From Thalassotalea sp. HSM 43 (GTDB taxonomy: Bacteria > Pseudomonadota > Gammaproteobacteria > Enterobacterales > Alteromonadaceae), in NCBI RefSeq assembly GCF_004752005.1, contig NZ_CP038493.1, positions 248,001 through 312,000 on the forward strand: a DNA stretch of 64,000 nucleotides, given 5' to 3'. The notes beneath the pieces were generated by a model, which worked only from the letters and a program-made list of their open reading frames with translations, had not been told where the DNA came from and ran no database searches. Made by a program: the position numbers and the translations under genes. Position 1 is the stretch's first letter. Each line of letters starts with the position of its first letter. This document shows positions 1-64,000 of this stretch, in pieces.

Positions 1-581
1 TACATAATCAGCGGGTTGAAACAAAACCAATTAAAGGTACGCGTCCGCGCTCTGACATTGTCGAATTTGACAACGCCCACGCCAAAGAACTGCAAAACGC
101 CAGTAAAGATCGTGCCGAGAATTTAATGATTGTCGATTTACTGCGTAACGATATTTCCAAAGCATGTTTGCCCGGTAGCGTTAAAGTACCGTCATTATTT
201 GCCATTGAAAGTTTTCCCGCGGTGCATCATTTAGTCAGTACCGTTGAGGGCATGTTAAGCCCGAATAAATCTGCCACCGACTTACTTCGCGGCGCCTTCC
301 CTGGCGGCTCGATTACCGGCGCCCCAAAAATCCGCGCCATGCAGATTATTGAAGAGCTCGAACCCCATCGACGCAGTGTTTACTGCGGCTCGATTGGCTA
401 CTTATCGGCCTGTGGCAAAATGGATACATCAATAACCATTCGCACCTTAGTATGCGAACAAGACAAAATACATTGTTGGGCCGGTGGTGGTCTGGTTGCT
501 GACTCGAAGGTTGATAGTGAATACCAAGAAACCTTTGATAAGGTCGCTAAAATCTTGCCTATTTTGACCAACAATAACTGA
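1..581 (+). CDS. pabB: Aminodeoxychorismate synthase component I, C-terminal part (5' end outside window)
   Basis: PabB aminates chorismate to 4-amino-4-deoxychorismate with ammonia from PabA, the first step to p-aminobenzoate and folate in the cytoplasm. The open frame enters from the left edge (first whole codon at base 3) and ends with TGA at 579-581. About 192 residues of the chorismate-binding domain are visible, with the family's KPIKGTRPR segment, the DLLRNDI segment and the GSITGAPK loop near the active site. The TrpE relatives share this fold, but the KPIKGTRPR wording and the neighbours nudL and sdaA, the same order as in E. coli, favour PabB. It is followed by a hairpin terminator at 609-645. 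Truncation is due only to the window edge. Confidence 0.93.
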   Translation, partial: HNQRVETKPIKGTRPRSDIVEFDNAHAKELQNASKDRAENLMIVDLLRNDISKACLPGSVKVPSLFAIESFPAVHHLVSTVEGMLSPNKSATDLLRGAFPGGSITGAPKIRAMQIIEELEPHRRSVYCGSIGYLSACGKMDTSITIRTLVCEQDKIHCWAGGGLVADSKVDSEYQETFDKVAKILPILTNNN

Positions 582-608
582 TCAAAACATAGTAACAGTG
601 ATTGCCTC

Positions 609-645
609 AAAGCCCGGAATCGTCTCATGACGAATCCGGGCTTTC
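609..645 (+). terminator. Rho-independent terminator after pabB
   Basis: A 14-bp stem with one mismatch (AAGCCCGGA arm against TCCGGGCTT arm) is followed by a short T-rich run. It lies 28 bases after the pabB stop, so nudL probably has its own promoter. Confidence 0.8.
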
Positions 646-699
646 TTGTTATGATGAAATTATCATGCGGTAAACGCCAATCTCAATTAAGGGCTTTTG

Positions 700-1269
700 A
701 TGAACAAGCAGCAGTTTTTGCAACGATTCAATTTTCAAAACCTGAGTAAAATAGAAAACGCGTATCAACACGTTGGTGATTTGCGTCAAGCCAGCGTGCT
801 TATTCCATTAGTCGAAAACGGCGATCGCATTGAAGTGGTATTAACCAAACGCGCCGCGCACTTAAAGCATCACCCAGGGCAAATCAGTTTTCCAGGGGGC
901 AAGGTTGAAGACGCCGATGCCAGTTTATTACACGCCGCATTGCGTGAAGCCGATGAGGAAATTGGCGTCAAACCAAGTGATGTGCAAATTGTTGGCCAGT
1001 TAAAACCACATCATGTGATCACCGGTTATCAAATTACCCCGTATATTGGTTTTGTCCCCAAAGATTACCCGTTTGTTATTGACCATGGTGAAGTGGCCGA
1101 ATTGTTCATTGTCCCTTTCGATCATTTTATTGATGAGGGTAATCACTTATCCTTTAACATCAGTCGGCGCGGCACTACGCATAACGTCCATTTTATGCCA
1201 TATTTACACTACAACATTTGGGGTGCGACCGCAGCGATGATCAAAGATCTGGTCCGACACCTCAAATAA
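700..1269 (+). CDS. nudL: NUDIX hydrolase, probable CoA pyrophosphatase
   Basis: A 189-residue protein of the NudL/YeaB family, which hydrolyses coenzyme A and related nucleotides to 4'-phosphopantetheine and 3',5'-ADP in the cytoplasm. It shows the CoA-pyrophosphatase prefix LTKR followed by FPGGK, then the NUDIX box with E in READEEIG, which binds the divalent metal. The ATG at 700 has AAGGG seven bases upstream; an in-frame TTG at 697 is possible but badly spaced. Length matches the family (about 190). The order pabB-nudL-sdaA is the same as in E. coli, which supports the name. Substrate specificity is inferred from the family, not shown. Confidence 0.9.
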   Translation: MNKQQFLQRFNFQNLSKIENAYQHVGDLRQASVLIPLVENGDRIEVVLTKRAAHLKHHPGQISFPGGKVEDADASLLHAALREADEEIGVKPSDVQIVGQLKPHHVITGYQITPYIGFVPKDYPFVIDHGEVAELFIVPFDHFIDEGNHLSFNISRRGTTHNVHFMPYLHYNIWGATAAMIKDLVRHLK

Positions 1270-1390
1270 AATCAATTTTACCCACAGTGTTGCTGTGATT
1301 ATTTGGTAATTTACGGTAATATCCGAATATTATTTCAATAAAAAGCCTAACAACCAAATTTAGGCAGCAACAAGAGTTTCAGGTAACAAG

Positions 1391-2767
1391 ATGATCAGTG
1401 TATTTGATATGTTCTCGATTGGCATCGGTCCATCGAGCTCTCACACCGTCGGCCCAATGCGTGCCGCAAACCGTTTTATCGAGTCGCTAAAACAAAACAA
1501 TGTGTTTGATGACGTCACTCGCATCAAAGTAGAACTGTTTGGTTCTTTAGGGCAAACCGGTATTGGCCACGGTACAGGCAAAGCCTGCATTCTCGGTCTA
1601 CATGGTGAAGCCCCTGAAAGCGTTGCCGTTGAGAATATCGACAAGATCCTCGATAAAACGGTAAAAAGCGAAAAGATCCAGCTTAATCATGAGCGTGAAA
1701 TCGACTTCCCAAAAAGTGACGCCATTATTTATCATCGTCGCAAGACATTGCCTGCGCATGCCAATGCAATGACCATTTTTGCTTACGCTGCTGACAACGT
1801 AGTTTTGGAAAAAACCTACTACTCAATTGGTGGCGGGTTTATCGTTGAAGACAGTGAGTTTGAAAAAGAGAAAGACAAAGCATTATCGTTCCATGCCAAC
1901 ATTGAACGACCTTACCGTTTTTCCACCGCTGATGAATTACTGAAACTGTGTGATGAAAGCGGATTAAGCATTTCGTCGATTATGATGGCCAATGAAAAGT
2001 GCCTTAATGATGAAAGCTACATTCGTGATGAATTATTAAAAATTTGGCAATGCATGTATGCCTGTGTTGAACGCGGCATGACTACCGAAGGCACCTTGCC
2101 GGGTGGCTTAAACGTAAAACGTCGTTCGCCAAACTTACATCGCTTACTAACCGTTGAAAAGAACGCCGATCCTTTACAAGCGATGGATTGGGTTAACTTG
2201 TTTGCTCTGGCGGTTAACGAAGAAAACGCCGCCGGTTCACAAGTGGTCACAGCACCAACAAACGGTGCCGCAGGTATCATCCCTGCCGTACTGTGTTACT
2301 ACAACAAGTTTGTAAAACCGGTTTCCGATGACGATTGTATTCGTTACTTATTGACCGCCGCTGCGATTGGCATTTTGTATAAAACCAATGCTTCTATCTC
2401 TGGTGCTGAAGTGGGCTGTCAGGGTGAAGTTGGTGTTGCTTGTTCAATGGCCGCCGGTGCGTTAACAGAAATTATGGGTGGTTGCCCGAAACACGTAGAA
2501 AACGCCGCAGAAATCGGTATGGAACATAACCTTGGCCTCACCTGCGATCCTGTTGGTGGCTTGGTTCAAGTACCATGTATCGAGCGTAATGCCATGGGTG
2601 CGGTAAAAGCGATTAACGCGTCTCGCCTAGCTATGCGTGGCACCGGTACACAGAAAGTCTCTTTGGATAAAGTGATCAAGACCATGTGGGACACAGGTCA
2701 AGATATGAAAACGAAATACAAAGAAACCTCACGTGGTGGCTTGGCGGTAAACATCATCGAGTGTTAA
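1391..2767 (+). CDS. sdaA: L-serine dehydratase (ammonia-lyase), single-chain
   Basis: The 458-residue enzyme deaminates L-serine to pyruvate and ammonia using an oxygen-sensitive [4Fe-4S] cluster. The N-terminal SSSHTVGPM segment is characteristic, and the C-terminal half has the expected cysteines in GCQGEVGVACS, MGGCPKH, LTCDPVGG and VPCIERN. Alpha and beta parts are fused in one chain, as in E. coli SdaA (454 residues). GTAACAAG precedes the ATG, without a strong ribosome site. A terminator follows at 2808-2845. SdaA and SdaB paralogues cannot be separated by sequence alone here; the context with pabB and nudL favours sdaA. Confidence 0.95.
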   Translation: MISVFDMFSIGIGPSSSHTVGPMRAANRFIESLKQNNVFDDVTRIKVELFGSLGQTGIGHGTGKACILGLHGEAPESVAVENIDKILDKTVKSEKIQLNHEREIDFPKSDAIIYHRRKTLPAHANAMTIFAYAADNVVLEKTYYSIGGGFIVEDSEFEKEKDKALSFHANIERPYRFSTADELLKLCDESGLSISSIMMANEKCLNDESYIRDELLKIWQCMYACVERGMTTEGTLPGGLNVKRRSPNLHRLLTVEKNADPLQAMDWVNLFALAVNEENAAGSQVVTAPTNGAAGIIPAVLCYYNKFVKPVSDDDCIRYLLTAAAIGILYKTNASISGAEVGCQGEVGVACSMAAGALTEIMGGCPKHVENAAEIGMEHNLGLTCDPVGGLVQVPCIERNAMGAVKAINASRLAMRGTGTQKVSLDKVIKTMWDTGQDMKTKYKETSRGGLAVNIIEC

Positions 2768-2807
2768 GCCAACACACATCATAGTTCGACACGACATTAG
2801 ATACGAT

Positions 2808-2845
2808 AAAGGGCGGCTCAGATTACTGAACCGCCCTTTTGTTTT
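2808..2845 (+). terminator. Rho-independent terminator after sdaA
   Basis: AAAGGGCGG and CCGCCCTTTT arms form a strong GC stem enclosing CTCAGATTACTGAA, followed by T-rich sequence; 40 bases after the sdaA stop. Confidence 0.85.
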
Positions 2846-3218
2846 GTTAGAGAACCCACCGTCACCCATCAAGCCATTTGCATTAGCACAATATCAGAAA
2901 AACACCGTCACAAATATACAACCTTCATCCATGAAGCAATTTGCTTTAGCACATCCTGTGCGTCATCCCACCGTGTTTTTGGGTGGGATCTTTTCCAGTT
3001 TCGAAGTGATTCAATATTGCGGTGTTAAAGGCACACCTTTACGATACGAGGTTGCGGCCTTCGCCGCAATGACGGTGTTATTTTTGAGAGACTGCGTTTT
3101 ACTGCTTCTAGCTAACAGCAATCATAGACTACTGTTTGCTATTAATATAAGGTTCGAATTGTTTTCAGACGATACAATGCAATATCTTTATCCGTTACAG
3201 GTTTACCCAAAAGCTTTT
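2846..3218. repeat. Intergenic repeat region with GTCATCCC-type hairpins
   Basis: I see no credible gene here; the one long open frame runs through repeats. Bases 2866-2890 and 2929-2953 are 25-bp direct repeats with three mismatches (around TTTGC and TTAGCACA). From 2961 an element starts CGTCATCCCACC, folds with GGTGGGATC at 2981-2990, and appears to end with a TTGCGGC/GCCGCAA hairpin and ATGACGG at 3051-3074. The CGTCAT start and ATGACG end match elements at 59206-59346 and 62747-62967. Such families are common nonautonomous repeats of marine gammaproteobacteria. Confidence 0.7.
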
Positions 3219-3262
3219 GCTTCAAGGGGTCAGATCACTTGCTTCAAGGGGTCAGATCACTT
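3219..3262. repeat. Two tandem 22-bp TTCAAGGGGTCAG repeats
   Basis: The 22-bp unit beginning GCTTCAAGGGGTCAG is present twice without a gap (3219-3240 and 3241-3262), and TTGAAAC follows. The same core is found as a perfect 23-bp inverted repeat at 33559-33607. A dispersed short element of this kind resembles REP sequences mobilised by RAYT proteins, and a RAYT gene lies at 52928. Confidence 0.8.
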
Positions 3263-3346
3263 GAAACTAATTATTTCCGCTTTGTGCCATTCAGAGACAT
3301 TGAATAGGTAACGTAAATGAGAGAAAAATTGAATCTTAAACTGGCT

Positions 3347-3955
3347 TTAGGTTTCGCCTAACAATTCTGAAAATTTTACCATCGAGTATTGTTCTATATA
3401 TCTCTTCACCAGACCTGGGTTTATAAAGCGTTCTGTAAATTCTTCCGTTTTATCATCAGAAACTCTATTTATTTTTACGATATAAAAGCCTTCCTCGTTA
3501 GTAACGGAAAGTGAGTGCTTAGAATCTTGTCCAGATTTTTCATACGATACAGATTCATTTTGTTCAATAAACTCACTTAATTTATTGCCTGCTAATACTT
3601 CTTCATCCTTAAGCCAAATGTCTTGGTCTTCTTTACTGTAGGAGTGAAGGATAAAAGCCATAGGAGTATTAATTAAACATAGAAAAAACACAGCAAACAA
3701 ATTGTTTAAATTTACAAAACTACTAAACAACGTTATACCAATGAGAAGGTAAAATGATGTTTTCCAAGTGCTATGTTTGAAAATCGCTTTATTCAATACA
3801 TAACCGCATAAACCAATCATGAAAAATAGCGATGCGAATGTTAAACCGACTAACGATATAGATATAGTGCTTTGGTTCTCAAGCCCTAGAAAAAAGCCTC
3901 CTAATAGAAGTGCTAGATACAAGATGCCGTATAAAATTGTTAGTAGATTTTTCAA
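3347..3955 (-). CDS. Hypothetical membrane protein, four predicted transmembrane segments
   Basis: I do not recognise this 202-residue protein. The first about 105 residues hold four hydrophobic segments (roughly 5-23, 30-52, 65-83 and 86-103). The rest is soluble, rich in Glu, Ser and Lys, and would lie on one face of the inner membrane. The start is a TTG at 3953-3955 with AGGAA eight bases upstream. It is more AT-rich than its neighbours and lies between a repeat cluster and an ACT-domain gene, which suggests recent acquisition. No operon partner is evident. Confidence 0.6.
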   Translation of the reverse strand: MKNLLTILYGILYLALLLGGFFLGLENQSTISISLVGLTFASLFFMIGLCGYVLNKAIFKHSTWKTSFYLLIGITLFSSFVNLNNLFAVFFLCLINTPMAFILHSYSKEDQDIWLKDEEVLAGNKLSEFIEQNESVSYEKSGQDSKHSLSVTNEEGFYIVKINRVSDDKTEEFTERFINPGLVKRYIEQYSMVKFSELLGET

Positions 3956-4050
3956 TTAGTAATTCCTTTTATATTCTTTTCAGATAAGCGAGATATACAA
4001 TTCATTTTCGTCCGCTTGTCGCTCCAAACAGACATTAATATGGCATCAAT

Positions 4051-4443
4051 TTATGAAAACTCTTGTAACGCCAACAGTGCGGCATCAGCCTTAGTTGATT
4101 GCACAAAAATGTGATCATGATAATAAGCGGCGATGACGTTTGCACTAATGCCCTTCTCGGCGAGTTTACTTGATACCGCAGCGGTAAGCCCTACCGCTTC
4201 TAAACTTGAATGCACGGTAAGGGTGATCTGGCGAAAACTGCCTTCAAACGCTAATCCTGCGCTTAACGCGTTGGCTTTTGTTAAGACTAGGGTTAATCCT
4301 TCGGACTCGATAAATGTGGCTACAGGTTGCAGTGCAGCATAGTCACATAAATCGCCTGATACCGTACAAAATACAAACTCATCATCTTGTAGCTTGGGCG
4401 ACATGGCGCTTAACAGCTGTTGCAGTTCGGTAATGCCTGACAT
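4051..4443 (-). CDS. ACT-domain protein (COG3602-like)
   Basis: A 130-residue cytoplasmic protein made of two ACT-like halves: an N-terminal half with the FVFCTVSG strand, and a C-terminal half with ITLTVHSSLEAVGLTAAVS followed by a strand ending FVQS. ACT domains bind amino acids or other small ligands and usually regulate something, but free-standing ones such as this have no assigned target. Length and strand pattern fit the COG3602 family. It is monocistronic as far as can be seen. The family assignment is from memory of conserved wording. Confidence 0.75.
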   Translation of the reverse strand: MSGITELQQLLSAMSPKLQDDEFVFCTVSGDLCDYAALQPVATFIESEGLTLVLTKANALSAGLAFEGSFRQITLTVHSSLEAVGLTAAVSSKLAEKGISANVIAAYYHDHIFVQSTKADAALLALQEFS

Positions 4444-4533
4444 AGTTCGATTCTCTTATTATTCCCTGCTCTTCCATATAAGCAGGGAATGCGTGGCAGC
4501 AACCTTGCTGTGTGCTGCATAGGGATTGATGGG

Positions 4534-4842
4534 TTATGAGCTCAGTATTTCGACGATCTCTCGAGTATTCTCAATCACTTTAAATACTTCGCCTTCAACG
4601 CTGATAGTGATCACACCATTGTCTTCTCGCGCCACAACCTTACCTTGGTTGTAGACAACCTCATCGACCACTTGGCCTACTTCGAGCTTCTTTTGCCAAC
4701 CTGGTGGCAATGCTTGGCCTCGTTCAGCCTTTTTCTTTAAGCCAGGAGGCAAGTCTTTGTGCTTATCATTTTTTGCATTAACAACATCACTTACACCAAC
4801 AGCAAGAACCGCCGCGGTAACGAGTAGTTTAAAGTTTTTCAT
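4534..4842 (-). CDS. CigR-like (RcnB-like) periplasmic protein
   Basis: A 102-residue secreted protein. Residues 1-23 form a signal peptide (positive start, hydrophobic core, cleavage likely after VNA). The mature part has two copies of an LPPG-x-KKK/KKL motif (LPPGLKKKAERG and LPPGWQKKLEVG) and ends VIENTREIVEIL, the pattern of CigR/RcnB-like proteins. CigR of Salmonella is described as an anti-virulence regulator, but in most bacteria the role is unknown. AGG in TTAATT-AGG is weak as a ribosome site. It follows the beta-propeller gene by 32 bases and may be co-transcribed with it. Confidence 0.75.
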   Translation of the reverse strand: MKNFKLLVTAAVLAVGVSDVVNAKNDKHKDLPPGLKKKAERGQALPPGWQKKLEVGQVVDEVVYNQGKVVAREDNGVITISVEGEVFKVIENTREIVEILSS

Positions 4843-4874
4843 AATTAACCTTTTTATTATTTTAAATATTGTGT

Positions 4875-5855
4875 TTATTTTTCAGGATTAGCTGCAGGTA
4901 CAGAACAAACGAACGCTAATTTTGAGCTATCATCACTGACCACCATGCGAGTAATGCTGCCCTGACACTGCTCGCTAAAATCAGCAAACAACTGCCATTC
5001 ATCTTTGTGCTGCCATTGACGATTGACCATCACTTTGGCCTCGCTGGCTGAAAGCAAGCTACCATCTGGGTGCCAAGCATAATACATGTTGTGACCCGGT
5101 AGCATGCTATGTTCGGTCACTGTTTTTGTATCAGCTTGGTAAACTTTTAATTGCCAGCGGTCGCCTTTGGCCTTGGTGTAACTAAACTGTGGCGTTGACG
5201 CGACAGTCTCTGGCAGCGCACGCAAGGTACGACCGATATCGGTATCAACCATAGCCGTCTTGCCAGTTTCAACTGAGGCACGTTGCAACATCATCGGCTC
5301 ACCAAGTACAAACAACAATAATTCGTCCTGATTTAGCCACACGTGATAGCCGACATCGAATACATCTTTAAGAATGGTTTCGCCTTGCAATTCAGCGTTA
5401 TTGGCGGTGCTCTTATACGGGTAACGGTGCAACAGTTGACGGCCATCATCGCCAACTCGTATTACGGAAAAATGCTTACCATCAGGGGTAATCGTAGGCG
5501 AATATTCACTGGCTGAAGAGTTGGTTAAATTGCTGATCGCGGCGCTGTCAATGTGGTAGCGCATGCTGTCTGTTTGCACTTTTTCAGCGTCTTTATCGGT
5601 TAGCTTGTCACTCACCGGATACATGGAGGTAAACAGTAATGCCTTTCCATCTTCAGAAAAATGCGGTTGATTGTCATACCCTGGTCGGTTAGTGACATTG
5701 GTGACACTGTTAACCGTATTGTTTGTCAGCTCAGCCAAATATACGTCATCTTCTACCGCTACGGTTGCAGCGCTAAATATCGCCATTGGCAACAGCGCCA
5801 AACGGGCAATATGATTAGGAATTTTATTAACGGCAGGAAAAGGAGAATGACTCAT
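4875..5855 (-). CDS. TolB-like beta-propeller protein, exported
   Basis: A 326-residue protein with an N-terminal signal-like hydrophobic segment (about 13-32) and repeated WD40-like blade motifs: QPHFSEDGKALLFTS, YSPTITPDGKHFSV and AWHPDGSLLSAS. Such PD40/TolB propellers act as protein or ligand platforms in the periplasm. I chose the ATG at 5855 because an upstream in-frame GTG at 5879 has no better ribosome site and would delay the signal peptide. It sits directly upstream of the CigR-like gene, same strand. Specific function unknown. Confidence 0.7.
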   Translation of the reverse strand: MSHSPFPAVNKIPNHIARLALLPMAIFSAATVAVEDDVYLAELTNNTVNSVTNVTNRPGYDNQPHFSEDGKALLFTSMYPVSDKLTDKDAEKVQTDSMRYHIDSAAISNLTNSSASEYSPTITPDGKHFSVIRVGDDGRQLLHRYPYKSTANNAELQGETILKDVFDVGYHVWLNQDELLLFVLGEPMMLQRASVETGKTAMVDTDIGRTLRALPETVASTPQFSYTKAKGDRWQLKVYQADTKTVTEHSMLPGHNMYYAWHPDGSLLSASEAKVMVNRQWQHKDEWQLFADFSEQCQGSITRMVVSDDSSKLAFVCSVPAANPEK

Positions 5856-5997
5856 AATGTGTCCACGATTTATTTGCACGAGAAGATAAATTCACTTTCA
5901 ACAAATACAACAATAAAGTCAAGCATTTAGTTATTGTCGATTGCCTAATCTGGACTGCTCTAGTCTGACCCGTCCTAGTTTAGAGCCCGGTTTGATA

Positions 5998-6033
5998 CTC
6001 TGATTGACGCTCTGATTAATGCTCTGATTAGCA
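5998..6033. repeat. Three 12-bp tandem repeats (CTCTGATT)
   Basis: Three consecutive 12-bp units start CTCTGATT and vary at the last four bases (GACG, AATG, AGCA). They lie between tapT and the propeller gene, close to the tapT stop codon. No function is evident. Confidence 0.7.
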
Positions 6034-6047
6034 CCCTGACTACTTCC

Positions 6048-6809
6048 TTATTGGCAGTTCGGTTTGAGTTGCTGCTCAGCAATAAAATCGAGGTAGCGCT
6101 CAACCGCTAGAGGATCGCCCTTATTATGTTGTTTCACCCCTTTTTGATAACGGTAGGTAAACACATCAAACCATAAATTCAAATGCTGTGCGTTGACGCT
6201 TTCGCCAAACAGCGTCAGGACATGTGCTGCAACTTCAGCGGTAGCCAATTGACCATCAATGACCGCTTTGCGCAATTGGTAACGTGAGCCTGTTTCGATG
6301 TCATCTTGCGCCGTTAAATCCAAACTTATCATGGGTAAATTATGTAAATATGAACTTTTGCGATACATTTTACGGGCTTGGCGCCAAGTAGCATCAATAA
6401 AAATCAATAGCGGTATCTTGCCATCTTCTTGCTCAACCGCGCGTTCATATACGGTTTGCTCTGGCATCGCGTAGGCTTTGGGAAAGACCACAAACGGCTG
6501 ATAGCGGTTATCTTTAAGCAAGGCATCAAGACCGGCATCAATGTCTTGTCGTTGCCACAAAAAGGCATGGGTATTGTCAATTACATCGGCAATAAGGCGG
6601 CCGGTGTTACTTGGTTTCAGTACTTCATCGTCATGCATCAGCAAAGCTGTTGCGATATTACTATTGCTCAGCTTACGTAACGAACAAATACAATAATCTT
6701 GATGTAGACGGCAGGTCTCGCAACGAGGTACTTTTGCCCCTCTCGCGCGAAACTCACGGGTGCTGATGGATTTGCGGTAGCGATATAAACGGTTAACGGC
6801 GTGGGACAT
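6048..6809 (-). CDS. tapT: DTW-domain tRNA-uridine aminocarboxypropyltransferase
   Basis: DTW proteins such as E. coli TapT (YfiP) transfer the aminocarboxypropyl group of S-adenosylmethionine to U47 of tRNA (acp3U47). The N-terminal metal-binding CETC-x7-CICS cysteines and the DATW signature (IDATWRQARKM) are present. I use the ATG at 6809, four bases after the ycgN stop; the frame is open further upstream to 6857 but would then overlap ycgN by 44 bases. Neither start has a good ribosome site, so translational coupling to ycgN is likely. Length of 253 fits the family. Confidence 0.85.
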   Translation of the reverse strand: MSHAVNRLYRYRKSISTREFRARGAKVPRCETCRLHQDYCICSLRKLSNSNIATALLMHDDEVLKPSNTGRLIADVIDNTHAFLWQRQDIDAGLDALLKDNRYQPFVVFPKAYAMPEQTVYERAVEQEDGKIPLLIFIDATWRQARKMYRKSSYLHNLPMISLDLTAQDDIETGSRYQLRKAVIDGQLATAEVAAHVLTLFGESVNAQHLNLWFDVFTYRYQKGVKQHNKGDPLAVERYLDFIAEQQLKPNCQ

Positions 6810-6813
6810 AGCG

Positions 6814-7407
6814 TTAGTCGATATCGTCAACCGGCCAGCTGACAACATACTGATCATAGTTTTGCATATTGACTTGGTCGTCTTTGATCACTTTGCCGCG
6901 TACCGACATGCCAGCTTGATGCATTGCCGATTTTTTGCCTTTGTTAAGTAATGGATGCCACGATGGCAACCCTCGACCTTCTTGTAAGCGTCGATAAGCG
7001 CAGCTTTGCGGCATAAAAAAGATATCACTTAAGTTTTCTTGGGTAAGCTTAACGCAATCAGGAACTAGCTTGGTGCGCTCGCTGTAACGGGTGCAGGTAC
7101 AACTTTTGTCGTTTAATAAGTGACACACCACGTTGGTGTACAACATTTCTTCGCCTTCACGAATATAATCCGTAGGTGCCTGTAAGCCCTCATCGGGTAA
7201 CTCGGCATCCTCGTCATGCTCTTCTTCAATGATCTTATGTAAGCAGCATTTACCGCAGCCATCACATAGCGACTCCCATTCTTGTTCGCTCATTTGCTCT
7301 AGTGATTTATGCAACCAAAATTGCTCTGTCTCTGACGTTGCTTTGCGACTCGATGCTTTACCGCTTGATGCTTTGTGCATTGGGCGCTTTTTGGACTTTT
7401 TACTCAC
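6814..7407 (-). CDS. ycgN: YcgN-family cysteine-cluster protein (UPF0260)
   Basis: The 197-residue protein matches the YcgN family, whose cysteines (CDGCGKCC near residues 49-56, CTCTRY, PDCVKLT and QSCAYR) probably bind a metal or iron-sulfur centre. The sequence MSEQEWESLCDGCGKCCLHK is nearly that of E. coli YcgN. The first about 30 residues are a Lys/Ser-rich extension beyond the usual start. Function is unknown. The gene is near ycgL and rnd, as in many Alteromonadales, and is tightly followed by tapT. Confidence 0.88.
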   Translation of the reverse strand: MSKKSKKRPMHKASSGKASSRKATSETEQFWLHKSLEQMSEQEWESLCDGCGKCCLHKIIEEEHDEDAELPDEGLQAPTDYIREGEEMLYTNVVCHLLNDKSCTCTRYSERTKLVPDCVKLTQENLSDIFFMPQSCAYRRLQEGRGLPSWHPLLNKGKKSAMHQAGMSVRGKVIKDDQVNMQNYDQYVVSWPVDDID

Positions 7408-7507
7408 TGGCGTATGGACTCTTATACAATGGGTGGGCTATATAAAGTGTACGCCATAACCACGTCGCAGACACGGTTATGGCGCAGAATGAATGATGAT
7501 TTGCGTG

Positions 7508-8557
7508 TTAGCGACTGAATTTTATGCGATCAGCCAAATGACCGACCGAAGTCACAAAGTAATAAGACGTATTCCAATGCATCAAACTTTTGTAGTTATC
7601 ATAGGCTAAGTAGGCACGGCCTTGCTCGCCATCAGGGAAAACCAAGGCGGCTTTCATATCAACGTTAGGTAAATCACTGCCGTCATAACGACGCACACCA
7701 ACTTTTTGCCAATCACTTAACGACATCTCAGTGCGGCTCCAATGTTGCAACCACGGTTTACGACCACCGGTACGTTGCGGTATGGCAAGTGAGTTATCAA
7801 AACCTTGCGGTAACTTAACCTGACGAGCCCAAGTAATGTCATTGTTCCAACCAACTTGGCTCAAGTAGTTGGCAATTGATGCAAACACGTCTGAGGTATT
7901 ATTCCAGATGTCTTTTTTACCATCGCCGTCACCATCGGCGGCAAAAGATAAAAACGAGCTTGGCATAAACTGGTTGTGACCCATAGCGCCAGCCCAAGAA
8001 CCTTTCATATCAGCTTTTTTGATGTGACCTTGTTGTAAGATAGTCAATGCATCAAATACTTGGCCTTTGAAAAACGCTTCACGACGACCGTCATAAGCCA
8101 TGGTTGATAACGCTGAAATCACATCAAAATTGCCAGTGATTTTACCGAAGTTAGACTCTAACGCCCAAAGACTGACAATAAAACGTGGCTGCACACCGTA
8201 TTGCTTGCCAACAGCCGTCAGTTCTTTATGATATTTTTTCATCATATCTTTGGCTTTGTTGACCTTCCAATCCGGTACCCGTTTTGGTAAATAGGTTTCT
8301 AATGTTTCCACCACTTCCGGCTGGTTACGATCCGCTTTAACGGCGCGTTTATGGTAGCTAACATCGGCAAAACTTGTGGCAATGAGTTGCTCACTAAAGC
8401 CTTTTTCACGGGCTTCTTGTTTTAAACCTTCAATATACTGTTCGAAAGTCATCTTCTTGCTGGAATGCGGCTCTGCAGCGGTTTGTGCGCTTAGCGGTAA
8501 CGCCAGTACACTGCTCAGAGCAAGTATGGATGCGGCTAGATGCTTTTTCATTATCAT
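7508..8557 (-). CDS. Lytic murein transglycosylase (MltB family, SLT_2)
   Basis: This 349-residue exported enzyme cleaves the MurNAc-GlcNAc bond of peptidoglycan, forming 1,6-anhydro ends. It has an N-terminal signal peptide (about 1-25), the catalytic Glu in LWALESNFG, the family motif SWAGAMGHNQFMPSSF, and a C-terminal half typical of MltB-like proteins. A Ca-binding-like DGDGDGKKD loop follows. No lipobox cysteine is seen, so it should be soluble and periplasmic. The ATG at 8557 has GGAG five bases upstream, inside the last codons of ycgL, so the two are translationally coupled. Confidence 0.9.
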   Translation of the reverse strand: MIMKKHLAASILALSSVLALPLSAQTAAEPHSSKKMTFEQYIEGLKQEAREKGFSEQLIATSFADVSYHKRAVKADRNQPEVVETLETYLPKRVPDWKVNKAKDMMKKYHKELTAVGKQYGVQPRFIVSLWALESNFGKITGNFDVISALSTMAYDGRREAFFKGQVFDALTILQQGHIKKADMKGSWAGAMGHNQFMPSSFLSFAADGDGDGKKDIWNNTSDVFASIANYLSQVGWNNDITWARQVKLPQGFDNSLAIPQRTGGRKPWLQHWSRTEMSLSDWQKVGVRRYDGSDLPNVDMKAALVFPDGEQGRAYLAYDNYKSLMHWNTSYYFVTSVGHLADRIKFSR

Positions 8558-8559
8558 TA

Positions 8560-8850
8560 TTACTCCATATCTTTGTCTTCAACGCCCACGTCTTTGCGGT
8601 GTTGTTTTAACAAATCTTCTTTAGGTGGCGGTAATTGCAAATAGTAACCTTTATCGGTCAATTCACTTTTAACTTTTTTAATATCAGCCAATGCTAACTT
8701 GTCACGCTTTGCCAAATTTACCATGGTAACCAAATTTGGCGTGCCAAACATTTGCATCAATGGCTCAGGCACGGTCGAGAAATCATCTCGCTTGGTGATA
8801 TAAAGGTAGGTATCAGCTTTCTTCGAGCTGCGGTATATAACGCAAATCAT
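8560..8850 (-). CDS. ycgL: YcgL-domain protein
   Basis: A 96-residue cytoplasmic protein closely following the YcgL family: the start MICVIYRSSKKADTYLY and the YYLQLPPPKEDLLKQH segment are diagnostic. The family role is not established. The ATG at 8850 is chosen because homologues start there; the upstream 11 in-frame residues are not conserved. It lies between rnd and the transglycosylase gene and ends two bases before the latter's start. Confidence 0.92.
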   Translation of the reverse strand: MICVIYRSSKKADTYLYITKRDDFSTVPEPLMQMFGTPNLVTMVNLAKRDKLALADIKKVKSELTDKGYYLQLPPPKEDLLKQHRKDVGVEDKDME

Positions 8851-8893
8851 AATTCTTAGAATGTGTTTAAGGTTTAATGCCAATATATCACCT

Positions 8894-8977
8894 AGCCCTT
8901 TATGCTTAAAGGGCTAATAGCTCTGACTGAGGTATTTTTCAAAGGTTCAACGTGTTACTGATGAGATTCAGTAACAC
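8894..8977. other. Two perfect hairpins between rnd and ycgL
   Basis: AGCCCTTTA/TAAAGGGCT (8894-8915, 9 bp, loop TGCT) and GTGTTACTGA/TCAGTAACAC (8952-8977, 10 bp, loop TGAGAT) stand side by side. Neither has a clear T-run on the minus strand, so they could stabilise the 3' end of the rnd message or be repeats rather than classical terminators. Confidence 0.6.
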
Positions 8978-8992
8978 CTGATTATAAAAGGC

Positions 8993-10120
8993 TTATAGAG
9001 ATTGTAAAAAGTCACGTACTGGTTGAGCAAACAACTCGCCGCGCCAGCCTTGCAACAGCTCAACACTTTGTTCGCTTTGCTCGTTCAGCTGCCAGTGCCA
9101 AGTAAGCAATTGATGTATTTGACGCTTACCGGCAACAACGGCGATATCAAGGTTATTCTGCGCCGCCAGTTCTGTGAGTTTTTGCTTTACCGCTTTAAAG
9201 GTGTTTTTGTAATTAGGGTAACTGTCTAAGCGAGACATTTGCTTTGGCAGCTCGTCATCTGGCAACTCATTAACTTTGCGCATCACATTAAGCATGGCCT
9301 TGCCTTTGTGGCGGATATCGAGAATATCAATTCCTTCAAAGTTTGCCATCGCGCCAACGCTTTTCGGGTTTTTATATGCCAATGTGAACAAAGTAGCGTC
9401 TTTTGCAACAAAGGTGAGCGGCAAATTACGACGCACCGCCTGTTCATAACGCCAAGCCAATAGATGCTGCAAAATCGCCAGGTTACGCGGCTGAAGTTTC
9501 CACGCGGATTTGTTATCTAAATACAGTTTCAGCGGGTCGATTGGGCTAAATTTCTTCTCGATTTGCCATTCGCTTTCCATCATTAAAGCTTGATAAAAAC
9601 CAGCTTCGTTGATTTCGTCTATCACACGATCACAAATTTGGTAGAGATGATAAACGTCGGCTGCGGCGTATTCTAACTGACGCTGACTTAACGGGCGTTT
9701 AAGCCAATCGGTTCGCGATTCACTTTTATCTAATTCCAAACCAAGATAATGCTTGATCATCGCCGCATATCCCATCGACAAACCATGACCAAGAAATGCC
9801 ATCGCTATTTGCGAGTCGAGCATATTGACCGGGCGACACTGCCCCGCTCTTAAGAAAACTTCTAAGTCTTCAGAGCATGAATGAATCACTTTCAATACAT
9901 CAGGGTTTTGCAATAACTGCCAAAAAGGCGACAAATCAGCAATCGCTTCCGGATCAATCAGGGCAAGTTGCTCACCATCATAGATTTGCAATAAGCCAAG
10001 ATTTGGAAATAAGGTACGGGTGCGAACAAACTCGGTATCAATACATACCAGGTCTTTGCTGGATGCCTGTTGGCAATATTGGACGAGTTCATTTTCGTCG
10101 CTAATGTAAGAAAACTGCAC
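8993..10120 (-). CDS. rnd: Ribonuclease D
   Basis: RNase D is a 3'-5' exoribonuclease that trims tRNA and other small RNA precursors. The 375-residue protein has the DEDD exonuclease domain (CIDTEF near residue 25, HSCSEDLE, DSQIAMAFLG, YAAADVYHL) followed by an HRDC domain (about 210-290). The start is GTG at 10120, matching the family N-terminus. It follows fadD on the same strand, as in E. coli, but a terminator at 10218-10242 separates them. E. coli length is 375. Confidence 0.95.
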   Translation of the reverse strand: MQFSYISDENELVQYCQQASSKDLVCIDTEFVRTRTLFPNLGLLQIYDGEQLALIDPEAIADLSPFWQLLQNPDVLKVIHSCSEDLEVFLRAGQCRPVNMLDSQIAMAFLGHGLSMGYAAMIKHYLGLELDKSESRTDWLKRPLSQRQLEYAAADVYHLYQICDRVIDEINEAGFYQALMMESEWQIEKKFSPIDPLKLYLDNKSAWKLQPRNLAILQHLLAWRYEQAVRRNLPLTFVAKDATLFTLAYKNPKSVGAMANFEGIDILDIRHKGKAMLNVMRKVNELPDDELPKQMSRLDSYPNYKNTFKAVKQKLTELAAQNNLDIAVVAGKRQIHQLLTWHWQLNEQSEQSVELLQGWRGELFAQPVRDFLQSL

Positions 10121-10217
10121 AATATACTCAGATTAAATAGGTTGCAGGCAAGTGTCGGACGAACGGGCGCAATTGTCAACTGCGAAAAAATGAGCAATTT
10201 TGCCAGCAACAGGCAAA

Positions 10218-10242
10218 TAAAAAGAGCGGCCTAGGCCACTCT
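10218..10242 (-). terminator. Rho-independent terminator after fadD
   Basis: Read on the minus strand, AGAGTGGCC and GGCCGCTCT pair (9 bp, one G-U) and are followed by a T-rich tail. Located 32 bases after the fadD stop. Confidence 0.75.
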
Positions 10243-10273
10243 GTTTATTTTTAATGATAACCAGCAAGCTGTA

Positions 10274-11929
10274 TTAGCGTAATTCGCGGCGCAGTATTTT
10301 ACCGACGTTGGTTTTTGGTAACTCGTCACGAAACTCAACTAACTTAGGCACTTTATAACCAGTTAGGTTGGCTTTACAGTGTTTAATAATATCTTTTTCA
10401 CAGACATCATCTTCAGCTTTGGTCACAAAAATCTTCACAATTTCGCCGCTGACTTCATGTGGCACGCCAATCGCTGCACACTCATCAATGCCAGGGTGAG
10501 TAACCACCACTTCTTCAATTTCGTTTGGAAACACATTAAAGCCAGAGACTAAGATCATATCTTTTTTACGGTCAACAATTCTGAAGTAACCACGCTCATC
10601 AACACAAGCAATGTCGCCGGTAGATAACCAACCGTCTTGTAAAATTTCCGCGGTTTCTTCTGGGCGTTTGTAATAGCCTTTCATCACTTGCGGGCCTTTG
10701 ACTTGCATTTCGCCCGACTCGCCCATGGCAACTTCATTACCTTCATCATCAACAATACGAATATAGGTTGACGGTGCAGGAATACCAATGGTGCCATCGT
10801 ACGCTTGCAGGTTGTATGGGCTGGTAGTCACCATAGGTGCGCACTCAGTTAGGCCGTAACCTTCAAGCATGCGAGTTTTGGTGATTTGCTGCCAGCGTTC
10901 AGCCACAGGACGTTGTACCGCCATGCCGCCGCCGAGTGACACCTTAAGTTTGCTAAAGTCTAAGTCTTTAAAACCAGGTGTGTTCAACAAGCCATTGAAT
11001 AAGGTATTTACCCCAGTCACAACGGTGAATTTGTACTTGCTTAGCTCTTTAATAAAGCCCGGCATATCTCTTGGGTTGGTGATCAATAGATTACAGCCGC
11101 CCAAGGTAAAGAAGGTTAAGCAGTTCGCTGTTAACGCAAAGATATGATAAAGCGGTAAGGCTGTAACAATGGTTTCTTCACCTGGTACCAACAACGGCTT
11201 TAATGCGCCTTTGGCTTGTTCTAGGTTTGCGACCATATTGCGATGGGTTAACATCGCGCCTTTTGAGACACCCGTTGTACCGCCGGTGTACTGTAAAAAC
11301 GCTAAGTCTTCACCGTTAACATCGGTTTCTTTAAACAGATTTGCATTGCCTTGTTTGATCACATCATTAAAGGCAATGGTATTGGCAAGGTTATACGCTG
11401 GTACCATCTTTTTGACATGACGAACCACCATATTGACGACAAAGCCTTTCACCAGACCTAAACGATCACCAAGCGAGGTTAAAATGACATGTTCAACCGG
11501 AGTATCATCAATAACCTCTTGCAATGTTTTTGCAAAGTTATCAATGATGACAATGGTTTTTACACCAGCATCTTGTAATTGGTGTTTAAGCTCACGAGCG
11601 GTGTACAACGGGTTAACGTTAACGATCGTGATGCCGGCAATCAAGCCACCAAATAACGCGATGGGGTATTGCAATGTATTGGGTACCATGATGGCCAGCT
11701 TATCGCCTTTTTTCATGCCCAATTGATTTTGTAAATAACTGGCAAAGCTCTTGGCTTGCTGCAGTAATTCACGATATGTAATGGACACATCCATATTAAT
11801 GAATGCGGTATTGTCAGCATATTGTTCGGTGTATTTGAAAAACAACTCAGCTAACGATGCGTATTTATCCGCGTCGATGTCAAACGGCACCCCTGCTGGA
11901 TAGCTTTTCTCAAGCCAGATTCTCTCCAC
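10274..11929 (-). CDS. fadD: Long-chain fatty acid--CoA ligase
   Basis: FadD activates imported long-chain fatty acids to acyl-CoA with ATP at the inner face of the membrane, feeding beta-oxidation. The 551-residue protein has the AMP-binding signature [18 protein letters not shown], the ATP/AMP motif (YGLTECAP) and the FACS motif region ([26 protein letters not shown]). The start is GTG at 11929 with AGGAG seven bases upstream; an earlier in-frame GTG at 11947 would place that ribosome site inside the gene. The neighbours rnd and an Slp lipoprotein resemble the E. coli yeaY-fadD-rnd order. A FadR-like palindrome lies about 200 bases upstream. Confidence 0.95.
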
Positions 11930-12125
11930 AGCCCATCTCCTGATCACTCGGGTTTTTGCCTTGGCAACCCGTTATTATTGTTGTTGCCATCAACCTAAGT
12001 TCGTCGGTTTTAGTGACGTTTAAACGACAGTTTATCGGTTATTTTCTCCGATAATGCCGACAAGTATAGTTGATAGCTAGACATTTGGTTTAGCGGGGTA
12101 TCATTCCACAACCGCGGGAAAAAGC

Positions 12126-12142
12126 AAGAGGTACGACCAGAA
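12126..12142 (-). promoter_or_regulatory. Candidate FadR-like operator upstream of fadD
   Basis: On the minus strand the 17-mer TTCTGGTCGTACCTCTT agrees at 13 of 17 positions with the E. coli FadR consensus AACTGGTCGGACCTGTT as I remember it, including the whole CTGGTCG half. Position, in the gap upstream of fadD and downstream of the hydrolase gene, fits control of fadD. No FadR gene is in the window, so the regulator is inferred. Confidence 0.4.
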
Positions 12143-12187
12143 AAAACATCTGTTTGGATAATTGTTCACCAGTCCAAAAACGAAAAT

Positions 12188-13084
12188 TTAGCCAAGAATC
12201 TGCTCTAAAAGTTGACTAAGTTGTTGAGCTTGTTGCATATGTACATGATGGCCGCCAGCAAAAGTGACGGTATTCAAGTTGCGCATTTTTTTACCAAAAA
12301 ATGTCAAACCTTGGTCAATCATGGCAAAACCTTGGTCACCTTTTATCAGCGTTACTGGTGCGCTGATCTGACTGACAATGTGTTGTGCTTGTGGCAAGGC
12401 AAAGCGCATCAAAGAAACAGTTCGAAGCCTAGGATCTGAGCGCCAACGCACGCCGCCATCAACGTCAACCGTTGCCCGAGAGACGATTTTTTGCGCTGAA
12501 TCATAGTCAAGATCGGACACATTCATGCGTGCTTTAACAGCGCTATCTATATCTTTATGCAAAGTCTTATTTTTCTGCGATTGCTTGGCTCGACTTTCAA
12601 TGCCTTGGCGCAGTAATTTACCTGGCTCGTCGGTTTCAGTGATCAGGCCAACGGATTCAATCAGCAACAATTGCTCTACTTTTTCGGCAAATGTACCGGC
12701 AAATAAGGTCGACACCATGCCGCCCATAGAGTGGCCAAGTAAGGTTATTTTTTGCAGTTTCAAATGGTGCAACAATTGGTATAGGTCATCAACGTAATCA
12801 ACAAAATGATAATGCGCGTCGCCACCTCGGTGATCGCTTAAACCATGCCCTGGCCAATCAATGGCAATAAATCGACAGCGGCTTAACAACGCCGACTGGC
12901 TTTGTTGTAATTGCTCAAAAAGCGGCAGGAAACTGGCGGCATTATCTAGCCAGCCGTGTAAACAAAGAATGGTTTTGCCATCTGGGTTGCCAATTTCGAG
13001 ACCGTGCAAGCTAATTTGCGGCAAGTCAAAGCGTATTGCGCTGATGTTATGATTGTTATTGTTGTTTGCTTTATTAGTCGACAC
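12188..13084 (-). CDS. Alpha/beta-fold hydrolase
   Basis: A 298-residue cytoplasmic hydrolase with the canonical fold: the oxyanion strand LCLHGWLDNAASF, the DWPGHGLSD segment, the nucleophile elbow GHSMGG (Ser near residue 118) and a late GGHH that supplies the catalytic His. It resembles the MhpC/PldB-type esterases; substrate cannot be read from sequence. The start is GTG at 13084 with AAAAGAGA upstream. It lies between the Slp lipoprotein gene and fadD on the same strand, so a role in lipid or ester turnover is a reasonable guess only. Confidence 0.85.
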   Translation of the reverse strand: MSTNKANNNNNHNISAIRFDLPQISLHGLEIGNPDGKTILCLHGWLDNAASFLPLFEQLQQSQSALLSRCRFIAIDWPGHGLSDHRGGDAHYHFVDYVDDLYQLLHHLKLQKITLLGHSMGGMVSTLFAGTFAEKVEQLLLIESVGLITETDEPGKLLRQGIESRAKQSQKNKTLHKDIDSAVKARMNVSDLDYDSAQKIVSRATVDVDGGVRWRSDPRLRTVSLMRFALPQAQHIVSQISAPVTLIKGDQGFAMIDQGLTFFGKKMRNLNTVTFAGGHHVHMQQAQQLSQLLEQILG

Positions 13085-13200
13085 AAATATCTCTTTTAGT
13101 GATTGGTTTTGCTGTTGTTGCTTTTGCTGTTGCGTTTGCAGTTACTCTCGCCGTTAACATAACATTGCACAGCACTCGATAAACAGGTTTTTACTGGCCT

Positions 13201-13755
13201 TTACGGCTGCTCTACCGTAACCGTAGTCGGGTATTGGTGCACTGGCGCGTACTGCCAGTAATATGGCGAGTGCCACCACGGAGAATGCATGGTATGCACA
13301 TTGATTTTAGTGACTTTCTTCCAAAGGTATACCCGGTCACTTTTTAACACCGGAAACAAATAGGCATACTCGCCTATGGTGTCGTTTTCACCTTCGCCAA
13401 TGACGCCAACTGCCGTTATTTTTCGTCCCTCAGAGTAAATTACCGGGTCAAGAAAGACCTCGGTAATGACTCGAAATCGCCCTTCACTGCTATTTTTTGT
13501 TTTTGGTCGCATGTTTGCATTGAGTGGCATCGACACCACCTCTAATACGGTGCCATTTTCTTTGACATCAATGCTAGCAATGATACCGCCCCAGCGTGCC
13601 GTTTCGCCAATATACCCTTGAGGCATGGCACGAACATCGGCAAAAGGAATTAACCGCGTTGTATCGTTGACTTCTAAGCTATCAGGTATGTTGGCACACC
13701 CGGTATTCAACAATGCAATCAGTAAGCTTGTGGCGATGAGACGGACAGAGTTCAT
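13201..13755 (-). CDS. Slp-family outer-membrane lipoprotein
   Basis: A 184-residue lipoprotein: signal peptide with lipobox LNTGC (Cys near residue 19), then the Slp domain with the RLIPFADVRAMPQGYIGETARWGG segment and an IYSEGRKITAVG strand. Slp and its relative YeaY are outer-membrane lipoproteins induced in stationary phase or by acid in E. coli. The E. coli yeaY gene also lies beside fadD, so this is probably its counterpart. The ATG overlaps the stop of the M50 gene by four bases (ATGA), indicating coupled translation. The C-terminus is rich in His, Trp, Tyr and Pro. Confidence 0.85.
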   Translation of the reverse strand: MNSVRLIATSLLIALLNTGCANIPDSLEVNDTTRLIPFADVRAMPQGYIGETARWGGIIASIDVKENGTVLEVVSMPLNANMRPKTKNSSEGRFRVITEVFLDPVIYSEGRKITAVGVIGEGENDTIGEYAYLFPVLKSDRVYLWKKVTKINVHTMHSPWWHSPYYWQYAPVHQYPTTVTVEQP

Positions 13756-14471
13756 GATACGGCTCCTTTAGCTTCTTTCGCCTTAGTTTTGAGTTTGCTG
13801 GTATGGGCTGAGCGCAACATACGATATAGCGCAAACAAGCCAAACCCACACCAAAATAAGATCCATACGACCTCTGGCAGCATGGTCATTTGTTGCAACG
13901 CACTGGCGTCACCAATGGCACGGTTGTCCATCAAATACAACGGCGACTTGATAGCACTTAGCACCACACTTAAGGCGATTAACTGCAATACACCTTTAAG
14001 TATACCAAGGTGTTGGATTTTTATGCTCAAGGCGAATACGCCGACTAAAATCAGGCAGATAAATAAGGTTAAAAAGTCGCGCACCCAAAAGATCATCGAT
14101 GCCACAAGCAAGGCCACCAATAGATAACTTAGAACTCGACTAATTTTGTCATGCACGTTAGCCAGAGAAAATATCACCATCGCCCAAATGGCGGCACCAA
14201 AGTAGCCGGCAAAGGCGATAAACATTGGGCTGCCACCTCGAGTGGTACACAAGCCTGCACCGTTAGCAAACAATTGGATTTGCACAATATGACCGCCGCT
14301 CAGTAAGGCGGCAATGCCATGGCTTATTTCATGAAAATAGCTTTCTAACCATTCAAAAGGAATTGAAACGATGGGTAGGTACTTGATGACAATGGCTAGC
14401 AGAAGCAACAAATAGACATTGGTAAACAGGCGCACAGAGGTGGATGATGTGTTGTTACTTGATTGACTCAT
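13752..14471 (-). CDS. M50-type membrane metallopeptidase
   Basis: A 239-residue polytopic membrane protein with an HEISH zinc motif (HExxH) near residue 47 inside the first hydrophobic region, as in site-2-protease-like M50B enzymes. About six further hydrophobic segments follow. M50B family members cleave within the membrane, but many in this subgroup are uncharacterised. It overlaps the Slp lipoprotein gene by ATGA. A functional link between the two, such as lipoprotein handling, is inference. A strong GGAGG precedes the ATG. Confidence 0.75.
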   Translation of the reverse strand: MSQSSNNTSSTSVRLFTNVYLLLLLAIVIKYLPIVSIPFEWLESYFHEISHGIAALLSGGHIVQIQLFANGAGLCTTRGGSPMFIAFAGYFGAAIWAMVIFSLANVHDKISRVLSYLLVALLVASMIFWVRDFLTLFICLILVGVFALSIKIQHLGILKGVLQLIALSVVLSAIKSPLYLMDNRAIGDASALQQMTMLPEVVWILFWCGFGLFALYRMLRSAHTSKLKTKAKEAKGAVS

Positions 14472-14497
14472 CTCACCTCCTAAATATCATTATTGGT

Positions 14498-15196
14498 TTA
14501 TTCGCGACCAGGCAGCTTTTTCCAGGTAACGGTGTCGCGAACATAAACAGGTTGCGCATGTTCGGCATCGACGCCATTGCCTTTGGCAAATTCCGCGGCG
14601 CCTAATTTTAACATCGCTAACGCATGTGGAAACTTCACTTTCTCATCAACAACAATGTCCCCCAATGAGGCCATTTTATCTTGATACGAATCCCAAGCAC
14701 TGCCAGCACCGTGCAAATCATCACTGATCACATCGTCAATATGCGCCTTAATTAAATCCGGTGCCATCACCGCTTCATTTAACAGCGGTTGCATCAGCTG
14801 GTTTTCGTCCACTTGATACAAACCAACGTAAGCTTCGCTCATGCGCGCATCAATAGCAGACAATACGTTGCGGTGAGAAAAATGATCATAGGCTTGTTGT
14901 GCCATAGCTTGTAACGTAGAAACACCGACAACGGGTATATCCGCCGCAAATGCCAACCCTTGTGCCACACCAATGCCGATGCGAACGCCAGTAAAACTGC
15001 CAGGGCCACGACCAAAAATAAGACCATCCAGATCAGCGATGCTGACGTTGGCTTCTTTTAAGACATCATCAACCATAGGTAATAACAACAAACTATGGGA
15101 TTGCGGGCACATATCAAAACGATGATAGATTTTGTCGTTAAATGATAACGCCACAGATGCGGCTTCGGTCGAGGCGTCGATGGCCAGATAATTCAC
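14498..15196 (-). CDS. tsaB: tRNA threonylcarbamoyladenosine biosynthesis protein TsaB
   Basis: TsaB is the non-catalytic ASKHA partner of TsaD in adding threonylcarbamoyl to A37 of ANN-decoding tRNAs. The 232-residue protein has the N-terminal LAIDASTEAASVAL strand, the SHSLLLLPMVDDVL helix, and the GPGSFTGVRIGI loop. Length agrees with E. coli TsaB (231). It is just downstream of yoaA, as in E. coli, and upstream of the M50/Slp/fadD group. Confidence 0.95.
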   Translation of the reverse strand: MNYLAIDASTEAASVALSFNDKIYHRFDMCPQSHSLLLLPMVDDVLKEANVSIADLDGLIFGRGPGSFTGVRIGIGVAQGLAFAADIPVVGVSTLQAMAQQAYDHFSHRNVLSAIDARMSEAYVGLYQVDENQLMQPLLNEAVMAPDLIKAHIDDVISDDLHGAGSAWDSYQDKMASLGDIVVDEKVKFPHALAMLKLGAAEFAKGNGVDAEHAQPVYVRDTVTWKKLPGRE

Positions 15197-15251
15197 GTGT
15201 GCTCTCTCTTACTTAAAACGGGTGAAAATTAGTTATATTGGCTATTGTAAC

Positions 15252-17225
15252 TTACTTTTTTATATCTTGATGCAGCGATTTTAAAAATTTAACTGCCTGA
15301 TTTAGCTCGCGAGTACGGCTCATATTCGGCAGTGATGCCAAAAATACCGCACCATATGGACGGTTTACAATTCGCGTATCACAAATCGCCAAAACACCTT
15401 TGTCGCTGACGTCACGAATCAAACGGCCTACCCCTTGCTTTAAGGAGATTACCGCTTCAGGTAACTGAATTTGCTTAAACGGGTCGCCGCCTTTGCGTCG
15501 AACATCATCGCTTTTTGCCTGCAATAATGGTTCATCAGGGGCGCTAAACGGTAATTTATCAATCAATACGCAGGTTAAGCTGTCACCACGTACATCGACC
15601 CCTTCCCAAAAACTGGCGGTGCCCAGTAAAACCGCGTGCGGATCATCAATAAACTGATCGAGCAAGGTCGATTTTGCCGTTTGACCTTGCACTAATAAGG
15701 TGTTGTCTATCTCTTCACTTAATAACTCGGCCACTTGATTTAACATGCGATAAGAGGTGAATAATAAAAAGCAGTTACCTTTACTGGCATTGATTAATGG
15801 AATGGCAATATTTGCCAAGGCTTGGGCACGATTTCGATCATTATTCTGTGGTAAATAACGAGGCACCAATAATTTCGATTGGCTCTGATAATCAAACGGA
15901 CTTTCCAGCATCAATTGCTGTGCATTATCTAAGCCCAAAGCTTTGGTAAAATGAGCAAAATCACCATTAACCGACAAGGTTGCCGAGGTGAAAATAAAGG
16001 CACCTTGGCTGCTGTCGGTGTGCTCTGAAAACTTATCCGCAACCGACAACGGTGTTTGATGCAATACCACATGACGTCGGGTGGTTTCATACCACAGACT
16101 CATGCCAAACGCTTGGGTGTCTTGCATAACCTCATATTTGGCCAACAACTCTGTGCAACGTTCAAAACAGTTATCAATGACTTCGCTGCGCGAAATGCAC
16201 ATTTTTAACACATCGTATAAAAACTTTAAATCGTCATAAAGCTGGGCAAAACCGCGAGAAAACTGACTGTATTGTACCTGCTCGCGCCAATTGCCACGAC
16301 TTGGGTCCATGGCAAACAGTAAACGAAAGTCCCCTGCCGAGCGAGCCAGTTTTTCACTGGCTTTGAGCAGTTGCTTAACGTCGGTTAATTCAACACGATA
16401 CTGCTGCATACAATCGCTCGCCAATTCTAGCAACTGGCGGGTGGAGAACGACTTACCAAAATATTCGCTGGCAATGTCACCGATTTGATGCGCCTCATCA
16501 AACACCACGACATCGGCTTTTGGGATCAGCTCACCAAAGCCGGTATCTTTTAACGCCATATCGGCAAAATATAAATGATGGTTAACCACCACCAAGTCCG
16601 CATCGATGGCTTTTTCTCGGGCTTTAACCAAATAACAGGCGTCATAATCAGGGCAATTTCGACCGAGGCAGTTATCGACGGTCGAGGTGATCAATGGCAA
16701 AATCATCGAATCTTCACTGACTTGTGTTAACTCGCCAATATCACCGCGTTCAGTGTGACTTGACCATTCTCTAACCTTAACCAGATCATTCAAGCCTTGG
16801 CTGTCTAACGTTACCGCTGATTTTTGTCGACGTTCCGGTGCACTGGAGAAATTTTCCTCCAAACGAAACGAACATAAATAGTTTGAGCGGCCTTTTAATA
16901 GCGCCACTTTAACACCAGACTGCAATGCGTTTTTTACCACCGGCAAGTCTTTATGAAACAGTTGCTCTTGCAGGTTTTTGGTACCCGTTGAGACAATGAC
17001 TTTTTTACCACTGAGAATGCTTGGCAATAAATAAGCAAAGGTTTTACCAGTACCTGTTCCCGCCTCAACAACCAAATGTTGCTGTTTTTCTATGGCTTGC
17101 GCCACATGGTTGGCCATATCCAATTGCGCTTGGCGTGGCTTAAAACCGTCAATGACGTTCGCCAGAGCACCTTGCTCGGCAAAAGATTCGTGAACGCTTT
17201 TGATAAATAAAGTCTGACTACTCAA
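15252..17225 (-). CDS. yoaA: ATP-dependent DNA helicase YoaA (DinG/XPD-like)
   Basis: YoaA is an XPD-like 5'-3' superfamily 2 helicase that in E. coli works with HolC in replication repair. The 657-residue protein has Walker A (EAGTGTGKTFAYLLP near 55), the iron-sulfur cysteines (NYLC, NCLGRNC, YDAC), the DEAH box (VVFDEAHQIGD) and C-terminal motifs LLFTSYR, FWEGVDV and QGVGRLIRD. The start is a TTG at 17225; the next Met is far downstream. tsaB follows by 55 bases on the same strand, as in E. coli. Confidence 0.93.
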   Translation of the reverse strand: MSSQTLFIKSVHESFAEQGALANVIDGFKPRQAQLDMANHVAQAIEKQQHLVVEAGTGTGKTFAYLLPSILSGKKVIVSTGTKNLQEQLFHKDLPVVKNALQSGVKVALLKGRSNYLCSFRLEENFSSAPERRQKSAVTLDSQGLNDLVKVREWSSHTERGDIGELTQVSEDSMILPLITSTVDNCLGRNCPDYDACYLVKAREKAIDADLVVVNHHLYFADMALKDTGFGELIPKADVVVFDEAHQIGDIASEYFGKSFSTRQLLELASDCMQQYRVELTDVKQLLKASEKLARSAGDFRLLFAMDPSRGNWREQVQYSQFSRGFAQLYDDLKFLYDVLKMCISRSEVIDNCFERCTELLAKYEVMQDTQAFGMSLWYETTRRHVVLHQTPLSVADKFSEHTDSSQGAFIFTSATLSVNGDFAHFTKALGLDNAQQLMLESPFDYQSQSKLLVPRYLPQNNDRNRAQALANIAIPLINASKGNCFLLFTSYRMLNQVAELLSEEIDNTLLVQGQTAKSTLLDQFIDDPHAVLLGTASFWEGVDVRGDSLTCVLIDKLPFSAPDEPLLQAKSDDVRRKGGDPFKQIQLPEAVISLKQGVGRLIRDVSDKGVLAICDTRIVNRPYGAVFLASLPNMSRTRELNQAVKFLKSLHQDIKK

Positions 17226-17616
17226 CCGCTTATGTCTGCATATTGGAATGGTTTATGCTGAGCATTATAACAAGGTTAATGCGCTTTTATAATGCTAAAC
17301 AACAACAATAATCTGTGAACAAATATTTCAACAACACGCTTCGTTTCGGGCTAAGTCAACTATATAAATATGACAATATGATGAATTATTATTAAATAGA
17401 ACAAACTAGGGGTTGCGCTAAAATTTTCACATGATAAGGTGTTAATTAAAGGTTAACAGCTAGTCTTTACAGCGTATTTGGTTAACTTTATTGATAAATG
17501 AATATATGCAATTACATTTTAATACAAGAGAGACTCTTGTGATCTTGATTAAAATGAGACTAGTATAAAGAGCAAGCACAACACATAAGTCGTGCCTCAA
17601 TAGCGAAGAGAATATT
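17226..17616. other. Divergent gap between yoaA and the his leader
   Basis: This AT-rich gap must contain the yoaA promoter on the left and the his operon promoter on the right. The his promoter should lie around 17540-17590, where TTGATT and TATAAAG hexamers occur, though their spacing is not ideal. I see no gene or repeat. Confidence 0.5.
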
Positions 17617-17661
17617 ATGAATAACTTGAACTTACACCATCATCACCACATTTGCGGTTAG
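17617..17661 (+). CDS. hisL: His operon leader peptide
   Basis: A 14-residue peptide, MNNLNLHHHHHICG, with five consecutive His codons (635-649) and GAAGAG upstream. When His-tRNA is scarce the ribosome stalls on these codons and prevents the downstream terminator from forming. It is followed by a pause-type hairpin and a terminator, completing a classical attenuator before hisG. Confidence 0.93.
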   Translation: MNNLNLHHHHHICG

Positions 17662-17750
17662 CCCTCAGGTTATTCGCTGAGGGGCTATGGGCTCTTCAGC
17701 AAGGTAAATAATACCCGCCCCGAAAGAGTCCAAACTTTCGGGGCTTTTTT
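17661..17750 (+). promoter_or_regulatory. His operon attenuator (hairpins and terminator)
   Basis: A first hairpin pairs CCCTCAG at 662-668 with CTGAGGG at 677-683, directly after the leader stop. The terminator pairs GCCCCGAAAG (17717-17726) with CTTTCGGGGC (17735-17744), a perfect 10-bp stem with an 8-base loop followed by six T. Stalling at the His codons would favour alternative pairing and read-through into hisG, 62 bases further on. Confidence 0.92.
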
Positions 17751-17811
17751 ATGAGTTAAATAAAAGCCCACGTAATTTGCTAACGACATAGAACAATCAG
17801 GTGAAAACACC

Positions 17812-18714
17812 ATGACACTAGATAAAAACAGATTAACCATTGCGATACAAAAATCCGGCCGTTTGAGCGATGAATCACAAAAGCTCTTTAAATTATGCGG
17901 CATGAAACTCAACTTAGCGGATCGGAAATTACTGGCTCATGTCGCCAATATGCCGGTCGATATTATGCTGGTGCGTTCATCAGACATCCCGGGTTTGGTT
18001 ATGGATGGCGTATGTGATCTTGGTATTGTTGGCGATAACTCGCTAGAAGAGCACGCTCTGCAACGTCAATTAACCCAAGAAGCCAGTGAGTATGAAAAAA
18101 TCTGCTCGTTGCAATTTGGCGGTTGTCGTTTATCCATTGCTGTGCCAGAAGAGTTCGATTATCAAGGTATTGCCAGTCTTGATGGTTTGCGTCTTGCTAC
18201 GACCTACCCAAGGTTATTAAATCGTTTTGCGACAGACAATGGCATTTCCTTTGAAATTGCCAAGCTCAATGGCTCAGTAGAAGTGGCGCCTCGAGTTGGT
18301 TTGGCCGATGGCATTTGCGATTTGGTATCAACCGGTACCACGCTAGAAGCCAATGGCTTAAAAGAAGTGGAAGTCATTTACACGTCAAAAGCCGCATTAA
18401 TTAAGGGCCCAAATGCCCTTTCATCAACCAAACAACAAACCATCGATACGCTATTACCTCGTATCAAGGGTGTTTTAAAAGCACGTGAAAGCAAATACAT
18501 TATGTTGCACGCACCAAAAGATAAACTGAATGATGTTTCAGCCTTGTTGCCAGGCAGCGAAACCCCAACGGTATTGCCTTTAGCAGAGCGCGATGATCTG
18601 GTTGCCGTACACATGGTCAGCAGTGAGACCATCTTTTGGGAAACCATGGAACAACTTAAAGCACTAGGTTGTAACTCCATCCTTGTCATGCCAATTGAAA
18701 AGATGATGGGGTAA
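17812..18714 (+). CDS. hisG: ATP phosphoribosyltransferase, long form
   Basis: HisG condenses ATP with PRPP to phosphoribosyl-ATP, the first and feedback-controlled step of histidine synthesis. The 300-residue protein is the long, hexameric form with a C-terminal ACT-like regulatory domain (about 225-300, ending with the conserved [12 protein letters not shown]). The [22 protein letters not shown] segment forms the PRPP site. It is the first structural gene after the attenuator; hisD starts four bases after its stop. Confidence 0.97.
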
Positions 18715-18717
18715 GCC

Positions 18718-20142
18718 ATGATCACCTGGTCTCAACTTAGTGCTAATGACAAGCAAAAAACACTAGCACGCCCTGCAATTAGTGACAGCGATACACTGCG
18801 AGACAATGTCGCTGATATCATTAATAAGGTCAGATGCAACGGCGATGACGCCCTATTTGCACTGACCAAAAAGTTTGACGGCGTAAGCTTAGCGTCTTTA
18901 CGTTTAACCGACAAAGCGGTTGTCAAAGCAACACAAAGCTTATCGGCTGAACGCAAATTGGCAATCCAAACCGCCTACAGTCAAATTGAAGCATTTCACA
19001 GCGCGCAAAAGGCACAAGATATTCAGGTCGAAACCATGCCTGGTGTTGAATGCATCTTAAAAACAGAAGCCATCGACAGTGTCGGTTTGTACATTCCCGC
19101 CGGTTCTGCACCGCTGCCATCGACGGTGTTAATGTTAGGCGTTCCGGCAAAGCTTGCGGGTTGTCGCCGTGTAGTATTGGTATGCCCACCAGACAAAAAT
19201 GGTGATATTGCCGATGAGATTATATACGCCGCTAAGTTGTGCCAAATAGGTGAGATTTATACCATTGGCGGCGCGCAAGCCGTGGCGGCATTGGCGCTAG
19301 GTACCGAGTCGATAGCAGCGGTAAATAAGGTGTTTGGCCCTGGCAATCGATTTGTCACCGAAGCCAAATCGCAATTATCGCAACAGGTGCCTGGCTTTGC
19401 CATAGACATGCCTGCAGGGCCGTCAGAGTTATTGGTTATTGCCGATGACAGTGCCAATCCAGCCTATGTTGCAGCGGATTTGTTATCGCAAGCAGAACAT
19501 GGCACGGACTCACAAGTTATTCTGCTAAGCGACAGTGAATCGGTTGCCAAAACGGTTAAACAACACGTCGAGTCACAATTGCAAAGCCTGTCTCGTAAAG
19601 CGATTGCCGAGCAAGCACTTGAGCAAAGCCGCTTTATTGTGACCGACTCTTTGCAACAAGCCGCCGAGGTTTCCAACCTTTATGGCCCAGAGCATTTGAG
19701 CATTCAAACCAGCGATAATGACACGTTATTGACCCAGCTGCGTGGTGCTGGCTCTATCTTTGTTGGCGATTTCACCCCTGAATCGGCTGGTGATTACGCC
19801 AGTGGCACCAACCATGTGCTACCCACCTATGGCTATTCAAAGGTATTGTCGTCTTTAAGTTTGGCTGACTTTTCCCGTCGTTATACGGTACAAACGCTAA
19901 GCCGACAAGGTCTTACCGCGTTAGCGCCAACCATCGTTGAGTTAACCGATGCTGAAGGTCTAGATGCCCATCAGCGTGCCGTCACCATTCGAGTTAACCC
20001 AGAGGTCGAGCGCACCTTAGCAAGTGAATTAGCAGCAACGCCAAAAGACCAAAATCAAATTAAAGATCAAGACCAAAAGGATGCTCCGCTCAAGGGCAAT
20101 ACCACACAGGACGCAACTGCAAAGGACAAAGCCGATGAGTAA
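18718..20142 (+). CDS. hisD: Histidinol dehydrogenase
   Basis: HisD oxidises L-histidinol to L-histidine in two NAD-dependent steps using a Zn-bound active site. The 474-residue protein shows GLYIPAGSAPLPSTVLML, KVFGPGNRFVTEAK, DMPAGPSELLVIAD, the SQAEHGTDSQ Zn-site segment, and YGPEHLSIQT. After residue about 440 there is a charged low-complexity tail rich in Lys, Asp and Gln that homologues lack; the usual length is about 430. Its last 8 bases overlap the hisC start. Confidence 0.97.
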   Translation: MITWSQLSANDKQKTLARPAISDSDTLRDNVADIINKVRCNGDDALFALTKKFDGVSLASLRLTDKAVVKATQSLSAERKLAIQTAYSQIEAFHSAQKAQDIQVETMPGVECILKTEAIDSVGLYIPAGSAPLPSTVLMLGVPAKLAGCRRVVLVCPPDKNGDIADEIIYAAKLCQIGEIYTIGGAQAVAALALGTESIAAVNKVFGPGNRFVTEAKSQLSQQVPGFAIDMPAGPSELLVIADDSANPAYVAADLLSQAEHGTDSQVILLSDSESVAKTVKQHVESQLQSLSRKAIAEQALEQSRFIVTDSLQQAAEVSNLYGPEHLSIQTSDNDTLLTQLRGAGSIFVGDFTPESAGDYASGTNHVLPTYGYSKVLSSLSLADFSRRYTVQTLSRQGLTALAPTIVELTDAEGLDAHQRAVTIRVNPEVERTLASELAATPKDQNQIKDQDQKDAPLKGNTTQDATAKDKADE

Positions 20143-21316
20143 TGTTGACGACAAAGCCTCACGCCTTAATCAGTATCAAAGCAACCTTGAGGACTGTCAG
20201 GCACAAAAGCTTGCCAATGAATTAGTGCGCCGCGATATCAAAGATATGGTGCCCTATCAGTCGGCAAGGCGTGAACAATCCCAAGGTAAAGTCTGGCTCA
20301 ATGCCAATGAAGCCGGTGACAGTCGCACAACAACCTTGTCTTTAGATACGCTCAATCGCTACCCAGACTTCCAACCGCAAGCCTTGATTGATGCCTACAG
20401 TGACTATTGCGGCATCGACAATCGATACTTACTCGCCACGCGTGGCGCTGATGAGGGTATCGAAGTGCTTATTCGCACCTTTTGCCAATCGGCACAAGAC
20501 AGTATTTTAATTTGTCCACCGACCTATGGCATGTACGCTATCAGCGCCGAAGCCCACAATACACGTGTGATTCACGCGCCGCTGTTAACAGACAACATGC
20601 AATTAGATATTAGCGCCATGCAGCAACACGTTGGCAAGGTGAAATTGGTGTTCATTTGTTCTCCAAATAACCCTACTGGCAACAACATCGACTTGGTCGA
20701 CATTGTTACTACCCTGGAATTATACAAAGACAGTGCCTTGGTTGTGATTGATGAAGCCTATATCGAATACTGCCCGGAAAAAACCTTAGTGCCATTACTG
20801 CATAAATATGCCAACTTGGTGATATTGCGCACCTTAAGTAAGGCCTTTGCTCTGGCCGGTTTGCGTTGCGGTTTTACCCTAGCGAATCCATCCATCATTG
20901 ATCAGTTGTGCAAAGTGATTGCGCCCTACCCAATCAGCCAACCGGTTGCCATGATTGCCAGCCAAGCACTGACTCAGCGCAGTGATATGCAAAACAGAGT
21001 GGCAAGCACCAAGCAACTTAGGGATAAAACCCAAGACTTCCTGCAACAACAACCTTGGCTGGTGCAACTATTTGAGTCAAACAGCAATTATTTGCTGTTT
21101 CGTGTTGATAATAGCCAAGCGTTATTTACCAGCTTGCTTGAACAAGGGGTGGTCATTCGTAACCAGTCCAAACAGCTTGGGCTGGATGATTGCCTCAGAG
21201 TCAGTATTGGCAGTGAAGCCGAATTACAACAATTTTTCATCGCCGTATTAAGCTTTAACGAGCAGTTCTATGGCACCAGTACCGACAATCTATTTAATAA
21301 AGAAACACAGGAATAA
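20135..21316 (+). CDS. hisC: Histidinol-phosphate aminotransferase
   Basis: HisC is a PLP enzyme converting imidazole-acetol phosphate and glutamate to histidinol phosphate. The 393-residue protein has the aminotransferase core: NANEAGD near 55, the [10 protein letters not shown] segment, [17 protein letters not shown] and the PLP Lys in [16 protein letters not shown]. The ATG at 20135 has AAAGGA upstream and overlaps hisD by 8 bases; an open frame exists upstream inside the hisD tail but without a site. About 35 residues precede the usual N-terminus (typical length about 355). Confidence 0.96.
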
Positions 21317-21318
21317 CC

Positions 21319-22413
21319 ATGAGTCAGGCCCTCGATTTTATAAAAGACAACAGCAATATTTTATTTATCGACCGCGACGGAACCTTGATAGAGGAACCGC
21401 CAATCGATAAGCAAGTCGACAGTTTGGCAAAACTGGTATTTGAGCCATCGGTCATTCCGGCTCTATTGCAACTGCAAGCTGCGGGCTACATTCTGGTGAT
21501 GGTATCTAACCAAGATGGCTTAGGCACAAGCAGCTATCCTCAAGCCGACTTTGACCAGCCTCACGATAAAATGATGGCGTTATTTGCATCACAAGGTGTG
21601 CAGTTTGCTGATGTGCTTATTTGCCCACATTTTGATGAAGATAACTGCAGTTGCCGTAAGCCTAAACTCGGTTTGGTCAGCGATTACCTACAGCAACAGA
21701 AAATCAATTTTGCTAACTCGTTTGTTATTGGTGACCGAGACACCGACGTGCAATTGGCCAGCAACATGGGCTTGCGAGCTTTTAAATACGATAGAGATCA
21801 ACTTAACTGGAATGATATCTGCGATCAGTTACTGCGCAACGACCGTATTGCCAGCGTTACCCGTACCACCAAAGAAACCGACATTAATGTTGAGGTAAAC
21901 CTTGATCGCCAAGGTGGCTCACAAATAAGCACCGGCATCGGCTTTTTCGATCACATGCTTGATCAAATCGCCACCCACGGTGGTTTTTACCTCAATTGTC
22001 AGGTAACGGGCGACTTGCATATAGACGATCATCACAGCGTTGAAGACACCGCATTAGCTTTGGGTGAGGCACTAAAACAAGCCCTTGGTAATAAGCGTGG
22101 TATCGACCGCTTTGGTTTTGTGTTGCCGATGGATGAGTGTCGAGCCGAATGCAGCATTGATTTATCTGGCCGCCCGCATATCGAGTTTAACGCCGAATTT
22201 AGCGACAACCGTGTTGGTGAAATGTCGACGCAAATGGTCAGTCACTTTTTTAAAAGTTTGACCGATGCCATGGCCGTCACCCTGCACCTTTCGACCAGCC
22301 AAGGTAACTGCCATCATCAAGTGGAAAGTTTATTTAAAGTGTTCGGCCGTGCGTTAGGCCAAGCCATTAAGGTCAGTGGAGACGCATTACCAAGTTCAAA
22401 AGGCGTTTTGTAA
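21319..22413 (+). CDS. hisB: Bifunctional histidinol-phosphatase / imidazoleglycerol-phosphate dehydratase
   Basis: HisB carries two activities: an N-terminal HAD phosphatase ([12 protein letters not shown], the Zn-binding [26 protein letters not shown]) acting on histidinol phosphate, and a C-terminal dehydratase (from about 170) with [17 protein letters not shown] and [14 protein letters not shown], whose His residues bind Mn. The 364-residue length matches the fused enterobacterial form (355). AGGA lies just upstream of the ATG, two bases after the hisC stop. Confidence 0.97.
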
Positions 22414-22418
22414 TGGTT

Positions 22419-22460
22419 GCCTGACGATAGCTCAGCTATTCAAACCTTAGCTGGTCAGGC
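22419..22460 (+). other. Hairpin in the hisB-hisH gap
   Basis: GCCTGAC and GTCAGGC enclose a second possible stem (ATAGCT/AGCTAT). The 108-base gap is the largest between structural genes of this operon. No T-run follows, so it is not an obvious terminator; it could adjust message stability. Confidence 0.5.
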
Positions 22461-22521
22461 TTTAGCAATTTAGGCTTTAGCGATATGTGCAATAACATAG
22501 TTTTTATATAGGAAACACCAC

Positions 22522-23160
22522 GTGATAACAGATTCCGACATCAATACATCAACGCCAGACGCGCTGATCATCGATACCGGTTGTGCCAACATCAATTCAT
22601 TGAAGTTTGCCTTGCAGCGCCTCGGCTATAACATCGTAGTCAGTGATGATCACGATGCCATAAAAGCCGCTAAAAAAGTGTTTTTACCTGGCGTTGGTGC
22701 CGCCGCCTACGCGATGGCAGGGATCAAACAAAAGCGTCTCGATGCCTTGGTGCCAACGCTAAGCCAACCTTTGCTCGGTATTTGTTTGGGTATGCAATTA
22801 TTAACCAAGCAATCGACCGAAAATGAACAAGCGACCGATTGTTTAGGCATCATTGATAGCCAGATAAACGCCATAGAGAACACCACCGAACAGGCGTTAC
22901 GCATGCCTCATATGGGCTGGAACAACCTGGGCTCTATTGCCAACTCGCCACTGTTTACTGGTATTACTGAGCAAGATTACTTTTATTTTGTGCATAGCTA
23001 TTGTGCGCCTGTAGGCGATGCAACCCTTGCTCAGTGTCACTATGGCCAAGCGTTTTCTGCAAGCTTAGCTCGCGATAACTTTTATGGGGTGCAATTTCAC
23101 CCTGAGCGCTCCGGTAAAAGCGGTGCCAAACTTCTCAAAAACTTTATGGAGAATTGCTGA
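22522..23160 (+). CDS. hisH: Imidazole glycerol phosphate synthase, glutaminase subunit
   Basis: HisH supplies ammonia from glutamine to HisF. The 212-residue class I glutaminase has the oxyanion segment FLPGVGAA, the nucleophile in LLGICLGMQLL (Cys near 88), and the VQFHPERSGK motif carrying His and Glu of the triad. The start is GTG at 22522 with AGGAAAC upstream. The TGA stop overlaps the hisA ATG. Confidence 0.96.
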   Translation: MITDSDINTSTPDALIIDTGCANINSLKFALQRLGYNIVVSDDHDAIKAAKKVFLPGVGAAAYAMAGIKQKRLDALVPTLSQPLLGICLGMQLLTKQSTENEQATDCLGIIDSQINAIENTTEQALRMPHMGWNNLGSIANSPLFTGITEQDYFYFVHSYCAPVGDATLAQCHYGQAFSASLARDNFYGVQFHPERSGKSGAKLLKNFMENC

Positions 23161-23897
23161 TGATCATTCCGGCAATTGATTTAATCGATGGTAAAACCGT
23201 ACGCTTATATCAAGGTGATTACGGTCAAAAAACCGAATACAAACAAACGCCAGAAGCGCTAGTTGAACAGTACTTTAACGATGGTGGCCAACGTTTACAC
23301 TTGGTTGATTTAGACGGTGCAAAAAACAGTGATAATCGTCAAACCAAACGGTTAAGTGAGATCATTGCCATGGCACCTATGCCGGTGCAAGTTGGCGGTG
23401 GTGTGCGTGAGCAAAAAGACGTCGACACCTTGCTTGAACTCGGCGCCAGTGGCGTCGTGATCGGCAGTTTGGCGATCAAACAACCACAGTTAGTTAAAGA
23501 TTGGTTGCAGCAATATGGCAAGCAACGCATTGTCTTAGCGCTGGATGTGCAAATAAATGAGCTTGGTGAAAAACGCTTACCGACCCACGGTTGGATCGAA
23601 CAAAGCGAGCAAACCTTAGAGCAATTAATTCGCTTTTACGGCGCCGACAATATCGCTCAGATTTTATGTACTGACATTTCCAAAGACGGCACCTTGCAAG
23701 GCTCTAATGTCGACTTATATCAACAAATGAAACAAGCCTTTCCACAAATATTCTGGCAAGCTTCAGGCGGCATTGGCAGCTTAAATGATATCAAACAAGT
23801 CGCCACATCTGGCGCCGATGGTATTATTTTAGGTCGTGCCTTATTAGAAGGTAAATTTACCGTCAAGGAGGCTATCACATGCTGGCAAGACGCATAA
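23160..23897 (+). CDS. hisA: ProFAR isomerase
   Basis: HisA isomerises ProFAR to PRFAR in a TIM barrel. The 245-residue protein begins [19 protein letters not shown] with the catalytic Asp, has the phosphate-binding VGGGVR and [10 protein letters not shown] loops, and [12 protein letters not shown] with the second Asp. I start it at the ATG overlapping the hisH stop (TGATG), not at the TTG six bases earlier. It overlaps hisF by 19 bases. Confidence 0.97.
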
Positions 23898-24652
23898 TTC
23901 CTTGTTTGGATGTTCGTGATGGCGTGGTGGTCAAAGGCGTCAAATTTCGCAATCATGAAATCATCGGTGACATCGTACCGCTGGCACAACGCTACGCCGC
24001 CGAAGGTGCTGATGAATTGGTATTTTACGATATTACCGCCAGCTCAGATGCCCGTGTTGTCGATAAAAGCTGGGTTGAGAAAATAGCCCGCGTTATCGAC
24101 ATCCCCTTTTGTGTCGCCGGTGGCATCAAAACCGAGCAAGATGCGCAAACCTTGTTAGCGATGGGCGCAGATAAAATTTCGATTAACTCACCAGCGTTAA
24201 ACGACCCGGATTTAATCTCACGCCTAACCGCACAATTTGGTCAGCAGTGTGTGGTGGTTGGTATTGACTCGTATTTTGATCAAGACACAGGCCAATATCA
24301 GGTATACCAATACACCGGTGATGAAAGCAAAACCGCCAAAACCCGGTGGAATACCCATGACTGGGTCAAAGAAGTACAACAACGTGGCGCCGGCGAAATC
24401 GTGCTAAATGTGATGAACCAAGATGGCGTGCGCCAAGGTTACGATATAAAACAGCTGAGTTCGGTGCGAGCAGTATGTCAAATACCCCTTATTGCCTCTG
24501 GTGGCGCCGGTACGATGGCGCACTTTAAAGACGCTTTCGTCGATGCCGATGTCGACGGAGCGTTAGCGGCGAGCGTGTTTCATAAAGGCATCATAGATAT
24601 TAACGATTTAAAAGATTACCTACGCGGGCAAGGCATTGCCATGCGCAGCTAG
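23879..24652 (+). CDS. hisF: Imidazole glycerol phosphate synthase, cyclase subunit
   Basis: HisF uses ammonia from HisH to close the imidazole ring, producing IGP and AICAR. The 257-residue TIM barrel begins [15 protein letters not shown] with catalytic Asp, contains [18 protein letters not shown], the second Asp in [11 protein letters not shown] and the SGGAGT phosphate loop. AAGGAG is placed eight bases before the ATG, inside the end of hisA. Confidence 0.97.
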
Positions 24653-24682
24653 CGCTCATACGAGCGCAAGCGCCGCGGCTGA

Positions 24683-24731
24683 GAGCTAAGAACTAAGAGC
24701 TAAGAGCTAAGAGCTAAGAGCTAAGAGCTAA
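24683..24731. repeat. Seven-copy 7-bp microsatellite (GAGCTAA) in the his operon
   Basis: Seven consecutive heptamers, six GAGCTAA and one GAACTAA (the second), lie between the hisF stop and the hisI ribosome site. Copy-number change by slippage would alter the spacing but no reading frame. Confidence 0.9.
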
Positions 24732-24750
24732 CCATATTAAAGGAAACAAC

Positions 24751-25368
24751 ATGCTTGTAACGAACCATAATATAGAGTCACTTTCTTGGGACAAGATGGA
24801 TAACCTGATCCCAGCAATCGTTCAGCACGCCGATACCGGCAGCGTATTGATGCAAGGCTATATGAACCAAGAGGCGTTAAGCGCAACGTTAACCAATCAA
24901 AAAGCCACCTTTTTTTCTCGCTCAAAACAGCGTCTTTGGCAAAAAGGTGAATCCTCAGGCAATACCTTAGATGTGGTGAGTATCGTCGCCGATTGTGACC
25001 AAGACAGCCTGTTGATATTGGCACGGCCTCATGGACCAACGTGCCACTTAGGCACAGATTCATGCTTTCCCGAGCAAGATATAGCGGATAAAAACTTTCT
25101 TGCCTACTTAGAGCAGGTCATACATGCACGCAAAAACGACAAACCGGAAGACAGTTATACAGCGAAATTATTAGCCAGCGGTACCAAACGCTGTGCGCAA
25201 AAAGTAGGTGAAGAAGGCGTCGAAGTCGCACTTGCTGCTGCCACCAACGACCGTGACGAGTTGCTTAATGAATGTGCCGATTTGTTTTATCACAGCTTAG
25301 TTTTACTTGCTGAGCAAAATGTTGATTTAAAAGAAGTGATGAAGGTATTACAATCACGCCATCAATAA
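24751..25368 (+). CDS. hisI: Bifunctional PR-AMP cyclohydrolase / PR-ATP pyrophosphatase
   Basis: HisIE performs steps two and three of histidine synthesis. The N-terminal cyclohydrolase domain has [25 protein letters not shown] and the Zn/Mg ligands in DCDQDSLL and CHLG; the C-terminal pyrophosphatase domain (about 115-205) has [20 protein letters not shown] and the NECADLFYH helix. Length 205 agrees with E. coli (203). AAAGGAAAC precedes the ATG. It is the last gene of the hisGDCBHAFI operon. Confidence 0.97.
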
Positions 25369-25387
25369 TTTTTTAAATGCATCCCCA

Positions 25388-25861
25388 ATGAGTAAGACAA
25401 TGTACTGGCAGGCCAAAACCTTTCAACAGTTGAGCATCAACGAGCTTTATGACGCGTTAAAATTGCGAGTCGACATTTTTGTGGTTGAACAAGAGTGTTT
25501 CTACCCCGAGCTTGACGATGCCGATCGCCATCCCCAAACCTTGCATTTGCTGGGCTATGATGATGACACCCTAGCCTGTTATTTACGCATCTTGGCAAAA
25601 GGCGTGTCTTATGATGATTACGTCAGCATAGGCCGTGTTGCTACCGCCGAGAGTCACCGCGGGAGTGGTCTGGGTAAAGAGATGATGGTTCAGGCATTAG
25701 ACTTATGTCAGCAGCATTTTGCTGGACAAGATATCAAAATTTCTGCGCAGCAATACCTAGAAACGTTTTATCAAGACTTAGGGTTTGCTACCGTCTCAGA
25801 GATGTACCTCGAAGACGGCATTCCGCATATTGGCATGCTTAAGGCGTGTCAGCCTGTTTAA
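25388..25861 (+). CDS. elaA: ElaA-type GNAT acetyltransferase
   Basis: A 157-residue protein of the ElaA branch of GNAT acetyltransferases, whose substrate is unknown. The signature LRVDIFVVEQECFYPELDDAD, the beta-4 strand IGRVATAESHRGSGLGKEMM with the acetyl-CoA loop, and the C-terminal YLEDGIPHIGM are characteristic. It begins 19 bases after hisI on the same strand and could be read through from the his operon. The start may be this ATG or one twelve bases later; neither ribosome site is strong. Confidence 0.85.
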   Translation: MSKTMYWQAKTFQQLSINELYDALKLRVDIFVVEQECFYPELDDADRHPQTLHLLGYDDDTLACYLRILAKGVSYDDYVSIGRVATAESHRGSGLGKEMMVQALDLCQQHFAGQDIKISAQQYLETFYQDLGFATVSEMYLEDGIPHIGMLKACQPV

Positions 25862-25874
25862 CTTGGATTGTGTT

Positions 25875-25927
25875 TTTTCAAAGTTTGAGTTTCAAGGCTC
25901 CATTTTCAAAGTTTGAGTTTCAAAGCT
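25875..25927. repeat. Two 25-bp direct repeats after elaA
   Basis: Bases 25875-25899 and 25903-25927 share the core TTTTCAAAGTTTGAGTTTC with one difference. They lie in the convergent gap between elaA and the SIMPL gene. Confidence 0.75.
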
Positions 25928-25940
25928 TGTTGGCTACCAA

Positions 25941-26678
25941 CTAGATCGCTAATTTGTAAATCACATGAATGGTTTTTGATATCTCGATAAACTGCGGCTC
26001 AAAGACGGTAATCGGCGCTGCTTTGCGAGCAAATGAACCGTATTGTACGTATCTGTCGGCAACCGCAAATGACGCTAAGGCATTGTTAAATGAGCCGCTA
26101 TCATTGATAGCAAACACTGACTCGATATCAACCCCTAACCCTTTCGCCAAACGTTGCGCTTTTTGTTTGGCTTTCTTGCCCGCGTCAAACACGAGTTCGG
26201 CGCTGATCTGTTCGCGTTCGCTATGATCAAAACGTGATTCGATGTCTTGCACATGTTCAGCCTTATACAAAATATTGACGATGTCGCTGTATTGGCTTAA
26301 CTCAGACAGTTCAAGTTTAAATGCCTGCCTGACTTCATAACCCAGTATATCTAACGAGTTATAGTCATCATCACGTTTGCGCTTTGCCCGTTTACTGATT
26401 TCAAATGAGGTGATTTGCTCACTTTTTATGCCAAGCCGGGTTAGCTGCTCAAGCATTGTGGTAACACTCATATGCAGTAGTTCACTGGCGACATCCGCTT
26501 GTTTGTCGAAAGTTAACAACTGAAACGATAGACTTGCTTGATTCGGTTGCACTTGCCGCTCGCTCGTCACCTCAACCGTCACAAACGGAAAATCCGGTAG
26601 AGCTTGTGCTGCTGTTTGCGTTGCTATGATTGACATCAACCAAGATAACACCACAATAACACCATGGGTCGTTTTCAT
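25941..26678 (-). CDS. SIMPL-domain (DUF541) exported protein
   Basis: A 245-residue protein with a signal peptide (1-24, cleavage near TAAQA) and a SIMPL domain over most of the rest: the VTVEVTSERQVQPNQASLSF strand, the EISKRAKRKRD loop and the GYEVRQAFKLEL strand are typical. Family members are periplasmic or surface-exposed and include E. coli YggE, which reduces oxidative stress by an unknown mechanism. AAAAAGGACAC lies before the ATG. It lies downstream of an anti-sigma-like gene on the same strand, across a 140-base gap. Confidence 0.85.
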   Translation of the reverse strand: MKTTHGVIVVLSWLMSIIATQTAAQALPDFPFVTVEVTSERQVQPNQASLSFQLLTFDKQADVASELLHMSVTTMLEQLTRLGIKSEQITSFEISKRAKRKRDDDYNSLDILGYEVRQAFKLELSELSQYSDIVNILYKAEHVQDIESRFDHSEREQISAELVFDAGKKAKQKAQRLAKGLGVDIESVFAINDSGSFNNALASFAVADRYVQYGSFARKAAPITVFEPQFIEISKTIHVIYKLAI

Positions 26679-26818
26679 ACTGTGTCCTTTTTATTGGTAA
26701 ATTACATTGTCTGATTTACGCGCTGTTAGCTATAGGTGATTGATACAGTCTACGATTGCAGCGATAAAGACGGTGTATGAAAATGCTCACCGTTTTGAAT
26801 CAGCGTCTTTCAGTATCA

Positions 26819-27562
26819 TTAATGCACTTCATCACATTGATGCACGTGTTCGTTATTTAATAACGCCAACACCGTATTACCATTGGCATATAAATCCACA
26901 TACTGGCCTTCTCTGGTTTCGTCCAATAACGGATCCGCCAGCAAATATTGCTCAACCTCTTCAAACGCCAGCAATTGCAAATTCTTATCGCAAAACTCAA
27001 TAAACCACATATCCTTTTCTTTGATCAACCGTCCAGTCACAACCTGATTGGCATAAAGCGTCTGCTGTTGATCAGCAAACACATGTTGCTGCTCTTGAAA
27101 GTACTCACTGACTTGCTGATTAAAGGCATCGATTTTAGCGGCATCGTCGATGGCAGCAATGGCATTAAACTGCATCGGGCGCTTATTAACCGGTTGAAAT
27201 TCCGGTAACGCCAAACTGGCAAGCTGGTCTGCATCTTCAGTTTGTGAGCTGTCCGTTGCCGGTTGTTCAAGCACCACCACATCGAGTTTTTTCACCGCCA
27301 CGGTATCCAGCTGCTGCTTAAGTTGGTCAAACAGTGGCACCGCAACAACAAACATCAATGCCGCAAAACCAGCGACTTTAAACGACGACCAATTTTGGTA
27401 TTTGTGATGTAAGCGACGACTGATATCGTCACTGTTTTGCATACGAGCAGACAGGTCATCTTTTATCTGTTGTTGCTGCTTACCACTCGCCTGATTGGCT
27501 TGCTTACGACCTTGGTATAGTGCATCGAGTTGTTGGTCAAATTTATCATCGTGGTTACTCAT
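26819..27562 (-). CDS. Probable anti-sigma factor, single-pass membrane protein
   Basis: The 247-residue protein has a Gln-rich N-terminal soluble part (1-60), one transmembrane segment (about 65-82, VAGFAALMFVVAVPLF) and a long C-terminal domain outside the cytoplasm. It overlaps the sigma factor gene by 8 bases with a strong AGGAGG, the layout of sigma/anti-sigma pairs. I see no zinc-finger HxxxCxxC motif, so it is not the ZAS type; sequence alone does not prove an anti-sigma function. Two cysteines near the C-terminus (FCDKN and QCDEV) could sense redox state. Confidence 0.6.
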   Translation of the reverse strand: MSNHDDKFDQQLDALYQGRKQANQASGKQQQQIKDDLSARMQNSDDISRRLHHKYQNWSSFKVAGFAALMFVVAVPLFDQLKQQLDTVAVKKLDVVVLEQPATDSSQTEDADQLASLALPEFQPVNKRPMQFNAIAAIDDAAKIDAFNQQVSEYFQEQQHVFADQQQTLYANQVVTGRLIKEKDMWFIEFCDKNLQLLAFEEVEQYLLADPLLDETREGQYVDLYANGNTVLALLNNEHVHQCDEVH

Positions 27563-28166
27563 GGTAACCTCCTAAAAGCTGTTTAAAGGTGTTGCGGGCA
27601 TAACGCAATCGAGATTTGATGGTTTCTGACTTTTCTTGGCAAATCTCACTGATCTCGACAATCGAAAAGCCTTCTTGTTGCAATACAAATGCTTCACGTT
27701 GAGCAAATGGTAGGTTGGCTAAGACGTTATCAAAGGCCTGTTGTAAATCGCCATCTTGCTCGACCGTTTGCAAACTCTCTTGATTTGCCACGTGTACTTC
27801 ATCGAGTGTTTCAAACTGCCAACGTTGTTGGCTTCGTAACTCATCGATTAACGCATTACGAGCAATACGAAACACCCAGGCTTTACCACTGTTACCGCCT
27901 TTATCAACAAATAAAGGTGCCTTGTCCAACACTTTTAGCCAGGTAATTTGAGTGATGTCTTGCGCCAGCGTTTTGTCACTTTGGCTAAGCACGTAATGGA
28001 ACACATCTTGATGTAAACGATCGACCAGAAGATGCAGTGCCGTTTCGTCCTGCTGTTTGGCAAATGTTCGTAGCAATTGCTCGTTAGAGGCTGACGACAG
28101 TCCGTGCAATGCTTGCCGTAAGCCTTGCCAAAACGAGGCACGGGTAGTCGCGCTAGCGTTATCCAT
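27555..28166 (-). CDS. ECF-type RNA polymerase sigma factor
   Basis: A 203-residue sigma-70 family ECF factor. Region 2 contains AQDITQITWLKVL and GKAWVFRIARNALIDELRSQQR (about 65-120), and region 4 contains LPFAQREAFVLQQEGFSIVEISEICQ and KSRLRYARNTFKQLL. The ATG at 28166 begins the conserved part; an upstream in-frame TTG at 28223 has its purine run too close to be used. It is co-transcribed with the downstream anti-sigma candidate. The promoter set it reads is unknown. Confidence 0.88.
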   Translation of the reverse strand: MDNASATTRASFWQGLRQALHGLSSASNEQLLRTFAKQQDETALHLLVDRLHQDVFHYVLSQSDKTLAQDITQITWLKVLDKAPLFVDKGGNSGKAWVFRIARNALIDELRSQQRWQFETLDEVHVANQESLQTVEQDGDLQQAFDNVLANLPFAQREAFVLQQEGFSIVEISEICQEKSETIKSRLRYARNTFKQLLGGYHE

Positions 28167-28270
28167 ATCGCGCCCCGCATCTCGTTTTGACCAACGTAAA
28201 GAGGATATTTTGATCAAAGGCAATCCCTTTTATCGACTTGTTATTATTCTAATAATCAACAGATTATCAC

Positions 28271-28879
28271 CTAACCATTAGCCTGGTCTAATGTAAAATC
28301 TAATTGCACTGTCATACCATGTTGTGCAACCGGTTGACCGTCAACGAGCTTGGCTTTGTACTTCCATTTTTTCAGTGCCCGCTTGGCCTCTTTATCAAAG
28401 GTACGCTTAGGATTAGACTCCACTATTTCAATATTGGTTACTGCCCCAAGCTCATTAATACTGAACGATAAGATCACCCACCCCTCTTTACCTTCACGTG
28501 CGGCAATCGCAGGATACTTAGGCGATACCCGGACAATAGGTCGCGCCTCATGATCCGCCATAACAAAATTGTCCATACTGTCCAGCGATGAATCGTTCAT
28601 ACTCGGTCCAGGTACGGATATATCGATATCAATACCCTGCGATGTACTTGCCACAGGTGTTGGTGATGGTGGCGTCGTTCTTGGCTTTGGTGGCGGCTTT
28701 ATTTTACGCTCATTGGTTTTCACTGTGCTGTCTTTAGGTGGTTCGACGAACTCTATGGGCGTGTATGCTAATGGTTCACTAATTCCGCCTTGCTTAGGTG
28801 TGACTAACGAGGCCATGACCACAAATAGCGCGAATACAACCATACTGGTGATGGTTAACAAAGATACGAGTTTTTTCAT
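28271..28879 (-). CDS. TonB-family energy transducer protein
   Basis: A 202-residue protein with an N-terminal membrane anchor (about 4-24), a Pro/Lys-rich spacer (KIKPPPKPRTTPPSPTP) and a C-terminal TonB domain containing the YPAIAAREGKEGWVILSF and FDKEAKRALKKWKYKAKL segments. TonB proteins carry proton-motive energy to outer-membrane receptors. The ATG at 28879 has AGGAG six bases upstream. A similar gene lies directly upstream at 29162. ExbB/ExbD partners are not in the window. Confidence 0.85.
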   Translation of the reverse strand: MKKLVSLLTITSMVVFALFVVMASLVTPKQGGISEPLAYTPIEFVEPPKDSTVKTNERKIKPPPKPRTTPPSPTPVASTSQGIDIDISVPGPSMNDSSLDSMDNFVMADHEARPIVRVSPKYPAIAAREGKEGWVILSFSINELGAVTNIEIVESNPKRTFDKEAKRALKKWKYKAKLVDGQPVAQHGMTVQLDFTLDQANG

Positions 28880-29161
28880 CTTATTCTCCTGCCTGGAACA
28901 TCTATTGTTAGGGCCATGCCCTGGTGATGGTCTGGTACCAGTCAGCGCGCAAAACATCCTGTTTTACTCATCGTCTTCAGCTCATGCATTATGTTAACGC
29001 TATGCCAAACGCCATATTAAAAACCTTACTAAACATCATATAGATGGTTTTGCTTATGGCACTTAATGAAGTTGATGCACTGTTATAGGAAAAACGCTGG
29101 GGAATTAAGAAAGGGGTTAAAGAAAGTTAAACAAATTTAAAAAATGTGAAAAAGAGCGATA

Positions 29162-29767
29162 TTATTTTTTACCAAAGTCGATGCGCACAGACATACCTTC
29201 TTGACGCACGGTTTTGCCATCGATCACTTTGGCCTGATATTTCCAACGCTTTAATGCGTCAATGGCGGCTTGATCAAATATCTCTGGTGGGCTGGCATCG
29301 AGCACTTCAATGTTTTCGATTTTGCCGTAACGATTGACCGCAAATTTCAGTTTTACCCAACCGCGAATCTGCTCTCGGGCGGCTTCTATGGGGTAACGCG
29401 GTAAGGCACGATAAATTGGTCTTGCGTCGTTATCTTTAATGGCACCAACCGCAAACTCCTGCGATTCAAGTGAGCCATCGACTTCGATTTGAGGCATGCT
29501 GACATTCGGCAACTTGGTTTCGGTAGTCACTTTGGGCATATCAACACCAATCAGACCACTGGGTTTTTGTAATGGTTCAGGCGGTGGATCGAGTATGCGC
29601 TTTTTACGGGCGATGGCAGAGTCTTCAGGCAGCTTAACGATGGTAATAATGGGGTTGTCTTCAACTTCTTCAATATAGACCTCTTCTGTGGCAACCAGAG
29701 ATGCCATGATCGCGAACAGGGCGAACGAGATGAATGCTCCTAAAATAATTGGCACAAAAAACTTCAC
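29162..29767 (-). CDS. TonB-family energy transducer protein
   Basis: The 201-residue protein is a paralogue of the next gene downstream: membrane anchor (1-27), the short LDPPPEPLQKP spacer, and a C-terminal TonB domain (YPIEAAREQIRGWVKLKF, AIDALKRWKYQAKV). The start is GTG at 29767 with GGGGGAGAA upstream. The pair is tandem but separated by 280 bases and probably has separate promoters. Both lie upstream of the sigma/anti-sigma genes on the same strand. Confidence 0.85.
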   Translation of the reverse strand: MKFFVPIILGAFISFALFAIMASLVATEEVYIEEVEDNPIITIVKLPEDSAIARKKRILDPPPEPLQKPSGLIGVDMPKVTTETKLPNVSMPQIEVDGSLESQEFAVGAIKDNDARPIYRALPRYPIEAAREQIRGWVKLKFAVNRYGKIENIEVLDASPPEIFDQAAIDALKRWKYQAKVIDGKTVRQEGMSVRIDFGKK

Positions 29768-29959
29768 TTCTCCCCCATATCTTGTCTTTATTGATTCAGC
29801 TTGCCTGGCTATAAAGCTCTCCCGCAGAAAATGGTGCTATAAGTATAGTCCTAGATACTAAAAGCCAAAATATCTTGCAAAAAATGCAGAAACTGGTTTT
29901 CGGAAAGATTGCTTTGCACTAACATAGTAACCGATATTCATTAACGAGAACAAAAACTT

Positions 29960-30361
29960 ATGCAAACAGCTTCTTTAGCCATTACCGGCTTTTATACAGG
30001 CATCCTCGCCATCTTATATATTGCCTTGTCATTCAAAGTCATTGGTCAGCGTCGTAACAAGCGTGTCGGCATTGGTGACGGCGGTGGAGAACACCCAGAG
30101 CTGGCTAAAGCAATACGTGTGCACGCGAACTTCATCGAATACGTGCCAATTGCTTTATTACTGTTAGCAATTTACGAATTGGGTGGTGGCAATGTAATGT
30201 TTGTACACGCCTTTGGTGGTTTATTGGTAACCGCTCGCTTTTTTCATGCTATTGGCCTAGGGAAAAGCATCGGTACCTCTTGGCAGCGATTTGTTGGCAC
30301 GTTAAGTACCTTTATCACCATTTTGGTGTTGTCGATATTAAATATTATTGCCATCTTTTAA
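29960..30361 (+). CDS. MAPEG-family membrane protein
   Basis: A 133-residue protein with four transmembrane segments. The KVIGQRRNKRVGIGDGG loop and the RVHANFIEYVPIALLLL segment are the MAPEG signature, and ARFFHAIGL follows. The family includes glutathione-dependent membrane enzymes; bacterial members such as YecN are uncharacterised. It is divergent from the TonB gene. A bidirectional terminator follows at 30444. Confidence 0.88.
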   Translation: MQTASLAITGFYTGILAILYIALSFKVIGQRRNKRVGIGDGGGEHPELAKAIRVHANFIEYVPIALLLLAIYELGGGNVMFVHAFGGLLVTARFFHAIGLGKSIGTSWQRFVGTLSTFITILVLSILNIIAIF

Positions 30362-30443
30362 TAACATTTGATGCATTAAAAGCAATACCTAAAAGCAATA
30401 TTAGTACCAGACTACTACCCGCAATGCTTAACGTATTGACCAT

Positions 30444-30473
30444 AAAAAAGGCCCGCTACTGCGGGCCTTTTTG
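30444..30473. terminator. Bidirectional terminator between the MAPEG gene and adk
   Basis: AAAAAAGGCCCGC-TACT-GCGGGCCTTTTT forms a perfect stem with A-run and T-run on either side, serving the convergent genes. Confidence 0.9.
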
Positions 30474-30497
30474 TATCTAATTAATCAGCGTTGCGAT

Positions 30498-31375
<878 letters not shown>

Positions 31376-31403
31376 AAAAAGGCCAGCAAATGCTGGCCTT
31401 TTA
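31376..31403 (-). terminator. Terminator after htpG
   Basis: On the minus strand, AAAAGGCCAGCA-TT-TGCTGGCCTTTTT is followed by a T-run, 45 bases after the htpG stop. Confidence 0.9.
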
Positions 31404-31448
31404 CGCGATTTAAGCGTCGGCTTATTGTCGAAACGCCCTGTTAAGGTG

Positions 31449-33392
31449 TTACTTGGTTAAGCTCATCATCAATTTGTTAAGTTTGCTAACAAACGATGCT
31501 GGGTCTTTCAAACTGCCGCGCTCTGCTAACATGGCTTGCTCGAATAAAACCTCAGTCCACTCATTGAATTTGTCACCATCGCTTTCATCGGCAATGTGTT
31601 TGACCAAATCGTGCTCGGCGTTGATTTCAAAAATAGGTTTGCTTTCAGGCACTTCCTGACCAACCGATTGCATCAACTTGATCATTTGACTGCTCATGTC
31701 TTGCTCATCGGTAACAATACACGCTGGAGAGTCGGTTAAACGATGGGTGATACGCACATCCTTTACTTTGTCACCTAGGCTGTCTTTAAGACGACCGATC
31801 ACTGAATCAAACTCTTTTTCCAGCTTCTCTTGCGCTTCTTTGGTTTCCGCGTCGTCCATGTCACCTAAGTCTAAGTCACCGCGAGTTACCGAAGAGAACT
31901 GTTTTGAATCAAAATCAGTGAAGTGGCTCATCAACCATTCGTCGATACGATCGCTCATCAATAATACTTCGATGCCCTTCTTACGGAACACTTCTAAATG
32001 CGGGCTGTTTTTCGCCGCTTCAAAACTGTCGGCAACGACATAGTAAATCTTGTCTTGATCTTCTGGCATACGCTCGATGTAATCGGTTAACGATACATTT
32101 TGCAACGCACTGTCGGTGTGCGTAGAGCTAAAGCGCAACAACTTGCCAATGGCTTCCTTGTTGGCCATATCTTCAGCTGGGCCTTCTTTTAGAACTTGAC
32201 CAAACTCATCCCAGAACGACTGGTATTTTTCAGCGTCTTTTTTACCCAGCTTGTCTAACATACCCAATACGCGTTTTGTACAACCTTTGCGCATCGCTTG
32301 GGTAACTTTGTTGTCTTGCAAGATTTCACGCGATACGTTCAATGGTAAGTCGTTAGAATCAAGTAAACCTTTAACAAAGCGCAAGTAAGTCGGCATAAAT
32401 TGTTCAGCGTCGTCCATGATAAACACACGTTGGACGTATAACTTTAAGCCGTGTTGGCGTTCGCGGTTGTACATATCAAATGGTGCTTTGCTTGGTACGT
32501 ACAATAACGAGGTGTATTCTGTGTTACCTTCGACCTTGTTGTGCGCCCATAAAAGCGGCTCAGCAAAGTCATGTGATACATGCTTATAAAACTCTTTATA
32601 CTCTTCATCAGATACATCTGACTTTTCACGAGTCCAAAGTGCTTCGGCTTTGTTCACCCCTTCCCATTCAGCTGGCTTTGCTTCGATAGCAGGACGAACA
32701 ACATTGCCTTCTTCATCTTTCTCTTCATCAACCGCATCAACAGCTGGAGTCAGCATTTCAACTGGAATAGAGATGTGATCTGAGTATTTGGTGACGATTG
32801 ACTTTAAGCGCCAATCATCTAGGAATTCTTTTTCATCTTCTTTTAATACCAAGATGATGTCAGTACCACGATTGGCCTTTTCGATGGTTTCAACGGTGAA
32901 ATCACCTTCACCGGCGGATGTCCATTCAACACCATCCGCTGCGTCAGTGCCGGCAGCACGGGTACGTACAATCACTTTATCAGCAACGATAAAGGCAGAA
33001 TAAAAACCAACACCAAACTGACCGATAAGTTGCGAGTCAGATGCTTGATCGCCTGACAAACGCGAGAAGAAATCCGCTGTACCTGATTTGGCAATGGTAC
33101 CTAGGTTGGCAATAACATCATCACGAGTCATACCGATACCATTATCAGAAATGGTGATGGTATTGGCATCGCTGTCCGCAGACACACGCACACGCAAGTT
33201 ACCGTCACCTTCATAAAGTTCGGCATTTTCTAGCGCTTTAAAACGTAATTTATCGGCAGCATCTGCCGAGTTTGATACTAACTCACGTAGGAAAATTTCT
33301 TTATTAGAATAAAGTGAGTGGATCATAAGCTGCAGAAGTTGTTTAACTTCTGTTTGAAAACCGTGAACTTCTTTATGACTTTGGTCAGACAT
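31449..33392 (-). CDS. htpG: Chaperone HtpG (Hsp90)
   Basis: HtpG is the bacterial Hsp90, an ATP-dependent dimeric chaperone. The 647-residue protein has the GHKL ATPase motifs ([33 protein letters not shown]) in residues 1-215, the middle domain ([10 protein letters not shown]) and the C-terminal dimerisation domain. The ATG at 33392 has AGGAG about nine bases upstream; an 8-residue longer frame exists but is not conserved. A sigma-32-like promoter is at 33488-33520. The recR gene is upstream, the usual order. Confidence 0.97.
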
Positions 33393-33487
33393 AAAAAACA
33401 TCTCCTGAAAATACACTTAACAACACACCGCAAAACAGCAACAACACCTTATGTTCGGCATCTCACTGTGCGGTAACAGATGAAAAT

Positions 33488-33520
33488 TAAGTGGGGATAA
33501 TTATTTTCGATTTAAAGGGG
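33488..33520 (-). promoter_or_regulatory. Heat-shock (sigma-32 type) promoter of htpG
   Basis: On the minus strand CCCTTTAA (-35; consensus CCCTTGAA) is followed after 15 bases by CCCCACTTA (-10; consensus CCCCATNTA), one mismatch in each. It would start transcription about 90 bases before the htpG ATG. Confidence 0.7.
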
Positions 33521-33558
33521 AAAGCGGAAATTTTATGAAAATATTTTCTCAAAGAACC

Positions 33559-33607
33559 TTCAAGGGGTCAGAACACTTGAACGTTTCAAGTGTTCTGACC
33601 CCTTGAA
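33559..33607. repeat. Perfect 23-bp inverted repeat, TTCAAGGGGTCAG family
   Basis: The arm at 33559-33581, starting TTCAAGGGGTCAGA, is the exact reverse complement of 33585-33607; the spacer is CGT. It lies 11 bases from the recR stop and could end recR transcription. The arm matches the tandem units at 3219-3262 except for one base. Confidence 0.92.
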
Positions 33608-33617
33608 AAGAGAAGTT

Positions 33618-34217
33618 TTAGATGGTTTTTCGGCCACTAAAGGCATGCGATAAGGTGTTGCCATCAACGTATTCTAATTCGCCGCCAACCGGCACACCAT
33701 GGGCAATGCGTGAGGTAGAAATATCGTATCGTTTTGCCATATCAGCCACAAAATGCGCCGTCGCTTCCCCTTCAACCGTTGGGTTAGTCGCTAATATGAG
33801 TTCATCAAACTGGCCATTTTGCAGTTGGTTATCCAATATATCCAAACCAAGTTGTTCTGGGCCTATTCCATCAATTGGTGACAAGTGCCCCATTAACACA
33901 AAGTAGCGACCGGTAAATTCGCCGGTTTGTTCGATGGCGATAATATCTGAAGGCGATTCAACCACACACATTTGTCGTTTTTCTGCACGTGATGGGCTTT
34001 GGCAAATATCACAATAATCGTTTTCGGTGAAGGTTCGACAGCCTTTGCAATGGCCAACATCGTCCATTGCCATCGCTAATGCCGTTGCCAGTTTTCCGCC
34101 ACCGATACGATTGCGCTCAAGCAAGTGAAATGCCATACGTTGTGCCGATTTTGGGCCTACGCCAGGTAAGCATTTTAAACCGTCAATTAAGTCCTGAACC
34201 AAAGGGCTGAGTTTCAT
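33618..34217 (-). CDS. recR: Recombination protein RecR
   Basis: RecR works with RecF and RecO to load RecA at gapped DNA. The 199-residue protein has an N-terminal helix-hairpin-helix ([18 protein letters not shown]), the C4 zinc finger ([17 protein letters not shown]), a TOPRIM domain (about 80-175) and the Walker-B-like C-terminus. The ATG at 34217 is preferred over the TTG six bases earlier. It normally follows ybaB, but here lies 7.8 kb away from it. Confidence 0.96.
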
Positions 34218-34685
34218 AGTCAATCTGTTGTATAAACCGTTTCCTGCATACTAGCAAACAACGGCGGTGCATTTCATCCTGTGTTGACAGGATTAGCCAA
34301 TAAAATGCGTCAAAAGTGTTAACCTGTTCATTTTTCGTAACATTTAATGTAAATGACATGTTAATAAAGGACTGGACAGTGTCCAATTAATGTTCAACTA
34401 TAGGGCTAGTTTCTCGATTAAGGGTAACGTAAACGGTTAAAAGAACATGGATATACAGTGATGGAATGCAATTCGAACCAGTTACTCCCTCGGTTAACGG
34501 CCTGCCTACCCCATCCGTGTGCCTAATATAATGCTGATGTAGACTCTGTCATTTTACAAAAGCGTTTCTTTTTCTCGTTTTAACTTGCTTTTAAATCGTG
34601 ACGCGCAACTTTTGTAAGCGTGCGAATGAAGCCGTATCCATGTTTACAGGGGACTAATAAATATAAGCATAAGGACTAGAAAACT
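34218..34685. other. Divergent gap between recR and the TonB-dependent receptor
   Basis: No gene is seen in 468 bases. A hairpin ATCCTGT/ACAGGAT lies at 34275-34292 and an inverted repeat TGGAC-AGT-GTCCA at 34373-34385, which could be an operator. The gap should hold promoters for both genes; it marks one end of the material inserted in the dnaX-recR cluster. Confidence 0.5.
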
Positions 34686-37280
34686 ATGACGATGTTTAGA
34701 AAAAGCTCACTCGCTATGGCGTTATCAAGCGCCTTGTTAGCAAATCTAAGTTTCACTGCACAGGCCGCTGATGAGGCAGTCGAAGGTGATATTGAAACCA
34801 TTGAAGTTACCGGTTCACACATTAAACGTACCAATATGGAAGGCCCTTCACCGGTCACCAGTTTAAACAGCGATGATATCGCCCGTACCGGTGCAACCGA
34901 CTTGATTGGCGTATTCGCTAAACTGCCAATTTCTGGCCAAGGTACCTTTTCAACTCAAGCAAACAGCTCAGATGACACCGCTAATGGTGGTTCATCGGTT
35001 TCATTGCGCGGCTTAGGTGCCGACTCTACGTTGATTTTGGTAAACGGTCGCCGTGTATCGGTAAGCCCATTTGCTAAAGGCATAGATACAGCTTTTGTTG
35101 ATATCAATAATATTCCGGTATCGGCCATTAAGCGCATTGATATCCTTAAAGATGGCGCTTCAGCAATCTATGGTTCTGACGCGATTGCTGGTGTAATCAA
35201 CATTGTCTTACGCGATGACATTGATGGCGCAGAAGTCACCGTTAAATATGGCGATACAGCCGACGGTGGTGGTGAAGAGCAAAACGTCAGCTTAGTATTT
35301 GGTCACCAAACCGATAAATCTAGCCATACTTTTATCGTCGACTATTTTGATCGCGAAGAAGTGTTGTACGCGGATCGTGATTATTCAAAAACCTCTAACC
35401 AAGCGGCACGCACAGGCGACCCATTGGCAACGGATTTCCGTTCATCATCGGGTATCCCTGGCACCATTGCCCTGGCTGCTGACCCTTCAAATCGTTTAAT
35501 TGACCTGTACGGCAATGATACCTGTCCTGAAGCGGATCGTGATTTTGCCAATAATCTGTGTCGTTACGATTATGCGCCTTATATGACGATGTTCCCTGAC
35601 GTTGAGCGTTTCAGCTACAACTACATGGGCAGTTATGAAATTTCTGACACCTTACGCGGCTTTGCTGAGTTAAATGGTCAGAACGCCAAATCCATCATCC
35701 GTGGTGCCGGTAGCCCAAGCTTTAATGAGCTGTTTATGGCCGGCGATAATCCAAACCATCCATTTGCGGATATGCCAAGCCATGAGTTTTTTGGTCAAGA
35801 CTTAACCATGCGTCGTCGTACCGTTGATATTGGTAACCGTGAAAAACGTGTTGATGCCGATTACTATCGTTTGATCTTTGGTTTGCAAGGTGACATTGGT
35901 GATTGGAACTGGGAAGCGGCATACAGTTACATCAAAAGTGAGTCAACAGAGCGCGGCGTAGATGGTTTCCCGAATTCACTGCGAATTCAAGAAGCCATCG
36001 ACAGCGGTTTGTGGAACCCATTTGAGCCATCTTCTAACTCACAAGAATCTTTAGATTACATTGAAACCACCACCACGCGTGTTGGTAAATCCACCAATAA
36101 ATCCCTCGATATCAAATTCTCTGGTCCGGTGTTTGAGTTGCCAGCAGGTGATTTGATGTTAGCGATTGGTGCAGAGTATCGTGAAGAGAAAATATCTGAC
36201 AACCCAGATGATCAATTCTTACGCGGTAACGTGTTTGGTACCGAGGCAACGCAAGCCAATGGTGATCGTGACAACACCGCCATTTTTGGTGAGGTAGCGA
36301 TTCCGGTATTTGATTCATTAGAAGTTCAAATTGCGGTACGTTATGAAGATTACAGTGACTTTGGTACAACAACCGATCCAAAAGTCTCATTTTTATGGAC
36401 TCCAACCGATGATTTAAGTATTCGTGGTTCTTACGGCACCGCATTTAGAGCACCGTCGTTACACCAATTAGGTTTGGGTACCACTGATGAATCACCAAAC
36501 TTGGTCGATACCTTACGTTGTGATGCTATTGGTAACCAAGATCGAGCCTGTGAGCCACAAGAATACACCGCGGTATTTGAAGGTAACCCAGATCTTGGCC
36601 CTGAAGAATCAACCAGTTATAACGTTGGTATCATTTACAATATCACCGATAACTTGAACTTCTCGGTTGATTACTACGATTATCAAATTGAAGACATCAT
36701 TGATGCTGATACGCAATTTGTGATGGATAACTTTGGTTTGGATCCAGATATCGTAGAGCGTCGCCCTACCAGTATCGCAAACGATCCGGGTGAGGTTATT
36801 CGCGTTAATGACAGTTTCCAAAACATTGGTGACTTAGATACCTCGGGCTTAGACGTTGATATTCGTTACAACCTTGAAACCGGCTTTGGTCAGTTCCGTT
36901 TTGGTTATGTGATGAACTACGTTTTAGAGTTTGAAGATTACAAAGGCACCGAAGAAGGTGGTTTTGAGCAACCAGAAGTCCGTTGGACAACCTCGGTAGA
37001 CTGGATGTTAGACAACTTCACCTCGACCTTAGCGGTTAACTTCATTGACGAATTCGAACAAGAAGCATCGTTAGGCATCGACAAGAAAGTGGATTCGATG
37101 ACCACAGTAGACGCGGCAGTGAACTACTTTGGCTTTGAAGACGTTACCTTGACCTTAGGTGCGACCAACTTGCTTGACGAAGAACCACCGTTTGCCTATC
37201 ACGACTTTATGGGCTTTGTTGTTAACGTGCACAGCGGTCAAGGCCGTTTCATGTACGCACAAGCGACATACAAGTTCTAA
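34686..37280 (+). CDS. TonB-dependent outer-membrane receptor
   Basis: An 864-residue receptor with a signal peptide (cleavage near AQA-ADEA, residue 27), a TonB-box-like IETIEVTGS, a plug domain (SPVTSLNSDDIARTGATDLIG, VSLRGLGADSTLILVNGRRV, DGASAIYGSDAIAGVINIVLR) and a beta-barrel ending in aromatic F (QATYKF). It imports a ligand using TonB energy. The type with iterated SIKR-like start is common in Alteromonadales for peptides or sugars; the ligand cannot be determined. A terminator follows at 37302. Two TonB-like proteins are encoded 5 kb away. Confidence 0.92.
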   Translation: MTMFRKSSLAMALSSALLANLSFTAQAADEAVEGDIETIEVTGSHIKRTNMEGPSPVTSLNSDDIARTGATDLIGVFAKLPISGQGTFSTQANSSDDTANGGSSVSLRGLGADSTLILVNGRRVSVSPFAKGIDTAFVDINNIPVSAIKRIDILKDGASAIYGSDAIAGVINIVLRDDIDGAEVTVKYGDTADGGGEEQNVSLVFGHQTDKSSHTFIVDYFDREEVLYADRDYSKTSNQAARTGDPLATDFRSSSGIPGTIALAADPSNRLIDLYGNDTCPEADRDFANNLCRYDYAPYMTMFPDVERFSYNYMGSYEISDTLRGFAELNGQNAKSIIRGAGSPSFNELFMAGDNPNHPFADMPSHEFFGQDLTMRRRTVDIGNREKRVDADYYRLIFGLQGDIGDWNWEAAYSYIKSESTERGVDGFPNSLRIQEAIDSGLWNPFEPSSNSQESLDYIETTTTRVGKSTNKSLDIKFSGPVFELPAGDLMLAIGAEYREEKISDNPDDQFLRGNVFGTEATQANGDRDNTAIFGEVAIPVFDSLEVQIAVRYEDYSDFGTTTDPKVSFLWTPTDDLSIRGSYGTAFRAPSLHQLGLGTTDESPNLVDTLRCDAIGNQDRACEPQEYTAVFEGNPDLGPEESTSYNVGIIYNITDNLNFSVDYYDYQIEDIIDADTQFVMDNFGLDPDIVERRPTSIANDPGEVIRVNDSFQNIGDLDTSGLDVDIRYNLETGFGQFRFGYVMNYVLEFEDYKGTEEGGFEQPEVRWTTSVDWMLDNFTSTLAVNFIDEFEQEASLGIDKKVDSMTTVDAAVNYFGFEDVTLTLGATNLLDEEPPFAYHDFMGFVVNVHSGQGRFMYAQATYKF

Positions 37281-37301
37281 CGGTAATGTGTTAGCAGAAA
37301 C

Positions 37302-37331
37302 AAAAACGGCGCTAAATGCGCCGTTTTTTTT
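37302..37331 (+). terminator. Terminator after the TonB-dependent receptor
   Basis: AAAAACGGCGC-TAAAT-GCGCCGTTTTTTTT: strong stem with A- and T-runs; it may also serve the convergent DUF3185 gene. Confidence 0.9.
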
Positions 37332-37365
37332 ATGGTGCTGCAAAGATTATGAAATAGAGCGACGA

Positions 37366-37563
37366 TTATTTTTTTAAAAACAACACCAGACCTACCACGA
37401 AACACACACCGCCGGCGATATAAAACATCATCACTTCATCGGTTGGTGAACCGCTTACCGCTTCCGATACTTGTGCCGTGAATTCACCTTGCTGTTGATG
37501 CCCCCATACAGCCAAAGCCACACCGACGATCATCAATATTACACTTGCTAATTTACCTGACAT
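37366..37563 (-). CDS. DUF3185-family membrane protein
   Basis: A 65-residue protein with two transmembrane helices (about 5-22 and 45-62) joined by the SEAVSGSPTDEVMMFYIAGG segment typical of DUF3185. The family is widespread in marine gammaproteobacteria and of unknown function. It is convergent with the TonB receptor and divergent from the phosphatase gene; GGGAAAC precedes the ATG. Confidence 0.85.
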   Translation of the reverse strand: MSGKLASVILMIVGVALAVWGHQQQGEFTAQVSEAVSGSPTDEVMMFYIAGGVCFVVGLVLFLKK

Positions 37564-37751
37564 AGCGTTTCCCTCAACCTTGTAAATAAAATGTTAACTA
37601 TGGCTATTAGACTACGACAACCACCTCAGTTGTGCAAATTTGCCGAAATGCTAATGCTGACTTAGGCTTAAATGCATACAGAGAAACACAATGTTCACCA
37701 TGTTGCTCTGCAAGTCTAAGCCACAATACATCAATCATCAGAGGAATTGTT

Positions 37752-39470
37752 ATGCTTAAAAACGTATATAAGAATACGCGAAGATTTAACTATCCTATTA
37801 CCCTATCATTCATGTTAATGGGCATTTGTGGCGCGGTGCAGGCTGAGCAACAACCGCCAAAACTGGTATTACAAATCACCGTTGATCAATTAAGAGCCGA
37901 TCTGCCCTATCGTTATCAAGATCGCTTCGTCAAAAATGGCTTTAATTATCTCTTTGATAATGGCGTCGTTTACAAAGATGCTCACCATCCACATGCCAAT
38001 ACCGAAACCATTGTAGGACATGTCACCCTAGCAACAGGCGCCACACCAGCAACGCATGGCTTGATTGCCAATATGTGGTTTGATCGTAAAGCTCAGCGTC
38101 AGGTATATAATATTGAAGACGACAACTATGTGCTGCTAAGCAAAGGTGCCAGCGTCGACAAAGACACCGAAATCGACCCAACGCAAAAAGCCGCTAACGT
38201 TGAAGGACGTTCACCAACCAACATCATCGGCTCAACCTTTGCCGACGAACTGAGCATCAGTACCAATGGCAAGGCCAAGGTGTTTGGAGTTTCCGTAAAA
38301 GACCGTGGCGCAGTGTCACTGGCAGGTCATTCAGGAAAAGCATTTTGGTTTTCAAAACAAGCCGGTGAGTTTGTCACCTCAAATTATTACTACCAAGCGT
38401 ATCCAAGCTGGGTAGAAGACTGGAACGACAAAGGTTACATAAAACAATTTGCTGGTACTCAATGGCAATTGTTAAACAAAAAAGACACCTATTTGTTTGG
38501 CAATGACGATGATAAAGCTTGGGAGATGGATATGGCCGGATATGGTCGCACCTTTCCTCATGCCTTTGGCAGTGCGTCGTCTAAATACTTTACCACCTTG
38601 CTCACGGTCAGCCCTGTCGGTGACGAGATGACCGTCGACTTTGCCAAAGCTTTGGTTAAGGCAGAAGACATTGGCGACGATGATATTACCGATTATTTGG
38701 CCATCAGCTTGTCGGCTACCGACTACATAGGCCATTTTTTTGGCGCGTCCAGCCTCGAATCGGAAGATAACATCTTACGTTTAGACCGAACCTTAGCAGA
38801 CTTGTTTGAATTTATTGATGAGCACGTTGGTCTTGCCAATACGGTAATCGTGTTATCTGCCGATCACGGCGGTCCGGAAGTGCCAGGCTATTTGAATGAG
38901 AAAAACATCTACGGTGAATATGTGCCACGTACCGATTGGGAACAAAGCGATGAAGTCAAAGCCGTTAAAAAGCTGCTGCGCATCAATGAACGGTTGGTTG
39001 AAGCGTTCTCACCACCGTATATCTATCTTGATATGGACACCATCGCTAAGACTGACTTTCCACCGGCCATGGTTCAAGACTTGTTGGTCGCCGAGCTGAA
39101 TAAACGCGAAGAAATTTTTACCGCGATTGCCAGTCATAAACTTGAGTCAGGAAACTTCCCTGATACGCCCGTATACCAAGCGGTATTTAACAACCACAGT
39201 CAGGGGCGTTCAGGCGATATCTATCTGGTATTTAAGCCACACGATTTCATCAATGATTTAGAAGGCTTAACGGTCACTGCAACCCATGGTTCGCCATGGA
39301 ATTACGATACCCATGTGCCCATTATATTTGTTGGAAAAGACATAGCAGCAAAAAACGTCAATCGCCGTGTTGAAACCATTGATCTGGCGCCAACCCTGTC
39401 GGCCTTGTTAAACATCAAAGCGCCATCAGCCAGCGAAGGCAAAGTGTTGGTCGAGGTTGTCGACCGCTAA
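37752..39470 (+). CDS. PafA-like alkaline phosphatase / phosphodiesterase, exported
   Basis: A 572-residue secreted enzyme. Residues 1-31 are a signal peptide (cleavage after VQA). The alkaline phosphatase-superfamily core shows VDQLRADLPYRY with a metal Asp, the nucleophile loop HANTETIVGHVTLATG (Thr in NTET), SATDYIGHFFG, SADHGGPEVPGY with metal Asp and His, and a late THGSPWNYDTHVP His segment. Together these resemble PafA, which releases phosphate from monoesters in the periplasm. GAGGAATTG precedes the ATG at 37752; the longer frame upstream lacks a signal peptide. Next to a TonB receptor. Confidence 0.85.
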   Translation: MLKNVYKNTRRFNYPITLSFMLMGICGAVQAEQQPPKLVLQITVDQLRADLPYRYQDRFVKNGFNYLFDNGVVYKDAHHPHANTETIVGHVTLATGATPATHGLIANMWFDRKAQRQVYNIEDDNYVLLSKGASVDKDTEIDPTQKAANVEGRSPTNIIGSTFADELSISTNGKAKVFGVSVKDRGAVSLAGHSGKAFWFSKQAGEFVTSNYYYQAYPSWVEDWNDKGYIKQFAGTQWQLLNKKDTYLFGNDDDKAWEMDMAGYGRTFPHAFGSASSKYFTTLLTVSPVGDEMTVDFAKALVKAEDIGDDDITDYLAISLSATDYIGHFFGASSLESEDNILRLDRTLADLFEFIDEHVGLANTVIVLSADHGGPEVPGYLNEKNIYGEYVPRTDWEQSDEVKAVKKLLRINERLVEAFSPPYIYLDMDTIAKTDFPPAMVQDLLVAELNKREEIFTAIASHKLESGNFPDTPVYQAVFNNHSQGRSGDIYLVFKPHDFINDLEGLTVTATHGSPWNYDTHVPIIFVGKDIAAKNVNRRVETIDLAPTLSALLNIKAPSASEGKVLVEVVDR

Positions 39471-39507
39471 CATGCTTTCGATGATAACTGCCAAACATAG
39501 TCAAAAA

Positions 39508-39542
39508 TAAAAAACGCCGAGGGCAAAACCTTCGGCGTTTTC
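39508..39542. terminator. Terminator between the phosphatase and aminopeptidase genes
   Basis: AAAAAACGCCGAGGG and the CCTTCGGCGTTTT arm pair around CAAAA, serving the convergent genes from both sides. Confidence 0.85.
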
Positions 39543-39649
39543 ATATTCATTTTAAGCTATTGCTATCGTGCTTAACGTATTAAGCCCTAACAAACTCAGC
39601 ACATCAAACGTATTAAAAGCATTAAGCACACTTTAATTGCGCTCGCGAA

Positions 39650-41008
39650 TTAACCGTATTTTTGCTGTAAGTGTTTAAAGACCGCGCGCACACCGAACGC
39701 TTCACCGCCTTTAGGGCGACCCGCTAGTGGACGTACATTAAACGCCATAATATCAAAATGACACCAGTCGGTACCTTGCTCAACAAACGATTGTAAATAC
39801 AATGCCGCGGTTATCGCCCCACCAAACGGGCCTGTGGCACAATTGCTCATATCGGCAACATCACTTTTCAGCATATCCGCGTACGGTTGATGCAATGGCA
39901 TACGCCATACTGGATCTTGTATGGTTAATCCGGCATCAGTGATGCCTTGCGCGGTCGCATCATTGGTGGCGAAAAAGCCTGGTAATTCGGTGCCTAAGGC
40001 AACACGCATCGCACCAGTTAACGTAGCGAAATCAATCACCATATCTGGCTTATCGTTCATCGCTTCATCAAGCGCATCACACAACACCAAACGACCTTCA
40101 GCGTCGGTATTATCAATTTCTACGGTAAGACCTTTGCGCGTTGTAACGACATCACCTGGGCGCAAGGCGTTGCCTGAAATGGCGTTTTCTACCGCAGGAA
40201 TAAGCACTCGTAAACGTACATTCAAACCAAACGCCATGATAAGACGAGCAAGACCAAGCACATGCGCCGAGCCACCCATGTCTTTTTTCATATAGCGCAT
40301 ACCTGCAGCCGGTTTTACATCCAAACCACCGCTGTCAAAACAGACGCCTTTACCAACCAAGGTTACTTTCGGTGCATCTTCATTGCCCCAGTGCAAGTCA
40401 AGCAAACGTGGTGCGTGGCAACTCGCTCGCCCTACGGCGTGAATGGTTGGGTAGTTATGCTCTAATAAATCGTCGCCGACAATTTCCGAAAACTCAGCGC
40501 CAAACTCGTCAGCCATCTGTTGACTGACTTGCGATAAATGTTGCGGCATCATATCTGCCGCTGGTGTGTTGACTAAATCACGTACCAGAGCGGTCGCTTG
40601 ATATTGCTTAAGCGTTGACTTAACCAAGTCAGCATCATCAATGGCAAGCACAGGAAAATCGCTTTTACCCGCTTTATAACGATCAAACTGATACGCACCA
40701 ATTAACCATCCAAAGGCGACTGCTTCACGGTTTTGCGCATCAGTTTGCAGCGCATATTGACCACTCGGCAATTTATTGATCAAATCGCCACAAGCAAAAT
40801 GCTCGCTCGCGGATTTCACCACCATCAGCGCCGCAGCCAAGCTACCATCAGAATTTGGCATAATGGCAACGCCATTGCCTTTGTAACCGGTTTGCGAAAG
40901 CCAGTTTTTTAGCGCATCGCTTTGTGACGCTAACCAGTCTTGGTAGTCACTTTCATTGATAACAAATAACGGGGTGCCAGTGGTGCAGGCGATCAGCAGA
41001 TTGGACAT
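39650..41008 (-). CDS. Leucyl aminopeptidase family protein (M17)
   Basis: A 452-residue M17 metallopeptidase that removes N-terminal residues from peptides in the cytoplasm. The C-terminal catalytic domain has VGKGVCFDSGGLDVKP, the di-metal and substrate residues around MKKDMGG, and the family signature NTDAEGRLVLCDAL. The N-terminal domain is divergent, more like the COG0260 relatives than canonical PepA (503 residues). The ATG at 41008 has AAAGAGAG upstream; a longer frame exists. Neighbouring a peptide-type TonB receptor may suggest peptide use, an inference. Confidence 0.92.
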   Translation of the reverse strand: MSNLLIACTTGTPLFVINESDYQDWLASQSDALKNWLSQTGYKGNGVAIMPNSDGSLAAALMVVKSASEHFACGDLINKLPSGQYALQTDAQNREAVAFGWLIGAYQFDRYKAGKSDFPVLAIDDADLVKSTLKQYQATALVRDLVNTPAADMMPQHLSQVSQQMADEFGAEFSEIVGDDLLEHNYPTIHAVGRASCHAPRLLDLHWGNEDAPKVTLVGKGVCFDSGGLDVKPAAGMRYMKKDMGGSAHVLGLARLIMAFGLNVRLRVLIPAVENAISGNALRPGDVVTTRKGLTVEIDNTDAEGRLVLCDALDEAMNDKPDMVIDFATLTGAMRVALGTELPGFFATNDATAQGITDAGLTIQDPVWRMPLHQPYADMLKSDVADMSNCATGPFGGAITAALYLQSFVEQGTDWCHFDIMAFNVRPLAGRPKGGEAFGVRAVFKHLQQKYG

Positions 41009-41238
41009 AGTCACTCTCTTTAACGTAGGAAAATCTTGTTGTGTCATTGATATTGGGACAGAGACACTAAAATACAAGTTTGTTTTTCAGTGCATTTTGT
41101 CGAAATGATTGCTTCAGTATCCGCAGAATATTCATAATGATTCTGTAAATAAGTCAATGATTTTCGTGACTTGCACTTTTAAGGTAGTTCGATATTATGG
41201 GGTGGTTATGTAGTAATTTAAAAGGATTTTATCAATAT

Positions 41239-41958
41239 ATGGAAAATAGAAAAATTGCAGTACTTATTGATTCTGACAACACCCCTCATACAAAACTTAG
41301 CTTTATTATCGAAGAATTATCCAGCTTTGGTCAAATAGTCGTAAAAAGAGCTTATGGTGATTTTTCTCATGATTGCTTAAAGAATTGGAAAACTCCATTG
41401 AATGAAATGGCGATCCAACCTCGCCAGCAATTCGCTTATACCTCGGGTAAAAACTCAACCGACTCATTAATGATAATAGATGCTATGGATCTTCTTTATA
41501 GTGAAAGGTTCGATAGTTTTGCTTTGGTGTCGAGTGATAGTGACTTCACAAGTCTTGCTGCTAGGCTAAGAGAATCTGAAATTCAAGTAATTGGTGTTGG
41601 CAGAGCAACAACTCCTATCTCATTCAAGAATGCTTGTGATGACTTTATCGCTATAGAAGTTCTTGAGCCAAAATCAGAAGCATCAAAAACCGAAACAAAT
41701 AATTTGGCTGAATTAGAGCGCGAACTGTGGAATTTAATGCACCAAGCTTGGCAAAATTACCGTAATGAAGATGGTTGGGCAAAACTAGGTGAAGTAGGTA
41801 CCTATCTTAAGAGATTAAAGTCTGATTTCGATACAAGAAACTACGGATTGAAAAAACTAAGCGACTTTTTTGAAAGCTTTCCTGGTCGTTACAAAACGAG
41901 AAACCCAAAAAACAGTGGTTTAGAGTTTAAATTGGTTACCAAGGCTAAAGCAGCCTAA
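41239..41958 (+). CDS. NYN-domain (PIN-like) protein with C-terminal LOTUS/OST-HTH-like domain
   Basis: A 239-residue cytoplasmic protein. The NYN nuclease-like fold has the acidic residues in VLIDSDN (Asp11, Asp13), STDSLMIIDAMDL and VSSDSDFTSLA. The C-terminal part (about 155-235, WAKLGEVGTYLKRLKSDFDTRNYG) fits an OST-HTH RNA-binding domain, as in LabA-like proteins. It would cut or bind RNA; no substrate is known. The frame is open from an ATG at 41197; I use 41239 because homologues begin there, but neither start has a well-placed ribosome site. More AT-rich than neighbours and alone, suggesting transfer. Confidence 0.8.
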   Translation: MENRKIAVLIDSDNTPHTKLSFIIEELSSFGQIVVKRAYGDFSHDCLKNWKTPLNEMAIQPRQQFAYTSGKNSTDSLMIIDAMDLLYSERFDSFALVSSDSDFTSLAARLRESEIQVIGVGRATTPISFKNACDDFIAIEVLEPKSEASKTETNNLAELERELWNLMHQAWQNYRNEDGWAKLGEVGTYLKRLKSDFDTRNYGLKKLSDFFESFPGRYKTRNPKNSGLEFKLVTKAKAA

Positions 41959-41983
41959 TTACAGACAAGACCTATTTCCAGAC

Positions 41984-42014
41984 AAAAAAATAGCGCCACA
42001 AGGCGCTATTTTTT
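41984..42014. terminator. Bidirectional terminator between the NYN gene and ybaB
   Basis: AAAAAAATAGCGCC-ACAA-GGCGCTATTTTTT: perfect stem with A- and T-runs. Confidence 0.92.
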
Positions 42015-42026
42015 ATAGAATTCAGA

Positions 42027-42353
42027 TTAGAATGGCATTTTCATTCCTGGAGGCATTTGCATACCGCCAGTAACGGCAGACATTTTCTCTTTCGAGGTTT
42101 CTTCAACACGACGAACGGCGTCGTTAAATGCTGCGGCAACCAAATCTTCAACCATGTCTTTGTCGTCTTCCATCAAGCTTTCATCGATTTCGATACGACG
42201 AACATTATGGCTACCTGTCATGGTTACTTTAACCATACCAGCACCAGACTCACCGATAACTTCCATATCTGCGATTTCTTTCTGCGCTTGTTCCATTTTT
42301 GCTTGCATTTGCTGGGCTTGCTTCATGATGTTGCCCATGCCGCCTTTAAACAT
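42027..42353 (-). CDS. ybaB: Nucleoid-associated protein YbaB/EbfC
   Basis: YbaB is a small dimeric DNA-binding protein. The 108-residue protein starts [17 protein letters not shown] and contains the [26 protein letters not shown] segment and [17 protein letters not shown] helix of the family. The ATG at 42353 has GGAGAAG six bases upstream; 12 upstream residues are not conserved. It is 130 bases downstream of dnaX, the standard order, but recR is not next. Confidence 0.95.
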
Positions 42354-42483
42354 TGATCTTCTCCAATACAATAAATGATGCCGCAGCATCGAATCTCTGT
42401 CGTTATTATAACCGCCCTTGCAGATAAGGTTAAGGGCGCTTATCGGTTAATTTGCGTTAATATGTAAGGCTTGATGTCCGACG

Positions 42484-45045
42484 TTACAATGGCATGATCG
42501 AATTTTCATCGACAAATGCTTGAAATTGTTGCTGCAATGCCGTGACAAAATCATCGTCATTGATTAGCTGTTTGGCCCAAGCCAATCGCTTTTCATTGAT
42601 GATTTGCTGGATCACAAACGGTGTTGATTTCGGTTCATCGACAGGGTTTATGATAACGTCAGCCTGTTGTTGCTTTAAGTTGCTGTAGCATGCTTTCATG
42701 CTTTCTAATGCCGCGGGCGAGTTTAAATGCATCCAACGGTTATCCAGATTAATGACCAATTGACTGTCGGTTGTGCTTAAATCCAACTCGGCATTTAACG
42801 CCAATTGACGCACTCGCCCACTCAAGCCCATGGCATCGATGGTATGGGCCCAACTATCAATTTGATTAGCATCGCGAATAACAGCAGGATCAATCACATC
42901 GGCATTAAATTCATTTGAGTGACACAAGTTCACTGCTTGATGACTTTGATGTTCAGCCGTAGGATTTGCTTGCGCTGTGCTTGTTGCTACTGTAACTGGC
43001 CCTTCTGTAACTGGCCCTTCTGTGACTGGCGCTTCTGTGCTTTTCTCTTCTGAGATCGGCGCTTCAGCAACGGCCACATCATCGTGTGGTTGGCTTAAAG
43101 CGGTTGGCTCGACGGTTGCATTTTGTGTCGCTGTCGCAGTAGCTCTACTTACATCAACCGCTTCTGCTTCAGCCGTGTTTGCGTCAGTAGCACTCAAGTT
43201 GAATTCACTGGTATTAGCGTCGCTTTGAGCTGTTGCTTGTTGAGCTTCTACTTGTTGAGAATCTACTTGTTGAGAAGATTGGGAGCTAACTTTTGGCGGA
43301 CTAAGAGTCGCCTTTGCTACCGGAGCTGATGGCTTTTTTCCAGTATCCTCCGCCGCTTTACGGCGGCTACGCAACATATTGCGTGTGGCAAGCATTTTCT
43401 CAACATCGGAGTTTACATTGTCAGCAACCGGTTGTTGGTTGTCGACTTGTGGCTCAGCAGACTGCTGTGGAGTTTGTTGTACTGGCTGAGCTTGTTGCTC
43501 AGAATGCAGAACCGGCTCAATCGCCTGCTCTGTCGTTTGAGTTGGCAGTTGCTCTGATGCTGGCGCACGTTGCACCTCAGCCATGGCTTCAAGCTGTTGC
43601 TGCTCCGATTGCAATTGCTCCGCTGATGTTGCTCGCATTTGTTTTGCTGCGAACACATCCGCCTGAGGCGTTGGGTTTTGCTCATCTGCCGAACTTAACT
43701 CAAGTTCAGGTTCTGGCTTGAGCTCTGGTGTAGGCTCTGGCGTAGGTTCAGGCTTAAGCTCTGGCTTAGGTTCTGATTTAGGTTCTGGTGTAGGCTCAGC
43801 TTTAGGTGCCGCTTCGGCTTTTGCCTTTTTTTCAGGCTCGGCCGCTGGCGTTACGCTTTGCACAGCTGCTGTTGTAGCCGTTGATTGTTCAGTATCTGCA
43901 TCAAACTCAATCGTTTGTGTCGCGTTGTCCGGTATAGCACTGGTCAATGCTTGATGAGATGCTGCAGGTTTGAACGCCAACATACGTAACATTACCATAT
44001 CAAAACCGCTTTGTTCATCACCAGCATAGGCCAGATCTTTGCGGCCATTGACGGCAATTTGATAGTAAAGCTGCACATCTTCCGGTGCCATAGCGCGAGC
44101 AAACTTATCAATCAATTTGGCTTTTTGTGCATCAAGATCAACACCGTTTGGCACCAATTGCCACAACGCCACTTGATGTAATAGCTGCAATAGCTCTGCC
44201 AATAGGCGGTGATAGTTAGGTGCGTATGAGGCAATATCTTGGCTCAATTGCATTAATTCTTGCGGGTTTTGTTTTAATAATGCAACAAGGATCTTGTATA
44301 CCCAATTTTGATCAACACCACCTAGCATTTGCACCACATTGTCGGCAACGATATGGCCTTGCCCTTGCGCTATTGCTTGATCGGTAAGGCTTAAACTATC
44401 GCGCATACTGCCGCGTGCAGCCTTCGCTAATAAGGCAATCGCGTCTTCTTCAAAGGTTACGGTTTCCGCATCAAGAATTTCTTTAAGCTTGGTTTCGATT
44501 TGCGTTGGTGTTAATGCTTTTAAATGAAATTGCAAACAACGCGACAACACCGTGACCGGTAACTTTTGCGGATCGGTGGTGGCGAGAATAAATTTCACAT
44601 GCTCGGGCGGCTCTTCAAGGGTTTTCAATAAGGCATTGAAACTGCTTTTCGATAACATGTGTACTTCATCGATAAGGTACACTTTGTAACGACCACGACT
44701 TGGCGCGTACTGCACGTTATCCAGGATCTCACGCGTATCGTCAACCTTGGTGCGAGATGCGGCATCGATTTCAAGTAAATCGACAAAGCGGCCGGCATCG
44801 ATATCAAGACATACATCACATTGACCACATGGATTGGCCGTGACGCCCTGTTCACAATTTAGGCTTTTGGCAAAAATACGAGCTATGGTGGTTTTACCGA
44901 CACCTCGAGTACCGGTAAACAAATAGGCATGATGCAGGCGCTGTTGGCTCAAGGCATTCATCAACACAGTGACAACATGCTCTTGCCCCATCAATTGGGT
45001 AAAATCCTTTGGCCGCCATTTTCTGGCAAGTACCTGATAGCTCAT
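42484..45045 (-). CDS. dnaX: DNA polymerase III subunits tau and gamma
   Basis: DnaX is the clamp-loader ATPase; the long tau form also binds the polymerase and helicase. The 853-residue protein has Walker A (GTRGVGKTTIA), a zinc module (CEQG...CGQCDVC), LIDEVHML and the sensor SRC region in residues 1-220, then domain III. Residues about 380-700 form a low-complexity Pro/Glu/Gln/Ala-rich linker that makes it 210 residues longer than E. coli tau (643). The A-AAA-AAG site at 43831-43825 allows a -1 shift to a 414-residue gamma form. The C-terminal 130 residues match the alpha-binding domain. apt lies upstream. Confidence 0.95.
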   Translation of the reverse strand: MSYQVLARKWRPKDFTQLMGQEHVVTVLMNALSQQRLHHAYLFTGTRGVGKTTIARIFAKSLNCEQGVTANPCGQCDVCLDIDAGRFVDLLEIDAASRTKVDDTREILDNVQYAPSRGRYKVYLIDEVHMLSKSSFNALLKTLEEPPEHVKFILATTDPQKLPVTVLSRCLQFHLKALTPTQIETKLKEILDAETVTFEEDAIALLAKAARGSMRDSLSLTDQAIAQGQGHIVADNVVQMLGGVDQNWVYKILVALLKQNPQELMQLSQDIASYAPNYHRLLAELLQLLHQVALWQLVPNGVDLDAQKAKLIDKFARAMAPEDVQLYYQIAVNGRKDLAYAGDEQSGFDMVMLRMLAFKPAASHQALTSAIPDNATQTIEFDADTEQSTATTAAVQSVTPAAEPEKKAKAEAAPKAEPTPEPKSEPKPELKPEPTPEPTPELKPEPELELSSADEQNPTPQADVFAAKQMRATSAEQLQSEQQQLEAMAEVQRAPASEQLPTQTTEQAIEPVLHSEQQAQPVQQTPQQSAEPQVDNQQPVADNVNSDVEKMLATRNMLRSRRKAAEDTGKKPSAPVAKATLSPPKVSSQSSQQVDSQQVEAQQATAQSDANTSEFNLSATDANTAEAEAVDVSRATATATQNATVEPTALSQPHDDVAVAEAPISEEKSTEAPVTEGPVTEGPVTVATSTAQANPTAEHQSHQAVNLCHSNEFNADVIDPAVIRDANQIDSWAHTIDAMGLSGRVRQLALNAELDLSTTDSQLVINLDNRWMHLNSPAALESMKACYSNLKQQQADVIINPVDEPKSTPFVIQQIINEKRLAWAKQLINDDDFVTALQQQFQAFVDENSIMPL
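43802..43831 (-). promoter_or_regulatory. Programmed -1 frameshift site in dnaX
   Basis: The heptamer A AAA AAG lies in frame at codons 405-407 (Glu-Lys-Lys). After a -1 slip seven codons (Gly-Lys-Ser-Arg-Ser-Gly-Thr) are read before a TAA at 43804-43802, giving a 414-residue gamma protein. The heptamer is the one used in E. coli dnaX, where gamma is 431 residues. Confidence 0.75.
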
Positions 45046-45113
45046 AGTGTTTACAACCCTAAATTTGTTCTTATTATTCTGTTACAACAATGCAAAGGCG
45101 TGCCCGTTAACGG

Positions 45114-45659
45114 TTACTCGCCTTCATAATCCACCATAGTGTAAACATCGACACCCATCGACTCTAGGCGCTCTGGGCCTTTTAAATCAGGCAATCCGAT
45201 GACAAACGCAGCTTGCGTAACTGAAGCGCCAACGTTGCGAATTAACTTAGTGGTTGCTTCTATAGTACCACCAGTGGCCAGTAAATCATCAATCATTAAC
45301 ACTTTATCGTCAGCGACTAAGGCGTCTTGATGAATTTCCAAGGTATCTTGACCGTATTCCAAGTCGTATGTTTGCGAAAAAGTTTCGCGTGGCAATTTGC
45401 CAGGCTTTCTTACCGGGACAAAACCAATGCCTAATGCCAATGCTAATGGCGCACCAAATAAAAACCCACGGGCTTCAGTACCAACAATTTTGGTGATGCC
45501 CATATCTTGGTATTTTTCTTTTAGGTGCTCAATGCAAAACAGAAAGGCTTTGGCATCATCTAAAATGCCGGTGATATCGCGAAACATAATGCCTTCGATT
45601 GGATAATCAGGCACGTCATGTATAACGCTTTTTAAGTAATTGATGTCTTGTTCGGTCAT
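45114..45659 (-). CDS. apt: Adenine phosphoribosyltransferase
   Basis: Apt salvages adenine with PRPP to AMP. The 181-residue protein has the PRPP-binding motif [13 protein letters not shown], the flexible loop ([20 protein letters not shown]) and the [14 protein letters not shown] segment. Length is normal (E. coli 183). It precedes dnaX on the same strand, as usual. The ribosome site is weak. Confidence 0.97.
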
Positions 45660-45789
45660 TAATCAAACATGGCTTAAAAGTTTGATTAAAAGGATAATAG
45701 ATTTGACGCGAATTTTATAGTCGAGATTGCATTTAAGCGGATAAAAATTCGCGTATTTAGAGGATCTTGCGCTCAAGATTCGTAATTAA

Positions 45790-46173
45790 TTAAGCAACCT
45801 CGGTTGATTGCTCAGTTAACGAATGAATAAGGGCAATAAAATCTTCATCACTGATAGGCTTTGACAGAATAGTGTCAGCGAACTGCACTTCTGGTAATTG
45901 CTCAACAGCTTTTAGATCTTGAGTCGACATAAAGACGACAAACGATGGTTGGTTGTCAGTTAATGCTGATAAATTTTTCAACAATTGACGACCATCCATT
46001 AACGGCATCAAATGGTCTACAACACATACATCAAAACGGGTTTGTTGTGCTTTGTTGTATCCATCTAGACCATTAATTGCTGTGGTGACATCGAAACCAG
46101 CCTTGGTTAACGCATTCTCCAGTTGGGTCGCGACTTTGGCGTTATCTTCAACCAACAGAACTTGCATTGTCAT
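45790..46173 (-). CDS. Single-domain response regulator (CheY-like)
   Basis: A 127-residue receiver domain without an output domain: acidic pocket Glu9-Asp10 (LLVEDN), phospho-acceptor Asp53 (VVDHLMP), Ser83/Thr84 (FMST) and Lys105 (LSKP) are all present. It relays phosphorylation from an unknown kinase. AGGAAG lies five bases before the ATG. A 38-residue membrane peptide gene lies directly upstream on the same strand, 40 bases away, and may be in the same transcript. Confidence 0.88.
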   Translation of the reverse strand: MTMQVLLVEDNAKVATQLENALTKAGFDVTTAINGLDGYNKAQQTRFDVCVVDHLMPLMDGRQLLKNLSALTDNQPSFVVFMSTQDLKAVEQLPEVQFADTILSKPISDEDFIALIHSLTEQSTEVA

Positions 46174-46212
46174 AATTCTTCCTTACTACAGCTTTAGAGA
46201 AACTTGTATGGG

Positions 46213-46329
46213 TTACAAGTAGGTAAACCAACCCATTAACATTGGCAATAATGGCATTGCAACCAAAGTTAATAGAGCAGCAAAAAGGTGGCGCTTCGAA
46301 GAAGCTTCTTTAAAGTTATCATGTGACAT
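46213..46329 (-). CDS. Small membrane peptide (38 residues)
   Basis: Begins MSHDNFKEASSKRH, then one hydrophobic helix (about 15-36, rich in Leu, Ala and Met) and ends in FTYL before TAA. I do not recognise a family. AGGGAG lies about nine bases before the ATG, which favours expression. It is upstream of the response regulator gene and downstream of a perfect FNR-type box at 46384-46397. It could be a subunit or regulator of a membrane complex used at low oxygen, an inference. Confidence 0.6.
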   Translation of the reverse strand: MSHDNFKEASSKRHLFAALLTLVAMPLLPMLMGWFTYL

Positions 46330-46383
46330 TATATCGGTCTCCCTAAAAAAATCTGGCGGGATAATACACGATCAATTTAAACT

Positions 46384-46397
46384 TTGATATAGATCAA
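46384..46397. promoter_or_regulatory. FNR-type box
   Basis: TTGAT-ATAG-ATCAA matches the FNR/EtrA consensus TTGAT-N4-ATCAA perfectly. A TATTAT -10 candidate lies downstream on the minus strand at 46366-46361, so the box would overlap the -35 region of a promoter for the 38-residue peptide. CRP-type sites differ at the half-site. Confidence 0.65.
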
Positions 46398-46756
46398 GAT
46401 AATTATTTTTCGATCTAGCAACTAAATTGCTTTTTTAAACAATTTTATTTACAAGCATGAGTTTTGATTAACATTTTTTTAAAAAGTTCAGCGTTAAAAG
46501 CAATAATTTTCATAAAAAAAAGCAGCGCCTTTGAACGCCTTAATTTACTTGATTTTGAGCTGATATTTGCATGATATTTGAGAAGTTCTTGAGTGGTTAA
46601 AATTTAAACAACCAACATTCTAAAAAGATATTATTGTCATTTTTAGCGTTGTCGTTTTTAGCAATGGTAATTGAAAAAAACCCAAGCGAGACACTGAAAC
46701 AACAATACGATTAAAAAGGATCTAGGTTATCGATAAAAAGTTCTGTATATAAGTCA
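46398..46756. other. AT-rich gap
   Basis: Between the FNR-type box and the terminator of the EGKCG-repeat gene I find no gene with a ribosome site. A 16-codon open frame at about 46663 lacks support. Confidence 0.5.
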
Positions 46757-46786
46757 TAAAAAAAGCCAGCGAATGCTGGCTTTTAA
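46757..46786 (-). terminator. Terminator after the EGKCG-repeat gene
   Basis: On the minus strand AAAAGCCAGC-ATTC-GCTGGCTTTTTTT forms a perfect stem with a T-run, 30 bases after the stop. Confidence 0.9.
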
Positions 46787-46816
46787 ATATTTGACCGAAG
46801 CCAAATGTATTAGGCG

Positions 46817-47185
46817 TTACTCACCGCATTTGCCTTCACCGCATTTGCTTTTTTTCTTGCCTTCACCACATTTGCCTTCGCCACATTTACCTTTTTTGCC
46901 TTCCTTGCCTTCGCCGCACTTACCTTCGCCGCATTTACCTTTTTTGCCTTCCTTGCCTTCGCCGCATTTACCTTCGCCGCACTTACCTTTTTTGCCTTCG
47001 CCGCACTTACCTTCGCCGCACTTGCCTTTTTCTTTCTCTTTTTCGTCACCGTCGAATTCAGCTGAAGCTACAACACTTTGACTATCAAACGGATTAACAT
47101 CAGCCTTGGCAGGCATGCTTGCAAAAACCGTTAACATCAGAGCGCTTAAGGCCGCTGTGAAAAAATAATTTTTAAATACTTTCAT
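46817..47185 (-). CDS. EGKCG-repeat secreted protein, HvfA-like (oxazolone/thioamide metallophore precursor family)
   Basis: A 122-residue protein. Residues 1-28 are a signal peptide (cleavage after AKA). From about residue 50 it consists of ten Cys in five pairs of KCGEG motifs separated by Lys-rich joints (KKGKCGEG, KEGKKGKCGEG). EGKCG is the motif of the HvfA family, in which the cysteine is modified by the DUF692/HvfC enzymes to give copper-binding peptides. Those partner genes are not in the window, so this copy is an orphan here. AGGAAG lies eight bases before the ATG at 47185. Its low-complexity repeats are coding, not noncoding. It is downstream of a C39-type exporter on the same strand. 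Confidence 0.75.
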   Translation of the reverse strand: MKVFKNYFFTAALSALMLTVFASMPAKADVNPFDSQSVVASAEFDGDEKEKEKGKCGEGKCGEGKKGKCGEGKCGEGKEGKKGKCGEGKCGEGKEGKKGKCGEGKCGEGKKKSKCGEGKCGE

Positions 47186-47454
47186 AGTTGTCTTCCTAAA
47201 TATTATTTGATTACTTACTACCATAAACACTCAGTCCAGGTCGTGGCCCGATTGCTTATTTTCGAGCAAATCAGGTATCCCATACAGACCAAGGTTACAG
47301 TTAAATAATTTCACTAGTTTGAGAATTTAGCAAGTTTTTAACAAAAACAAATACTAAGGTCACATATCCACACTACGAAAAAGGCCATTATTTTGATCAA
47401 TAAAAAGCATTATTTATTCGTCAATAATCGAGTTAACAAATGCCTTTATCGACA

Positions 47455-49842
47455 TTAACCGCGCCTCGCTGCTGCATATTGAGACTTCACTTTGTCTGTA
47501 CAATCGATCACGCCACTGGTTGTTAACTGCAAAATCACATCGGCTTGCATTATGGTTTCTAATCGATGCGCAACAATAATTCGGGTCATCGATAATGCGT
47601 TAATCGCCTGATTTACATAAAATTCATTATTGCTATCAAGGTGTGAGGTGGCTTCATCCAAAAACAATATCTCAGGCTGTTGGTACAAAGCTCTGGCCAA
47701 TAATAACCGCTGTTTTTGCCCTCCGGATAAGTTGCTGCCCATTTCACCAATCAAACTGTTTACCCCCATCGGCATGCTTTTGATATCTTGACTCAATTGC
47801 GCCTGCTCTATGACATTGGCCAGTTTTTGTCTATCAACTTGTTCGGCAAAGAAACTGATGTTGTCGATAAGACTGCCGCTGATCAACTGGTCATCTTGCA
47901 AGACGGCAGAAAGCTTACGCCGATATTGGCCTAGACCATATTGATTGATCTCATGCTCATAAAAACACACCCTCCCCTGTGTTGCCGCTTGCAACCCCAT
48001 CAGAACTTTTAGCAGCGAGGTTTTACCCGAGCCTGATGCGCCAATAATTGCCACCACTTGCCCTGGCGTTACCGAAAACGACACGTTCTTAAATAACCAC
48101 GGCTCTTTATCATGATAACGAAAAGCGAGATCCTCGATACGCAATATCGCTGCCTGAGTTTTAAGCGTGCTGCTTGAGCTGGTTGGATTGATTGGGCTTG
48201 TATCTTTGACTGGATTGACTGGATTGACTGGATTGATTGGTCGCATAGGCGGATGCATTACCACATTAACTGAACTAACGGCATTAACTGCATTAACTGG
48301 GTTTTGATTATCAAAGTGAGGCTCTTTATCTGTTAGCGCAATATCGGCTATGCGTGATAAATGCAGAGTCAGCATTTTCATATCAATAAGTCGTTCAATG
48401 AGATTGATAAGTTTGCTGATCAATTGTCGTTTATAGGCAATAAATGCGGTCAACATACCGATGCTAAGATCGCCTGCCATAACCAAGGTCGCCGCTATAT
48501 AGATAACCAACAAATTTTCCGCGGCAAAGATGACATCATGCAGCCAATTAAAATGAATGCGCAGCTTGCCCAGCTTTATGGATAAGTTGATTTGTTTTAC
48601 CAAACTTTGCTGCCACACCTGTTGGCGTTGATGCTCACATTGTCTGTGCTTTATGGTTTCAATGGCGCGTACGTTTTCCATAAAACGGCTTTGTTGTTTG
48701 GCTCCTGCAACCAACTGTTGTTCGTTAAGTTGTTTGAGTGGTTTATAGCAAAGACTGCGCATAATGGCATACACGCTGACCGCAACCATCACGATCATGG
48801 TTAGCTTGACGCTATACAGACACATCATCACCAGCACGACAATTACCATTAATCCATCAACGATGGCTTCTACTAAACCATTACTGAGTAATTGCCGTAC
48901 CGAGTCCATCGAACCGAACCGCGAAACAATATCGCCCATGTGCCGTCGTTGAAAAAAGGCCAACGGTAATCGTAACAAGTGATGGCATAGCTGACTGGCC
49001 ATCTGTAGGTTCAGCACATTTGAACAATGTAAGATAACAAAAGAGCGTAACGCTTTGCTGACCAATTCAAACAGTGCCAACAAAGCAAAGCCTAGTGCGA
49101 GGATCATCAGTAAGTCACTATCGCCATTCACCACCACATCATCGATGACTAACTGCAAATAGTAAGGTGTGGCAATCGCGAACAGTTGCAGCATCACACT
49201 AAGCGCTAATACCTTAAACGCCGTTGGCCATAAGCCAACGATGTGTCGAGCAAAGTCGCTGATGCGCAGTGATTGCTTTGCTCTTGCTTTAACAAAGCCT
49301 TCGTTAGGGATAAGCTCAACCGCGACACCGGTAAAGTGCTCACCACATTCGCTTAACGACAATGTTTTTTCACCCAGCGCAGGATCGTGAATTACTATCC
49401 TTTTACCTTTGCATGATTTGAGCACTACAAAGTGGTTTAGATCCCAGTGCAATATACACGGTGTGGTTAGCTTGGTTAGATCCGATAACGCCAACTTTAA
49501 TGGGCGGCTGTTCAATTTAATGCCATCAGCGATATCGATGACATGAGCTAATGTGGCACCGCGACTGGAAATCGCAAACTGGTGTCGCAAATAAGCTAAA
49601 TCTGTTTTAAAACCATGAAAGCTGGCAACCATGGCAAGACAGGCTAATGCGCACTCGCTCGCCTCGGTTTGCAAAATAACCGGTAATTTCTGACCTCTAA
49701 AAAACTCTAGCCCCGCGTTAAACACGCCGGCCTTGTTTAAGTGCTGGTTTTCGCGCTGCTTTTGCTGCTGCTTTTGCTGCTGATTTTGCTGCTGATTTTT
49801 ATGACTATTTTCATGATTAGGTATTGCGCTTTCACTCGACAT
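47455..49842 (-). CDS. Peptidase-containing ABC exporter (C39 type)
   Basis: A 795-residue bacteriocin-type exporter that cuts the leader from a peptide and moves it across the inner membrane. Residues 1-35 are Gln-rich. The C39 peptidase has Cys64 in QTEASECALACL, His137 (LNHFVV) and Asp153 (IHDPALG), so it looks active. The transmembrane domain covers about 200-480 and the ATPase has GASGSGKTSLL, LSGGQKQRLLLARAL, ILFLDEATSHLD and the AHR loop. A spacer with NPVNPVNPV repeats (about 520-560) precedes the ATPase. The HlyD-like gene is just upstream, with coupled spacing. The cargo is unknown. Confidence 0.9.
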   Translation of the reverse strand: MSSESAIPNHENSHKNQQQNQQQKQQQKQRENQHLNKAGVFNAGLEFFRGQKLPVILQTEASECALACLAMVASFHGFKTDLAYLRHQFAISSRGATLAHVIDIADGIKLNSRPLKLALSDLTKLTTPCILHWDLNHFVVLKSCKGKRIVIHDPALGEKTLSLSECGEHFTGVAVELIPNEGFVKARAKQSLRISDFARHIVGLWPTAFKVLALSVMLQLFAIATPYYLQLVIDDVVVNGDSDLLMILALGFALLALFELVSKALRSFVILHCSNVLNLQMASQLCHHLLRLPLAFFQRRHMGDIVSRFGSMDSVRQLLSNGLVEAIVDGLMVIVVLVMMCLYSVKLTMIVMVAVSVYAIMRSLCYKPLKQLNEQQLVAGAKQQSRFMENVRAIETIKHRQCEHQRQQVWQQSLVKQINLSIKLGKLRIHFNWLHDVIFAAENLLVIYIAATLVMAGDLSIGMLTAFIAYKRQLISKLINLIERLIDMKMLTLHLSRIADIALTDKEPHFDNQNPVNAVNAVSSVNVVMHPPMRPINPVNPVNPVKDTSPINPTSSSSTLKTQAAILRIEDLAFRYHDKEPWLFKNVSFSVTPGQVVAIIGASGSGKTSLLKVLMGLQAATQGRVCFYEHEINQYGLGQYRRKLSAVLQDDQLISGSLIDNISFFAEQVDRQKLANVIEQAQLSQDIKSMPMGVNSLIGEMGSNLSGGQKQRLLLARALYQQPEILFLDEATSHLDSNNEFYVNQAINALSMTRIIVAHRLETIMQADVILQLTTSGVIDCTDKVKSQYAAARRG
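48170..48310. repeat. Degenerate short repeats in the ABC linker
   Basis: Short repeats related to ACTGGATTG encode NPVNPVNPV and NPVNAVNAV in the linker between the transmembrane and ATPase domains. They are in frame and could vary in copy number. Confidence 0.6.
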
Positions 49843-49936
49843 CCTTGCCTCTTATCCTTTGTTATTTATTATTTGTTGCTTATTTTCTGCAGCTTATTAG
49901 CCGTTAATTACCGCTTTGCTTCTCTGCGCAGCGCCA

Positions 49937-51328
49937 TCAGATGCGCCCTTTAAGGCTATATATAGGCTCTAAAAGCCAATCCAATAAGGAACGTTTATCT
50001 ACTTCAATATCCGCTTGCAGCAACATACCGGGCGACAGTGTTATCGCCTTACCGTAGGCTTGTACCGATTGCGACTCAAGAGCAACGGTGACTTTATAAA
50101 CCGGCTCATTAATTGCTATTGGCATATGGCTATCTGCTTTGGTTAGTACGGCATTGCCAAGTTTACGCACCCTGCCTTGATAGCTGCCGAACTGTTGGTA
50201 CGGGAAGGCTTGATACTTGAGCTTGGCGACCTGCCCTTGATTGATAAAACCGAAACCACGGGTTGGTACCAATAATACCGCTTCCATTTGCGAGTTTTCA
50301 GGGACAATGGTTAGCAATGAGCTGCCTGCAACGACGCTTTGCCCTACCTTGTATTTAAGGTTGGTCACTTGGCCACTAATTTGGGCGACCACAGTATACT
50401 GATATTGAAATTTGGCATTACTGAGTTGGCGCTGCAGTTGTTGCTGCTGTTGTAAAAGCGCATGAACATCTGAGGCATGCTGATACTCAAGTTGCTGTAA
50501 TTGCTGAGACGCTTGTTGCTGTTCGGAGTCGGTCTGTAACTGCAATTGCTCTAACTCGTACGCCTGTTGCTGCAATAATAAAACACTTTGCTGTAAGCGA
50601 ACCACTTGCTCATCGGCAATGTGACCTTGCGCCAACAATTGTTTGCCGTTTTGAAATTGTCGTTGCGCCAAGGTAATACGCTGCTGTAATGCCGAGTATT
50701 GTTTGTCGATAGTGCCGCGTAAGCTTGCCGTTTGTTGTTGCTTTATGTGCAAGCTTTGCTTAGATGTTTTATAACGTTGCTGTTGATTATTCCGTTCGGC
50801 ATCAAGTTGGCTAATTTGGTTTTGTATTGCTTCTATCTGACCAATGTTGGCATCTTGCAATACCTCATTTGCACTGCCATTGCTAATACCGCCACTGCTA
50901 ACGCCAATAGCTTGCGCGCTCAAGCGTTTTTGCTCAACAACAAATAACACATCGCCGGCGTTAACCTTGTCTCCCTCTTTTACCGTGACGTGACTGACGG
51001 TGCCAGCATGCTCAGCAAAACTTTCTACCAAGCCCTGTGTCGGCTGCAGATAACCATAGACACGGGTCTTGCGAGTATATTCCTGGCTTATTAAAAACAT
51101 CACTAAGGTTAATAACAACAAAGCAAACAATATTGTCAGTAAGGTAAAGCCAATGGGTTGTTTGACGATGATCTCGCCATCAAGCGATAGGGTTTTATCA
51201 ACAACTTGTCGACGAAATAAGCCAGAGTCACGAGCGCTACTAGAATCTTTAGGTTCGTTTCGTGCAACATTATTTTGAGAGGGTTGCGCGTTCGGCGTTA
51301 AGCGCTTTGGCGTGTTGTCGACCATCAT
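49937..51328 (-). CDS. HlyD-family membrane-fusion protein
   Basis: A 463-residue adaptor joining the ABC exporter to an outer-membrane channel. It has a short cytoplasmic N-terminus, one transmembrane helix (about 60-80, FTLLTILFALLLLTLVMFL), a lipoyl half-motif (GTVSHVTVKEGDKVNAGDVLFVVE), a long Gln-rich coiled coil (about 170-330) and a second lipoyl half (AQISGQVTNLKYKVGQSV). The ATG pair at 51328/51325 has AAGGATGA upstream. It precedes the C39 exporter by 94 bases. No TolC is nearby. Confidence 0.9.
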   Translation of the reverse strand: MMVDNTPKRLTPNAQPSQNNVARNEPKDSSSARDSGLFRRQVVDKTLSLDGEIIVKQPIGFTLLTILFALLLLTLVMFLISQEYTRKTRVYGYLQPTQGLVESFAEHAGTVSHVTVKEGDKVNAGDVLFVVEQKRLSAQAIGVSSGGISNGSANEVLQDANIGQIEAIQNQISQLDAERNNQQQRYKTSKQSLHIKQQQTASLRGTIDKQYSALQQRITLAQRQFQNGKQLLAQGHIADEQVVRLQQSVLLLQQQAYELEQLQLQTDSEQQQASQQLQQLEYQHASDVHALLQQQQQLQRQLSNAKFQYQYTVVAQISGQVTNLKYKVGQSVVAGSSLLTIVPENSQMEAVLLVPTRGFGFINQGQVAKLKYQAFPYQQFGSYQGRVRKLGNAVLTKADSHMPIAINEPVYKVTVALESQSVQAYGKAITLSPGMLLQADIEVDKRSLLDWLLEPIYSLKGRI

Positions 51329-51566
51329 TCATCCTTGAATACTCGATAGTGATTGGGTTTACTATTGCTGTGCAAGTTGCGAGCTACAACATTCGTAACG
51401 CTACTTTCGTAACGCTACTTTCATGGCAAAACGTTAAATTTAAAGGCAGAGGTTCCAATCCATGGACGTTTATTAACCTTTAGTTTTGATAAAGCTTTGA
51501 GCCTTAGTATTAAATACCTTGAGCTTGAATACTAATTAGGGTTCATCCTGTATTAAGCTTGTTCGA

Positions 51567-51746
51567 TTAGTGAGGTTTATACAAAAATACCGTTAATGCC
51601 AATACCGTGCTCAAGGTAAAGGTTGCTAACGGAACCAATGAGCTGCTGTCGGTTGCCAACCAGGCAGTATTTGTTACTAACCAGCATGAAACCGCTGCGC
51701 CTGCGGCAAACTGCATTCGTTTTTGCTGAATTTTTGAAAATTGCAT
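51567..51746 (-). CDS. Small two-helix membrane peptide upstream of the exporter
   Basis: A 59-residue peptide starting MQFSKIQQKRMQFAAGAAVS with two hydrophobic segments (about 13-28 and 34-54) and a Lys-Pro-His end. AGGAA lies about ten bases before the ATG at 51746; an upstream frame to 51794 has no better site. It is the first gene of a group with HlyD and the C39 exporter. A Gly-Ala at residues 16-17 could be a C39 cleavage site, but the leader lacks the usual Leu and Glu residues, so an ordinary membrane protein is equally likely. Confidence 0.5.
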   Translation of the reverse strand: MQFSKIQQKRMQFAAGAAVSCWLVTNTAWLATDSSSLVPLATFTLSTVLALTVFLYKPH

Positions 51747-52334
51747 TTCAACGTTTTCCTTATGTATGTGTGTCTTTTGACACATAACTGCCACCTGTTG
51801 TTATGCGGGTTTGTTTTAATGGAATAATCTGTTCAGTTTTCTGCTGATAAAGATTATTTACGTTGGCTGGTAAGCAAGCATGTCTTAGCGCAAAACATCC
51901 TAAAAGTTACTCTACCGGTCCACCCATTTTTATATGGCTTATTAACCAAGTGTATATTCAAGCCTAGATCTGAACTGCTAATTGTCAAACTGAATTGGTT
52001 TAATTTTTTATGAAATATTTAAGACCGTTATCTAAGTCGTTCTGACGGTGGTTACAACACGCGTTGTCAATTGGGCTGTGTACGCCATTACCGCTTGATA
52101 TTGACTCATGACAACTGATTAGGGTGTCACTCTGACACTATTTACGTTTTGATTACACAGCCTAAAAAACAACATTTTATAAAAAATATAATTGAATCAA
52201 TTCAACGACTTAAATAACAAAAACATCTTATTGCACAATTTTTCAATTTGCTTTTCAATTAATAAATTCTTACATTTTCCATAGGCAATGTGCATCATTG
52301 TCAAACAACAAAAATACTAAATTCAAGGACGAGT
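51747..52334. other. Regulatory gap between the exporter group and the 47-residue ORF
   Basis: No larger gene is seen in this AT-rich stretch. It holds inverted repeats GTGTCA-CTC-TGACAC (52124-52138) and TTGAAT-CA-ATTCAA (52192-52205) and a perfect TATAAT at 52187-52192. Promoters for both directions must lie here. Confidence 0.5.
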
Positions 52335-52478
52335 ATGATGATGACAGGATGTTTTCAGTTAACAAACCTAAGCCATAAGCCCACCGCAAAAGCCCCCTCT
52401 GTTTGCGACGCAAACCTGCTTATGAAGTTGCAGTTATATAAGCCCTATATGTCAGATGAATCGATAACAAATCTGTAA
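52335..52478 (+). CDS. Small ORF, 47 residues, two cysteines
   Basis: Begins with three Met (MMMTGCFQLTN) and contains a second Cys in PSVCDAN; no signal peptide or Gly-Gly leader. AAGGA lies 4-10 bases before the three ATGs, a good ribosome site. A hairpin at 52504-52545 follows. I do not recognise a family. It could be a small regulatory peptide, or a chance open frame within a leader; the ribosome site argues for translation. Confidence 0.45.
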   Translation: MMMTGCFQLTNLSHKPTAKAPSVCDANLLMKLQLYKPYMSDESITNL

Positions 52479-52503
52479 TAAACCAACCACCCAAATTAAA
52501 AGA

Positions 52504-52545
52504 ATTTTGTCTGTCGTTTTACCCCTTTTCGAACGACAGCAAAAT
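52504..52545. other. Hairpin after the 47-residue ORF
   Basis: ATTTTG-T-CTGTCGTT pairs with AACGACAG-CAAAAT (14 bp, one bulge) around a 13-base loop. It lacks a T-run on the plus strand, so termination is uncertain. Confidence 0.6.
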
Positions 52546-52854
52546 GAAAGTTAATGGATTAACTTTCACAGGAAGCCCTCAAAGGATTGAGCAATTGCAG
52601 GATGCATTGTGTACATGGATGTAGCCAAGGAGTGGCAAAAATCTTCACCGAGTAATCAGGTGAAGTAACGAGCATGATTGGGTCTGCTGTCTTACGGATA
52701 ATCCCTAACCAGTAAGCAGCAGTGCCCGGTCATGTGAGATCGGCACAGATGTTTCGCAAGTTATGGACAGACAAGCGAAACACACGAGCGGAGCGACGTA
52801 CAGTATGATGCCCTTTCATTCTGGGTTACAGGACGTAACGATGAATGACCAGAA
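52546..52854 (+). ncRNA. Candidate structured RNA with GGA-loop hairpins (CsrA-sequestering type)
   Basis: Ten hairpins can be drawn in 309 bases. Loops with GGA: 52546-52567 (loop TGGA, 9 bp), 52578-52591 (AAGGAT), 52592-52609 (AGGAT), 52612-52623 (TGGA), 52624-52636 (AGGAG), 52751-52781 (7 bp, GGA in the 17-base loop) and 52819-52854 (inner GTTAC/GTAAC stem, loop AGGAC). Others: 52643-52665 (CTTCACC), 52684-52722 (11 bp, one bulge, loop starting GGA) and 52723-52745. GGA in hairpin loops is the CsrA/RsmA recognition element found many times in CsrB, CsrC, RsmY and RsmZ. No clear terminator and no GacA box are seen, so it may be a leader of the RAYT message instead. It was recognised by eye. 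Confidence 0.6.
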
Positions 52855-52927
52855 CGTTGTACTGATGCTCTACCGATCTTTTTATCTGTCTATATAGCTG
52901 TATAGGCGCTATAAACGAGGAGTAAGC

Positions 52928-53713
52928 ATGCCCAGAAAACCGAGACATTATCTAGCCAATGTGCCGCATTATATTTTGCTGTCAGGTCATAACAAGCAGG
53001 CGATATTTTTTAACGAGCAAGACTATCAACAATTTTGTCAGTATTTGAGTATGATGATGCGCAAATACCACATCGCCATTCATGCCTACACTTTACTCGA
53101 TAATCAGGTGCATTTATTACTTAGCGCCAGTGATGAAGAAGCGATACCGCGGGCGATTCAATACCTCAATAGCTGTTATGTAAAATACGTTAACCGCTGC
53201 TATGAGCGCAGTGGTACCTTGTTTCAAGGGCGACACAAAGCCAGTATCGTTGACCCAGATGGCTACCTAATCGCCTGTATGGCGTATATCGAGACTCTTT
53301 ATGGTCGTACTTGCTCAGAGGCAAACGATGCTCATACTTACCCTTATTGCAGTTACAGTGCCAACGGCTGCCTAGAGCAAGAGCAAGAGCAACAACCTAG
53401 CATAGAGCCACAAATCGCAGAGCTTATTGCCGAAATCATCACACCGCACCCAAATTACCTGCGTCTGGGCACTGATAAACTCAATCGACAACAATATTAT
53501 CAGCAGTTATGTATCGACGAAGTTGATGAACCAACCATTAAGTTTATCGAAGACAATCTGAAGATTAACTTCCCGATTGCTAGCCCATATTTTATTCGCA
53601 ACCTGAGCTTTGAAACCCAATTGTTGTTTTCACATAGCAAACGAGGTCGACCACGAAAACAGAAAAAGTCACTGTTTGGTTTTATGTTAAGCGCCAGAAA
53701 CCCGCTTTTATAG
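52928..53713 (+). CDS. REP-associated tyrosine transposase (RAYT, Y1 family), degenerate active site
   Basis: A 261-residue Y1-transposase-like protein. It has the N-terminal MPRKPRHYLANVPHYIL, RSGTLFQGRHKASIVD and a Tyr near 120 in AYIE, all typical of RAYTs, which bind and cut REP hairpins in single-stranded DNA. The usual HUH metal motif (NHVH) reads NQVH (Gln60-Val61-His62), and the usual NPVRA after the Tyr is TLYGR, so activity is doubtful. The C-terminus has an AT-hook-like KRGRPRKQKK. AGGAG lies eight bases before the ATG. No terminal repeats or flanking duplications are apparent. Confidence 0.85.
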   Translation: MPRKPRHYLANVPHYILLSGHNKQAIFFNEQDYQQFCQYLSMMMRKYHIAIHAYTLLDNQVHLLLSASDEEAIPRAIQYLNSCYVKYVNRCYERSGTLFQGRHKASIVDPDGYLIACMAYIETLYGRTCSEANDAHTYPYCSYSANGCLEQEQEQQPSIEPQIAELIAEIITPHPNYLRLGTDKLNRQQYYQQLCIDEVDEPTIKFIEDNLKINFPIASPYFIRNLSFETQLLFSHSKRGRPRKQKKSLFGFMLSARNPLL

Positions 53714-53774
53714 TAAGCGGTAAAAATCGCTAGTAAGCGTTAATAACGTCATAAACATAAGAAACAAGCACATA

Positions 53775-53803
53775 CAAAAAAGGCAGCGTCAGCTGCCTTT
53801 TCT
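53775..53803 (-). terminator. Terminator after galU
   Basis: On the minus strand AAAAGGCAGCTGACGCTGCCTTTTTT forms a stem with T-run; it may also end the RAYT message. Confidence 0.85.
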
Positions 53804-53822
53804 ATGATTATCTAACGCAATG

Positions 53823-54734
53823 CTATTCGAGGATATCTCGTAAGAATTGCTCAAACTCGCCATTCACTTCAGGGTGGCGTAAGCCATAAACCACATTGGC
53901 TTTCATGTAGCCAATTTTTGAGCCACAATCGTGCGACTTACCGGTCATATGAAACGCTTCTACTGGCTCGACTTTCATCAAACTGGCAATGGCATCGGTT
54001 AATTGAATTTCATCACCAGCGCCTGGTGGGGTAAATTCCAATAACGACCAGATCTCTTTTGACAACACATAGCGCCCAACGACGGCTAAATTCGATGGTG
54101 CATCTTCTAATGCTGGCTTTTCTACAATTGCAGTCATCGCATGTGATTGCCCCGGCTCGATGTCTTCGCCACCACAATCTACCACACCATAGCTGCTTAC
54201 CAATTCTTGTGGTACTGGCTCTACCATAATCTGACTGGCGCCTGTGTCTTTAAATTTACTCAGCATGGCGGCTAAGTTTTCTGTTTTTGGATCGCTGGCT
54301 ACGTCATCAATTAACACATCGGGTAAGACAACCACAAATGGCTCTTCACCAACAATTGGGCGCGCTTTTAATACCGCATGACCAAGGCCTTTGGCTTCCC
54401 CTTGGCGTACATGCATAATGGTGACATCTTTTGGGCAAATTGCCTGCACTTCATCCAATAACTGACGTTTTACCCGCTTCTCAAGGGTGGTTTCTAATTC
54501 AAACTGTTTATCAAAGTGGTTTTCGATAGCGTTTTTAGAGGAATGCGTCACTAATACGATTTCTTTGATCCCGGCGGCGATACACTCGTTAACGATGTAT
54601 TGAATTAGCGGTTTATCAACCACAGGTAGCATTTCTTTGGGAATGGCTTTAGTCGCTGGTAACATGCGGGTACCAAGGCCAGCAACAGGAATAACGGCTT
54701 TTTTAATAGATGAGAATGGCTGAGTTACAGACAA
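53823..54734 (-). CDS. galU: UTP--glucose-1-phosphate uridylyltransferase
   Basis: GalU makes UDP-glucose from UTP and glucose-1-phosphate for surface polysaccharides and trehalose. The 303-residue protein has the nucleotidyltransferase N-terminus [41 protein letters not shown] and [14 protein letters not shown]. The start is TTG at 54734 with AGGAA seven bases upstream. Length equals E. coli (302). Products would feed the dehydrogenase and epimerase at 59.4-61.7 kb. Confidence 0.96.
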
Positions 54735-55054
54735 AACGTATTTCCTTTTGTTTTTCTTTTTCTAACGTGTATTAATTATCTTTCAGTATAGACACTAAAA
54801 TAAAAGTGTCTTTAAAACGCTGTTTGATTGTTTCACAGTACTGTGACACTTATATTATGCCCTGACAAATGAAATTATTTAACCCCAAACCTGCAATAAA
54901 ACGCCGTTAACAACGCCTGTTTATCTACCTTTTCTGCTGCGCCCTATTGTTCAGACATTGTCCGTTATGACATAAACATAGATTTATTTGTGTGCTTTGC
55001 TAAGCTGTATTTAATCGTTTAATAATAATAACTTAACGCTAATTATTGTATTTG
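54735..55054. other. Divergent promoter gap with two palindromes
   Basis: TCACAGTACTGTGA at 54833-54846 is a perfect 14-bp palindrome, and GACACT/AGTGTC (54791-54810) an inverted repeat with an 8-base spacer; GACACT recurs at 54845-54850. They are candidate operators for galU or the beta-CASP gene. No gene or ribosome site was found. Confidence 0.5.
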
Positions 55055-56620
55055 ATGAGTATGGATATTCACTTTGATCATCATGGCGCTGTCGAAGGTG
55101 TCACAGGCTCTTGCCATCAGCTCACCGCGACCTTGGGAAAACATCAGCTGTCCTACTTGGTCGATTGCGGCCTTTTTCAAGGCGCTGAAATCCAACAGAA
55201 ACAAAATAAATCACGCCAAGCCAATACAAATTCCGATGATATTTTGCCAGGCCACTTAGCAATAGAATTTAACGTTGATAACATTGACGCCCTAATAGTG
55301 ACCCATTGCCATATCGACCACGTTGGCCGAATACCCTATTTATTAGCCGCCGGTTTTAAAGGCGCTATTTTCTGCTCTACCGCCAGCGCCACACTGCTGC
55401 CCTTGGTGTTAAAAGATGCGCTAAAAGTTGGCGCAATTTCAAATCAACGCTTAATTGATAAAGTCATGCAACGGCTTAATGAGCAAATCGTTGCGGTAGA
55501 TTATGGCCAACGTGTTGAATTACCCGGTAGCAACGAAACACTAACGGCACGATTAACCATGCAACCTGCTGGTCATATATTGGGATCAGCCTATGCTGAA
55601 ATTCAATGCTGTGGTCGGCCATTACAAACTGAGCAGTCTGAGAATTCAACAACACAACCGCTACAGCCGATGCAGCAAACCATCGTTTTCTCTGGTGATT
55701 TAGGCGCTAGCAATACGCCGTTATTGCCTGAGCCAAGATCACCTAAAACCTGTGATACTTTGATCATTGAATCGACATACGGCGATAAAAACCATCAAGG
55801 TAGAGCGCATCGCCGCAGCACCTTAGAAAACGTATTACGCAAGGCGCTAGCCGATAACGGCATGGTACTTATTCCAGCGTTCAGCATTGGTCGCACGCAA
55901 GAATTAATGTACGAGATTGAAGACATATTGCATCGCAATCATCAGCAGTTAAACGCTGACAAACAGCTCGGCAATCGCAAAGATGACGCCTTGGCACAAT
56001 TACTTGATCGCATTGATATCATCGTTGACTCGCCTTTAGCGGCAAAATTTACTGAGCATTATCGAGGCTTGAAACAGCTTTGGGATGATGAAGCAAAACA
56101 CAAAGTAGATAGCGGTAGGCACCCACTGTCATTTGAGCAACTAAGCACCATTATTGACCATCAACAGCATATCCAAACCATTGATTATTTGCAAAAAACA
56201 CAAAAGCCAGCCATCGTCATTGCCGCATCGGGCATGTGCACCGGCGGCCGTATCCTCAATTATATGAAGGCATTTTTATCTGATGCTAAAACCGATGTGT
56301 TGTTTGTCGGCTATCAAGCAAAAGGCACCTTAGGTAGACGGTTGCAACAATTAGTTCAACACCAAAATAGGCAAAAAAACTTAAAACATCGCACAGTTGA
56401 TATTGATGGCGAGCAAATAAACGTGAATGCCGTCATCCATTCATTAAGTGGTTACAGCGCTCATGCGGATCAAAACGATTTGCTCAATTTCATTCAAGGT
56501 ATAAAGCCGTCACCCAAGCAAATTCGAATTGTCCATGGCGACACAGATGCAAAGGCAATTTTAGCGGATAAATTGCAAACCTTATTGCCAACATCACAAA
56601 TCGTCATACCAAACCAATAA
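55055..56620 (+). CDS. MBL-fold RNase with beta-CASP domain
   Basis: A 521-residue cytoplasmic protein resembling CPSF/RNase J-like metallo-beta-lactamases. It has the metal motif HCHIDH, the FSGDLG Asp, the STYGDKNH loop, the beta-CASP domain (VLIPAFSIGRTQELMYE) and C-terminal ASGMCTGGRI, FVGYQAKGTLGRRL and HSLSGYSAHADQ. Such proteins in gammaproteobacteria are presumed nucleases for RNA, though substrates are unknown. The start is uncertain (55055 or 55061) with no visible ribosome site. Alone in its transcript, downstream of a divergent galU. Confidence 0.88.
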   Translation: MSMDIHFDHHGAVEGVTGSCHQLTATLGKHQLSYLVDCGLFQGAEIQQKQNKSRQANTNSDDILPGHLAIEFNVDNIDALIVTHCHIDHVGRIPYLLAAGFKGAIFCSTASATLLPLVLKDALKVGAISNQRLIDKVMQRLNEQIVAVDYGQRVELPGSNETLTARLTMQPAGHILGSAYAEIQCCGRPLQTEQSENSTTQPLQPMQQTIVFSGDLGASNTPLLPEPRSPKTCDTLIIESTYGDKNHQGRAHRRSTLENVLRKALADNGMVLIPAFSIGRTQELMYEIEDILHRNHQQLNADKQLGNRKDDALAQLLDRIDIIVDSPLAAKFTEHYRGLKQLWDDEAKHKVDSGRHPLSFEQLSTIIDHQQHIQTIDYLQKTQKPAIVIAASGMCTGGRILNYMKAFLSDAKTDVLFVGYQAKGTLGRRLQQLVQHQNRQKNLKHRTVDIDGEQINVNAVIHSLSGYSAHADQNDLLNFIQGIKPSPKQIRIVHGDTDAKAILADKLQTLLPTSQIVIPNQ

Positions 56621-56690
56621 AGGATGCTAATAGACTGAATAGAAAAGAAAATACGGGAAAGTTACATTGCCAAAGCAATTACATAACTTT

Positions 56691-56704
56691 CTGATACAAA
56701 TCAA
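56691..56704 (+). promoter_or_regulatory. FNR-like box before the universal stress genes
   Basis: CTGAT-ACAA-ATCAA differs from the FNR consensus TTGAT-N4-ATCAA at one position. It lies 65 bases before the first stress protein ATG, with TATTAT at 56723-56728 as a possible -10. The regulator is not in the window. Confidence 0.45.
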
Positions 56705-56768
56705 AATAATTTTATAAAAACCTATTATGCTTAAGGCATGATAATGAAAATATTGATCGGGGAAATTT

Positions 56769-57629
56769 ATGGATAAAATACTGGTCATCGCCGACCCAGA
56801 TTTTGAACAGACCACGGCCATCGAGCAGGCAGATAATATCGCCAAAGCGATGGGCGCTAATTTGCACGTCGTATATTTCTATTATGAAGATTTACGAGGC
56901 CTTGGAGCCAAGGGTTCAGCCCTTAGAGACAGCCTGTTATCGCGATTAGAAGACAAAGCCAATGATCAGCTGGCTGAGATCTGCGACAACAATCAATATA
57001 CCTACGAAGTCGTCTGGCAAAAACACATTGCCAACTGGGTAAATAAATACGTCGACCAACACGACGTTGCTATGGTGGTTAAAACAGGTCATCGCAGCGA
57101 GTCAATGTTCTACACCCCTACCGATTGGCATTTGCTGAGAGAAACACAAGCGCCTGTGCTTATTGTTAGTGAGGAGCAATGGCATAAAACTCATGACATA
57201 TTGGCTTGTGTTGATTTACAAACTCAATTACCAGACAAGCAACAGCTGAATCACGATATTTTGCTGCAAGCATGCGAGTTAGCGCAAATGCTCGACGTGA
57301 ATGTGCAGGTATTATACACACCGTTGTTCTCCACGTTTTTGCGCGATTTAGGCATTCAGTATAAAGATGAAGTGGAAGCTCATGCAAAAGACACATTAAT
57401 GAACGCCATTGGTGAATTATCGGCAAAATATAATATTCCTGGTGAGCATTTTCACGTTCATGCAGGTAAGCCAGAATTGGTGATCCCATCAACCGCCGGT
57501 GAACTGCATTGCCAGATCGTCGTGTTAGGTACCGTTGGCAGGAAAGGCTTAAAACAAAAGCTACTGGGCAATACCGCAGAACAAATATTAAGCCGCTTAA
57601 AGACCAACGTACTGGCATTAAAACCTTAA
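56769..57629 (+). CDS. Universal stress protein, double-domain (UspE-like)
   Basis: A 286-residue cytoplasmic protein of two UspA domains (about 1-140 and 150-286). The first begins KILVIADPDFEQTTAIEQA; the second carries the ATP-binding loop GTVGRKG-x6-GNTAEQI, while the first lacks it, as in UspE-type proteins. It resembles UspE, induced under stress and low oxygen. GGGGA lies before the ATG. A close paralogue follows after 157 bases. Confidence 0.88.
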   Translation: MDKILVIADPDFEQTTAIEQADNIAKAMGANLHVVYFYYEDLRGLGAKGSALRDSLLSRLEDKANDQLAEICDNNQYTYEVVWQKHIANWVNKYVDQHDVAMVVKTGHRSESMFYTPTDWHLLRETQAPVLIVSEEQWHKTHDILACVDLQTQLPDKQQLNHDILLQACELAQMLDVNVQVLYTPLFSTFLRDLGIQYKDEVEAHAKDTLMNAIGELSAKYNIPGEHFHVHAGKPELVIPSTAGELHCQIVVLGTVGRKGLKQKLLGNTAEQILSRLKTNVLALKP

Positions 57630-57785
57630 GCGTTTAGATAACACTAATTTAGCCTAGCCTGCTTGGATTGCACTGATACTTACCACGTAATCTAATTCGG
57701 TAACGAAGCTAGGCAGCACAACAACCATTGTTATGATACCGCACGCGGATATCAGATGTTTTCATTGACCTTAGGTTAACGCATT

Positions 57786-58649
57786 ATGAAAAACAGCATT
57801 CTAGTAATCTCTGACCAACAAGAACAAAATTATACCGCCATTAAACAAGCCGCTGAATTGGCTAAGGCGTATGATTGTGATCTGCACATCGTCAACTTTT
57901 GTTATGAGTACTTACGCGGTGTTGCCGACGTCGAGCAAGCCAAAACCCAAATAGTACAGCGATTGCATGAGCTTAATGCCCACAAACTGGTCAATACTTT
58001 ACAAGGTTTGTGTGACTACGAATTTGAAACCATTTGGGCAAAAAACATCGCTGTATGGGTCAACGAATACGTTGCACAATTTAACCCCTTTATGGTGGTA
58101 AAAACAGGTCACCGCAGCGAAGCTCTGTTATATACTCCAAGTGATTGGCACTTGCTCAGAGAAGTCAAAGCGCCGGTGATGATTGCATGCGATCACAAAT
58201 GGCACAAGGCTCGCCATGTATTAGCCTGTATCGATCTAGATACCGAGCTGGAAGACAAAAAACGGCTCAATAAAAAGGTGCTAGAAAACGCCAGTATTAT
58301 GGCCAAACATATCGGCGCAGAGTTGCACGCTGTTTACGCGATTGGCTATCCAAGCATACTTGCAACGGTAGGTTTATTGGATAAAAAAGAAATCGTTGCC
58401 GAACGCCAACTAGAGCTTGCCGACCGCCTCGCCTTGCTGCGCAGCAACTATGACATCAAACAAGAAAACCTGCACATCAAAGCCGGTGACATCAGCAAAG
58501 TGATTACCTCTGTCGCTGCCGATTGCAAAGCCTCTATGGTTGTTGTTGGCACTGTTGGCAGAACAGGACTTGAGCAAAAGCTTATCGGCAATACCGCTGA
58601 ACGCATTATGCACCTGTGTAAAACTGACTTGTTGGCGTTAAAGCCTTAG
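57786..58649 (+). CDS. Universal stress protein, double-domain (UspE-like paralogue)
   Basis: The 287-residue paralogue of the preceding gene: ILVISDQQEQNYTAIKQA at the start, VVKTGHRSE followed by LYTPSDWHLLRE shared with its twin, and GTVGRTG-x6-GNTAERI as the ATP loop in the second domain. The two are about half identical by eye, so they arose by tandem duplication. The 157-base gap may include a second promoter. Function as for UspE-like proteins, inferred. Confidence 0.88.
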   Translation: MKNSILVISDQQEQNYTAIKQAAELAKAYDCDLHIVNFCYEYLRGVADVEQAKTQIVQRLHELNAHKLVNTLQGLCDYEFETIWAKNIAVWVNEYVAQFNPFMVVKTGHRSEALLYTPSDWHLLREVKAPVMIACDHKWHKARHVLACIDLDTELEDKKRLNKKVLENASIMAKHIGAELHAVYAIGYPSILATVGLLDKKEIVAERQLELADRLALLRSNYDIKQENLHIKAGDISKVITSVAADCKASMVVVGTVGRTGLEQKLIGNTAERIMHLCKTDLLALKP

Positions 58650-58706
58650 TAAGTTAAAAATCACAAGGTATAAGGCATAAGATTTACGCGATAATAATGT
58701 TAAACA

Positions 58707-59072
58707 TCATGCTTTCATAGGTGAGTCGGTACGATACCCCTTGGATAATTCAGAGCGTTGATCATTTATGATGGCGGTTTGTATCACTGCCATCAGTATC
58801 GCTTTGCATATAACCTGTATGAAGCTGTAAATGGCGACAGCAGCAATTATTGCCGTACCGTATACACTCCCCGTCATTATTAACGTCAAAACAGTAAGCA
58901 CCAACACCAAAAGGATGTGTCTTTCGATACCACTTTTTATCGCGTAGTTATCACTGTTTTTGCTTACCACTATTTTTTCGTTAATAAAATGCTTTACGCT
59001 AATCGAACCTTCATCTTCAGACAGGGAACAATTTAACCCTGCATTTTGTAATATCGTATATAAATTCTTCAC
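58707..59072 (-). CDS. Hypothetical membrane protein
   Basis: A 121-residue protein I do not recognise. An N-terminal soluble part (1-50, starting MKNLYTILQNAGLNCSL) precedes two hydrophobic segments (about 53-68 and 72-96). The start is GTG at 59072 with AAGGGAAAG just upstream. It is on the minus strand, convergent with the stress genes and next to a repeat region, with no obvious partner. Confidence 0.55.
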   Translation of the reverse strand: MKNLYTILQNAGLNCSLSEDEGSISVKHFINEKIVVSKNSDNYAIKSGIERHILLVLVLTVLTLIMTGSVYGTAIIAAVAIYSFIQVICKAILMAVIQTAIINDQRSELSKGYRTDSPMKA

Positions 59073-59205
59073 AGCTTTCCCTTAAACTCTTTCTATTTAA
59101 GGTTAGCGAAAAAAACAACGAATACAATCACCTATCGAGTAGATGTTTGATTAATAAAAGTACCAGAATAAGCTATTTGACTGCGACACAATTCTTTCTT
59201 ATCGA

Positions 59206-59346
59206 TCGTCATTCCGTGCTACGACACGGAATCTTTAGAGCAACATCCTAAGTAACTAAGATCCCGATTTTCATCGGGATGACGAACTTGAGTATGTGAT
59301 GAAGATAAAGGAATACCTAACATTTAGGTTTTCATCAGAATGACGG
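59206..59346. repeat. GTCATTCC/ATGACG-type repeat element
   Basis: Contains a TTCCGTG/CACGGAA hairpin (59212-59232) and an ATCCCGAT/ATCGGGAT hairpin (59260-59280) followed by GACGAACTTGAGTATG. The second unit is nearly identical to 62749-62775. The element starts CGTCAT and ends ATGACG. Confidence 0.75.
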
Positions 59347-59381
59347 TTAAAATCAGGTGCAATCAAGCAACAAGGTGTCTT

Positions 59382-60401
59382 TTACAAATGCTCTACGTAC
59401 CATGGCATTGCCTGAGCCAGGCCTTGGTGGATATTGTGTGTTGGTTGGTAACCTAAGAGTTCGCGGGCTTTGCTGATATCTGCTTGTGAGTGACGTACAT
59501 CACCTGCTCTAAAGTCTTTCATATTGGCGTCATTAGGGTAGTTAACACCACATGGTGATAGGTTTTCTTTAATGGCATTAAATAATTGATTTAACGAGGT
59601 TCTATCGCCAACGGCGACATTATAGACTTCATTTTTTGCTTCATCGGCTGCAACCGCTGCCAAGATATTGGCTTGCACTGCATTATCGATATAACAAAAG
59701 TCTCTGGAAGTCTCGCCATCACCGTAGATATCTACGGTGTTCCCCTCTATCATCGCTGCAGTCCATTTGGGAATAACAGCAGCGTAGGCGCCATTAGGAT
59801 CTTGACGTCGACCAAAGACATTAAAATAGCGCAAGCCTATGGCATTAAATTGGTACGCTCTTGCAAAGACATCAGCGTATAACTCATTGACGTATTTAGT
59901 CACTGCATAAGGTGATAAAGGGTTGCCTATGTTTGCCTCCACCTTTGGTAGCGCTGGATGGTCTCCATAGGTTGAACTTGACGCTGCATACGTAAAGCTT
60001 TGCACTTTGGCTTCTTTGCTCGCGACCAACATATTTAAAAAACCGCTGATATTAGCTATATTGGTTTTTATCGGATCATCCAATGAACGGGGTACCGATC
60101 CTAACGCGGCCTGATGTAAAACATAATCAACCTCAAATACCGCTTCTCGACAACGTTCGAAATTACTTATGTCACCTTCCATGAATCGAAAATTTTGCCA
60201 CTGTGCAGGTGACACATTGTGTTTCACATCGTCCAAATTATGACGATGACCGGTCGCAAAATTATCTAGGCCGACAACATGTTGATCATGTTTCAGCAAG
60301 GTTTCCAATAGATTAGAACCAATAAAACCGGCAACACCTGTGACTAACCAACGCTTAGGTTGTTTAGACAGTTGTGATAAAACTTGTTGATATCGTGACA
60401 C
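59382..60401 (-). CDS. UDP-N-acetylglucosamine/glucuronate 4-epimerase (TviC/WbpP type)
   Basis: A 339-residue SDR epimerase that interconverts UDP-GlcNAc/GlcNAcA and UDP-GalNAc/GalNAcA. It has the NAD motif GVAGFIGSN, catalytic YAVTK (with the AASSSTYGD Ser/Thr) and the [19 protein letters not shown] segment. The closest families are TviC of Salmonella Vi antigen and WbpP of Pseudomonas. The start is GTG at 60401 with AAGGAG upstream. It is 31 bases downstream of the dehydrogenase. Confidence 0.9.
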
Positions 60402-60432
60402 GAAAACTCTCCTTTTTCGAAATGCAGTAAGG

Positions 60433-61707
60433 TTATAACCTTAAATCGACGGCGTGCTTGGGCAAGATGTATTTTAAATCATAAATAAAATGACCACGTC
60501 TGCCCCATTCACGAATTTGCGCCTCTGAGAGCGCCAGAAACTGCTTGTGCGCCACGGTAAAGATAATGGCATCATAGTGATTAGTTTTAGGTGTAGATAC
60601 CAAGTCGATGCCATACAGAGCTTTAGCTTCGTCTTTATCGCACCAAGGATCGTATACATCTACCACCATATTGTATTCGTGCAGCTCGTTGACGATATCG
60701 ATGACTCGCGTATTACGCAGATCAGGGCAGTTCTCTTTAAACGTCAATCCCATTACCAATACATTGGCATGTTCAACATGAGCATGTTGCTTCATCATGT
60801 TTTTGACCAATTGGGAGACGACATACTCGCCCATATCATCATTTAAATGGCGCCCTGCTAAAATCATCTTCGGGTGATAACCAATGTTTTCGGCTTTTTG
60901 CGTTAAATAGTAAGGATCGACACCAATACAATGACCACCTACGAGACCGGGGCGAAACGGTAAAAAATTCCACTTAGTACCGGCAGCCTCTAAAACGTCT
61001 AAGGTGTCGATATCTAATTTATTGAAGATAATGGCGAGTTCATTTATCAAGGCAATGTTAACGTCTCGCTGAGTGTTCTCTATTACCTTGGCCGCTTCGG
61101 CAACTTTAATTGATGGCGCTTTGTGGGTACCGGCAGTAATAATGCTGCCGTAAACATCATCAATATAATCTGCTGCTTGCGGTGTAGAGCCCGAAGTCAC
61201 TTTAAGTATTTTGGTAACTGAGTGTTCTTTGTCGCCGGGGTTGATTCTTTCAGGTGAATAACCAGCGAAAAAGTCTTGGTTAAACACCAAGCCTGAATGC
61301 TTTTCAATAACCGGTACACAATCTTCTTCCGTCGCACCTGGGTATACAGTCGATTCAAACACCACAACGTCACCTTTACTAATGACTCGACCAAGAATTT
61401 CACTGGCTTTTATCAGTGGTGTTAAATCAGGCTGCTTGTTTTTATCGATAGGCGTTGGTACCGTCACAATGTAAAAGTTACAACTTTTCAGTTCACTTTC
61501 TATATTGGTAAAGCGAAGACGTTTTGCACTTGAAAATTGTTCGGAAGAAACTTCTAGAGTGGTATCGATGCCATCACGCAGTTCATCAATGCGCGCTTGC
61601 TTGATGTCAAAACCCACAGTGGGGTATTTTTTGCCGAATTCGACAGCCAAAGGCAAACCAACGTAGCCAAGACCAATGACAGCGATTTTTATTGTTGTAA
61701 GATCCAT
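60433..61707 (-). CDS. UDP-N-acetylglucosamine 6-dehydrogenase (TviB/WbpA type)
   Basis: A 424-residue UDP-sugar dehydrogenase that oxidises C6 in two NAD-dependent steps. It shows the NAD fold [39 protein letters not shown], the catalytic Cys in [13 protein letters not shown], and [13 protein letters not shown]. It resembles TviB/WbpA more than Ugd or WecC. The ATG at 61707 begins the conserved part; a longer frame starts at a TTG. The two genes together give UDP-GalNAcA for a polysaccharide; polymerase and exporter genes are absent. Confidence 0.9.
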
Positions 61708-61814
61708 TATCTGCATAAAATATTGTTGTTTAAACAAAAGTATAGATCTGTTTTTAGAAAGTGCGCTGTAGGCTAGTGTTCAAATTGATATATAGCTAAT
61801 TTAAACAATTCAAA

Positions 61815-61847
61815 AAACTAAAAAGCCCTACCTGTTGATAGAGCTTT
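61815..61847 (-). terminator. Terminator after the PEP-CTERM gene
   Basis: On the minus strand AAAGCTCTA and TAGGGCTTT pair (9 bp, one G-U) around TCAACAGG, followed by a T-rich tail, 28 bases after the stop. Confidence 0.7.
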
Positions 61848-61874
61848 CTACTTAATTGAAACTTAGTTCATGAT

Positions 61875-62555
61875 TCAAAGTATTCTGCGACGAAACGCTC
61901 CAATACCTAAAGCACTTAACATCAATAAAAGTGAAGTTGGCTCTGGGACTTCTGGAGGTTCAGTACCACCAGAGGATAAAGTAATAAAACGGGCTGAATC
62001 TGCCCCTACATCGACGGCCCATCTTAAATCAACTTGGTCTCCCAAAAACGAATTAAAATCTCCTCTACTCTCCCCTTCCAAGCCTCGTAACTCAAAGTCT
62101 AGGTAATCAACGTCAATTAACCCAATACTGCCATCACTATCCATCAAAGCTTGTGACGACGTAATAAACGCAACAACATCAGAGTCAAACACAAGAGAAG
62201 CTTCAACAGCACCAAAACTCGTGCCTAATACATCCCATTGAGCATAATGACTTGATATAACGGTTCCTGCCTTAATAAAGTATCCACCGCCATCTGCCAT
62301 TTCGATATAATCAGCGTCGATATCAAAGACCTCATTTACAAACAAGTCTTCGGTTAATGTATAACTTTGCACTTCGTCCCATGCTATAAAAACACCAGTA
62401 TCAAATGTCTGGCTCGTTTCCCCACTAGGATCATCAACAATTACACAATCAACTACATCACCTTCACAGGAATCAATACTGATTAGAGCGGAATATGCGT
62501 TACTTGAAATGAGTAAACTTATCAGAAAAACCATACTACCAAGCTGCTTACACAT
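61875..62555 (-). CDS. PEP-CTERM-anchored exported protein
   Basis: A 226-residue secreted protein with a signal peptide (1-22), Asp/Ser-rich body and the C-terminal PEP-CTERM tag: VPEP near residue 202, a hydrophobic helix and FRRRIL. PEP-CTERM is recognised by an exosortase linked to polysaccharide export. The single ATG has GGAGG five bases upstream. It lies next to the TviB/TviC pair but the exosortase is not in the window. No known catalytic motif in the body. Confidence 0.88.
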   Translation of the reverse strand: MCKQLGSMVFLISLLISSNAYSALISIDSCEGDVVDCVIVDDPSGETSQTFDTGVFIAWDEVQSYTLTEDLFVNEVFDIDADYIEMADGGGYFIKAGTVISSHYAQWDVLGTSFGAVEASLVFDSDVVAFITSSQALMDSDGSIGLIDVDYLDFELRGLEGESRGDFNSFLGDQVDLRWAVDVGADSARFITLSSGGTEPPEVPEPTSLLLMLSALGIGAFRRRIL

Positions 62556-62746
62556 GTTTGCCTCCAGGTATGCAAATATATTATTAGATCCTTGCCTGCT
62601 GCATAATTAATACCAATTAACATAATCAACTACTTATCAATGGCTTATATAGGGTTCTTTTATTAATAGCTTTACTGCTAGCAAGGCTTTGTAAGAATTC
62701 CTGACAGTTTTGAGTATTGTATTGAGGCTATAGTCGATGAGGTCTT
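62556..62746. other. AT-rich gap upstream of the PEP-CTERM gene
   Basis: Probable promoter region of the PEP-CTERM gene; no coding sequence found. Confidence 0.5.
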
Positions 62747-62967
62747 AAGATCCCGATTTTCATCGGGATGACGAGCTTGGGTATTGGATGACGAGCTTGG
62801 GTATGGAATAACGATAAAGGCATACAGAAGATCCCGTTTTTCAACGGGATGACGGATTTGAGTATGGGTATGGGTATGGGTATGGGGTGACGCTAGCGGA
62901 TACTAAGTGACTGTATACCGAAGATTCCGACTTTCGTCGGAATGACGAAGTTGAGTATGGGATGACA
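62747..62967. repeat. Three-hairpin GATCCCG/CGGGATGACG repeat cluster
   Basis: Hairpins at 62749-62770, 62829-62852 and 62922-62945 share AGAT(C/T)CCG-x-CGG(G/A)ATGACG. Between them are GACGAGCTTGGGTAT direct repeats and GTATGG hexamers (62864-62886). The second unit of the 59.2-kb element is the same sequence. Such repeats are abundant in marine gammaproteobacteria. Confidence 0.85.
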
Positions 62968-62993
62968 AAAAGGAGCCGCATCACATTTTAGGC

Positions 62994-63025
62994 AAAAAAA
63001 TACCAGGCGTTGCCTGGTATTTTTG
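62994..63025 (-). terminator. Terminator after the AgmX-like gene
   Basis: On the minus strand AAAATACCAGGC-AAC-GCCTGGTATTTTTTT forms a perfect stem with T-run, 18 bases after the stop. Confidence 0.9.
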
Positions 63026-63043
63026 CAAGGGTTTGTACTGAGA

Positions 63044-63982
63044 TTAGAATGGTAAGAAGTTGAAGGTGTAATTCAATTCTGTTTCATTCACATCTTGTGC
63101 GCCAAAGTTAATCAAGCGGATACGTGCCAGTAATTTCTTGGTGAAATCTTCATGTTCCAAATCACTTGAAACAATCTTGACGTTTTGTACTTGACCAGAC
63201 GGTGTGATCACAAGATTCACTGTCACTTTACCTTGAAGGCTAGGGTCTTGACGTAACGCTCGACGATAAATGGCGTATAACGCACCTTTATTTTTATCGA
63301 ACGTTTGACGAATCGACTCGGTCGTACGGTTACCAGACGCTGCTTCAGACTCACTTAATGAGGCTGCAGTACCGTCACCAGCGCCACCGCCAGTCGTCGG
63401 AACCCGTGCAGTAAACTCGGTTGTCTTACGACCTTCTAAGCCATTGCCGCTGCCAACATCGGCACTCAATGCACCTGTTGCAACACCACCAGAAGTGCCT
63501 GCGACGGTTTTACCTAGCAACACACGTTCTGTTTCTTCGGCTTCGCCACCACCATCTTCTAAGCTGTTTTCGGCTAGGCTGTCCATATCAACAGACTCAC
63601 GCATTTCTGCTAATGTGTCTTGCATCGCTAACAAACCGCTTTCTTCAGCTTTTTCGCGAGCGCTTTTTGGCGCTTCAACGGGTTCTGGCTCTGGCTCCGG
63701 TTCTGGCTCAGGTTCCTCTGGCTCAGGCTCGGCTTCGGCGACCTCTTCAGGTTCCGGCTCAGGCTCAGGTTCAACTTCAACCTTTTGCTCTTGAATCTTC
63801 ACCAATTGTGGTGGAATACGTTCAACTTCTTCGCGCGTGCGCTCTGGTAATTGAACGATTTTAACCACTATGGTGAATAACACCGTCACCACTAAGGCGA
63901 TAATCAACAGTATTTTAAACAGTCGATTATCTTCGTGCTTTTGCCAAGTTGGTAACTGGTGTCGTTTAAGCTTTTGCACCAT
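63044..63982 (-). CDS. AgmX/PglI-type TonB-like energy transducer
   Basis: A 312-residue protein with one transmembrane helix (about 24-44), an acidic Pro/Glu-rich spacer of PEPEP repeats (about 70-100), a Gly/Ser-rich middle and a C-terminal TonB-like domain (IRQTFDKNKGALYAIYRRALR, KVTVNLVITPSGQV) characteristic of AgmX/PglI. These proteins work with ExbB/ExbD-type motors in transport or gliding. AGGGGG lies six bases before the ATG. Upstream genes are outside the window. Confidence 0.88.
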   Translation of the reverse strand: MVQKLKRHQLPTWQKHEDNRLFKILLIIALVVTVLFTIVVKIVQLPERTREEVERIPPQLVKIQEQKVEVEPEPEPEPEEVAEAEPEPEEPEPEPEPEPEPVEAPKSAREKAEESGLLAMQDTLAEMRESVDMDSLAENSLEDGGGEAEETERVLLGKTVAGTSGGVATGALSADVGSGNGLEGRKTTEFTARVPTTGGGAGDGTAASLSESEAASGNRTTESIRQTFDKNKGALYAIYRRALRQDPSLQGKVTVNLVITPSGQVQNVKIVSSDLEHEDFTKKLLARIRLINFGAQDVNETELNYTFNFLPF

Positions 63983-64000
63983 TAATTACCCCCTACCGCA

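Follow-up and report, generated by a model that had tools for sequence, protein, structure and literature searches.

A conserved chain of GGA-loop hairpins upstream of a RAYT-family gene in Thalassotalea, probably a second Csr-type RNA of the genus

The hairpin chain and its neighbours

The window, a stretch of 64,000 nt from the 4.01 Mb genome of Thalassotalea sp. HSM 43 (G000:C1:248001-312000; G numbers denote genomes and L numbers loci), carries a chain of short hairpins, followed by the gene for a RAYT-family protein and a convergent galU-like gene (Table 1). The segment 52546-52854 holds 10 GGA triplets, and the predicted RNA, at ~52504-52883 (~380 nt), exceeds this segment on both sides through an extra 5' hairpin at 52504-52545 and a 3' domain that runs to ~52883.

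Table 1. Features of the locus, with the separate csrB-like locus of the same genome
Feature	Position	Strand	Basis
Possible ORF of 47 aa ahead of the RNA; ribosome-binding site AAGGA	52335..52478	+	ORF scan
Hairpin H0, loop TTACCCCTTTTCGA (14 bases)	52504..52545	+	Fold; closest homologue L014
Hairpin H1, GGA loop (TGGA, 52555-52558)	52546..52567	+	Fold; alignment A2
Hairpin H2, GGA loop, CTCAAAGGATTGAG	52578..52591	+	DNA-parameter fold; most leaders have a counterpart on a different stem
Hairpin H3, GCAGGATGC	52592..52609	+	Fold; 91.7% paired in A2
Hairpin H4, TACATGGATGTA	52612..52623	+	Fold
Hairpin H5, GCCAAGGAGTGGC	52624..52636	+	Fold; counterparts in other leaders include GGCCAAGGATGGCC, GGTCAAGGATGACC, TTGCCAGGACGGCAA
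Middle region, longer hairpins, GGA at 52696 and 52765	52640..52785	+	Fold
3' domain, long stem, apical GTTACAGGACGTAAC (52825-52839), end ...GCTCTACCGATCTTTTT	52786..52883	+	By-eye match to homologues
RAYT-family protein (Y1_Tnp), 261 aa	52928..53713	+	Pfam PF01797, motif alignment
galU-like gene, convergent neighbour	53823..54734	-	Coordinate comparison
Canonical-looking csrB, locus L234	~G000:C1:415,200-415,500		R1 weak match and inspection

The fold of 52500-52930 has a z-score of -5.86 with RNA parameters, none of 100 shuffles being as low, and of -6.55 with DNA parameters. Within the 700 nt upstream of the RAYT gene, 5 of 13 GGA triplets lie in loops at a pairing limit of 60 nt (shuffle mean 0.55; 0/100 shuffles reach 5); for 52500-52890 alone 4 of 10 lie in hairpin loops (shuffle mean 0.52; 0/200 as high), and the number of GGA loops varies with the folding settings from 4 to 7. 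In the RNA minimum-energy fold of 52500-52930, from which positions were taken by eye, GGA occupies the loops of H1, H3, H4 and H5, a loop near 52765, and GTTACAGGACGTAAC. H2, preceded by a single-stranded GGA at 52571, is absent from this fold and present in the DNA-parameter fold. These six loops together with H2 agree with an earlier sequence-only reading of this DNA, in which at least seven of ten hairpins exposed GGA in the loop; the five consecutive GGA hairpins that it placed within 91 bases are H1-H5 (52546-52636).

Windowed identity is lower in the middle region than in the chain. A crude consensus scan found neither a promoter nor an intrinsic terminator at the RNA, and no recognisable terminator between it and the RAYT gene. 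A search of the genome itself gave no second copy of the chain, the best other match, own palindromes aside, covering 17 of 431 bases at E 0.43. The middle region also contains a match to mir-2066 at 52671-52736 (30.8 bits, E 0.00049), which could be taken as the sign of an unrelated hairpin element; mir-2066 is an animal microRNA family, its gathering score is 100 bits and the match covers the middle region only, so we regard this explanation as highly improbable and the match as presumably due to chance. No unrelated RNA or mobile-element family emerged as a better match.

Small ORFs of 36 to 78 aa, beginning with ATG and preceded by an SD-like site, occur ahead of the chain in 11 of the 13 homologous loci examined (L015 and L051 have none that meets the criteria), though chance may account for some of them. 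Their pN/pS values are 0.46-0.63 in three pairs among L017, L018 and L020 and about 1 in L019/L021, and the 47-aa ORF of the window barely resembles the other upstream ORFs (best E 0.16). These values give weak evidence of coding, the ORF of L017, L018 and L020 being possibly real.

The RAYT-family protein and its group

The window protein matches PF01797, the Y1_Tnp domain, at E 1.7e-8 and 35 bits (cut-off 23), and scores below the cut-off of NCBIfam NF047646. Relatives were sought by protein search in 295 family genomes and by profile searches in 15 genus and 394 order genomes. The subgroup of the window RAYT scores 346-415 bits against profile A1 and lies entirely within the genus, the next RAYTs reaching at most 238 bits; two more distant genus members with the same type of leader (L051 in G115 and L053 in G249) bring the total to 11 of 15 genus genomes. 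Profile A1 had no match among PDB chains at E 0.001, and catalytic residues were therefore assigned from the alignment with intact RAYTs and from the motif description given in PMC6006769.

In the window protein the HUH motif reads Q60-V-H62 (H to Q at position 60), Tyr120 is retained and the metal-ligand Asn has become Leu124; the combination of HUH with Tyr...Asn that marks an active HUH nuclease is incomplete. A recount of motifs over 60 RAYT loci (76 locus rows less 16 repeats of the same place) separates the 11 members of this group, hereafter the dead group, from 47 that retain H-x-H, Tyr and Asn, with two partial cases (L030, L040). HUH is broken in 11/11 dead-group RAYTs and intact in 47/47 other RAYTs compared. 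The metal-ligand Asn is changed in all 11, twice to Gln, the ligand in IS200-type enzymes according to the motif account of PMC6006769, and the catalytic Tyr is changed in six, to F in L017, L018, L020 and L053 and to H in L019 and L021. This loss of catalytic residues, which had no place in the sequence-only reading, is matched by the phylogeny: in a tree of 58 RAYTs, of unknown root and with L051 and L053 on very long branches, the 11 fall on one side of a branch with support 100/98.

The reading frames of the dead group are intact, with pN/pS values of 0.13-0.17 for close pairs and, between the window and L014, where synonymous sites are nearly saturated, of 0.45. The protein is thus maintained under purifying selection, yet very probably no longer an HUH nuclease. 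One member, L016, carries a long C-terminal extension.

Two kinds of repeats were seen elsewhere. Upstream of other RAYTs (e.g. L026, L033, L039, L041 and L042) lie repeats whose ends resemble AAGGGGTCAGAGT or CCAATGGGGTCAG; these are probably the REPs of another RAYT group. Tandem arrays of 48-56-base units occur at L088 (G000:C1 ~400,900-401,220), L098 (G000:C1 ~3,043,300-3,043,520) and L087 (G115:C14); their units fold into hairpins with GGA in the loop, for example CTGCATGGATGCAG, GTACATGGATGTAC and GTTCAGGATGAAC, and the arrays may be CsrA-binding arrays or REP-like repeats.

Homologous leaders and linkage to the RAYT gene

Eleven leaders of 700 nt each, taken upstream of the dead-group RAYTs and including that of the window, were compared. 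GGA ranks first of the 64 triplets by count in loops, and its loop fraction (67/159, or 42%, against 11% for all triplets) is the highest among triplets seen at least 30 times. Loop GGA exceeds all 100 shuffles in 9 of 11 leaders; the measure is weak in L015 (2/13 GGA, 8/100 shuffles as high) and L053 (4/14, 1/100). The antisense strand holds 0-3 loop GGA per leader. Within the genus, the intact RAYT L052 of G237, used as a control, has 5 GGA in its leader with none in loops, and the galU contig of that genome ends after ~550 nt. The mean number of loop GGA is 6.09 in the 11 dead-RAYT leaders versus 0.90 in 40 intact-RAYT leaders, a difference for which the Mann-Whitney p of 2e-7 is only indicative, as the sequences are related.

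Across the leaders H1 presents a constant GGA loop on differing stems. In the MAFFT alignment A2 of nine leaders H1 is 93.8% paired, with both-sided changes in 5 of its 10 pairs; for H1 and H3 together 93.1% of cells are paired and 6 pairs have changed on both sides, a level reached by 0/500 shuffles, while a slid alignment gives at most 37% paired. H2 was left out of this count because its 4- and 5-nt loops misalign, and it was compared among leaders by eye, as were H4 and H5; the counterpart of H3 in L015 is without GGA. The H0 loop of L014 (TTACCCCTTTTCGA) is identical to that of the window, its stem differing in letters with pairing preserved; H0 was not recognised in more distant leaders. 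Between the window and L014, GGA is kept at 8 of 11 sites against 133/438 (30%) for all triplets, and among L017, L018 and L020 at 11 of 14 against 170/779 (22%). A 3' domain with apical ACAGGA is common to the RAYT-linked L018 and L020 and to the RAYT-less loci L111 and L108, with 11 predicted pairs, 2 of them changed on both sides, and a consensus energy of only -6.97 kcal/mol.

The hairpin chain is thus real, conserved and Csr-like, with the features of a CsrA-sequestering RNA: many GGA, several of them in loops, kept while stems vary. The CsrB/RsmZ-like architecture proposed from the letters alone is borne out by the conserved loops, by covariation and by a CsrA gene in the genome, and the GGA loops, whose lack of conservation among homologues had been named beforehand as grounds for abandoning the idea, proved to be conserved.

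All 11 dead RAYTs stand directly behind a GGA-rich chain in the same orientation, and none of them was seen without one. galU adjoins the locus in 9 of 11 genomes; G159 and G249 keep the pair of chain and dead RAYT at a place away from galU. The chain also occurs at galU in two genus genomes in which no RAYT was found at the thresholds used: G194 (L111; 100% complete) has 13 GGA in 331 nt, 6 in loops, with 0/200 shuffles as high, and G294 (L108; 78% complete, with a contiguous galU locus) has 9 GGA in 371 nt, 3 in loops, with 7/200 shuffles as high. Neither has an ORF of at least 50 aa between chain and galU. The RNA can stand alone, without a RAYT, and is therefore more than a RAYT leader; the tie to the RAYT gene noticed in the sequence-only reading holds for every dead RAYT, but not in the sense of a simple regulatory leader.

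The galU scan covered 27 newly taken family and genus loci (L122-L148) and 10 earlier galU loci, with 84 listed places outside it. The chain is present at L122, in the genus member G087, and absent at galU in G272. As a general site of the chain galU was rejected, since outside the genus no galU locus scanned has a comparable chain on the RAYT strand; the highest of these, L138, has 15 GGA with 3 in loops, and 24 GGA on the other strand of a GC-richer stretch, and at L135 the scan covered only 281 nt. The genome itself has a second galU-like gene (L120, G000:C1:891257-892141), whose protein is 85% identical and which adjoins no GGA chain.

These loci bear on the proposal that the RAYT mRNA has the chain as its 5' leader, where CsrA or the RAYT protein would bind the hairpins and the ribosome-binding site and repress translation, titration of CsrA being a side effect. 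Messenger leaders with several CsrA sites are known, the constant position directly upstream of the dead RAYTs without a detected terminator suits such a role, and in 7 of 11 dead RAYTs the ribosome-binding site lies within a GGA-loop hairpin of 4-6 bp. In the window, however, no such hairpin encloses this site (the stem is 2 long), ribosome-site stems of at least 4 bp also occur in 17 of 40 intact RAYTs without any chain, and the RNA beside galU in G194 and G294 has no RAYT to regulate. We lean against the leader proposal while granting it some plausibility. The ribosome-site hairpin itself was rejected as a special mark of CsrA control over the dead RAYT and adds no evidence, because intact RAYTs carry such hairpins too. 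CsrA control of RAYT expression, one of the two functions suggested earlier, accordingly finds no specific support, the hairpin being equally frequent in intact RAYTs without the chain. Among intact RAYTs (e.g. L028, L036 and L038) it is common for a hairpin of 4-7 bp, immediately before the start codon, to hold the ribosome-binding site in its loop, possibly as a general control element of RAYT translation.

It could also be supposed that the RAYT protein itself binds the hairpins, as single-stranded DNA or as RNA; they would then form a REP-like array, with GGA recognised by the RAYT and not by CsrA. RAYTs bind hairpins, according to the sections of PMC6006769 on this family, the dead RAYT is found only behind the chain, and the fold is equally strong with DNA parameters. 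On the other side, the chain persists in the complete genome G194 without a RAYT, it lacks the further copies within its own genome that REPs have, and its loop grammar is the same as that of the UvrY-boxed csrBs of the genus (GTTCAGGATGAAC, GCAAGGATGC). Mainly because of the missing dispersed copies and the RAYT-less loci, we put this reading aside as quite unlikely.

Csr context and known systems

The genome encodes CsrA (G000:C1:2829324-2829479, 88.8 bits), as do 13 of the 14 genus genomes searched, this one included. Rfam at gathering score gave no match in the window, so that the search for Csr-family models proposed with the sequence-only reading yielded nothing above that score; a permissive scan of the chain gave 12.8 bits for CsrB and 14.4 bits for RsmY, far below thresholds, and the score stays under the gathering threshold of RF00018 (CsrB) and its clan. 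The CsrB model is above threshold in 0/14 genus genomes. Among its best sub-threshold matches in the genus are two of the RAYT chains, in G178 (23.3 bits, E 0.007) and G283 (19.7 bits); others are separate csrB-like loci. Across the order, the CsrB model has a match at E 1e-5 in 199 of 394 genomes, with a score above the threshold in 133.

A search for the UvrY-box pattern followed by inspection revealed csrB-like loci in six genus genomes (G178, G249, G194, G237, G052 and G115), each with a perfect-pattern box, a run of GGA and a T-rich terminator. A model built from the 5' ends of these loci (R1) matches strongly in 8 of 14 genomes, six by construction and two new (G224 and G210). It also matches weakly in the genome under study (G000:C1:415440, 24.4 bits), at L234, which has a one-mismatch UvrY box lying 187 nt upstream, 13 GGA in 340 nt and a terminator, and whose neighbour of 174 aa resembles, by eye, that of the csrB of G178. 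A weak match in G139 (L233) lies within a coding gene and is not a csrB. L234 scores low on the loop measure (2/13 GGA in loops, 18/200 shuffles as high), so that the loop measure does not define the class. R1 has no match to the window RNA and scores 17.4 bits inside L018 and L019.

The csrB of G178, with its perfect box, scores 29.4 bits and is also below the Rfam threshold, and L234 has no Rfam match up to E 0.5. As UvrY-boxed or canonical-looking csrBs are missed as well, the Rfam miss is uninformative here, and within a single genus failure to reach the Rfam CsrB threshold says little. No UvrY/GacA box with fewer than two mismatches lies upstream of the chain in 13 loci, and none occurs in the window between 51371 and 54768; matches with two mismatches were seen in L020 and L016, where they fall within the RNA or past it, and in L111, ~500 nt ahead of it. 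As controls, the same scan found the box at 3 of 4 csrB loci (one mismatch) and at the csrB of G178. The genus thus has its canonical-looking csrB at another place, and the window RNA comes in addition to that one. The window RNA is not a canonical CsrB, and of the CsrB/RsmZ-type RNA proposed earlier the Csr-like kind stands while membership of CsrB proper falls, with the sub-threshold Rfam scores, the missing box and the separate csrB.

Could the chain nevertheless be an ordinary csrB homologue missed by Rfam, and the RAYT gene have come to lie beside it by chance, travelling with the galU region? Csr RNAs diverge quickly and often escape detection, as the canonical-looking csrB of this genome escapes Rfam, and the galU site common to 9 of 11 dead RAYTs would be explained by vertical inheritance alone. 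The pairing nevertheless survives away from galU in G159 and G249, loss of HUH coincides with linkage to the chain in 11/11 cases, and intact RAYTs of the genus (L011 in this genome; L052, L054 and L055) have no chain. This explanation is a serious one, to which we give somewhat less than an even chance.

Taken together, these results make it likely that the chain is a CsrA-sequestering RNA outside the Gac/UvrY route, tied to a RAYT that has become domesticated and is nuclease-dead. The genus probably has in it a second RNA of the Csr type, one without a UvrY box, beside the separate csrB. The short hairpins and linkers of the ~380-nt RNA would present GGA to CsrA dimers; CsrA so sequestered would free its mRNA targets, and the RNA would answer a signal other than Gac/UvrY. 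The dead RAYT is probably a domesticated nucleic-acid-binding protein, expressed together with the RNA and predicted to bind nucleic-acid hairpins. CsrA binding, transcription and the role of the protein are what we infer beyond the observed architecture, conservation, covariation, linkage and residue loss. It is also conceivable, if unlikely, that the RAYT has been recruited into the Csr network, where, by binding either the GGA hairpins of this RNA or hairpins in other RNAs, it tunes CsrA uptake or RNA lifetime, the pair being a module that moves as one outside Gac/UvrY. If the favoured interpretation is true, the genus has two CsrA-titrating inputs, the UvrY-boxed csrB and the window RNA with another trigger; it would also be a clear case of a RAYT domesticated once catalysis was lost and with a specific RNA as its candidate partner, and the long-standing question of how vertically inherited RAYTs serve the cell would become testable.

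Like CsrB/CsrC and RsmX/Y/Z, the window RNA consists of short GGA hairpins and linkers, is intergenic in a genome with CsrA, and belongs to a set with 10-17 GGA per RNA or leader in which stems change and GGA stays. Unlike them, it is sub-threshold in Rfam, lacks a near-perfect UvrY/GacA box and a detected intrinsic terminator, and is followed by a RAYT-like gene. The csrB at L234 has loops such as CAGGATG and AAGGATGC and a similar number of GGA; its box, terminator, place and neighbours set it apart from the window RNA. In marine relatives, the Pf1-Pf3 RNAs of Pseudoalteromonas fuliginea are GGA-rich Csr sRNAs, several per genome and CsrA-bound, to which the window RNA is alike in GGA richness; Pf1 differs in having a GacA-like box and a terminator, and the portions of the two sources that deal with these RNAs mention no RAYT (PMC9927453, PMC11882849).

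A link between Csr RNAs and transposase-like genes has one apparent parallel. In Shewanella oneidensis, csrB1 and csrB2 flank a 'transposase', SO_1616, of 1203 bp, and in other Shewanella the two csrBs are adjacent, unlike in MR-1, as described in the relevant part of PMC3171408; from that description rather than from its sequence, SO_1616 looks like an inserted element and not a RAYT, and was rejected as a precedent. Beside CsrB loci from the order scan and in 20 further csrB stretches (L149-L198), searched over ~1.5-4 kb each in part of the 199 CsrB-matching genomes, no RAYT was found at E <=1 except at the RAYT chains L096 and L097. Literature on RAYT with CsrA, or on CsrA with transposase expression or transposition, describes no such pair in the sources within scope, which left out most subscription papers.

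The window protein has the Y1_Tnp domain in common with the RAYT/TnpA-REP proteins treated in PMC6006769, and is most closely related to RAYTs from its own order; the dead group departs from them in the loss of HUH (11/11), of the metal-ligand Asn (11/11) and of Tyr (6/11). On the RNA side, the IS200 5'tnpA sRNA of Salmonella has 3 GGA, and its authors name CsrA as a partner worth testing (PMC12594629, in the part concerned with this RNA). According to the same part of that source (PMC12594629), it differs from the window RNA in having no GGA hairpin chain, in being Hfq-bound and derived from a mobile element, and in belonging to another transposase class; the resemblance lies in its being a structured RNA with regulatory function that originates on the 5' side of a gene for a Y1 transposase.
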